DNA of 41,703 nt from an uncultured Bacteroidia bacterium (GTDB lineage: Bacteria; Bacteroidota; Bacteroidia; JANWVE01): assembly GCA_938028625.1 (NCBI GenBank), contig CALIZB010000087.1, positions 1 through 41,703 of the forward strand, read 5' to 3'. This document shows, piece after piece, positions 1 through 41,703 of the stretch (positions are counted from its first letter, which is position 1; each line of letters begins with the position of its first letter). Made by a program: the position numbers and the translations under genes. The notes beneath the pieces were generated by a model. That model had not been told where the DNA came from. It searched no databases and worked only from the letters and a program-made list of their open reading frames with translations.

Positions 1-1
1 T

Positions 2-202
2 GCAGGAAAAGTCGCAAGTAAACAAATTTTACAAATCAATACAAATGTAGATTTGACAGGTGAAAGCAGGCTTTTGGTAGAAGATAGAGTTAGAGAAGGA
101 CAAAAGAAAAAAGGTAGTTTAGCATCTGAAAGATTTGAAATCAGATTGAGAAATCAAGAAGAGGTGCAAATTATGATAAATGCCTTAAAAGATAAGATTT
201 AG
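2..202 (+). CDS. 3' end of an unidentified CDS (truncated by window edge), ...AGKVASKQILQINTNVDLTGESRLLVEDRVREGQKKKGSLASERFEIRLRNQEEVQIMINALKDKI*
   Basis: Open reading frame from window start to TAG at 200-202; the stop overlaps the GTG start of the next ORF (TAGTG). Family not recognised. Confidence 0.5.
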   Translation, partial: AGKVASKQILQINTNVDLTGESRLLVEDRVREGQKKKGSLASERFEIRLRNQEEVQIMINALKDKI

Positions 203-645
203 TGGAACTTTTATTTCCCTACCAAAAAGTGAATGGGAAACACAAAATCATACCCGAAGAAACTCTAAAAACTGACTTTCCTTTGGCTTACGATTACCTG
301 ATAAGCGTAAAAAGCGAATTAGATAAACGAGATAACGGAAAACCTAATCCTATGGCGTGGTATACTTTTAGGAGAACACAAAGTTTAGACAACAGTTTTG
401 GGAAAAAAATTATTTTTTCACCTATGAACAAAAAACCTAATTTTATACTATACGAAAACGAAGATTGTACTTTTTATTCAGGTTACTGCATCAAGTATTC
501 GGGAGATTATCATTTCTTACTTAATCAATTAAACTCGGATAGAATGCAAAAGTTCATAGAAATGTCAAGTAGAGATTTTAGGGATGGATGGAAAGCCTAT
601 AATAAAAAAATCATAGAAGAGTTTATAGTAGAGTTTTACACTTGA
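202..645 (+). CDS. C-terminal target-recognition (TaqI/Eco57I-like specificity) domain of an adenine-specific DNA methyltransferase; truncated or stand-alone
   Basis: LLFPYQKVNGKHKIIPEETLKTDFPLAYDYLISVKSELDKRDNGKPNPMAWYTFRRTQSL...GKKIIFSP...FYSGYCIKYSGDYHFLLNQLNSDRMQKFIEMSSRDFRDGWKAYNKK matches the pattern of type II N6-adenine methylase C-termini. The catalytic N-terminal half is absent. Confidence 0.7.
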   Translation: MELLFPYQKVNGKHKIIPEETLKTDFPLAYDYLISVKSELDKRDNGKPNPMAWYTFRRTQSLDNSFGKKIIFSPMNKKPNFILYENEDCTFYSGYCIKYSGDYHFLLNQLNSDRMQKFIEMSSRDFRDGWKAYNKKIIEEFIVEFYT

Positions 646-666
646 AAAAGTCTATATTGGTGGTAC

Positions 667-1695
667 TTATAATTGTATTCTCAAACGTACGACATACATA
701 TTATCTTCTACATCTAATAGTAAGCCATGCTTTTTAGGGTACAAAATCTCTAACCTTCGTTCTAAATTTTGAATACCTGTTTTGGTAGAAGCAATATTGG
801 TTAGTCGTGTAATGGGAATAATATTTTTGGTAGTAAAGAAGAACTCCTGTTCTTTAATGAAAGCATAAATTTCAATATGCGTCTGTTCTACGCCTACCCC
901 ATGCTTAAAGCAGTTTTCCACAAAGGGAATAAGCAGCATAGGTGCTATAGTATAAGATGAAAAATCTCCCTGTTTTTGAAAATTAACAAAAGCATTTTTG
1001 GGCAGGCGCATACGTTCCAGAGCAATGTAGTTTTCTATCATTTCTAATTCTGCATTCAAAGGTACTTGTTCTTTTTTACTGCTTTCTAACTGGTATCGCA
1101 TCAAGTCTGCTAATTGAAGTATCATTTCATTAGCATTCTCGGAATTAGTTAAATTGACGGCATAGATATTATTAAGCGTATTAAATAAAAAATGTGGATT
1201 TATTTGAGATTTTAACAGATTTAATTCACTTTCTATTTGTTTAGCTTTAGCTTCTTGTAATTGATACTGCTTAGATAAGCCATTTTTCATAAATCGTATG
1301 CCTACAATCATCAGCGTACTAAATAATAGGTTAATTAGAGTTTGTATAAAACTTGCTCCGCTTGCAAGCACATACACTAATATCGTGTGCATAGAAAATG
1401 CAATAATTAAACCTGTAAACGCAAGGCTTAAAAAATAGGCAAAGTATTTTCGTTTGCTGAAAAGTATATCAAAGAGATAGATATTAAGATAAGTATATAT
1501 CATGATAGGTACAAGCAAAGTACTGACCAATACAGCCGCAAAAGTTCCTTGGTCGTTGATACGTGAAAGTAATAAACGGCGAGTATCTATGTTATTGTGT
1601 AAAGCATCAAATGAAATAATCCATAAAATTAACCAAAAAAGTACATGATATACAGGACGATAGCGATTTATTTGTTCTATCCAGTTTTTACTCAT
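667..1695 (-). CDS. LytS/YehU-family sensor histidine kinase (His_kinase PF06580-like)
   Basis: N-terminal TM helices, then LLKSQINPHFLFNTLNNIYAV phospho-acceptor motif and a FVENCFKHG N-box. Confidence 0.9.
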   Translation of the reverse strand: MSKNWIEQINRYRPVYHVLFWLILWIISFDALHNNIDTRRLLLSRINDQGTFAAVLVSTLLVPIMIYTYLNIYLFDILFSKRKYFAYFLSLAFTGLIIAFSMHTILVYVLASGASFIQTLINLLFSTLMIVGIRFMKNGLSKQYQLQEAKAKQIESELNLLKSQINPHFLFNTLNNIYAVNLTNSENANEMILQLADLMRYQLESSKKEQVPLNAELEMIENYIALERMRLPKNAFVNFQKQGDFSSYTIAPMLLIPFVENCFKHGVGVEQTHIEIYAFIKEQEFFFTTKNIIPITRLTNIASTKTGIQNLERRLEILYPKKHGLLLDVEDNMYVVRLRIQL

Positions 1696-1863
1696 GATGC
1701 AATATTAGCCAAAATATGAAGTAAACTACCCAAATACATGATATACGATACATAAAATACACATATACCTAAACTTGGGAATTAGTAAATGCTCGTTCTA
1801 TATGTCCATCTGAAACTAGTAATCTGTAACGATATATTTTATATTCTAATGTCACAATTTACC

Positions 1864-2949
1864 TTATACCACTTCAAAAAGCATACTTTCTAACGTTAAT
1901 CCTGGTCCGAAGGCTATACTTAACACATGTTCTCCCTTTTGTATTTCATCAAGCAATGAAGCAAGCACAAACAGCACCGTAGCAGAAGACATATTTCCAT
2001 ATTCTGCCAATATATCATAACTATTTTTATGTTGTTCTACATCAATTTTGAGTGCTTTTTCTACTGCTTGTAATATCCTTTTACCGCCTGGGTGTGTAGC
2101 GTAATGGTTAATGTGTATATTCTCAAAACGAGATAAAAGTTTTTCTATCAACACAGGAACACCTTTTTCTACGAGCTTGGGAATATAATGTGAAAGCACC
2201 ATTTCAAACCCGGTATCACCAATATACCATGCCATATCTGATTTGCCCTCGCTGTATATATCTGCATAAAATTCTTTGATTTTAAGAGCAGGTTTTTCTG
2301 TTATTTTTTTACCTGTAACTACCACCACCGCACTACCGTCACCAAATAATGCATTAGCAAGCATAAAATCCGCATCTGTACGGTTCTGAAAATGTAAACT
2401 ACACAGTTCAGTGCATACAATCAGGACTACTGCATTTTTATCAGAATTACAGATATGATACGCTAATTTCAAAGCATTAAAAGCCGCATAACAGCCCATA
2501 TATTGCACAGCAGTACGTTGTGCATTTTTTGGAATACCTAATTGTTGTACTAATTCAACATCTAAACCTGGTGCATATAAGCCTGTGCAACTTACCGTTA
2601 TAACGTGTGTAACATTTTGCACACCAATATTCTCATCAAAAATGGCACTTGACGCCTGCACAGACAAAGGTAAAGCATGCTTTTGATACTCTAACATTCG
2701 CCTTTGTGTAGAAGGAAAGGGTTCTAATGCTTTATTTTTTGGAAAGAAAGTATAATCTTCAATTTCATTTTTTGTATAATCGGATAATACAGTATACCGT
2801 TTTTTAATACCTGTTGCTTGAAACAAATGAGATAATTTTTCTTTTTCTCTATCTGTTAAAGTTAAGTGTTTGTGCATAAAAGTAGCAGCTTGACTTTGGC
2901 ATAGTTCATATTTAGGAACTGCCGTTTTAATTGTGTAAATATATGCCAT
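1864..2949 (-). CDS. Type III polyketide synthase (chalcone/stilbene synthase-like)
   Basis: Thiolase-fold PKSIII motifs: MGCYAAFNAL (Cys), HYATHPGGKRIL (His), YGNMSSATVLFVL (Asn), GDGSAVVVV. Confidence 0.85.
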   Translation of the reverse strand: MAYIYTIKTAVPKYELCQSQAATFMHKHLTLTDREKEKLSHLFQATGIKKRYTVLSDYTKNEIEDYTFFPKNKALEPFPSTQRRMLEYQKHALPLSVQASSAIFDENIGVQNVTHVITVSCTGLYAPGLDVELVQQLGIPKNAQRTAVQYMGCYAAFNALKLAYHICNSDKNAVVLIVCTELCSLHFQNRTDADFMLANALFGDGSAVVVVTGKKITEKPALKIKEFYADIYSEGKSDMAWYIGDTGFEMVLSHYIPKLVEKGVPVLIEKLLSRFENIHINHYATHPGGKRILQAVEKALKIDVEQHKNSYDILAEYGNMSSATVLFVLASLLDEIQKGEHVLSIAFGPGLTLESMLFEVV

Positions 2950-2957
2950 AAATTATT

Positions 2958-4544
2958 TTATTCTTTCACAAAAGAAGTACTATATATTCTCTCACCTTGC
3001 AATACTATACGATACAAACCTGAACCTAGATTTTTGACATCTATAACATGAAGGTCTGTTTTTGGAATACTATTATAGTGAGCTATTACTTTACCTTGAA
3101 TATCAATAATATAGATATTTTGCAATTGAGTTATTTGGTTTAACTCTGAAACATACAGCATTTGCTGCACGGGATTAGGATAGACTTGTATTTTATCTTG
3201 TAAAGAATAAACATCACTAACATGTGTAGGTAAAAAAGCCTCTTTTCTTGCAATGGCTAATATAGTAGAACGATTAAAATGTATAATCTTTCCTGTTTCA
3301 TCTATTTGATTAGCAGTATTACTTGGAGAAGGTTCGTGAATGGTCATAAACATAAACCGATTATCAGGAGTGAAAGAAATACCTTTTAATTTAGCATTTA
3401 TGGGAGCAATAGCAAACAATTTTACTTTTGGAGATAGCAAAGTATGTGTAGGTTCTACTACCCACAGGTAATATTTACCTGCATTTTGCATAACCCATAA
3501 ATTACCCGCATTATCAAAGGCAATGTGTTCATGCCCAAAACCCCAAAGCGCATTTTCTATGCCTGTGCTGTGCGTAAGTGGATATGAAGCACTCTCTACA
3601 AACAAATTAAACTGGTCTACACTGTTTCCATTATCTCTAAAACGGAATATTCTGCCTGAACTTTTGCTTGCAAAGTAGATTTTATTATCCAAAGGACTGA
3701 TTGCCACACTGCCTACCTGATTAAAGTTGGTAGCTCCTGCCGCCTGTGCCGCACTGCCGATAGTATTACATTGAACAGGTGAAGCCGTATTGAGTAATTC
3801 CCAAGTGCCTGAACTTGCTGTATGAGGTAATCCTGTAAGTTTAAGAACATATAATTTACCTGTACTTAATTTTTGATTGGTATCGGCTACAAACTTATAG
3901 ATATACCCATTTAATCCGTCATCTGCACCAAAATAACAGGTTTTTTTGTCATTTTTGAACACAATATTTTCATGTGGGGCGCGACCCATCTTAAATAATT
4001 TTCGGAGTGGAATTTGTGTTTGAGCATCTACTTCTACAAACCAACCTGTATCATAATAGCCATCACCATTATTATCAGCAGAAGGTAAGTTTTCTTTTTC
4101 GGAAACTACTAATGTACCCCATGAAGTAATCCCCCCACTTGCCAGATTATTTACGCCTTGTAAATTGCTATAATCTATTGGTGCAGAATAAGTACTCTGC
4201 CATAAAAATTTTGTACTCACAGGTACAAGATCAAGGTTAAAAAGAGTTGTTCCTTCATTATTTGTAGTGTGATTGATAGCAAGTTTTCCTTTTATACTAC
4301 TTCCACTATCCGCAATATACATACAAAAATTAGTGAAACCTTTAAGGAGTGAGTTATCGGATAGCGTATCGTTTTTCTGAGCAATAACCTGAAAACTATG
4401 TGTATTAGGTAAAACAAACTGCATTTTTTGCTCATCAGGATATAATGAAGTAAAATTATATACCTGCATAGATTGCGAAAAACCTTGAATACATATCAAA
4501 ATAAGCGGGTACACAAAAGTAAAAGTTTTGTTTTTCATAAGCAT
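2958..4544 (-). CDS. PhoX/DUF839-like secreted protein with T9SS C-terminal sorting domain
   Basis: TSWGTLVVSEKENL, FKMGRAPHENIVF, GYIYKFVAD motifs; C-terminal VYPNPVQQMLYVSE...GKVIAHY...SGLYRIVLQ. ATG at 4544 is preferred over the TTG at 4556 because TATCTTTG lies at 4554-4561. Confidence 0.75.
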   Translation of the reverse strand: MLMKNKTFTFVYPLILICIQGFSQSMQVYNFTSLYPDEQKMQFVLPNTHSFQVIAQKNDTLSDNSLLKGFTNFCMYIADSGSSIKGKLAINHTTNNEGTTLFNLDLVPVSTKFLWQSTYSAPIDYSNLQGVNNLASGGITSWGTLVVSEKENLPSADNNGDGYYDTGWFVEVDAQTQIPLRKLFKMGRAPHENIVFKNDKKTCYFGADDGLNGYIYKFVADTNQKLSTGKLYVLKLTGLPHTASSGTWELLNTASPVQCNTIGSAAQAAGATNFNQVGSVAISPLDNKIYFASKSSGRIFRFRDNGNSVDQFNLFVESASYPLTHSTGIENALWGFGHEHIAFDNAGNLWVMQNAGKYYLWVVEPTHTLLSPKVKLFAIAPINAKLKGISFTPDNRFMFMTIHEPSPSNTANQIDETGKIIHFNRSTILAIARKEAFLPTHVSDVYSLQDKIQVYPNPVQQMLYVSELNQITQLQNIYIIDIQGKVIAHYNSIPKTDLHVIDVKNLGSGLYRIVLQGERIYSTSFVKE

Positions 4545-4628
4545 ATTGGTATGCAAAGATACATTTTTTTACATCTTAACATAAAAACAACATGAGTACC
4601 ATCTATATTTGATTATTTTTTCCGATAT

Positions 4629-5549
4629 TTATTCAGGTTTTGTAATAATATCTTGCAAAATCCTGTCTACTATGATGTAAGTGTTTAAATCTGCCAAGTT
4701 CATTAACTGAATATGATTTTTAATATCATACTGTTGCACTTTTAACCATAGTTCTTTTTGAATTAAGCGTTCTATTTTTTGTTGTAAAAGTTGTTTTTGT
4801 TTTATTTCATTTTTTTGAATGTGTACATGTATTTTTGTGATATTTTCCCATAGTTCTGCTATACCCTCTTTTTTAGTAGCTACGGTTTTAACCACAGGTA
4901 CATCTGCGATATGTGTGCGCAAATGGAGCATATTTTGTAAATTTTGCACAAAAGTATTAGCTCCCACTCTATCAGCTTTGTTTACCACAAAAACATCTGC
5001 AATTTCCATAATGCCAGACTTAAAGGCTTGAATATCATCTCCTGCTTCGGGAACTAATACCAAAATGGTTATATCTGCTATGCTCGCAATCTCCACTTCG
5101 GACTGTCCTACACCCACAGTTTCTACAATAACGACATCACGCTGATTAGCACGTAATACATCAATCATTTCTACGATGCTACCACATAAACCACCTAAAT
5201 TTCCTCTGCTTGCCGCACTACGAATAAATACGTTTGGGTGTAAAAAATACTCACTCATACGTATTCTATCACCTAAAATAGCACCTTGGGTGAATACGCT
5301 TGTAGGGTCTACGGCAATAATACCTATACGTTTATTTTGTTCTACCAAGTGTTGAATAAGTGCATTGGTAAGCGTACTTTTACCTGCTCCAGGAGGTCCT
5401 GTGATACCGATTACCCATGAAGGATAAAAATGAGGAATTTTCTGTAAAACAGCTTTACCTTGCTCGGTATTATTTTCTACCCAGGAAAGCACACGAGCTA
5501 AAATACGGTCATCTTTACCTTGTATCAATTTGTCTATCAGTTCATTCAT
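4629..5549 (-). CDS. meaB: MeaB/ArgK-family G3E P-loop GTPase (methylmalonyl-CoA mutase chaperone)
   Basis: GITGPPGAGKSTLTNAL Walker A, GILGDRIRM-like, IVETVGVGQSEVEIA, NKADR. Confidence 0.92.
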   Translation of the reverse strand: MNELIDKLIQGKDDRILARVLSWVENNTEQGKAVLQKIPHFYPSWVIGITGPPGAGKSTLTNALIQHLVEQNKRIGIIAVDPTSVFTQGAILGDRIRMSEYFLHPNVFIRSAASRGNLGGLCGSIVEMIDVLRANQRDVVIVETVGVGQSEVEIASIADITILVLVPEAGDDIQAFKSGIMEIADVFVVNKADRVGANTFVQNLQNMLHLRTHIADVPVVKTVATKKEGIAELWENITKIHVHIQKNEIKQKQLLQQKIERLIQKELWLKVQQYDIKNHIQLMNLADLNTYIIVDRILQDIITKPE

Positions 5550-5556
5550 GCTATTT

Positions 5557-6387
5557 TTATTTTGTTAAGGCAATGCCAAAAGTAGTTCTAAAATCATTAT
5601 TTTTGCGATTAGGTGCTACAATGCTTTCATAAGAGTTCTCAATAGAGGCACGTACATTGATGTGTTTAGAAAATGGAATTTCTAGGGTAGCAATACCGTT
5701 CCAACGTATGTTTTTATTATCTATTAAAGAAGGCTGAAAAAAAGAGAGATGATAGAGTTTTAACCTGCCTTTGAATACGCTGTAACTTCCGCGTAATCTT
5801 ACTGATAAACGTAAGGTTTCAACATCATTTTTAGTGATAAAATCCGTTTTTTCATAAATGCAAGCTATGCTTGTGCTGAGTTCTGCATTAGGATTATTTT
5901 TTATGAAGCGTATTCCTACACCGCCACCTACTAAATCGCGTAGCTCAATAGCTCTCAAATTGCTTTTTTCTAATATTGCAAATGCTAATCCGTAAATTCG
6001 CCGCTGATAAAAAGCCGTAGAGCTGATGTCCATAAAAAATTCTCTTTCTTGTACTTTTTTATTCGTTTCGCCATAAGTAAAAGCAGGGTTCATGCTAAAC
6101 CAAAATATACCTTCTGAAAGAGAAGCATTTAACCTTGTAATGAATAAAAAACGCTCTACATTACCTTCGTTGATTGTACCATCTGCGGTTAATTTTGCAT
6201 TAAATTTTTGTGTTTTAGGAATAGGTGTACTTTTCTTTTTACTTTGTTCTATGGCTTTGAGAGTAGAATCTACAAGGTATTTAGCTTTTATGTTAGCTAA
6301 TGAGTCTATGAGTCGTTTTTGTTCTTCATTTTGAGCTAACAACAAAAATGTATTACAAAAAACACACAAAAAGAGAAAATATTTCAT
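5557..6387 (-). CDS. Hypothetical secreted/outer-membrane protein
   Basis: Signal peptide MKYFLFLCVFCNTFLLLAQ; beta-rich remainder. ATG at 6387 lies 9 nt from a TAATTTTG box; the track's 6399 start is TTG. Confidence 0.6.
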   Translation of the reverse strand: MKYFLFLCVFCNTFLLLAQNEEQKRLIDSLANIKAKYLVDSTLKAIEQSKKKSTPIPKTQKFNAKLTADGTINEGNVERFLFITRLNASLSEGIFWFSMNPAFTYGETNKKVQEREFFMDISSTAFYQRRIYGLAFAILEKSNLRAIELRDLVGGGVGIRFIKNNPNAELSTSIACIYEKTDFITKNDVETLRLSVRLRGSYSVFKGRLKLYHLSFFQPSLIDNKNIRWNGIATLEIPFSKHINVRASIENSYESIVAPNRKNNDFRTTFGIALTK

Positions 6388-6427
6388 ATTCGGGTTCAAA
6401 ATTACATTTTTTTGCTTATTTTGTTGT

Positions 6428-7105
6428 ATGAACTATGATTTTATTAACGGAGAAGTGCTTTTAGTAGATAAACCTTTACATTGGACATCTTTTGATGTAG
6501 TAGCTAAATTAAGAAATTTATGCAAAACAAAGAAAATAGGACACGCAGGTACATTAGACCCTCTGGCAACAGGACTTTTAATTGTTTGTACAGGTAAAAA
6601 AACAAAATCTATTAACGAATATCAAAATTTGAATAAAACGTATCAAGCAACAATATGTCTGGGCGCTACTACACCTACATATGATGCAGAATTTGCACCT
6701 GAAAATCCTAAACCATACGAACATATTACAGAACAAGAGGTAAAAAATGCTATAAAAAAGCATTTTCTAGGTGAAATTTCTCAAATACCTCCTGCTTATT
6801 CTGCTATTAAAGTACAAGGTAAAAGTGCATATCAATTAGCGAGAAAAGGTAAAGAAGTAAAGTTAGAACCGCGAAGAGTACATATTTATCGTTTTGAAGT
6901 GGTTCATTTTTCACTTTCTTACCTTGATGTAGAAATAGAATGTAGTAAAGGTACATACATTCGTAGCCTTGCGCATGATTTGGGACAGATATTAGGTACA
7001 GGTGCTTATTTAACACAACTTCGCCGTACTAAAATCGGTGAGATAAGCGTAGAACAAGCAAAAACTATGACAGAGTGGATAGAGATACTCTCTATTCAGA
7101 GATAA
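6428..7105 (+). CDS. truB: tRNA pseudouridine(55) synthase TruB
   Basis: [51 protein letters not shown]. Confidence 0.96.
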
Positions 7106-7118
7106 ATTGTAAAATAAG

Positions 7119-8486
7119 TTATATCTGTACAATTTCTACAATAGGTTGGCAAAGGTCTTTGCGTATCAGTGCAGGCCAGTAAGCCATAATTTCACTTGGA
7201 GTAGGTCTGCCGCCTGCAAATCCTGTTACAGCACTGGGACCTGTAAGAATTAAAGGTGCTATTTCTTTACCAAAAGCTTCCATAGCTTTTTGGTCTTTTC
7301 CCCGTACTGATACACGTAACTGAACTTCGTTAATATCATCGTCGTTATCAATAGGCTTGGCTACGTTTTCATGACAGGCATTATAACCTACAAGTTCTGC
7401 TCTATACTCGTCAAATTGAAGTCCAAGATTATCTAAACGTTTTTTGAGAATATCTGCGGCTTTTATCGCTTTGGTTTTAGCTTGGGGCCAAGAATAGGTA
7501 AGCGTACTAGTAGATTTCCAACCATCTTGATACGCGCAAGATACTTTATAGAATGGGGTTGCGGGTTTTCCTTTTATACCAAATACTTTAACTCTATTCT
7601 CCCCTACTTGCTCAAGTTGTATAGAAGTAAAATCAGCGATACAATCAGGAGTAATATATTCTGCGGGATTTCCAATTTCATAGAGTAATTGCTCTTTAAC
7701 TGTCATTTCATTGACTAGTCCGCCGAGATTTTCATGTTTAGTAATTACAAAAGTACCATCAGGATAGGCTTCACAGATAGGAAAGCCAATATTTTCAAAG
7801 CCTTGTACAAGAAACCAATCTGTAAAATTACCACCTGTACTCTGTGCGCCGCATTCTAAAATATGCCCTGCAATAGTACCTGATGCCATTTTATCCCAGT
7901 CGTCCATGCTCCAACCAAATTCGTATATCATGGGAGCTAGTACTAAACCTGTATCGGTAACTCTGCCTGTAATAATAATATCTGCACCTTGTTGTAAGGC
8001 TTCTACCATAGGTTTTGCCCCATAATAGACATTTGCACTCACAAGTTTATCTTGTACTTTGCTGATAGGTTCATCAGTTTCCATGTTGTTAAGGGGTGCG
8101 CCTTTGGCTTGGAGTTCAGAAATTTGGTCAAGAATATTATCTCCGTAGACTACAGCAATTTTAAGGTCTGTAATACCGAGTTCTTTGGCATACTGAACAA
8201 TTTTATCTTTGCAACCTATGGGATTTACACCACCTGCATTAGAAATTACTTTAATTCCTTTGGCTTTAATATCAGGTAAAATTTCTTTGATAACTTCGGG
8301 AAAATCTCTTGCATAGCCTGCAGAAGGGTTTTTTAGTTGTTGGCGCTTCATGATAGACATAGTTACTTCTGCGAGGTAGTCCATAGTAAGATAATCTATT
8401 TGTCCGCATCTTACTTGGTCAATGGGGGCGCGTAGTAAATCTCCCCAAAACCCTTGACCTGATGCAATACGAATCATGTTTTTCAT
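7119..8486 (-). CDS. AtuA-like (acyclic terpene utilization, DUF1446) family protein
   Basis: IRIASGQGFWGDLLRAPIDQVRCGQIDYLTMDYLAEVTMSIM, GGVNPIGC, ITGRVTDTGLVLAPMIYEFGW, HILECGAQSTGGNFTDW. Confidence 0.88.
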   Translation of the reverse strand: MKNMIRIASGQGFWGDLLRAPIDQVRCGQIDYLTMDYLAEVTMSIMKRQQLKNPSAGYARDFPEVIKEILPDIKAKGIKVISNAGGVNPIGCKDKIVQYAKELGITDLKIAVVYGDNILDQISELQAKGAPLNNMETDEPISKVQDKLVSANVYYGAKPMVEALQQGADIIITGRVTDTGLVLAPMIYEFGWSMDDWDKMASGTIAGHILECGAQSTGGNFTDWFLVQGFENIGFPICEAYPDGTFVITKHENLGGLVNEMTVKEQLLYEIGNPAEYITPDCIADFTSIQLEQVGENRVKVFGIKGKPATPFYKVSCAYQDGWKSTSTLTYSWPQAKTKAIKAADILKKRLDNLGLQFDEYRAELVGYNACHENVAKPIDNDDDINEVQLRVSVRGKDQKAMEAFGKEIAPLILTGPSAVTGFAGGRPTPSEIMAYWPALIRKDLCQPIVEIVQI

Positions 8487-8540
8487 GGTTCAAAAATACG
8501 ATTATTCACTATAAAACCAAACTTTATTAACTAAAAATAA

Positions 8541-8570
8541 AAAACCACCTGCATTTAAGCAAGTGGTTTT
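8541..8570 (-). terminator. Rho-independent terminator of the M43 protease gene
   Basis: On the minus strand AAAACCACTTGC-TTAAAT-GCAGGTGGTTTT (one stem mismatch) followed by a T-rich tract TTATTTTT; 20 nt after the stop. Confidence 0.8.
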
Positions 8571-8590
8571 AGGTTATGAGATTAGGTTAA

Positions 8591-10753
8591 TTACTGTACT
8601 TGAACCTTACGAATAGCAAAGCTATTACCATCGGTAATGCGTACCATATATAAACCTTTGCTGTAACGAGATACATCTACGTTACGGTTGTATAAACCTG
8701 TGAAATTAACAGGCACATCTGTATACACTACTTGACCTAATGCATTAAATACTTCTACCTTAAAGTTTTTGCCATTTTGTACATCATATACCACATGGAA
8801 ATTACCTGCATTAGGGTTAGGAATTATAGTAAGTGCGTGGCTATTATCTACTATATTTTGGTCAGCAAAAGAAGTAGTAGGGCATATAATTGGGAATATA
8901 GCGTGAGCTACATTAAGTCCCCAAGAACTAGAATTATCATAAGAATACCAGTTATTATCGTTCCATTGTTCCCAAGCGGTAGCAGGTGTAGTATCACCGT
9001 CGGTATTGGTTACAAGAGCAACGGTATCTGATGGATTAGTATAGTTCATACCTGTCATATCAAAGCTAAAACCTGCATAGAAAGTAGTACCTACGGTTAC
9101 GGGTGAGCCAAAAGTTACAGCAGTAACTTGGTTTGCTGTTACATCAGATTGTATAGTAGAAACTAATAAGTTTTGAGAAACTAATGGGGTTGCACCAGGT
9201 GCTCCGCCTGAACCTGAATTGTTCCATAAGCGTACATTTACCTTATTAGTAGAGCTTGTAGTGTATCCTCTACCGAACCAGAGTATCACTCCTGTTACTT
9301 TATTTAATGAAGAAGAATAACCTGTAAATTTATTTGCTTTGGACTGGTCTTTATAGCTATTATTACCTGCTACATAACCCCATCCACCTCCACCAACAGT
9401 ATAAATCGTGGGCGTACCTGATAAAGGCGCGTTTAGCGTATCGCATGTAGCAGTAATTACATTTATATAGCCTGTTTTAGTTTCTGTATCTGAACCATAG
9501 CTATTAGAAACAGTAAGTTGTACGGTGTAAGTTCCTACGGTATTGTAAGTAATACCTGTGGGATTTTGTAAAGTAGAGGAAGAAGGTGTTCCACCTGTAA
9601 ATGTCCAGTTCCAAGAAGTAGGTACACCTGTGGAAAGGTCAGTAAAGTTAATAGAACTACCTACTGTGATGGTAGTCATACTTGCCACAAAGTTTGCAGT
9701 AGGAGGACCTGAGGTTACAGGAACACAGCCCATAGAGGTTGTCAGAGAGGCACGTGGACCTGTTAAAGCGGCTTGCATACGAGCTTTCTGTCCTGCGGTG
9801 AACATATACATACAAGCATCATCTACATAATCCATGTAGTTCATGAACATTACACCGGGAGAAGTAGGTTGGCAAGCGTCTGTTTTAGGGAAGGTAGGAC
9901 AGCCATAATTTTCGGTAGCTTGTGTAGGTGTATCAGACACAAGATCATCAGGCGAGCAACCTGGGTCATCTCCCCATATATGGCGAAGATTAAAGTAGTG
10001 TCCTACTTCATGCGTACCTGTGCGTCCTTTATTGAAAGGTGCAGTAGCACCTGTTTTACCTGTAAAACGGTAGTCTAATACAACACCGTCAGTAGCGGCG
10101 GGGCCACCTGGGAATTGAGCATAGCCTAAAATAGAACCACCAAGATTACAAACCCATATATTTAGATATTTTGAAGTGTTCCATGCGTCTTTACCACCTG
10201 TAGAGTTATATTTTACATCATTTGCTATAACACTAAAAGATGTTTTTGTAGTACTTGTGCGTGTAATACCTGTAGTAGGATTATTACTTGGGTCACGTTG
10301 TGCTAAACAAAAACGTATTTCTGTATCCACATGAAGAGATTTCCATACAGCAGGTACTAAATTCGTATCAGAATTTAATTTTGCATAATCTTGATTAAGC
10401 ACATCTAATTGTTCATTTAGGCGTGTATCAGAGATATTTTCAGCGGCTACTCTGTACACTACATGAAACACCACAGGAATAGTAACAATAGTACCTGTTT
10501 TGGCGGTAGGGTTGTTTTTAATGTATTCCTGGGTAAAGCGCTCAATATTCTCCAAATTACGCTTGTAATTAGGGTCAGTATTGAGTAAATGCTCATGGTG
10601 TTGCATAGTACCACAGGTACGTCCTCCTGTGTGTCTATGTTCTGAGTCATGATTATGGCCATGTAATTCGGCTTTTTTAGCGACCCTTTGTTGTGCAAAG
10701 CTGAAAAGCCCCACAAACAATAAGCAAGTTAAGAATGATAATTTCAAATTCAT
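8591..10753 (-). CDS. M43 (pappalysin/cytophagalysin-like) zinc metalloprotease with PKD domain and T9SS sorting domain
   Basis: GTHEVGHYFNLRHIWGD zinc site, MNYMDYVDDACMYMFT Met-turn, PKD block TSWNWTFTGGTP...YNTVGTYTVQLTVSNSYGSD, C-term IIPNPNAGNFHVVYD...GLYMVRITDG. Confidence 0.92.
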   Translation of the reverse strand: MNLKLSFLTCLLFVGLFSFAQQRVAKKAELHGHNHDSEHRHTGGRTCGTMQHHEHLLNTDPNYKRNLENIERFTQEYIKNNPTAKTGTIVTIPVVFHVVYRVAAENISDTRLNEQLDVLNQDYAKLNSDTNLVPAVWKSLHVDTEIRFCLAQRDPSNNPTTGITRTSTTKTSFSVIANDVKYNSTGGKDAWNTSKYLNIWVCNLGGSILGYAQFPGGPAATDGVVLDYRFTGKTGATAPFNKGRTGTHEVGHYFNLRHIWGDDPGCSPDDLVSDTPTQATENYGCPTFPKTDACQPTSPGVMFMNYMDYVDDACMYMFTAGQKARMQAALTGPRASLTTSMGCVPVTSGPPTANFVASMTTITVGSSINFTDLSTGVPTSWNWTFTGGTPSSSTLQNPTGITYNTVGTYTVQLTVSNSYGSDTETKTGYINVITATCDTLNAPLSGTPTIYTVGGGGWGYVAGNNSYKDQSKANKFTGYSSSLNKVTGVILWFGRGYTTSSTNKVNVRLWNNSGSGGAPGATPLVSQNLLVSTIQSDVTANQVTAVTFGSPVTVGTTFYAGFSFDMTGMNYTNPSDTVALVTNTDGDTTPATAWEQWNDNNWYSYDNSSSWGLNVAHAIFPIICPTTSFADQNIVDNSHALTIIPNPNAGNFHVVYDVQNGKNFKVEVFNALGQVVYTDVPVNFTGLYNRNVDVSRYSKGLYMVRITDGNSFAIRKVQVQ

Positions 10754-10869
10754 ATAGGAATTAAAGTTAAATTTGAAAACAAATTTACGAATTTTCTTTA
10801 AACAAGCAAATTAAATTTATATAATTTTATTATAATTACAATCACAACATCTCAACTTTTATGTAAAAT

Positions 10870-11820
10870 TTATTTTTTAATCCATGTAAGCAATGGAATA
10901 GCATTTTTTTGAATATTGAGATACGGAATAGGTCTTCCGCCGAATTTTCTGTAAAAACGTTCTACTCCTTCTATCATAGAACCTTCAAAGTCAAAGCGTA
11001 TAGCACCACTTTCAATTGCCATTTGAATAGCTTTCCAAAGTAAAATTTCTGTAGTCCCTTTGTTGCTATCCTGACTGTTCTTTAAAGAAACGTACAGGTT
11101 TATCCAACTTTTTTTGTCTTTCATAAAAATAGTACCTGTTAAAATTTTATCTTGTGATTTAGCTAATAAAATAGTGGTTTTATTTTGTAAATAGGCTTTT
11201 TGATACAAGTTTCTAACCGTATCCAAGAGATAAGAATTTACAAAACTCCGATTAGCTTTTTTTTGTAATTCAATGAATACTTCAATATCTGAACTGCTTT
11301 CTATGGTTATATCTTGTTGCTTTTGGTGTTTTTTTATGTAATACCGAGTTTTAGTATGTAAATTTTCCATTAAGTTAGGCAGACCTTGGGTTAAATCTAA
11401 TTCGTAATTATATCGTGTAAAAAGTTGATATTTATGCCAATAAAACGGAAAAGCATAATCAAAATGAGGAGAGAAGTTGTAGTTAAACAGTTTTATTTTT
11501 TTAGGGATATGGTCAATAATTTCATTGACCCAATCTTTTTTGTTAGAGAGGGATTTTTCCATTTTGCTGTCCTGCGGCTTAAAGAGAATACCCAGAAACT
11601 GCGTAAGCGGAGGTTGAAGGATATAGGAAATACCCCACTTTTTTTTGATATTGAGAGGCATTATAGCTAGCCATTCTTGACTATTTTTAACAATAATAGC
11701 TTTCCAATTTGGGCATACTGTATCTAAATACCATGTATAATGGTAGATATAACCTTGTGGAGAGTGCTCTACAAAGGTATTCCACTTTTGTTCATCAATA
11801 TCTTCCCTGTTTAATAGCAT
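10870..11820 (-). CDS. FemAB/GNAT-like (BioF2-like acetyltransferase) protein
   Basis: MHTKTRYYIKK...IELQKKANRSF...GTIFMKDKKSWINLYVSLKNSQDSNKGTTEILLWKAIQMAIESGAIRFDFEGSMIEGVERFYRKFGGRPIPY. Confidence 0.75.
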   Translation of the reverse strand: MLLNREDIDEQKWNTFVEHSPQGYIYHYTWYLDTVCPNWKAIIVKNSQEWLAIMPLNIKKKWGISYILQPPLTQFLGILFKPQDSKMEKSLSNKKDWVNEIIDHIPKKIKLFNYNFSPHFDYAFPFYWHKYQLFTRYNYELDLTQGLPNLMENLHTKTRYYIKKHQKQQDITIESSSDIEVFIELQKKANRSFVNSYLLDTVRNLYQKAYLQNKTTILLAKSQDKILTGTIFMKDKKSWINLYVSLKNSQDSNKGTTEILLWKAIQMAIESGAIRFDFEGSMIEGVERFYRKFGGRPIPYLNIQKNAIPLLTWIKK

Positions 11821-11822
11821 AA

Positions 11823-13103
11823 TTATTCGGGGATAACCATTTGTGCAGTACTGCCATTTCTTTGAATGAGTATTGCTTTGAAAAATTCCTCATCTGCAAG
11901 TCGTTCTGTGAGAAAAAGATAAGTTTTAAGGTATACTTTATCTTGTTTTTGTATATCAAATTTTTCACTTAATTCGTTGATAAAGTCAGCTATTTGTTCG
12001 TGATTATTATCTGCACAAATGATGTAAGACAAAGCTGTATTTTGAGATAAACTAACTTTGAGTTTAGCATGAGTGATGGCACTTACAATTTCATCTACAT
12101 GCTTTTCCATGACAAATGAGAAGTCCTTTGGAGTGATAGTAAGTAGAATTTGATTAAATTTATCAATAATAGCATGATGTTTTGGAGGTTGTGTAATGTG
12201 TTTGGGTGCTTGAATAACTGTGCCTTCTAACTCTGTATTAAGAAAACATTTTACGCGTAAAGGAATATGTTTATTTTCAAGTGGTTTTATGGTTCTTGGG
12301 TGAATAACAGATGCTCCATAATAAGACATTTCTACGGCTTGTTGATAGGTTAATTGGGGATATACATAAGTATTTGTGTATCTGCGTGGGTCTGCGTTGA
12401 GTACGCCGTCTACATCTTTCCATATTCGCATTTCTGAGGCTTCTAAAATGTTAGATAAAATAGCCGCAGTATAATCAGAACCTTCTCTGCCGAGTGTAGT
12501 GGTTTGGTTTTCAAGATTAGATGCAATATACCCTGTAACACAACAGATATGTTCAGGAAAAGGTAAAAAAGTTTCTTTTACTTTTTTTTGTGTATGTTCC
12601 CAAAGCACTTCTGAACCACCTGCTAATGAAGTAGTTTTGATGATTTTACGAGCATCATAGAATTCAGTTTTTAATCCGATTTTGTTCAAATAAGCAGTTA
12701 CAATGGTAGCTGATATAAGTTCGCCGAAGGATACAATTCTATCATGTAAATGAAAAGGAAATTCTCTGAGTAAGGTAATACCTTGTATTACTTCTTGTAT
12801 TTCCGTAAAATATGCTTCTACTTCTTGATATACAGTGTGTTTTGTATCTTTTTGAAAAAGTTCGTCAATGATAGAAAAATGAAAATCTTTTATTTTCTGA
12901 TATTGTGCAAGGGCTTCTTGTTTTTTATAGGCACGAGAGAGTTCTGCAAGTTCAACAAGGTTATTAGTAGTTTTACCCATAGCAGAAACTACAAAAATCA
13001 AAGGTCTTTGTGGGTGCTGTTTTAATATAGAAGCTACGTTTTTTACAGCATTAGCATCTTTTACAGAAGCACCACCAAATTTCATTACAATAAGAGATTG
13101 CAT
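11823..13103 (-). CDS. Aspartate kinase, monofunctional
   Basis: MQSLIVMKFGGASVKDANAVKNVA, GREGSDYTAAILS, WKDVDGVLNADPR, MSYYGASVIHPRTIKPLE. Start set at 13103 because the ORF's upstream extension overlaps a terminator. Confidence 0.93.
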   Translation of the reverse strand: MQSLIVMKFGGASVKDANAVKNVASILKQHPQRPLIFVVSAMGKTTNNLVELAELSRAYKKQEALAQYQKIKDFHFSIIDELFQKDTKHTVYQEVEAYFTEIQEVIQGITLLREFPFHLHDRIVSFGELISATIVTAYLNKIGLKTEFYDARKIIKTTSLAGGSEVLWEHTQKKVKETFLPFPEHICCVTGYIASNLENQTTTLGREGSDYTAAILSNILEASEMRIWKDVDGVLNADPRRYTNTYVYPQLTYQQAVEMSYYGASVIHPRTIKPLENKHIPLRVKCFLNTELEGTVIQAPKHITQPPKHHAIIDKFNQILLTITPKDFSFVMEKHVDEIVSAITHAKLKVSLSQNTALSYIICADNNHEQIADFINELSEKFDIQKQDKVYLKTYLFLTERLADEEFFKAILIQRNGSTAQMVIPE

Positions 13104-13141
13104 AGTGCAAAATAAAGGAAATTTATGTTTAAAGAATAAAA

Positions 13142-13174
13142 AAGCATACTCCATTTTTTAGTGGAAGTATGCTT
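13142..13174 (-). terminator. Rho-independent terminator of the PepSY-like gene
   Basis: AAGCATACT(C)CA ... TGG(A)AGTATGCTT stem; minus-strand 3' side followed by TTTTTT. Confidence 0.75.
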
Positions 13175-13194
13175 AAAAAACAGATTAAAACGAT

Positions 13195-13722
13195 TTATTT
13201 ATGTTTTAAGTGATGTTTTTTGGAATGTTCTTTACGGTCTTGGTCGCGGTAAACTTCGTTTCCGTCTTTATCAAAGCGGATATGAAGGTGTTTTTTTGTA
13301 TCAGTAGTATGCTTGAAATAAAGCCCATAAGTTTCTACACCTTTGTGTGTTTTATGAAAGGCTTTGGTAAGTTCCCATGAGTTAGCTTTTTCTTTTTCTA
13401 TGGTGGCTTTTATTTTGTCATTCAGGGTAGATGGGTCTACACGGTATATGCGAGTAATAATTGTACCATCATCTTTGAATTTAGCTCTGAAATGAGTATG
13501 GTCTTCTTCGCTGATATTTCCTGTAACGTGGTACATAAGTTTTCTACCTTCATAACGCATACCCCAACTGGTATGTGCCGCATTAGGAAAATTTTCCTTG
13601 AAATTTTTTAATACAGGTGAAGGAATTTTAGAATATTCTACGGGACTCCAGTTACCATGCTGGGCAAGCAGTATGCTCCATTGAAAAAGGCAAATAAATA
13701 AGATAAAATGAAGTTTTTTCAT
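13195..13722 (-). CDS. PepSY-like (beta-lactamase-inhibitor-like) secreted protein with His/Lys-rich tail
   Basis: Signal peptide; repeated PVLKNFKENFPNAAHTSWGMRYEGRKLMYHVTG...FKDDGTII pattern; ends RKEHSKKHHLKHK. Confidence 0.55.
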   Translation of the reverse strand: MKKLHFILFICLFQWSILLAQHGNWSPVEYSKIPSPVLKNFKENFPNAAHTSWGMRYEGRKLMYHVTGNISEEDHTHFRAKFKDDGTIITRIYRVDPSTLNDKIKATIEKEKANSWELTKAFHKTHKGVETYGLYFKHTTDTKKHLHIRFDKDGNEVYRDQDRKEHSKKHHLKHK

Positions 13723-13776
13723 AGCTTTTTAGAATTATTGAGGAATGAGATGTATTTAATTAAGTTAAAGGTAAAT

Positions 13777-14316
13777 TTAGTTCAGACGAATGCGAAAACC
13801 GGCCCCAGCTTCTACCGCCATGCCATAGATAGTACTGCTTTTATTATAATATTTCATACCAAAGGTAATAAACAACTCAAAATCATCAGCAATTTCAAAC
13901 ATACCCCCTGCACCAAAATAAAGTTCAGGAGTTATAGGGCTTCCGTCTTTGTTAGAAACATCTCCTATTATACGGTGGTTATGTAATCTTGCACGAATGC
14001 CTAAATCTGCATAAAAGTTACTGCCGTTGTGTCTGTCCCCTGCATGGATAAAGGGCTGGTAACAAACACCTATTAACCATGAACCTGCTCGTTTGTCTTC
14101 ACCGTCTTCTGTGTATACGCCTGTGCCTTTTGGGGTATACCCCAAGAATCCTTCTACAGCGGTATTGTGATTGACTACATAGCGATAACTGGGTCCCCAA
14201 GGTCCTCCAGATACCCCTCCTCTAACACCTATGGCTTGCTCGCCCACAATTTGAGCAAAGGTTGATTGGATTATTATCATAGATAATAGTAAGATGAAAT
14301 TTTTTATTGTATTCAT
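13777..14316 (-). CDS. Outer-membrane beta-barrel-like protein
   Basis: Signal peptide MNTIKNFILLLSMIIIQSTFAQ; Gly/aromatic beta-strand pattern; terminal GAGFRIRLN. ATG at 14316 chosen over the 14433 ORF start. Confidence 0.65.
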   Translation of the reverse strand: MNTIKNFILLLSMIIIQSTFAQIVGEQAIGVRGGVSGGPWGPSYRYVVNHNTAVEGFLGYTPKGTGVYTEDGEDKRAGSWLIGVCYQPFIHAGDRHNGSNFYADLGIRARLHNHRIIGDVSNKDGSPITPELYFGAGGMFEIADDFELFITFGMKYYNKSSTIYGMAVEAGAGFRIRLN

Positions 14317-14333
14317 AGTAATAAACTGACAAA

Positions 14334-14364
14334 CAAAGTTAATTATAAGTACAAAATATACAAA
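14334..14364 (-). promoter_or_regulatory. Bacteroidota-type promoter of the OMP gene (TTTG-N19-TAACTTTG)
   Basis: Minus strand: TTTG at 14364-14361, 19-nt spacer, TAACTTTG at 14341-14334, 17 nt before the ATG. Confidence 0.7.
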
Positions 14365-14407
14365 AAAAATAAGGTAAAAGGATTGTAGAATCAGGTGAAT
14401 GATAAAA

Positions 14408-14438
14408 AAATCATGCTTACTATAAATAAGCATGATTT
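14408..14438 (-). terminator. Rho-independent terminator of the GT5-like gene
   Basis: Perfect 12-bp stem AAATCATGCTTA / TAAGCATGATTT with a 7-nt loop, followed on the minus strand by a T run. Confidence 0.85.
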
Positions 14439-14464
14439 CCCAATGAATGAGAAACTAAATTTTT

Positions 14465-15271
14465 TTAATTCATAAGAGAAGTGTAAAACTGGTTATAAGT
14501 TTCTATGCAGTCTTGGTCTATGTCTATATAATGCAGAGTTTGTTTGTCATTTACCAGTGCAGTGAGTTCTTTGCTGATTTGGGGTTCTCCCAGAGTTACA
14601 GCATCTGCATAAGCTATTCCTCCTTTGGTTACACCGAGAAAGTCGGCTTTTTCAAAATGTTGTAAAAGTTTGGGGTCTATTTCTGCGGCGGCTTTTTCAA
14701 TAAAACTTTCTCCGTATTCAAAATTATATTCAGAATTGTTGTATAGAGAATATACTACTTTGGTATTTCTGAACACAGGTTCATCTTTGTAGATAGTTTT
14801 GATATATAGTGGAATAAGAGAGGTCATAAAGTTGTGGCAGTGAATAATATCTGGCGCCCAGCCTAATTTTTTTACAGTTTCAAGAGTTCCTTTACAGAAG
14901 AATATACATCTTTCATCATTGTCATCAAACCAGGTATTGGTTTCAGGATTGGTGAGAAAAGCTTTTCTGTGAAAATAATCTTCGTTATCCAAAAAGTAGA
15001 CCTGTAACCTTGCACCGGGTATAGAAGCAACCTTTATCGTAAGGGGTTTTTCTTCTTCTCCTACGGTAATGTTGATTCCTGAAAGGCGTACAACATCATG
15101 CAGACGGTTCTTTTTTTCACTGATTAGCCCAAATCTAGGCATTAAAATTCGGATTTCGTGCCCTTTGTCTTGCAGACCTTGTGGTAGTTTACGGACTATG
15201 TCTGCAACATCAGAAACTTTGAAAAAAGGGTCAATTTCGGTGGTTACAAACAATATTTTAAGTTTTTTCAT
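14465..15271 (-). CDS. Short glycogen/starch synthase-like (GT5 N-terminal domain) protein
   Basis: KILFVTTEIDPFFKVSDVADIVRKLPQGLQDKGHEIRILMPRFGLI; WAPDIIHCHNFMTSLIPLYIKT. Only about 268 aa; the C-terminal GT-B domain is absent. Confidence 0.8.
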   Translation of the reverse strand: MKKLKILFVTTEIDPFFKVSDVADIVRKLPQGLQDKGHEIRILMPRFGLISEKKNRLHDVVRLSGINITVGEEEKPLTIKVASIPGARLQVYFLDNEDYFHRKAFLTNPETNTWFDDNDERCIFFCKGTLETVKKLGWAPDIIHCHNFMTSLIPLYIKTIYKDEPVFRNTKVVYSLYNNSEYNFEYGESFIEKAAAEIDPKLLQHFEKADFLGVTKGGIAYADAVTLGEPQISKELTALVNDKQTLHYIDIDQDCIETYNQFYTSLMN

Positions 15272-15400
15272 GATAGAACGAACATTTTATTTGGATTTTA
15301 CAAAATTACGAACTTTTTTTGCGACTTCCAAATTTAATATGGGCATGCTTTTGCCTTAAACGAAAGCACCCTCATTTTTGATACAAAAAACGCAATATAC

Positions 15401-16252
15401 ATGGAAATATTTACCCACATCAGTGACGTGAAAAATTATATTCACGTTAAGAAAATTATAGGACGTGAAATAGGTTTTGTACCCACTATGGGCGCATTGC
15501 ATGAGGGGCATTTGTCTTTAATACGGGCAAGCAAAAATAAAGAACTACTTACTACAGCTTCTATTTTTGTAAATCCTGCCCAGTTTGGACCCAATGAAGA
15601 TTTTAATAAATATCCCCGCCCGATAGAAGAGGATATAGAGTTGTTAAAATCGGTAAATTGTGATGTATTATTTCTGCCATCAGTGGAGGAGATGTACCCT
15701 GAAAAAGCAGCGGTTCAGATGACTATGCCTTTGTATACACAAAAATATGAAGGAGAACACCGTAAGGGGCATTTTGAGGGGGTTATGCTGGTAGTAGCCA
15801 AACTTTTTAACATTGTATCTCCTGATGTTGCTTTTTTTGGTCAGAAAGATTTTCAGCAGTGTGCTGTTGTTAAGCAAATGGTAAAAGATTTGTCTTTTCC
15901 TGTTAAAATAGAAATTATACCCACAGTAAGAGAAGCAGACGGATTAGCTATGAGTAGCAGAAATCGTTATCTCTCTGCCGAAGAGCGTAAAAAAGCAGTA
16001 GGAATTTATCAGACTTTAGTGTATACCAAAGGACTTGTACAACATGAAAAAAATGTAGAAAATTTAATTAGACATGCTTATATCTACATAGAAAAATTTG
16101 GTTTTACGCAGATTGACTACATAGATATTGTTCAGGCAGATACTTTACAAACGCTTCATATAGCAGAAAAAGAAAACAATCCTGTTATGCTTATTACCGC
16201 AAGATGCGGTACTACCCGCCTTTTAGATAACATGTATTTATATGAAAATTAA
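15401..16252 (+). CDS. panC: Pantoate--beta-alanine ligase
   Basis: GFVPTMGALHEGHLSLIRASK, VNPAQFGPNEDFNKYPR, FFGQKDFQQCAVVKQMV, MSSRNRYLS. Confidence 0.97.
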   Translation: MEIFTHISDVKNYIHVKKIIGREIGFVPTMGALHEGHLSLIRASKNKELLTTASIFVNPAQFGPNEDFNKYPRPIEEDIELLKSVNCDVLFLPSVEEMYPEKAAVQMTMPLYTQKYEGEHRKGHFEGVMLVVAKLFNIVSPDVAFFGQKDFQQCAVVKQMVKDLSFPVKIEIIPTVREADGLAMSSRNRYLSAEERKKAVGIYQTLVYTKGLVQHEKNVENLIRHAYIYIEKFGFTQIDYIDIVQADTLQTLHIAEKENNPVMLITARCGTTRLLDNMYLYEN

Positions 16253-16374
16253 AACTCACCTACGTTTTTAATTAAGCAAAATTTTGATATCCATTAGATA
16301 AAAAACCACAGAGTCCTGTTTTTTTCATTTAGCAATATCAGTAGCTATAACATTGTTTTCTGTTCTGTAATGAA

Positions 16375-16407
16375 AAAACCTGCAAGACTAATCGCCTTAC
16401 AGGTTTT
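16375..16407 (-). terminator. Rho-independent terminator of the giant T9SS gene
   Basis: AAAACCTG...CAGGTTTT stem with inner AAG/CTT pairing; minus strand followed by TTTTTT. Confidence 0.75.
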
Positions 16408-16428
16408 ATGATTTAACTTTTTGCAGTT

Positions 16429-19400
16429 TTATTTAACAATACTCATGCGTTTGAGGTCTGTGTAAGAACCTGCCTGCATTCTGTACATGTACATACCTGC
16501 GGGTAGGTCAGATGTATCAATCTGAAGAGTTTTAGCACCAGATACATTATCTTCTAAAATAGTTCTGATGACTTTACCTTCTAAACTCATCAATGTAATT
16601 ACCACGCGTTCTGTTTTAGGCACATAAATGTCTAAATTGGCGATGTTGTTAGTAGGATTAGGATAAGTTTGACCTAAATAATAGCTATTATTGGTCATAG
16701 CATTTTTAACTTCGGTACAAACCTCAACTACAACATAAGCTGTATCTGCATTTGAACAGCTATTTACATCAGTATATGTATAGATTACCATGTGAGAACC
16801 TACCCCTGCTGTACTTGGGTTAAATGTATTACCACCTGTAATGTATGCACCCCCAGAGTAAGTACCTCCTGCGGGCGTACCACCCATTAAGGTAAATGGA
16901 GCATCAGTAGTACAAACGGTATCTTGTGATGGAGGCACGTTATAGGTCACGCTCGGTAAAGGATTAACCACAATTTTGACTTTTACACGTGGGCTAGACT
17001 CACAAGTTCCGTTATCTGCGGTTACATAAGCTGAATATGTTGTCATAGCTACTCCTGTAATTGTAGCACCTGTAAAGAACGGTGTTCCGCCTGTCGGGTT
17101 ATCGTACCATTTAATAGTTCCTGTTCCTGACATAGTAATGGTAATGTTAGTACCTGCACAAACGGTATCATTAGGCATTATACTGGCAACGGTAGGTGCG
17201 GCTGGTAGAGGTATAACAGTTACAATAATCATGGTACGGTTAGAACTACAAGCCCCCATTTCCTCAGCTACGTAGAAAGTATCTGTTGCAGTGAGAACAG
17301 GAGTTGTAAATGTACCACCCGTAGCAAGAGAAGTGCCACCTGTCATTACATCATACCATTTCAGTGTACCTGTACCTACTGCGGTTGCTGTTAAAGTAGT
17401 ACTATTACCAGAGCAAATACTTAAATTAGCAGGAGGGGTTGTATTATTAGGTGCAGGCATAACAGGGCAGGTAATAATGTTGATGTTATCTATGTCTATC
17501 CAATAATCTCCGCTTCCCCATTTGGCTATCCAACGGAATACTACGTTTTGACCTGAGAATGCACCAGGTAGAGTGATAGATTTGTTTACAAACAAGTTAG
17601 AAGTTGTATGTGTAGTAGAAGTAATCACAGAACCAGGAAGTTTTGTAAAAGTTACGCCACAATCTAACGAGTACTCTAAATAAAGCGAGTCTGTAGTTGT
17701 TAAAGTGGTAGCTATACCACCTGGATTTGCATAACCTGTGTAGTCTACAATACGGTAATCAAAACTGAGTGTACTTGAGCTACCAAAAGGACCTAGTTTA
17801 GGCATGATAGCAAAAGAACTATTATTACCACCGTATAAATTAGCGGCAAAACCCATATCTGCGGTAGCACCGTGAGTACTACGAGCTTTAAAGTCAAAAG
17901 CAGAAGTGAGGTCTACTGTCCAGCCTGTAGGTACAGAAGCATCAGGGTAGCTGTTGAAGTTTTCAGCATAAGGTAAAGCTAATGGTGCAACCACAGTTCT
18001 ATTGACAGGCGTCATAGCATCATTAGAAGCATTACCATCAGCAGGAGTAGTCATAGCAGTAGAAGCATTAAACGTATATGTTCCTGCTGTGGTCATATTA
18101 AGAGTACCAGGCAACGTGAAAGTCACATTAGTTAAAGGAGCAAAACCACCTGCACCTACAGTATAAGTACCACTTAAAGTAGCTGTGGTAGCTCCTGTTA
18201 CGTTAACGGTTACGGGAATATTTGTACCTCCAGGTAACGTACTTGTACCATAGTTACGAATAGTAACGGTTACAGCTTCTGTGGCGCCATAACAACCTAC
18301 GGCTGGAGGGGCTACCAAATTAAGAATACCTACGTCATTAGGAAGACCATTTAAGCCGTCAAATTCATAAGCACCTATATCAGGGGCAAGATTGGGATTA
18401 AGACCTGGTTTTGGGCGAGTAAAGCCGTCATGGTCTATAGTTATTGTAACTACAGCAGCACCCGATTCAATAGGAGTATTAGTATTAGCAGGAATAGTAA
18501 GGTCATTATCTGCGGTAAAAGGAGCGTTAGTATTTGTAGCAGGTACAGAAACCGAATCTTGTAAAGTAGTAGCTTTCCATGCACCAAGATCATTAGAATT
18601 ACCTGTACCAATAATAGTACCTACTTTTCCTACAAAATGTTCTGTACCTGCAGTAGCCGCAGGAATATTGTAAGAATTATTGTTAATAGTTGCATTAGTA
18701 CCAAAGTTATAGCCCGCAACAAACCATACTGCTTTATGTTCTTTTTGTGTACTTGTACTTCCTGATGCGGTGAGTTTGTTAGCAAAAATATTATTCCGCA
18801 CGTCTACGGTTACAGTTGTAGAGGTTACACAAAATGCCGCAGATGCTGAACCTGCTGTACCTGCTGTACTATAATCCCCATAAATATGAACGCTATTATA
18901 CCATACTTTATAGTTAGTACCTCCAGCCAAGCGAATACCAAAAGGATTATAGATGTTACTTATACCCGAATAATGCGTAGTAGTAATATCATAGATTACA
19001 TTATTTGCAATAGTTGTATTTGTACCTGCGGTAACATTGATACCATAAGCTCCCCATCCTGATGTACTTGGAGAGGCAACTCCCCATATTTTATTACGGG
19101 TGATGTTTACATTATTTGTACCTGAACCAAACATGTCTATACCTGCATTTGTGGTTGCTACTGTAGGTAGTAAGCGAATATTAAATATCTGATTTTGACT
19201 GATATTGCCACCATTGATATTTTCTAAATGTATTCCTCTAAATACAACATAATCCGCGGGGGTATTAGAACCAATAATGTTTTGAGTAATAGTAAGGTTG
19301 TCATTTACTCCTGAAGTGGTACTAGATGAACGTACAGAGATACCTACATAAGCTTTTCTAATTTCATTATTTTGAATAGTAAGGTTATCATAGTCTATAC

Positions 19401-20016
19401 CATTAGTATTGCTGTTTGTTATTGTGGGCGTAGCACTACCATTAGCGGCATAAATACCCGCAATATAGGTAGATGTGGTATAAGAAGCTCCATCTAAATT
19501 ACCAATGATAACACAGTTCTTAATAGTATTGTTTGAACAATCTCCAACGGTAGAGCTACCTACTAAACGAATTACCGCAGTATTATTTACTGCACTAGTA
19601 TTAGCATTTACAATAGTTAAGTCTCTTTGCACAGGTGCGCCTGCAATATCCCCGTCAATAGTTACGTTGTCTGCACCGTTGAGTTCTATAACCCCACGAT
19701 TAGCCGGAGGTGTGCCTGATATAGTGGCTACTACCGTAGGAACGATATTTACAGATGTATAATTTGCACTTCCTGAACCGCTTGCATTTAAGGTAGCAGG
19801 AGTAGCACCTTCTGTGGTACTTCCTGTAATTGAAATGCTGATTACCCCTTGGTGTGTTCCCGCATTGATAGCACTGAATGCCGCGCCAAGAGTGGTGTAC
19901 GAACCCGTGGGCGTTCCTGCCGTTGCTGTAAGGTTAACCTGAGCAAGTGCAGGTTTACTTAATAAACCTATGAGCAAGATTAAACTGATTTTGATTTTTT
20001 TTGATAACATACGCAT
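16429..20016 (-). CDS. Giant secreted parallel beta-helix protein with Ig-like (CHU_C-associated) repeats and T9SS sorting domain
   Basis: Signal peptide; many N-rich right-handed beta-helix repeats (NNTIKNCVI, DNLTIQNNEIRKAYVGISV); CSGNSTTLTATAVGTGTLKWYD and CAGTNITITMSGTGTIKWYD Ig-like repeats; C-term YPNPTNNIANLDIYVPK...GMYMYRMQAGSYTDLKRMSIVK. Confidence 0.88.
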   Translation of the reverse strand: MRMLSKKIKISLILLIGLLSKPALAQVNLTATAGTPTGSYTTLGAAFSAINAGTHQGVISISITGSTTEGATPATLNASGSGSANYTSVNIVPTVVATISGTPPANRGVIELNGADNVTIDGDIAGAPVQRDLTIVNANTSAVNNTAVIRLVGSSTVGDCSNNTIKNCVIIGNLDGASYTTSTYIAGIYAANGSATPTITNSNTNGIDYDNLTIQNNEIRKAYVGISVRSSSTTSGVNDNLTITQNIIGSNTPADYVVFRGIHLENINGGNISQNQIFNIRLLPTVATTNAGIDMFGSGTNNVNITRNKIWGVASPSTSGWGAYGINVTAGTNTTIANNVIYDITTTHYSGISNIYNPFGIRLAGGTNYKVWYNSVHIYGDYSTAGTAGSASAAFCVTSTTVTVDVRNNIFANKLTASGSTSTQKEHKAVWFVAGYNFGTNATINNNSYNIPAATAGTEHFVGKVGTIIGTGNSNDLGAWKATTLQDSVSVPATNTNAPFTADNDLTIPANTNTPIESGAAVVTITIDHDGFTRPKPGLNPNLAPDIGAYEFDGLNGLPNDVGILNLVAPPAVGCYGATEAVTVTIRNYGTSTLPGGTNIPVTVNVTGATTATLSGTYTVGAGGFAPLTNVTFTLPGTLNMTTAGTYTFNASTAMTTPADGNASNDAMTPVNRTVVAPLALPYAENFNSYPDASVPTGWTVDLTSAFDFKARSTHGATADMGFAANLYGGNNSSFAIMPKLGPFGSSSTLSFDYRIVDYTGYANPGGIATTLTTTDSLYLEYSLDCGVTFTKLPGSVITSTTHTTSNLFVNKSITLPGAFSGQNVVFRWIAKWGSGDYWIDIDNINIITCPVMPAPNNTTPPANLSICSGNSTTLTATAVGTGTLKWYDVMTGGTSLATGGTFTTPVLTATDTFYVAEEMGACSSNRTMIIVTVIPLPAAPTVASIMPNDTVCAGTNITITMSGTGTIKWYDNPTGGTPFFTGATITGVAMTTYSAYVTADNGTCESSPRVKVKIVVNPLPSVTYNVPPSQDTVCTTDAPFTLMGGTPAGGTYSGGAYITGGNTFNPSTAGVGSHMVIYTYTDVNSCSNADTAYVVVEVCTEVKNAMTNNSYYLGQTYPNPTNNIANLDIYVPKTERVVITLMSLEGKVIRTILEDNVSGAKTLQIDTSDLPAGMYMYRMQAGSYTDLKRMSIVK

Positions 20017-20209
20017 AAAGCATGAAATTTAATTCAAAGCAAAAATAATATTATTTTCAATATAGTGGTTCATTTATTTAGTATTTTTGATATAAAAAAA
20101 GTCAATAACATAGATAAAACACGCTTATATAAAAGAGTACAAAAAATCGTTAAGCAAATTATACTGTGGCTTTAGCCTTGCCTGAACGCAAATTATTTTT
20201 GTACACAAA

Positions 20210-20869
20210 CTATTCTTTCCATATTTGAGGAAAAAGCAGGAGGCTTGTTCCTACAAAAGCAACTATCATTGCCAGAAGGCTTAAAAAATTAGGATAAGAT
20301 ATACTTCTTTCCAAGCCGTCCATAGCATTTTTGGAAACTTTAATAAGAACTGTCAGTAAAGGAACAAATACAGGCATGCCCAGAATAGCTAGCAGTCCTG
20401 AATTTTGATTTACTGATATACTACTCAAAGCAGATATAAAAGTCAGTACTACGGCAAACGCTATACTACCTAAAACAAGATTAAGCAAAAAAATAACTAT
20501 ATCTTGTACAGGATTACCCATAATTATAGCATAAAATCCATAATTAAGTAAAGAAAGAACTGTCATCATGGCACTATTGTAAATAATTTTACTCATAATA
20601 ATTGACAGTGCTGAGACCTGTGTGTACAAAAAAATATTTACCCCGCTTTCTTCCTGCACAAAAGATTTTCCCATAAGTTGAATAGCATTGAACAGCATCA
20701 ATATCCAGAAAAGCGCATTCCAAAGTACAGGGTGTATTTGTTTTACTACTAAGTACAGTACGAATGAAGTACAAAACACATATAGAACCAGCCCATAAAA
20801 AGCAGTTCTTCTTCGCCACTCTGTACGCCATTCTTTTTGTAACAATAACCTGATTTCCTTTCTGTTCAT
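20210..20869 (-). CDS. ccmB: Heme exporter protein CcmB
   Basis: LLLQKEWRTEWRRRTAFYGLVLYVFCTSFVLYL...WNALFWILMLFNAIQLMGKSFVQE...KIIYNSAMM...GNPVQD...ILGMPVFVPLLTVLIKVSKNAMDG. Confidence 0.85.
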   Translation of the reverse strand: MNRKEIRLLLQKEWRTEWRRRTAFYGLVLYVFCTSFVLYLVVKQIHPVLWNALFWILMLFNAIQLMGKSFVQEESGVNIFLYTQVSALSIIMSKIIYNSAMMTVLSLLNYGFYAIIMGNPVQDIVIFLLNLVLGSIAFAVVLTFISALSSISVNQNSGLLAILGMPVFVPLLTVLIKVSKNAMDGLERSISYPNFLSLLAMIVAFVGTSLLLFPQIWKE

Positions 20870-20949
20870 GTATTCTCAGCAAAAGTAATAAAGAATGGCT
20901 ACCTAAGTCAAAAAAATACTTATTTTTGCTTGTAAAATCAAGGTGTAAT

Positions 20950-21405
20950 ATGTATCGTATTTTTGTTTTGTGTGTAGTTATGGTAAATTTTGTTCTCTCT
21001 GCCACAGCTCAGAGCAAGCCGAAAGAAAAGCCTCGTCCGTTTACACAAATTAAGGTTAATGATTATTTTACATTAGATAACAAAGAATTTGTTTGTATTG
21101 CTACCTTGCAGTACGGAGAAGTTATTATTGGAGATACTATGGACGTGTACACCACCAAAGGTCTTATGGGAAAATGCAGGATTATAGAATTGGAAAATCC
21201 TTATACAGAAGAGAAAATAACCATAAAACATGCTGTAGCAAGTTTAAAAGTAACTGCAAAAGCCTTTAATTGCTCTATTGACGAACAGTGTTACTTGGTT
21301 ACCAAAGACAAACTGCCTTATGGCGTACGCATACAAAGGTTTCCCCAAAAAATTCAGAAAGACACTGTAAAAACGATTAAAGATACACTGAAAAAAGCAC
21401 CTTAA
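20950..21405 (+). CDS. Hypothetical secreted protein with EF-Tu domain-2-like beta-barrel
   Basis: Signal peptide MYRIFVLCVVMVNFVLSATAQS; FVCIATLQYGEVIIGDTMDVYTTKGLMGKCRIIELENPYTEEKITIKHAVASLKVTAKAFNCSIDEQCYLVTKDKLP. Confidence 0.6.
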   Translation: MYRIFVLCVVMVNFVLSATAQSKPKEKPRPFTQIKVNDYFTLDNKEFVCIATLQYGEVIIGDTMDVYTTKGLMGKCRIIELENPYTEEKITIKHAVASLKVTAKAFNCSIDEQCYLVTKDKLPYGVRIQRFPQKIQKDTVKTIKDTLKKAP

Positions 21406-21417
21406 ATGAAACAAAAC

Positions 21418-21448
21418 TTGAAAAATGCCGCTTTTTTGTGTATTTTTG
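21418..21448 (+). promoter_or_regulatory. Bacteroidota-type promoter of spoT/relA (TTG-N20-TATTTTTG), 9 nt from ATG
   Basis: TTG 21418-21420, 20-nt spacer, TATTTTTG 21441-21448, ATG 21458. Confidence 0.6.
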
Positions 21449-21457
21449 TGTATTGAT

Positions 21458-23713
21458 ATGGACGCAACCGAATTAGAGAAAAAAGCAATACTCAACCGAT
21501 ATAAAGCTTTATACCGTAGTTGCAAGCATTTTTCTAAGGAAGAGCTCAAATTTGTTCGTAAAGCCTTCAATTTTGCTAATAATGCTCATAAAGACATACG
21601 AAGAAAATCAGGAGAACCGTATATCTTCCACCCTATTGCTGTTGCCCAGATTGTAGCCACAGAAATAGGATTAGATGCAACTTCGGTTGCTTGTGCTTTA
21701 TTACATGATGTTATAGAAGATACCGTAGCTGAAGAAGAAGATATTCGGAGAGATTTTGGGGAAACAGTCTTAAAAATTATTTTAGGACTGACCAAAATAT
21801 CTGGGGTTTTTGAATACGAAAGCGAACAGGCAGAAAATTTCAGACGTATGCTTTTGACTATGTCTGACGATATTCGGGTAATACTCATAAAGTTTGCAGA
21901 CCGCCTGCATAATATGCGCACATTAGAACACATGCAGCCAGACAAACGCTTGAAGATTGCATCAGAAACTTTGTACTTGTATGCACCGCTGGCAGGAAGG
22001 CTAGGGTTGTACAATATAAAGACAGAAATGGAAGACCTTTCTTTCAAGTTTACAGAACCAGAAGAATACAGCAAAATACTTTCCCAAATGCGGGCAACCC
22101 GTTTTGAACGAGAAAAATTTATTCAGGAATTTATTGCCCCGCTAAAATTAGAACTTATGAAAACAGGGTTAAATTTTGAAATAAAAGGACGCACTAAGTC
22201 TATTTATTCCATATACCGCAAAATGCAAGCCCAGAATATCCCATTTGAACAAGTATTTGACTTATTTGCTATCCGTATCATTATTGATATTCCAGAACCT
22301 TATATGCGGGAAGTGCTTAACGACAAGCAATTGGAGGAAGTAATTAGCGCACAAAGGCAGAGAGAAAAAGATGCGTGTTTTAAAATATACAATGTTATTA
22401 CTTCTTTATATCATTCCAACCCCAATCGACTGAGGGACTGGATAAATACCCCCAAAGCTAATGGCTATGAGGCTTTGCATACTACAGTAATGTCCAAAAC
22501 GGGCAGATGGGTAGAAGTACAAATACGTACCCGCCGTATGGACGATATAGCAGAGAGAGGTCTAGCTGCACACTGGAAGTACAAAGAAAAAAGTCAGGCA
22601 AATACCTTTGATAAAATAGTCAGTGATATACGCAATATGGTCGCTTTTCAACAAAATCATAATGCCGAAGATTTCGTAAACGATTTCAAACTTAACTTTT
22701 TTACTGACGAAATTTATACGTTTACTCCCAAAGGAAAAATGCTTATCCTACCTAAAAATGCTACTGTATTGGATTTTGCTTATGAAATACATGGTAACAT
22801 AGGCAATCGGTGTATAGGAGCAAAAGTAAACAATAAACTAGTTGGCAGAGACTATCCGCTTTCTAACGGCGACCAAGTAGAGATATTGACTTCTGACAAA
22901 CAACAGCCCGAAGAAGAATGGATAAATTTAGTCAAAACAGCTAAAGCCAGTTCCATGATAAAAGATGCGATTAAATCTCAAAAAAAACAGATTGCCGAAA
23001 AAGGATACGATATGTTAGTCCAAAAGTTAAAAAGTCTGAACATAGAACCTACACATAAAAATCTTTCTCGCATGCAGTTGTACTTCAAAATAAATGACCT
23101 TGCCGCATGGAACTATGCTATCGGTTCAGGTAAATTTCCTTTACATTTGTTAGATGAATACGCCAAAACTCCAGACCTTAAAAAAAAGAAAATTGTAGAT
23201 AGTTCAGACAATAAAAGCATATCCGAGGTAGTCAAAAGGCTCAATAAAGACATGCAAACTATCAGCAGTACAACCAAAAACCTTCGTTTTGAATATGCTT
23301 TTTGCTGTAACCCTATACCCGGTGATGCCATTGTGGGTTTTTATTTTCCTGAAAAAGGAATAGAAGTACATCAAATTAAGTGTGCTAATGCGATTAAGTT
23401 GATGAGTCATCACGGAAATAGAATTGTCAATGTAAAATGGAATGAACAAAAAGAAGTAGCTTTTTTGGCAGGAATAAAAATAAATGGTGCAGACAGAATC
23501 GGTATTGTAAAAGATATTACGAATGTAATCTCTGCCGAAGAACAAATCAATATGCGAAGTGTAAATATTGACAGTAACGGTGGTATTTTTGAAGGTACGC
23601 TTATGCTCTATATCCAAGATACACAACAGTTAGAACATTTGATAGAAAAACTAGAAAAAATAGAAGGTGTACTCTCTGTTATTCGTTTTGATACATACAG
23701 TATGGCACAATAA
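21458..23713 (+). CDS. Bifunctional (p)ppGpp synthetase/hydrolase RelA/SpoT family
   Basis: HD domain (KSGEPYIFHPIAVAQIV, ALLHDVIEDT, FADRLHNMRT), synthetase (GRTKSIYSIYRKM, FDLFAIRII, NGYEALHTTV, EVQIRT), TGS (FTPKGKMLILPKNATVLDFAYEIH), C-terminal ACT. Confidence 0.97.
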   Translation: MDATELEKKAILNRYKALYRSCKHFSKEELKFVRKAFNFANNAHKDIRRKSGEPYIFHPIAVAQIVATEIGLDATSVACALLHDVIEDTVAEEEDIRRDFGETVLKIILGLTKISGVFEYESEQAENFRRMLLTMSDDIRVILIKFADRLHNMRTLEHMQPDKRLKIASETLYLYAPLAGRLGLYNIKTEMEDLSFKFTEPEEYSKILSQMRATRFEREKFIQEFIAPLKLELMKTGLNFEIKGRTKSIYSIYRKMQAQNIPFEQVFDLFAIRIIIDIPEPYMREVLNDKQLEEVISAQRQREKDACFKIYNVITSLYHSNPNRLRDWINTPKANGYEALHTTVMSKTGRWVEVQIRTRRMDDIAERGLAAHWKYKEKSQANTFDKIVSDIRNMVAFQQNHNAEDFVNDFKLNFFTDEIYTFTPKGKMLILPKNATVLDFAYEIHGNIGNRCIGAKVNNKLVGRDYPLSNGDQVEILTSDKQQPEEEWINLVKTAKASSMIKDAIKSQKKQIAEKGYDMLVQKLKSLNIEPTHKNLSRMQLYFKINDLAAWNYAIGSGKFPLHLLDEYAKTPDLKKKKIVDSSDNKSISEVVKRLNKDMQTISSTTKNLRFEYAFCCNPIPGDAIVGFYFPEKGIEVHQIKCANAIKLMSHHGNRIVNVKWNEQKEVAFLAGIKINGADRIGIVKDITNVISAEEQINMRSVNIDSNGGIFEGTLMLYIQDTQQLEHLIEKLEKIEGVLSVIRFDTYSMAQ

Positions 23714-23727
23714 CGATTATGCTGTTT

Positions 23728-24228
23728 TTATTTTTCAGAGAGGTTAAGATATATGGTTACAGAACGTTGTTTTTCAGGAAAATCAAAAGCAGAGTTGGTA
23801 ATCTTGGGAAACTCAATCAATAATTCATCTGCTTTGGATAAATCAAAACTTTTTTCTTGCCGTACTTTTTCTATAAGCATTCGCGTAGTAAAAGAAATTT
23901 GATTATTTTGTATAGGCGCAGAGTATATTTTTTCAGGACTACTTTTATTTTTGGTGATAATCATATAAATATCTGCTGTTCCTGAAAATAAACTTGCGGG
24001 AATATTTTTACCTTGTATAGTTAAGGTTGTAATTTTATCTACATTTTGTGGAGTGATGATAGGAGGGAGATTATCGTTATACTTGCCAATTTTAGTCTTT
24101 CCTATCTTGATAATAGTAGAAAGCACAGTTTTTTCTTGTTTTTCTTGACCGTATCCAATTTGCATAAAAATAAATATAACAAATGATAATATACTTACTT
24201 TTATTAGATTAAAATGTAAAGTTTTCAT
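23728..24228 (-). CDS. Hypothetical secreted protein
   Basis: Signal peptide MKTLHFNLIKVSILSFVIFIFMQIGYGQ; ATG 24228 just downstream of a promoter. Confidence 0.6.
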   Translation of the reverse strand: MKTLHFNLIKVSILSFVIFIFMQIGYGQEKQEKTVLSTIIKIGKTKIGKYNDNLPPIITPQNVDKITTLTIQGKNIPASLFSGTADIYMIITKNKSSPEKIYSAPIQNNQISFTTRMLIEKVRQEKSFDLSKADELLIEFPKITNSAFDFPEKQRSVTIYLNLSEK

Positions 24229-24233
24229 GACCA

Positions 24234-24263
24234 CAAAATTACAAAATAATTTGCAATACACAA
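24234..24263 (-). promoter_or_regulatory. Bacteroidota-type promoter (TTG-N19-TAATTTTG), 5 nt from ATG
   Basis: Minus strand TTG at 24263-24261, 19-nt spacer, TAATTTTG at 24241-24234, ATG at 24228. Confidence 0.65.
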
Positions 24264-24312
24264 TGGTATAGGTTGTGTGCTGTGCAAAACAAAAAAGATG
24301 TTATTTGTACTG

Positions 24313-24622
24313 TTAAAATAAGGAATATGTTATTTTTTTGATTTTATTATATTCATTAGTTTCTGTATTTTCAATAATAAACTCTTCCAATGCTTTTTTG
24401 TTATAGGCTTTAAGATTAGGTTCTCCGTTATCTCTTTTGTCTAATTCATCTTTATAGATTTAAAGAGCGACCATCACCACAAGCTGGGTCTAAAATTGCT
24501 TTTCCCAAAATACTTGGGCTATCAAAACCTATATCAGATAAAATCTTTTCTACTATAAAACGTGGAGTATAAACCTTGCCTAATAGTTTTTGATTGTCGT
24601 ACTTTTTATTCAGCGAAGCCAT
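24313..24622 (-). pseudogene. Internally deleted Eco57I/TaqI-type adenine DNA methyltransferase
   Basis: Frame A (24622-24452): MASLNKKYDNQKLLGKVYTPRFIVEKILSDIGFDSPSILGKAILDPACGDGRSLNL* contains the GKVYTP and DPACGDG (motif I) blocks. Frame B (24456-24313): YKDELDKRDNGEPNLKAYNKKALEEFIIENTETNEYNKIKKITYSLF* matches blocks VKSELDKRDNGKPN and KAYNKKIIEEFIVE of the 202-645 ORF. Confidence 0.85.
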
Positions 24623-24690
24623 TATAGTTGAGATTTGTGGAATTTAGCAAAATTTAATACCTCATTAAATAGGTTTTTATATTTATCCAT
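24622..24690 (-). other. 22-aa ORF MDKYKNLFNEVLNFAKFHKSQL linking the macB-like gene to the methyltransferase remnant; possible remnant of the same cassette
   Basis: ATG (24690-24688) overlaps the end of the permease gene (stop 24685-24683); its TAA overlaps the next ATG (TAATG). Confidence 0.4.
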
Positions 24691-25939
24691 TACTACGTAT
24701 AGCTTCCACAGGGTCTAAACGGCTGGCTTGTAGCGCAGGTAAAAATCCTGATACTAAACCGATAAACACAGAAAGTAATAATCCTCGTAGAATGTCTTTG
24801 CTGTCTATTACTATTTTGAAGTTAGAAAGCGGAAGAGCATAATTAAACATTAACACTAACATGAGCAAAATACTTAATCCTATCAAAGCGCCAATGACAC
24901 ATAAAAATATGGCTTCTATAAGAAATTGAGAAAGAATAAACGATTTTTTTGCCCCTAATGACTTTTGTATGCCAATTTCGCGTGTACGCTCTTTTACAGA
25001 TACATACATGATATTAGCAATACTGAAACCTCCAACAATAATAGAAAACATACCGATGATAGTACCAATAGCCGCAATACCTGAAAACAAATCATTAAGG
25101 CTTTTTGTAAGTGCTTCTTGTTTGTTAATAGTAAAATTATCCTCCATGTAAGGTTTTAAGCCTCTTTCTGCGCGTAAAATGCCTGTAGCTTCATAAAATA
25201 CTCGTTCTAAATTATCATATTTGTCTGCCCGAACTGTAATCACAGGGTCTACTTTGTTGGAAGACGCATTCCATATTGTATTAAAAATAGTTTGGGGAAT
25301 AATTACTACATTATCATTGCTGTTACCAAACAATCCTGCACCTTCTTTTTTAATAATACCTACTACTGTCAGTTTTTTACCTTTGTAGATAATTTGCTGA
25401 TAAAGTGCATTGCCATTAGGAAACAAGCCCACAGCTACATCATAGCCGATTATACAAACAGGTTTAGCAGTTTTAAGTTCTAACTCAGAAAAATAACGTC
25501 CTACGGCAAATTTGAAGTCTTTTATCTTGTAATAATCTTCTGTAACGCCTTTTACAGTAATATTTTCTACGCTGTACCCTTCTCGTTTTACTAATTCGTT
25601 ATTTACAGAGTATTCTAACGCAATACCATCAGTACGCTGTAAATTTTGCTTCAAGGCTTGATAATCTCTTAAAGATACCTTTGGACGGTTGATATATTTC
25701 CACCAACTATTAGAATTGTCCGCCCAAGGCCATTTATGAATATACATCACTTCATTTCCTAATGAAGATACACTTTTATTTACATTATACTGCAGGGAAT
25801 ATACCATAGTATACACAGCCGTAATGGCAAAAATACCTATGGCTACTCCAAGAGTAGTCAGAAAAGTGCGCAGTCTGTGTCCTCTGATAGCTTTTACCGC
25901 AAAGGCAATACTCTCCCACCAAAACTGAAAGAAATTCAT
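24683..25939 (-). CDS. MacB-type ABC transporter permease
   Basis: ESIAFAVKAIRGHRLRTFLTTLGVAIGIFAITAV; GGFSIANIMYVSVKERTREIGIQKSLGAKKSFILSQFLIEAI; LPALQASRLDPVEAIRSNG. ATG 25939 chosen over the upstream ORF extension. Confidence 0.93.
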   Translation of the reverse strand: MNFFQFWWESIAFAVKAIRGHRLRTFLTTLGVAIGIFAITAVYTMVYSLQYNVNKSVSSLGNEVMYIHKWPWADNSNSWWKYINRPKVSLRDYQALKQNLQRTDGIALEYSVNNELVKREGYSVENITVKGVTEDYYKIKDFKFAVGRYFSELELKTAKPVCIIGYDVAVGLFPNGNALYQQIIYKGKKLTVVGIIKKEGAGLFGNSNDNVVIIPQTIFNTIWNASSNKVDPVITVRADKYDNLERVFYEATGILRAERGLKPYMEDNFTINKQEALTKSLNDLFSGIAAIGTIIGMFSIIVGGFSIANIMYVSVKERTREIGIQKSLGAKKSFILSQFLIEAIFLCVIGALIGLSILLMLVLMFNYALPLSNFKIVIDSKDILRGLLLSVFIGLVSGFLPALQASRLDPVEAIRSNG

Positions 25940-26083
25940 AATAAACTTGTTACAAATATACAAGGTAAAAAACAGGAATACACAACGTAAAATGTTGTAT
26001 GTATTAAATAAAGTATAAAAGTTTTTCAGGTTCGTATCTGTAAAAAACCATAGAGAATGTAGGATTAACTTTATATTTGCACC

Positions 26084-27190
26084 ATGCAGAAGAAAAAAAT
26101 GCTTGTGATATGTCCGTATCCTGAGGGGGTAGCGCCTTCGCAAAGATTAAAGTATGAACAGTATTTTGAATATTTTAGAGAGAATGGTTATGAAATTACG
26201 GTATCTCCTTTTATGAACCTTAAATTTTGGAACATTGTGTATAAAAAAGGGCATTTTTTTGAGAAAATTTTTTGGACAAAAGTAGGTTATCTAAAACGAA
26301 TACGAGATTTATTTACACTTCGCAAGTATGATGTAGTTTTTGTTACATTATGGGTTACACCAATAGGTCTGCCGATTATGGAAAACCTCTTTGCTTGGTT
26401 TGCTAAAAGTTTAGTGTATGATATTGATGACTTGATATTTCTCGGGCATTCCAGCACAGCTAATAAAATGATAGCTTGGATAAAAGGAAAACGCAAAATG
26501 ATTACACTCATGAAACACGCTGACCATGTAATTACATGTACACCTGTACTTGACCGTTTTGTACGACAATATAACTCAAATACTACGGATATATCTTCTA
26601 CCATTAACACAGATACGTATATTCCTGTTAATCCTTATACTAATGATAAAAAAATTGTCTTAGGTTGGAGTGGTAGCCATAGTACTGCAAAATATTTGTA
26701 TTTACTCACATCTGTATTGCAAAAATTAAGAGAAAAATATGACTTTACTTTATTAGTTATGGGAGATGCTAATTTTAGAATGGAAGGTATTGAAGTAGAA
26801 GCCTTATCTTGGAGCGAAAAAGCCGAAGTACCTACTTTACAACGCATAGATATAGGTTTATATCCTTTACCTGATGAACCTTGGGTATACGGCAAAAGCG
26901 GGTTAAAAGCTTTGCAGTATATGGCATTAGGCATTCCTACTGTGGCAGAGAAACTTGGAGAAGACCATGCTAATCACCGCATTATTGAACATGGCGTTTC
27001 AGGTTTTCTTGCCCATACAGAAGAAGAATGGATTAACTATATCAGCCAACTTATAGAAAATCCAGATTTACGAAAATCCATAGGTACTGCGGCGAGAGAA
27101 AAAGTGCTAAAGTACTATTCTATTCATGCCAACAAAGATACTTATCTCAATATTCTCAATACCGTTACAGAAAAGAAGCGGAAAAAATAG
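26084..27190 (+). CDS. Glycosyltransferase (GT4-like)
   Basis: MLVICPYPEGVAPSQRLKYEQYFEYF; VLGWSGSHSTAKYL; DIGLYPLPDEPWVYGKSGLKALQYMALGIPTVAEKLGEDHANHRIIEHGVSGFLA. Confidence 0.85.
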   Translation: MQKKKMLVICPYPEGVAPSQRLKYEQYFEYFRENGYEITVSPFMNLKFWNIVYKKGHFFEKIFWTKVGYLKRIRDLFTLRKYDVVFVTLWVTPIGLPIMENLFAWFAKSLVYDIDDLIFLGHSSTANKMIAWIKGKRKMITLMKHADHVITCTPVLDRFVRQYNSNTTDISSTINTDTYIPVNPYTNDKKIVLGWSGSHSTAKYLYLLTSVLQKLREKYDFTLLVMGDANFRMEGIEVEALSWSEKAEVPTLQRIDIGLYPLPDEPWVYGKSGLKALQYMALGIPTVAEKLGEDHANHRIIEHGVSGFLAHTEEEWINYISQLIENPDLRKSIGTAAREKVLKYYSIHANKDTYLNILNTVTEKKRKK

Positions 27191-27259
27191 TTCTGTCTAT
27201 TAGTTAATAATTACCTTTCTACCAACTTAATCTGAGAAACAACTTAACAAAAAAACCTT

Positions 27260-30200
27260 TTACTTAATAAACACAATTTTTCCGTATCCTTTGCGATTAA
27301 AATATTTGTCTTTATCTGATATAACTACCTTCATTTCTTTACCTTGATGTTTAGCTGTCATTTTATACAAATAAACTCCTGAACTTAATTTTGTTTGGCT
27401 AGCATCTGTGCCTTCCCATGCGTATTCAGAGATGTTTTCGCCATGTTTTACATTAGTAAAAAATATACGATTAACTTGTCTGCCCATCATGTCAAAAATA
27501 TCTACAAAAACTTCATCAGGAATAACTGAACCTTGAATAGTAAAACTAAATTGTGTTTTATCTGTAAAAGGATTAGGAAAAGCAAATATCTGCGTAATAC
27601 CACTTTCTTGTTTGAATACACCAAATATTACTGTTTTGCTTATTTTGTTTTGAGAGTAATCTCTGGCTTTTATTGAGAGTGTATAGTATCCGTCAGATAA
27701 CGAGTCATGAACGATTTGTATGCTTGCCGTATTCGCATTAGTAGTTGTTCCTGGGTTAAATAAAGCATACAAACTGTAAGTAGGATTAAAATAAACAGGT
27801 TTTTTATCTCCATTTGGGTATGTAAGCGTAATTTCTTCAAAATAGCTGGTATCTGCAAGATAAAAGCGGGTGGAGTTATCTTGTAAAGTAGCGAAAATTA
27901 TTACGTTAGGTGATACTTGTGTTTTGTCTGCAATTTGTACTCCGTCAAAAGTGATTTTCATTTCAGGAGGAGTATCATCTTTAATATAAATACGTTTTTT
28001 GAAAGTGTTATTATGGTAATACTGTTCTAATGGGTTTCTATTAGGATTAACTTCTATAACTACATCATACCAACCTTCTGTGTTACCGAGTAGTGTTGTA
28101 CTAAACGATAATAATAAACTATCTGATACCCCAAACATAGAGCGTATTTTTTCGGTTTTGAGCATGATTTTTTCATTAGAATACGCATTTTCTAAATAGT
28201 AATATACCCAAACACTGTCCACAGGATAAGGGGATACATTTCTTACATATATTTCCCCTTGTATATCAGATTTGTATCCTATCGTATCACTTAAATTAGA
28301 TTTCCAAGTAGCAGGGTCTAAAGTTAAATCTCCTACTCCTGTATAGAATACAAGGTTATGGCGTAATTGTGGTGCAGTATTAAATAAAGTGTCTTTGAAG
28401 TTAGCTACAAGGTCTAAATAGGGATAGGTATTAGCACTAATGGTACTTAAATCTGTATTTTGGTAAGTTCTTACTTTGGATTTAAGAAGAGTTCTTGTAC
28501 CGTCAGTTTTTACGCCATAGATGTTGTAGGTAATAGTATCGCCCATAGGGTCAATGCGGGTAGTATTTGTATTCCAATGTAAAGAACTCCAAGAACTTGC
28601 AGGGCCTATACGTTCATACTCGTATATTCCTTCATACCAGAAAGTATTGTATACTACACGTAAAAATGCGCTTTGTGCTGTCATAGGTGTGCCTAGGCTT
28701 GGGTCATAACCTTTTTCTATGGCACTACCAATAGAAGCGCCTTTTCTACCAAAAATAATAAAAGACTCATTATCATTAAAACTTCGGATACTACCTGAAC
28801 CTATATTTTCAAAGGCTTGATAGGTTTGTTCGTTAAAGGTAGAGAGTGTAATATTTGCTGTAGCAAATTTCCATGCAAATACAATATAACCGTCAGGAAT
28901 ACTGTTAATAAAAGCGGGTATTTTGTCTTTACCATTTTGATTAAAGCAATATGCAGGAGAGTTAAAGTAAAAACCACCGTTATCACCACAATCAAATCCG
29001 CCAAAGGGTGCTTCCCATGCTTTTAGGCTGGTAGGGTGCATCACAGCAATAAATAAACCTGTATATGCACCTATACAACAACAATTGACATCTAAACCTA
29101 CTGCACCATTTACACTATATCCTGTACTGGTATTTATGTCAATAGTAGCTGTATTTTGTGAGAAAGTCCATAATTTTTCTGTTGGGTTAATGTCTAAAAG
29201 ATATTTTTTACCATCATAATATTGTTGTAAATGCACCTGAGCAATACCACTCGGAGAACCTGAAATATAAGTAAAGTTAGAAACTGCCCAGTACTCCTGT
29301 GTAGAATTTGAATTCATTTTTACTCGCCAGTAATAGGCTGTACTATCACTTAAAGAAAAAGGCAAAACAACCTCCGCTTGATAATTTTTAGTAGGAACAT
29401 CAGAATAGGTTTTTAAGAAACCTGAATTAAAAGTGCTTACAGTGTCAATTTGGAAAGTAAAAGTAGTATTAGGTTGGGTGTGCATGTTTTCTGCTGAGGC
29501 TATTAACTTAACCGTTGGAGTACTAACAATTTGATATTTGACAGGATACATAGCAATAGCCTTATTTTTAGGTAAATAAAATGATTTACAAGCAGAGTTA
29601 TTAGTTTCATCTAGTTCAGTGATAAGATTTTGATAATCCAGAGCTATACAAATAGTGTTGTTTTCATACAATTGTATATTTTTGGTTTTAATCCATATTC
29701 TTAAAGTATCTTTGTTAAAAAGTTGCCCTGTATAGGCTTTTTGATGTACAATTTTAGTATTAACGGCAATACGATATTGTATACTATCTCTGTAAGCACG
29801 GGCATTATTACGTATCACAGCTTGTACCATAAAACTGTCTGCTTGTAATGAAGTATTTTTAGGTAATATAGTAATATCGCTGGATTGAATAGTAAAATCA
29901 GGTTTAGTGGGAAGTTCTAATTTTAGGCTTGGGTCGCCTTGTAAGCACACGTATCTTGCATGATTTCTGAAAGCAGGAACATACGGAGCAGGAACATTTG
30001 TATAGTTTTTGAGCGTATTTTGCACAGCATCACCAATAGGCACATTAGAAGTATCTCTAAATAATTTAGTGTAAAGGGTATCTACATAATTGTCTACTAC
30101 GCCTAACCATGTTGTAGCACTGCCCCCAAGATAAATAACAGCACCTTTTTCAGGAGTTTTTAAGAAATTTTCGCCTATACTGCTTCCTGCAAGAGAAAAA

Positions 30201-32230
30201 TCCCCTGTCTGACAACCATTAGAAATAATAAAAGGATAACGGTCTTTATTTTCATATTTAGTAACGTCATCTATGGCAACGTCCCAATTTTGAGTAGTAC
30301 CGTGTCCAAGGAAGTTAATTATACCAACACCATTGTTAATTTTGTTAAAAATTGTTGACATGATGTCTCCTACAATGGGTTTAGTAAAATCTTTTGTGTG
30401 TGTAAATACATCTCCGCCGTAAGGATACCCTTCAATTTCAGGTGCCATGATATTTTTGAGGATATGCGAAATGGTATCAATTTCCCATTTATTAGCTCCC
30501 CCACCGAGATGAAGAGCATTTTTAAGGTAAGGTTTTGCGCCTTGTTGTTCAAAGGCTTTTACTTTATCTAAATATGCAATTACTTCACTATTATTGATAG
30601 CAGTTAATCTACCTATGGTTAAACGGTCATTGGATAAAATTTGAGAATTATCAAAATTGCCGATAAATATGTTATCACTAGCGGGTGTTCCCCAAGTAGG
30701 AATAAGATTGTTATTAGAATTTCCTGTTAGAGCTACACATTTTCCGAGTAATAAGATATGTCTTCGTTTTTGAGAGGGTAAAGGATTCCATACGTTAGTT
30801 ATGTATTTACCCATACGTTTGAGAGCTAATGGTGTAAAATCCCCAAAGGCAAATTCATTCATGATATCTTCTATGTAATAGAGTTTTGCGTTGTATTTTG
30901 TACTTCGGTAGGCTAGATATTCATTAGCGCTGCTCGCAAGGCTTTTATGAGCAATGATAATAAAATCATAATTTGCACTAATACCTGCGGGGAGATTAGC
31001 AAAGTTAGCTAATTCAGGATTAGGGCAAGGTTTTATTTGACTTTGTACAGTAAAAAATCCTGTTTGATTTGAACCCCCATTGTTAAGAATAATTTTTGCA
31101 GTATCTGCGTCCATTATTCCTTCACAAACTACTTTATTGGTCATATCAAAAAAGTAGGCTTTTCCTGAACCTGTAATTCCATAGCGTTTGAAATAATTAT
31201 TTCCTGCACTACCTTTTACGGTGAGCATTTCTTGTGCAACTATATCATGCTCGTTAAGCAATTTAGGATAACTAATGGTATATTGATTAAAAGCAATGGT
31301 ACTGTTTGTACCTGTATGTTGTATAGAAAGTGTATTACTTAATGTAAGCCAAGATGCGGGAAATTTAACAGTGCGCGTATGTACAGTAAAACCTGTCCAA
31401 TTAAAAGAAATGATATTATTTCCGTTCCATTTAAGCAAAACAGTATGTCCTGCGGCGTTATTAGGACAGCCCCCATAACTGGGACTAGCAGAAGAACTAC
31501 CGCTTAATCCTGTAAATTTGAGTTCTAAAACTACGCTATCTGATGTAGATGTATTAGCTAATGGTGTATCTATGGTAAAATCTGCGGTATAAGGACTGCT
31601 AATAACTGTTCCTAATCTACCTTCACCATTAGTAAATTCAGGGTTATAGATTTCAGGCATACCAGGCCAAGTAGGATAACCCATAAAAGTTCCTGTATTC
31701 CAACAGCTTCTACCGTTATAATATCCCGTAGCTAGCTGTTCTGAAAATGTAGTTATACCTTGTATAAACAAGGGCGCGGTAAATGAAGTATTTTGATATA
31801 AAGTATAGCGTTGTGTAGAAGGTGTAGTGCTTGTAGTTAAAAAATAGCTTGCGGTATCACCACCAAAAAGGGAATGTTTAGTATTCGGTTGGTGAGTAGC
31901 GCTAGCATAGAGTTCTGCATCATCTAAACCGTCATGACCTTTGGCATAAAAGTATAAGGTATCTCCGCTGTCCCAAATAGAGTTACTATTGTTGTCTTTT
32001 ATCCATAAAATTCGTTCTGCACCTCTTCGGTATAAACGAATATTGGATATAGGTACACTACTTAAACCTACACTACTCGTCTGCGGAAAAGTTAGTGCAT
32101 AAATACCTTCCTGCGCAATACGTATTTTGTAATAGTTTTGGCTATAATCAATCCATGTGTTATTATAGGTTTGGCTATACAAAAATGAAGTAAATAAGCA
32201 AGTAATGAGAAGAAGTACAGATTTTTTCAT
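27260..32230 (-). CDS. C25 (gingipain-like) cysteine peptidase, PorU2-like T9SS sortase candidate
   Basis: 1656 aa; INFLGHGTTQNWD (His) and FIISNGCQTGDFSLAGSSIGENFLKTPEKGAVIYLGGSATTWLG (Cys); C-term FAFPNPFTDKTQFSF...VYLYKMTAKHQGKEMKVV. Confidence 0.8.
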   Translation of the reverse strand: MKKSVLLLITCLFTSFLYSQTYNNTWIDYSQNYYKIRIAQEGIYALTFPQTSSVGLSSVPISNIRLYRRGAERILWIKDNNSNSIWDSGDTLYFYAKGHDGLDDAELYASATHQPNTKHSLFGGDTASYFLTTSTTPSTQRYTLYQNTSFTAPLFIQGITTFSEQLATGYYNGRSCWNTGTFMGYPTWPGMPEIYNPEFTNGEGRLGTVISSPYTADFTIDTPLANTSTSDSVVLELKFTGLSGSSSASPSYGGCPNNAAGHTVLLKWNGNNIISFNWTGFTVHTRTVKFPASWLTLSNTLSIQHTGTNSTIAFNQYTISYPKLLNEHDIVAQEMLTVKGSAGNNYFKRYGITGSGKAYFFDMTNKVVCEGIMDADTAKIILNNGGSNQTGFFTVQSQIKPCPNPELANFANLPAGISANYDFIIIAHKSLASSANEYLAYRSTKYNAKLYYIEDIMNEFAFGDFTPLALKRMGKYITNVWNPLPSQKRRHILLLGKCVALTGNSNNNLIPTWGTPASDNIFIGNFDNSQILSNDRLTIGRLTAINNSEVIAYLDKVKAFEQQGAKPYLKNALHLGGGANKWEIDTISHILKNIMAPEIEGYPYGGDVFTHTKDFTKPIVGDIMSTIFNKINNGVGIINFLGHGTTQNWDVAIDDVTKYENKDRYPFIISNGCQTGDFSLAGSSIGENFLKTPEKGAVIYLGGSATTWLGVVDNYVDTLYTKLFRDTSNVPIGDAVQNTLKNYTNVPAPYVPAFRNHARYVCLQGDPSLKLELPTKPDFTIQSSDITILPKNTSLQADSFMVQAVIRNNARAYRDSIQYRIAVNTKIVHQKAYTGQLFNKDTLRIWIKTKNIQLYENNTICIALDYQNLITELDETNNSACKSFYLPKNKAIAMYPVKYQIVSTPTVKLIASAENMHTQPNTTFTFQIDTVSTFNSGFLKTYSDVPTKNYQAEVVLPFSLSDSTAYYWRVKMNSNSTQEYWAVSNFTYISGSPSGIAQVHLQQYYDGKKYLLDINPTEKLWTFSQNTATIDINTSTGYSVNGAVGLDVNCCCIGAYTGLFIAVMHPTSLKAWEAPFGGFDCGDNGGFYFNSPAYCFNQNGKDKIPAFINSIPDGYIVFAWKFATANITLSTFNEQTYQAFENIGSGSIRSFNDNESFIIFGRKGASIGSAIEKGYDPSLGTPMTAQSAFLRVVYNTFWYEGIYEYERIGPASSWSSLHWNTNTTRIDPMGDTITYNIYGVKTDGTRTLLKSKVRTYQNTDLSTISANTYPYLDLVANFKDTLFNTAPQLRHNLVFYTGVGDLTLDPATWKSNLSDTIGYKSDIQGEIYVRNVSPYPVDSVWVYYYLENAYSNEKIMLKTEKIRSMFGVSDSLLLSFSTTLLGNTEGWYDVVIEVNPNRNPLEQYYHNNTFKKRIYIKDDTPPEMKITFDGVQIADKTQVSPNVIIFATLQDNSTRFYLADTSYFEEITLTYPNGDKKPVYFNPTYSLYALFNPGTTTNANTASIQIVHDSLSDGYYTLSIKARDYSQNKISKTVIFGVFKQESGITQIFAFPNPFTDKTQFSFTIQGSVIPDEVFVDIFDMMGRQVNRIFFTNVKHGENISEYAWEGTDASQTKLSSGVYLYKMTAKHQGKEMKVVISDKDKYFNRKGYGKIVFIK

Positions 32231-32351
32231 ATTTCTAACACAAATATACGAAAGAAAACGAAAAGAAAGACAAAATAATTTATCTGTTGTAAAAATTTTG
32301 CTTACCTATTATACTGTATCGTAACAGTTTAATACTTTATCTTTGTATTAT

Positions 32352-32834
32352 ATGAAGCCTGAGGAGATTGTTAATCTGTTAAACAATGAGTATTCAGATA
32401 AAAATATTTTGGTCATTGGGTATCCTGCGGTAGGAAAAACTACTTTTGCAAAAAAATATATTGAACATTTACCCTATCATACACTTATTAGTACAGATGA
32501 TTATCTTTCTCATGGGTATGAAGAATCCTTGTACGCACTTATAGAAGACCTTATAAAAATACAGAATCTTACTTTGGTGGAGGGAGTCTTGGGATACAGG
32601 TTATTACGAAAAGGAGTACAATTGGACTGTTATTATCCTGACGTAGTATTTGAGCTTACTGCCCCTTGGACACACATAGAAAAAGTATATCAGACAGAAA
32701 GAGAAACCAAAAAAATCCCGAATCTGAAATCTTTTATCAAAACTTTGGATACTATTCTTAAACAATATCAAGGCTTACCTAATCCGAAGCCACCGATTTG
32801 GCATAAAACAGCCATGATTGGTCTAACTGACTGA
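32352..32834 (+). CDS. Small P-loop kinase-like protein
   Basis: NILVIGYPAVGKTTFAKKYIEHL Walker A; STDDYLSHGYEES; LVEGVLGYRLLRKG. ATG 32352 lies 6 nt after TATCTTTG. Confidence 0.6.
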   Translation: MKPEEIVNLLNNEYSDKNILVIGYPAVGKTTFAKKYIEHLPYHTLISTDDYLSHGYEESLYALIEDLIKIQNLTLVEGVLGYRLLRKGVQLDCYYPDVVFELTAPWTHIEKVYQTERETKKIPNLKSFIKTLDTILKQYQGLPNPKPPIWHKTAMIGLTD

Positions 32835-32841
32835 AATAAAG

Positions 32842-33201
32842 CTACTTACCTGCTACTCCTGCATTATTTTTTTTTTCAATCTGAATGTTTAGAGCAATAT
32901 CTACGTCTTTTTTTACTTTTTGCGTAGGTGTTTTTTTATCCATAAATCCGTCTTTGGTAACTACAAGTTCATAATCACCAGGGGGTATATCATGAATTTC
33001 ATATTTACCTTCACTATCCGTAATAGAAGAGAATGCTGTACCAGGTATAGCTACTTTTGCACCTACAATAGGTTCGTTAGTTTCGTATTCTACTACTGTG
33101 CCTCGTATGGCGCTTTGTGCTAATACTTTACAATCACCTGTTAATGTATCAAATAATAGGGTAAAGATAATAAGTAAAAGTGGAATATAAAATTTAGACA
33201 T
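32842..33201 (-). CDS. Secreted carboxypeptidase-regulatory-like domain protein
   Basis: Signal peptide; IRGTVVEYETNEPIVGAKVAIPGTAFSSITDSEGKYEIHDIPPGDYELVVTKDGF. Confidence 0.85.
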   Translation of the reverse strand: MSKFYIPLLLIIFTLLFDTLTGDCKVLAQSAIRGTVVEYETNEPIVGAKVAIPGTAFSSITDSEGKYEIHDIPPGDYELVVTKDGFMDKKTPTQKVKKDVDIALNIQIEKKNNAGVAGK

Positions 33202-33277
33202 AAACTATCGTGTATTATTGCTTTACATTTTGTTAGGATATGATTTGCAAATATAATAATAATTCGTATTAAATCAA

Positions 33278-33817
33278 TCACATTTTTTCTTCTTTATATT
33301 TTCCCTGACTGTGAAGTAACCATCTGCGTATTTCAAAACTTATATCGGAATGGGTTTTTGTAGCAATCTGTTTGCCATCAGCAAACTTAAAGTTAATAAA
33401 AACTTTTACGCTGCCATTACCTTGGTCTTCAAGGTCAAAAACAACAGTTACAGGGTCATTGATTTTAAGTTTCGGAATTTTGACATCTTTATAGCGCATA
33501 CGGGCGTAATCGCCATAGTATTGTCTTAAACCAAAGCCTGCCATATAACCTTGTATTTTTGCCTGTACTTTTTTCCTGTCTGGAATATTATACGTAACCA
33601 CAAAGCAATTATCTTTATTAAAACCACTATCAGGGCATATAACTTCTTCCAAATTGGCATTCATATCGTATTTTATTTTGTTTACCTGCATTTGGTTAAG
33701 TTTTTCTATGGGTGTTACTTGATAAGTAATTGCGGGTCCTGAATAGGTTTGATTAGGAATTTGAGCTATGAGATAGCTTGATAGAAAGAAGATAAAAAGG
33801 ATAGAAATGTTTTTCAT
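33278..33817 (-). CDS. Hypothetical secreted protein
   Basis: Signal peptide MKNISILFIFFLSSYLIAQ; promoter box 4 nt upstream of ATG. Confidence 0.6.
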   Translation of the reverse strand: MKNISILFIFFLSSYLIAQIPNQTYSGPAITYQVTPIEKLNQMQVNKIKYDMNANLEEVICPDSGFNKDNCFVVTYNIPDRKKVQAKIQGYMAGFGLRQYYGDYARMRYKDVKIPKLKINDPVTVVFDLEDQGNGSVKVFINFKFADGKQIATKTHSDISFEIRRWLLHSQGKYKEEKM

Positions 33818-33893
33818 AATTCAAATATAATACGAATTTGTGAATATGCCAAGTAAACAAATTTTTATTTTTTGATAAAAAGAAGAACACGGA

Positions 33894-34886
33894 TTAGTCT
33901 TTCTTATACAATAACTTCATAGCAATAATCATACAGATAAAACCTGCTATAACTACGAGCATAGCCTGTGCGGTATGGTTGAGAGTGGCAGAGACAAGGC
34001 TTTGTTCTGTACTGATATGATATGCTATCATAGACTGACTGACTACATAATGATATACCCCTATTCCGCCCTGTACAGGTGCCGCCATTCCTACTGCACC
34101 AATTAAGGTAACAACAAGCGCCGCACTTAAACCTAAATGCACTGTGCTGGGTAAAGCTAAAAAAATGCAGTAAGTAGTAAGAGTATAACAAAGCCATATC
34201 AAAACTGTGTAGAACAAAAATAAAGGTATGTTTTTTACCTTGCGTATGCTAATCAATCCTTCCCATAGCCCTTCCAGAAATGCTTTTACCTTGATAAGCC
34301 ATTTGTTTTTTGGATTAAATTTTTTCCAGTTTTTAACTAGAATTATCAAAAAAACAATCCCTAAAATACTCAATAGAACTATAAAAAGCAAGAATTTTTG
34401 TTGTTGTTCAGGACTAAAATGAAACGTTTGTACTAACCAATGATAAAAAATGTCATATTCTATTCCTAGCGCAAGCAAAATGACAAGCAGAAGGGTTATT
34501 ACATCAATAATGCGTTCTAGTACTACCGTTCCAAATACTTGTGCTACGGGTATATTATCTGCTTTGTAAACTACTCCACAGCGGGTTACTTCGCCCATAC
34601 GAGGAAGTACCATATTCGCAAGGTATCCTACGGCTACACCACAAAAAGTGCTTATCAATCTGGGATTATGTCCTGAAGCCCGCAGTAGCATATTCCATCT
34701 TGATGCACGTATTATTTTTTCTAAAATACCAATAAGCATGCTTACCCCTATCCAGAAATAATTGGCTTCGTTAAAACCTCTTTGTATTTCTTTCCATTCA
34801 ATATCCTTAAACGCAAAAAACATCATAGCCACAGCTACAATAATACCGATAAGGTATTGTATGCTCTTTTTGGTAAAAATTGCCAT
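33894..34886 (-). CDS. Lysylphosphatidylglycerol synthase TM region/UPF0104-like flippase
   Basis: Multi-TM; RASRWNMLLRA, VAVGYLANMVLPRMGEVTRCGVVYKADNIPVAQVFGTVVLERIIDV, GGIGVYHYVV. Confidence 0.88.
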   Translation of the reverse strand: MAIFTKKSIQYLIGIIVAVAMMFFAFKDIEWKEIQRGFNEANYFWIGVSMLIGILEKIIRASRWNMLLRASGHNPRLISTFCGVAVGYLANMVLPRMGEVTRCGVVYKADNIPVAQVFGTVVLERIIDVITLLLVILLALGIEYDIFYHWLVQTFHFSPEQQQKFLLFIVLLSILGIVFLIILVKNWKKFNPKNKWLIKVKAFLEGLWEGLISIRKVKNIPLFLFYTVLIWLCYTLTTYCIFLALPSTVHLGLSAALVVTLIGAVGMAAPVQGGIGVYHYVVSQSMIAYHISTEQSLVSATLNHTAQAMLVVIAGFICMIIAMKLLYKKD

Positions 34887-34892
34887 AAAAAA

Positions 34893-35246
34893 TTATTTTT
34901 TAGGTAGTTTATTGTTTTCATCAGGGAATACTACCCAAGGTGTAAAGGTTTTTGCCTGTTCAAATTCCATTTGGCAATAAGATACTACTATCACAATATC
35001 TCCCAACTGTACTTTTCTTGCCGCAGGCCCGTTGAGGCATATTACCCCAGAACCCCGCTCCCCTTCTATGATATAAGTTTCAAAACGTTCCCCATTATTG
35101 ACGTTCAGAACAGTAACTTTTTCATAACCAATCATATTTGCCGCATCTAGTAGGTCTTTGTCTATGGTGATACTGCCTACATAATTCAGCTCTGCCTGTG
35201 TAACTTTTACCCTGTGTATTTTAGACTTAAGAACTTCAATAATCAT
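34893..35246 (-). CDS. panD: Aspartate 1-decarboxylase
   Basis: [38 protein letters not shown] with Gly-Ser self-cleavage site; [41 protein letters not shown]. Confidence 0.97.
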
Positions 35247-35287
35247 GACTCGCAAATTTCGTAATTTTTTCAATACAAAATAAAAAA

Positions 35288-35315
35288 ACGGACAGTTAAT
35301 AATTTGACTGCCCGT
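35288..35315 (-). terminator. Rho-independent terminator of the YbjN-like gene
   Basis: ACGGACAGT...ACTGCCCGT stem (one mismatch) followed on the minus strand by TTTTTTT. Confidence 0.75.
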
Positions 35316-35336
35316 CTTGTACGAAATCAGAGAGAC

Positions 35337-35759
35337 TTATGCTCTTTTACCACCATATTTTTCAATAAGCATGTCATCTACTGCATCGGCCGCATAGCTT
35401 TGTGCATCAAGCATTTCTGCTACTTCTTTGGCTTCCAGACCGTCAGCATAGCGGGAACTTACCAGACAGATTAGTTCATTGTTATAAACAGTAAAGTATG
35501 TACCTACAAGACTGTGATTGATAGACAGCAACTCTAGAAACAATTGTTCTCTATTATTAGCAGGAACTTGCATAATGCCTGAGATAACTACAAATATTGC
35601 TTTGTTTTCCTGATTGATATTCAGCAACATAGTTACATTTGCAGAGCCTCTTTGCAAATTCCATACAGTAGGGGTCTCTGTACGGCAGGTAGCTACGTCT
35701 ATTCCGAAGGAAGCGATAGCTTGCTCTACTACGGGGATAAAAGATTGTAAATTAGTCAT
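35337..35759 (-). CDS. YbjN/CesT-chaperone-fold protein
   Basis: About 140 aa alpha/beta protein; NREQLFLELLSINHSLVGTYFTVYNNELICLVSSRYADGLEAKEVAEMLDAQSYAADAVDDMLIEKYGG. Confidence 0.6.
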   Translation of the reverse strand: MTNLQSFIPVVEQAIASFGIDVATCRTETPTVWNLQRGSANVTMLLNINQENKAIFVVISGIMQVPANNREQLFLELLSINHSLVGTYFTVYNNELICLVSSRYADGLEAKEVAEMLDAQSYAADAVDDMLIEKYGGKRA

Positions 35760-35991
35760 AATTTTACAAAGGTATAGTATATTTTACATTATTCAAAATG
35801 TGTATGAATATTTTTATTTTCTACAATAAAATGAAACCTAACTATACCCCTTTTCGTACAAGGTACATCTTTTTGGACAAATTACGCTTATATGTTGGAT
35901 TTTTTATGTTTTTTTTGTGGCAGTTCATACTTTTGTTTTCATAGCAGACCTTTCGCTTTTACAGACGCATATTTAATCCTACTTTTGTGCC

Positions 35992-36855
35992 ATGAACTTA
36001 ATTGATGGCAAGGCCACTGCGGCACACATCCTAGAAAATTTAATGACAGAGATTACACAACTTTCCCACAGACCCGGACTTTCTGTTATTCTGATAGGCA
36101 ATAATCCTGCTTCACAAGCTTATGTAAATGCCAAAATAAAAGCATGTAATAAAATTGGTATTTATTCAGAACTGATTACTTTACCTGAAACGGTTTCAGA
36201 AGATTATCTGCTGGAAAAAATAGAAAGTCTTAATCAGGATAAAAACATACACGGTATATTAGTACAACTTCCACTGCCAAGGCACATTTCTACTAATAAA
36301 GTTATAGAAGCAATTAGTTATCAAAAAGATGTAGATGGATTTCACCCTATTAACATGGGAAGATTAGCCAAAGGATTACCTGCACTTATTCCCTGTACGC
36401 CCAAAGGTATTCAGGAACTCCTTAAATTTTACAACATAGAAACCGAAGGCAAACACTGCGTTATTGTAGGCAGGAGCAATATCGTAGGTATGCCTATGAG
36501 CGTAATGATGATGCAAAATATGCCCTTCGCTAATGCCACGGTTACGGTATGCCATTCTAAAACAAAAAATATTGAACAATACACTCGTCAGGCGGATATA
36601 CTTATTGCGGCAGTAGGAAGTCCTAAAAAAATTACAGGAGATATGGTTAAAGAAGGCTGTGTAGTAATAGATGTAGGCATTAACCGTGTACAGAATGGAG
36701 AAAAATATCAATTAGTCGGAGATGTAGATTTTGAAAGCGTTGCCCCTAAAACAACATATATTACCCCTGTACCTGGTGGCGTAGGGCCTATGACCATTGC
36801 TATGCTTATGAAAAACACCGTAGAAGCCGCAAAAATGATAAATAATTTGCTTTAA
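35992..36855 (+). CDS. folD: Bifunctional methylenetetrahydrofolate dehydrogenase/cyclohydrolase FolD
   Basis: PGLSVILIGNNPASQAYVNAKIKACNKIGI, ILVQLPLPRHI, KDVDGFHPINMGRL, GRSNIVGMPMSVMMM, TPVPGGVGPMTIAMLMKNTVEAA. Confidence 0.97.
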   Translation: MNLIDGKATAAHILENLMTEITQLSHRPGLSVILIGNNPASQAYVNAKIKACNKIGIYSELITLPETVSEDYLLEKIESLNQDKNIHGILVQLPLPRHISTNKVIEAISYQKDVDGFHPINMGRLAKGLPALIPCTPKGIQELLKFYNIETEGKHCVIVGRSNIVGMPMSVMMMQNMPFANATVTVCHSKTKNIEQYTRQADILIAAVGSPKKITGDMVKEGCVVIDVGINRVQNGEKYQLVGDVDFESVAPKTTYITPVPGGVGPMTIAMLMKNTVEAAKMINNLL

Positions 36856-36882
36856 GTGCTTTTAATTAAGGTTCAAAGCACT
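36855..36882 (+). terminator. Possible terminator of folD
   Basis: AGTGCTTT-N12-AAAGCACT stem right at the stop codon, followed by A/T-rich sequence. Confidence 0.45.
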
Positions 36883-36964
36883 CATAAAAAAGTTTTACTC
36901 TTTTTTAATTTATTTTTAATGTAGCGATACTTGGATAATTAAAACAGTATATCTAACTTGCAAC

Positions 36965-39900
36965 ATGAAAAAAATCATATTTTTATACTGTATAGTATTT
37001 GCGGTACTAACTATGCAAGGGCAAGCCTGGTTAGAGTATTTACCTAGCGCTAAAACAAAACAAGATAAAACACAACATAATTTTTATGAATTACAAAAAG
37101 CTTTTAATGCTTATTGGCAAGGTAAAACTATACAACGCTCATCAGGATATAAAGTATTTAAACGTTGGGAGTGGTTTAATGAACCGCGTGTGTATCCTTC
37201 GGGAGAACTCATAAGCCCTGTACACTATCAAAAAGAACAGCAAAAAAGAAAAGAAACCTTCAAAACTTCTGCAGGCAACTGGACTTCTCTCGGACCTACT
37301 TCATGGACTACTAACAGCTATAACCCAGGATTAGGTAGAATAAATGCTATTGCAGTACACCCAACTAACCCTAATATTATATTCATTGGCACACCAAGTG
37401 GAGGTTTATGGAAATCTACAAATGGAGGACTTACATGGGCAAATTCAGGTACAGATGCGCTCACTACGCGTATAGGAGTATCTTCTATTGCTATTGACCA
37501 AACAAATCCTAGTGTGATGTACATAGCCACAGGAGATGCAGATGGCTGGGATACCCGAAGCATAGGCTTGCTTAAATCTACTGACGGCGGCGCTACGTGG
37601 AATACCACAGGCTTAACCTTTGGTACAGGAACAAATAAACGACTTTCACGAGTGCTTATTCACCCTACCAATTCCAATATCATTCTTATTTCAGGTAGTG
37701 ATGGAGTATACCGTTCTACAGATGCAGGTGCAACTTTTACTCTTACATACAGCGGTATGAATGTACGCGATATGGAATTCAAACCCACAGACCCTAATAT
37801 AGTGTATATCTCAGGTAATCAATTCTGGAAGTCTACAAATAATGGGGTAAGTTTTACACAGATTACCTCAGGTGTTCCCACAGGTATAGGCAGAATAGAA
37901 ATAGCTGTAACCCCTGCAAATCCGGACTATGTGTATTTTATTGCCTCCAAAACTAGTGATGATTTTCACAGTTTATGCCGTTCTACTAATAGCGGCACAA
38001 GCTTTACTACTCGCTCTAACACACCTAACATATTAGGTTATTCAGATACAGGAGGAGATAGTTCTGGTCAAGCCTGGTATGACCTTACCCTTGCGGTTTC
38101 ACCTACTAATGCTGAAGAAGTATATGCAGGTGGCATAAATCTATGGAAATCTACAAATGGAGGTAGCTCATGGAATATCATTGCACACTGGTATTATGGT
38201 AGTACGCATCCTTACGTGCATGCAGACCAGCATTTTCTTGCTTTTTTTGGCACAAAACTATACGCAGGTTGTGATGGAGGAATTTGGGTATCTTCTAATT
38301 ATGGCACTTCATGGACAGATTTATCCGCAGGACTACCTATCACACAGTTTTATAGATTAGGCGGAGCACCCCAAAATGCAAATTTGATAGCCGCAGGCGC
38401 ACAAGATAACGGCTGTAATCTTATGAATGGTACAAACTGGACCCACATTCAAGGGGCTGATGGTATGGAATGTATTATTGACTACATAAATAGCAATATC
38501 ATTTATACTTCTTCACAAGGTGGAGGACTTAACCGCTCTAATAATGGCGGTCTAAGCTATACAGACATTACTTCAGGCATTACAGAAAGCGGTGCTTGGG
38601 TAACTCCTTATGTTATTCACCCCTCAAATCCTGATATTTTGTATGCAGGTTTTGATAATATATGGAAAACTACCAACAAAGGAAGCTCTTGGACAAAAAT
38701 ATCTACTTTTACAGGTACAAGCAAAATAGTAGACGTAAGAATTGCACCTAGTAATCCTAATTACATTTATTGTATAAAGGGTAATACTTTGTATAAAACT
38801 ACTAATGATGGTGCTTCATGGTCTAATATCACTGCGGGTTTGCCTACAAGTGTTGCACAAATGACCTATATTGCCGTTTCTAATACCAATCCTGACCATG
38901 TATGGGTAACATTTTCAGGTACAAGTGCTTTAAACAAAGTATTCAAATCCACTAATGGCGGCGCAACATGGACTAACGTTACGAGTAATCTACCTAATGT
39001 ACCTGTAAATTGTATTGTGTACCAGAGCGGAATGAGTGATGGTTTATATGTAGGTACAGATATAGGAGTATTTTATACAGATAACACTCTATCCAATTGG
39101 CAAGATTTTTCAACAGGACTTCCTCATGTAGTCATAACTGAATTAGAAATCCATTATGGAGCAAGTAAAATTCGCGCATCTACATTTGGTAGAGGAATAT
39201 GGCAATCTGATTTATTTAGTACGCCTGCCGCACCCCCAATATGTGATTTCTCAGCCGATAAAACTACTATATGTCCTGGAGATACTATTCAATTCAGTGA
39301 TTTATCTTCTTATGCCAATCCCGGTTGGACGTGGACATTTACTGGTGGAACTCCTGTAACTTCTACTACTATTGCTAATCCAAAAGTAGTCTATAACACT
39401 GTGGGTACTTATACTGTTAGTCTTACTGTTTCTAATACGTACGGCAGTGATACAGAAACAAAAACTGCATATATCACCGTAGCTTATCCAAGTCCTGTTT
39501 CTTTACCTTTTGTAGAAAGTTTTGAAAGCGTTACAACTTTTCCTCCTGCAAATTGGCAAAATAAAGGCAGATGGGACTTAAAAACAGGAGTAAGTGCATA
39601 TAGTGTGGGTTCTAAATCCATGATGTTTGATAACTATAATATCAATGCAAGTAATGAAAAAGATGATATTTTTACACCATACTACATGATTTCCGTTCCT
39701 GGCGGAGTACTTACGTTTGATGTTGCTTATGCAAGATATGGTCCAACATATTCAGATACACTTGCTGTATATTACAGTGATAATTGTGGAATAACAAAAT
39801 CCCTTTTATACAAAAAAGGCGGTTCTACTCTCGCTACCGCACCTGATAATACTTCTGTATTTATCCCTTCTTCTACACAATGGCGCAATGAAAGCATTGC

Positions 39901-40255
39901 TTTACCTGTTAGCACACAACCTATGAGTATTATTTTTCAGAATATTGGAGGTTATGGTAATATGCTTTACATAGACAATATCAATATCACTACGCCTACT
40001 TTCCTGACGGATAAACCTCTTGCACAACACATAAAAGTATATCCCAATCCTGCCAAAAACAGAGTGTATATGGAATTACCTGCTGATAGAGGAACACTCA
40101 TGATTACCAACATGTTCGGACAGACTGTATATCAGGAAAATATAATGCAGGAAATCCTTAAAACGATAGATATAAGTTCATTCGCCAAAGGAATCTACCA
40201 TATACAATATAATACGTCAAAGAATAGATATTACCAAAAATTAGTGATAGAGTAG
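36965..40255 (+). CDS. Secreted Asp-box (VPS10/sortilin/BNR-like) beta-propeller protein with PKD domain and T9SS sorting domain
   Basis: About 11 WKSTNGG(x)(T/S)W-type Asp-box repeats; PKD [10 protein letters not shown]...[20 protein letters not shown]; C-term [34 protein letters not shown]...[21 protein letters not shown]. Confidence 0.92.
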   Translation: [1096 protein letters not shown]

Positions 40256-40290
40256 TGTACCTCTCAATGGCAAAGTAGCATTACAAATAA

Positions 40291-40326
40291 AATACGCAAT
40301 ATTTCTCTAATGGAATGTTGCGTATT
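40291..40326 (+). terminator. Hairpin terminator of the Asp-box gene
   Basis: AATACGCAATATT / AATGTTGCGTATT stem (one mismatch), 35 nt after the stop; weak T tail. Confidence 0.5.
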
Positions 40327-40381
40327 GGCTTTATAGATTGTACAAATCCCTTAAATTTGTATTTTGTTTTATACTGTCTTT

Positions 40382-40963
40382 ATGTTAGGCTTAAAATTAG
40401 CAACAGACCCCCGCTGGGCAAATATCGCTGAGAAAAGTATAGAAGAAATTCTTACTGACCATGCGTATTGTGAACAAAAAGCGGCTTCACAAGGTATATC
40501 CTTGATTGTTAAGTATTCTGAATTTAATGAAGTGGTAGACGCAGTAACACCCATTGTATCCGAAGAGTGGTCGCATTTTGAACGTGTGCTACAAGAGCTT
40601 AAAAATAGGGGCTTTCATTTGGGAAAACAGCGCAAGGACGAGTATGTTAATCTTCTGCTTAAAATACAAAAAAAAGCAGGTTCTAAAACAGAACGTTTAA
40701 TGGAAGATTTGCTTATCTGCGCTATGATAGAAGCGCGTAGCTGTGAGCGGTTCAGATTGCTCTCTTTACATTGTACAGAGGAGAGTTTGCGTGAGTTTTA
40801 TCATGAATTTATGGTATCCGAAGCAGAACATTATCGTATTTTTTTAGATTTAGCCAAAATATACATGCCTGAAAATACTGTAAAACAGCGTTGGAATGAA
40901 TATTTAGAATCAGAAGCAGAAATTATGAAATCCTTGGAACTTCGCGGAGATAGAGTACATTAA
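40382..40963 (+). CDS. miaE: tRNA-(ms2io6A)-hydroxylase MiaE-like di-iron protein
   Basis: LGLKLATDPRWANIAEKSIEEILTDHAYCEQKAASQG; SEEWSHFERV; AMIEARSCERFRLL; SEAEHYRIFLDLA. ATG 40382 rather than the TTG at 40364. Confidence 0.9.
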   Translation: MLGLKLATDPRWANIAEKSIEEILTDHAYCEQKAASQGISLIVKYSEFNEVVDAVTPIVSEEWSHFERVLQELKNRGFHLGKQRKDEYVNLLLKIQKKAGSKTERLMEDLLICAMIEARSCERFRLLSLHCTEESLREFYHEFMVSEAEHYRIFLDLAKIYMPENTVKQRWNEYLESEAEIMKSLELRGDRVH

Positions 40964-40993
40964 GATAAAAATTTGATATATTTGTTATTTAAC

Positions 40994-41703
40994 ATGCACG
41001 AAACAGATTTTTTAATTGTAGGCTCAGGGGTAGCAGGTTTATCTCTGGCGTTAAAACTGTCAGAATACGGTAAAGTGATTGTACTTACCAAAAATTCTCC
41101 CGACGAAGCTAATACCAAATATGCGCAGGGCGGTGTAGCCGCTGTTATGGATACCAAAAATGACTCTTTTGAAAAACATATTCAAGATACACTCATTGCA
41201 GGAGATGGTTTATGCCATGAGCACATTGCTCGTATTGTGGTTTCTGAAGGTCCTGATAGAATACGCGAACTGATAGATTGGGGAGCATCTTTCAGTACCA
41301 ACGAAAAAGGAGAATTAGATTTAGTAAAGGAAGGCGGACATTCAGATAAACGCATCATTCACGCTGCTGACTACACAGGAAGAGAAATAGAACAAACACT
41401 TTTACAAAAAGTAAAAGAAAAACCGAATATATTGCTCCTTGACCATTATTTTACTATTGAATTACTTACTCAACACCACTTAGGTAGATATGTGCATAAA
41501 GGTACACCGAACATTACTTGCTATGGGGTTTTTGCTTTGAATAAACACACTGAAAAAGTAGAAAAAATACTTGCAAGAATTACAATTATGGCAACAGGTG
41601 GATGCGGCAATGTTTATGCGTCTACAACTAACCCACGTGTAGCCACAGGAGATGGTATTGCTATGGTATTCAGAGCAAATGGCAGAATTGCTAATATGGA
41701 ATT
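40994..41703 (+). CDS. nadB: L-aspartate oxidase NadB (3' truncated by window end)
   Basis: MHETDFLIVGSGVAGLSLALKL, YAQGGVAAVM, EGGHSDKRIIHAADYTGREIEQTL, ATGGCGNVYASTTNPRVATGDGIAM. Reading frame stays open to the window end, so it is missing from the ORF track. Confidence 0.95.
   Translation, partial: MHETDFLIVGSGVAGLSLALKLSEYGKVIVLTKNSPDEANTKYAQGGVAAVMDTKNDSFEKHIQDTLIAGDGLCHEHIARIVVSEGPDRIRELIDWGASFSTNEKGELDLVKEGGHSDKRIIHAADYTGREIEQTLLQKVKEKPNILLLDHYFTIELLTQHHLGRYVHKGTPNITCYGVFALNKHTEKVEKILARITIMATGGCGNVYASTTNPRVATGDGIAMVFRANGRIANME

What the first reader, a model, noticed from the sequence alone, without database searches (positions are those of the whole stretch)
202..645. Recognition-domain-only methyltransferase ORF at the left edge, homologous to the 24.3-kb remnant
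The 147-aa ORF starts inside the C-terminal specificity domain of an Eco57I/TaqI-like methylase with no catalytic half. It is coupled by a TAGTG overlap to an unrelated upstream frame. Two of its blocks, VKSELDKRDNGKPN and KAYNKKIIEEFIVE, each match the 24.3-kb pseudogene at 11 of 14 residues (YKDELDKRDNGEPN, KAYNKKALEEFIIE). The two loci are therefore fragments of related R-M genes about 24 kb apart. This is either repeated acquisition and decay or a target-recognition module kept as a stand-alone part.
Basis: partly seen in the sequence, partly recalled or inferred. Interest (0 to 1): 0.6.

Follow-up and report, generated by a model that had tools for sequence, protein, structure and literature searches.

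The report
Decapitated methyltransferase stub behind a nuclease
The short gene is the leftover 3' third of an ordinary DNA-methylating gene whose front was replaced by a candidate anti-phage nuclease gene, and the same join is found in a second bacterium, so it records defence genes being swapped between species rather than a new kind of working protein.

Summary
ORF 202-645 (147 aa, GTG start overlapping the upstream stop as TAGTG) corresponds to residues 351-495 of a 498-aa Eco57I-like adenine methyltransferase. A congener carries the full-length gene at 71% identity. The 24.3-kb locus is a deletion remnant of the same family, in a gap that is empty of it in two congeners.

The upstream frame is neither a methyltransferase nor that family's endonuclease. 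It is the intact C-terminus of a 318-aa predicted PD-(D/E)XK nuclease matching PADLOC's candidate family PDC-S18. Four genomes carry that nuclease alone, without the methyltransferase piece.

A second MAG has the identical nuclease|GTG|stub junction at the start of its contig. The two contigs are 97% identical over bases 1-271 (the first 141 exactly) and then 72% identical. There the second copy is closer to a different full-length methyltransferase. This mosaic indicates one fusion followed by homologous recombination inside the methyltransferase 3' region. The stub also lacks the start of the specificity region, and all other relatives surveyed are full length, frameshifted in place or cut by a contig end.

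Most likely it is a recently decapitated, non-catalytic pseudogene: ordinary R-M decay plus a useful example of defence-gene exchange. A working stand-alone recognition module is unlikely but not excluded.

The parts
2..202 (+). C-terminal 66 residues of a predicted PD-(D/E)XK nuclease of the PADLOC PDC-S18 candidate family; the rest lies beyond the contig edge; stop TAG at 200-202 is in the native place
   Evidence: 74-97% identity to residues 253-318 of 318-aa proteins in five genomes; full-length relatives hit PDC-S18, E 5.8e-23
1..271 (.). Segment shared almost identically (8 mismatches in 271; first 141 bases exact) with contig L026 of another species; breakpoint at about base 271, inside the methyltransferase stub
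202..645 (+). 147-aa ORF (GTG start): 3' stub of an Eco57I-like N6-adenine methyltransferase, residues about 351-495 of 498; no catalytic motifs and not the whole specificity region
24458..24622 (-). Remnant of a second copy: residues 1-55 of the same methyltransferase family, including motif I (DPACGDG)
   Evidence: 72% identity to the congener enzyme, E 5e-19
24310..24456 (-). C-terminal pieces of the same second copy in another frame (YKDELDKRDNGEPN fused to LKAYNKKALEEFIIE), i.e. a frameshift and two internal deletions

Best explanation
The ORF is the 3' stub of a type II (Eco57I/TaqI-like) adenine methyltransferase gene. Its 5' two thirds were replaced by a PDC-S18-like PD-(D/E)XK nuclease gene (probably anti-phage), which sits directly upstream with its own stop codon intact. 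The fusion arose once by a non-homologous event. The nuclease plus the first ~70 bases of the stub then moved between species by homologous recombination, using the 3' part of a resident methyltransferase gene as the landing site. The stub is probably translated, if at all, by coupling to the nuclease stop (TAGTG), but has no catalytic domain and an incomplete recognition domain, so it is most likely a young pseudogene. The 24.3-kb locus is a separate, older remnant of the same methyltransferase family. Shown: the homologies, the junction in two genomes, the mosaic, and the second locus with its methyltransferase-free counterpart in congeners. Inferred: the direction of transfer, loss of function of the stub, and the antiviral role of the nuclease.
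For: The stub aligns to residues 351-495 of full-length methyltransferases in G002, G490, G456, G496, G626 and G179. The upstream frame is the intact C-terminus of a 318-aa nuclease that stands alone in four genomes and hits PDC-S18. The same TAG|TG junction and GTG-start stub occur in L026, followed there by different genes. A changepoint lies at base 271: 3% mismatch before, 28% after (log-likelihood gain 41.4; best of 500 shuffles 7.1). Codons 3-23 are 93.7% identical between the two contigs but 70-75% to full-length genes; in codons 24-143 L026 is closer to G490 (76.9%) than to the window (71.7%), and L026 groups with G490 (bootstrap 82). L026's first 200 bp are 31% GC in a 46% GC contig, so the segment is foreign there. 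In G360 a PDC-S18 relative also lies beside a truncated methyltransferase within an R-M cluster.
Against: Both stubs are free of internal stops (147 and 178 aa). Synonymous sites between them are saturated while dN is only about 0.19, so most of their divergence accumulated under protein constraint. That is expected if each stub was part of a full-length gene until recently, but it does not exclude selection on the stub itself. The DNA upstream of the nuclease C-terminus is not available.
Confidence: 0.78

Rival explanations
1. The stub is a working stand-alone recognition subunit, translated with the nuclease by stop-start coupling and targeting it to DNA sites.
For: TAGTG coupling preserved in two species; both stubs open; nuclease intact at its C-terminus.
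Against: Four full-length nuclease relatives have no stub. The stub lacks the front of the specificity region. The two stubs share history only over bases 1-271. The window copy has changes at otherwise invariant sites (V to M, A to T, G to R, T to N), though in number this is no more than some full-length copies show.
Confidence: 0.07
2. The junction is an assembly chimera at a MAG contig edge.
For: Both contigs begin at the same base and share exactly 141 bases, the largest default k of the MEGAHIT assembler (my knowledge), so they probably come from one assembly.
Against: The junction at 202/203 lies beyond the shared 141 bases and is present in both contigs, which differ at 4 positions between 142 and 202 and 4 more up to 271, so it was assembled from two different sets of reads.
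Confidence: 0.07
3. A sequencing frameshift hides one full-length methyltransferase.
For: None beyond the short length of the ORF.
Against: The upstream frame is a different protein with its own native C-terminus; no frame in 1-201 matches the methyltransferase.
Confidence: 0.01

Closest known systems
Type II Eco57I/TaqI-like gamma N6-adenine DNA methyltransferases (Pfam Eco57I PF07669, TaqI_C PF12950; M.TaqI, M.BseCI)
   Same: Residues 351-495 of the family, about 70% identical to full-length relatives
   Different: Lacks the whole catalytic domain and the first part of the specificity region
PADLOC PDC-S18, a single-gene phage defence candidate
   Same: Full-length relatives of the upstream frame match PDC-S18 over nearly the whole protein; PDCs were collected by a guilt-by-embedding approach (PMC12988326), and here too the gene is joined to R-M material
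   Different: Only the C-terminus is in the window; PDC-S18 activity is not reported in any paper found
R-M system decay and exchange in defence islands
   Same: Truncated methyltransferase, foreign GC in one host, remnant in a gap without it in congeners, recombination mosaic
   Different: The identical nuclease-methyltransferase junction seen in two species with a mapped breakpoint

Membership tests
Eco57I-like type II methyltransferase | Homology to family members along the aligned part | tested here: met
   71% identity to G002, MTase_II E 9.8e-56
Eco57I-like type II methyltransferase | Catalytic motifs I (DPACGDG) and IV (NPPY) | tested here: not met
   Absent from 202-645 and from frame 2-202; the motifs lie at residues 44 and 132 of the full enzyme
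Eco57I-like type II methyltransferase | Complete C-terminal specificity domain | tested here: not met
   Starts at residue 351; the conserved segment at 288 is missing
Eco57I-like type II methyltransferase | Partner endonuclease gene upstream | tested here: not met
   The R protein found next to G179/G002/G456/G496 enzymes has no match in the window
PDC-S18 (upstream frame) | Profile match over the whole protein | tested here: met
   Met for the full-length relatives L030 (E 5.8e-23) and G360; the window holds only the last 66 residues
PDC-S18 (upstream frame) | PD-(D/E)XK active site | tested here: inconclusive
   GRxDILAY...FVxFELK pattern conserved in relatives; predicted strand/helix order fits but the model is low confidence, top PDB fold hits are restriction enzymes below significance; this part lies outside the window
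PDC-S18 (upstream frame) | Antiviral activity | not testable with these tools
   Needs a plaque assay

The most novel reading that the evidence does not exclude
The nuclease and the methyltransferase C-terminal piece form a coupled two-part restriction factor in which a stand-alone recognition module, exchanged between species by recombination, directs a single-gene nuclease.
Probability: 0.06. Interest if true: 0.75.

Novelty: new member of a known kind. Interest (0 to 1): 0.3.

Why it matters
It is a base-resolved snapshot of how a candidate phage-defence nuclease enters an R-M locus. One illegitimate join was followed by transfer into another species through homology with the resident methyltransferase gene. 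That is a concrete mechanism behind guilt-by-embedding associations, and a caution against reading short specificity-domain ORFs as functional modules.

Tried and rejected
Pfam, NCBIfam, PHROGs and PDB searches with the 66-aa tail gave nothing; only the scan for related genome loci identified it. The tail and the ORF have no relatives in IMG/VR; the tail has none in plasmids, and the full nuclease has none in plasmids and only weak partial phage hits. An AlphaFold model of the ORF is unusable (pLDDT 45). Searching G000 and G099 for the rest of the nuclease found nothing, so the upstream contig is unbinned; no metagenome scan was available. dN/dS could not be computed because synonymous sites are saturated. 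The idea that the 24.3-kb piece is the missing front half of this same gene was rejected: it has its own copy of the C-terminal blocks.

Full report
Observation. The window is one complete contig (G000:C87, 41,703 bp) of a 2.9-Mb, 99%-complete genome in 170 contigs. The ORF at 202-645 and its TAGTG overlap with the open frame 2-202 are as described.

What the ORF is. A congener (G002) carries a 498-aa Eco57I-like methyltransferase whose residues 351-495 match the ORF at 71%. Further full-length relatives of 494-524 aa occur in G179, G490, G456, G496 and G626, several with a ~240-aa partner gene upstream. In the full enzyme, motif I is at 44, NPPY at 132 and the conserved IHVGITTL at 288. The ORF therefore lacks the catalytic half and the front of the specificity region.

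What the upstream frame is. The 66 residues match, at 74-97%, the C-terminus of a 318-aa protein in five genomes. In four of these (L027-L030) the protein is complete, ends at the same place and is followed by unrelated genes such as folD, truA and asnS (my reading of the translations). Full-length relatives hit PADLOC PDC-S18 (E 5.8e-23) and show a GRxDILAY...FVxFELK pattern typical of PD-(D/E)XK nucleases. Sub-threshold Pfam hits (HSDR_N_2, YhcG_C, VRR_NUC, SduA_C) and the predicted strand/helix order agree. PDCs were collected by guilt-by-embedding and are mostly unvalidated (PMC12988326). The nuclease is rare: 4 of 395 genomes of the class.

The same junction in a second species. Contig L026 (CALHUI010000020.1, a Cytophagales MAG at 46% GC; the window is 35%) begins at the same base, has the same nuclease tail, the same TAGTG junction and a 178-aa stub, and then different genes. 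The first 141 bases are identical. Since 141 is the largest default k of MEGAHIT (my knowledge), both contigs probably leave one shared node of a single assembly, and the upstream contig is unbinned; neither genome holds the rest of the nuclease. The junction itself lies outside those 141 bases in two sequences that already differ, so it is unlikely to be an assembly artefact.

Mosaic. Mismatches jump from 8 in 271 bases to 28% afterwards (log-likelihood gain 41.4; best of 500 shuffles 7.1). Over codons 3-23 the two stubs are 93.7% identical while each is 70-75% identical to full-length genes. Over codons 24-143 they are 71.7% identical, and L026 is closer to G490 (76.9%). The simplest account is one nuclease-methyltransferase fusion, followed by transfer with a crossover at about base 271 inside a resident methyltransferase gene. 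The first 200 bp of L026 have 31% GC in a 46% GC contig, which suggests that host received the segment.

The 24.3-kb locus. Residues 1-55 (24622-24458, minus) are followed in another frame by two short C-terminal blocks (24456-24310). In G001 and G002 the flanking genes are neighbours with only about 90-110 bp between the aligned flanks and no methyltransferase, against about 530 bp in the window. This is a second, older acquisition that decayed by deletion. It is not the missing front of the first copy, because both keep the same C-terminal blocks.

Mechanism and function. Decapitation of a methyltransferase by an incoming nuclease gene explains all observations. A functional recognition module would predict recurrent stubs beside this nuclease. 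None were found beyond the L026/window pair. Other short copies in the phylum are frameshifted or decayed in place (L076, L077), and one in the class is cut by a contig end (G205). G360 shows a related nuclease next to another truncated methyltransferase inside an R-M cluster, consistent with a habit of lying in R-M loci but not with this particular pairing.

Limits. The DNA left of base 1 is not held, stub function cannot be measured by dN/dS because synonymous sites are saturated, and the antiviral role of the nuclease is inferred from family membership only.

Noticed in passing
L046:4655-4760: GC-rich repeat (GCGTTCCCCTGCGGGTCGGGCTTTCC...CCTAACGC) between a truncated methyltransferase and the PDC-S18 relative; it looks like an integron attC-type site.
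   Followed up: no
L076 (G617) and L077 (G596): Second, decaying copies of the same broad methyltransferase family (in-frame stop or frameshifts), each in a genome that also has an open full-length copy.
   Followed up: partly
L048:2-166 (G205:C27): Another contig that begins inside the C-terminal part of this methyltransferase family.
   Followed up: partly
window 667-1695: The LytS-type histidine kinase next to the stub has different downstream neighbours in each of three congeneric genomes, so the left edge of the window is a variable site.
   Followed up: partly
L031:8362-9043 (G002): The partner endonuclease gene upstream of the intact congener methyltransferase aligns in two frames, which suggests a frameshift, so that methyltransferase may be an orphan.
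   Followed up: no
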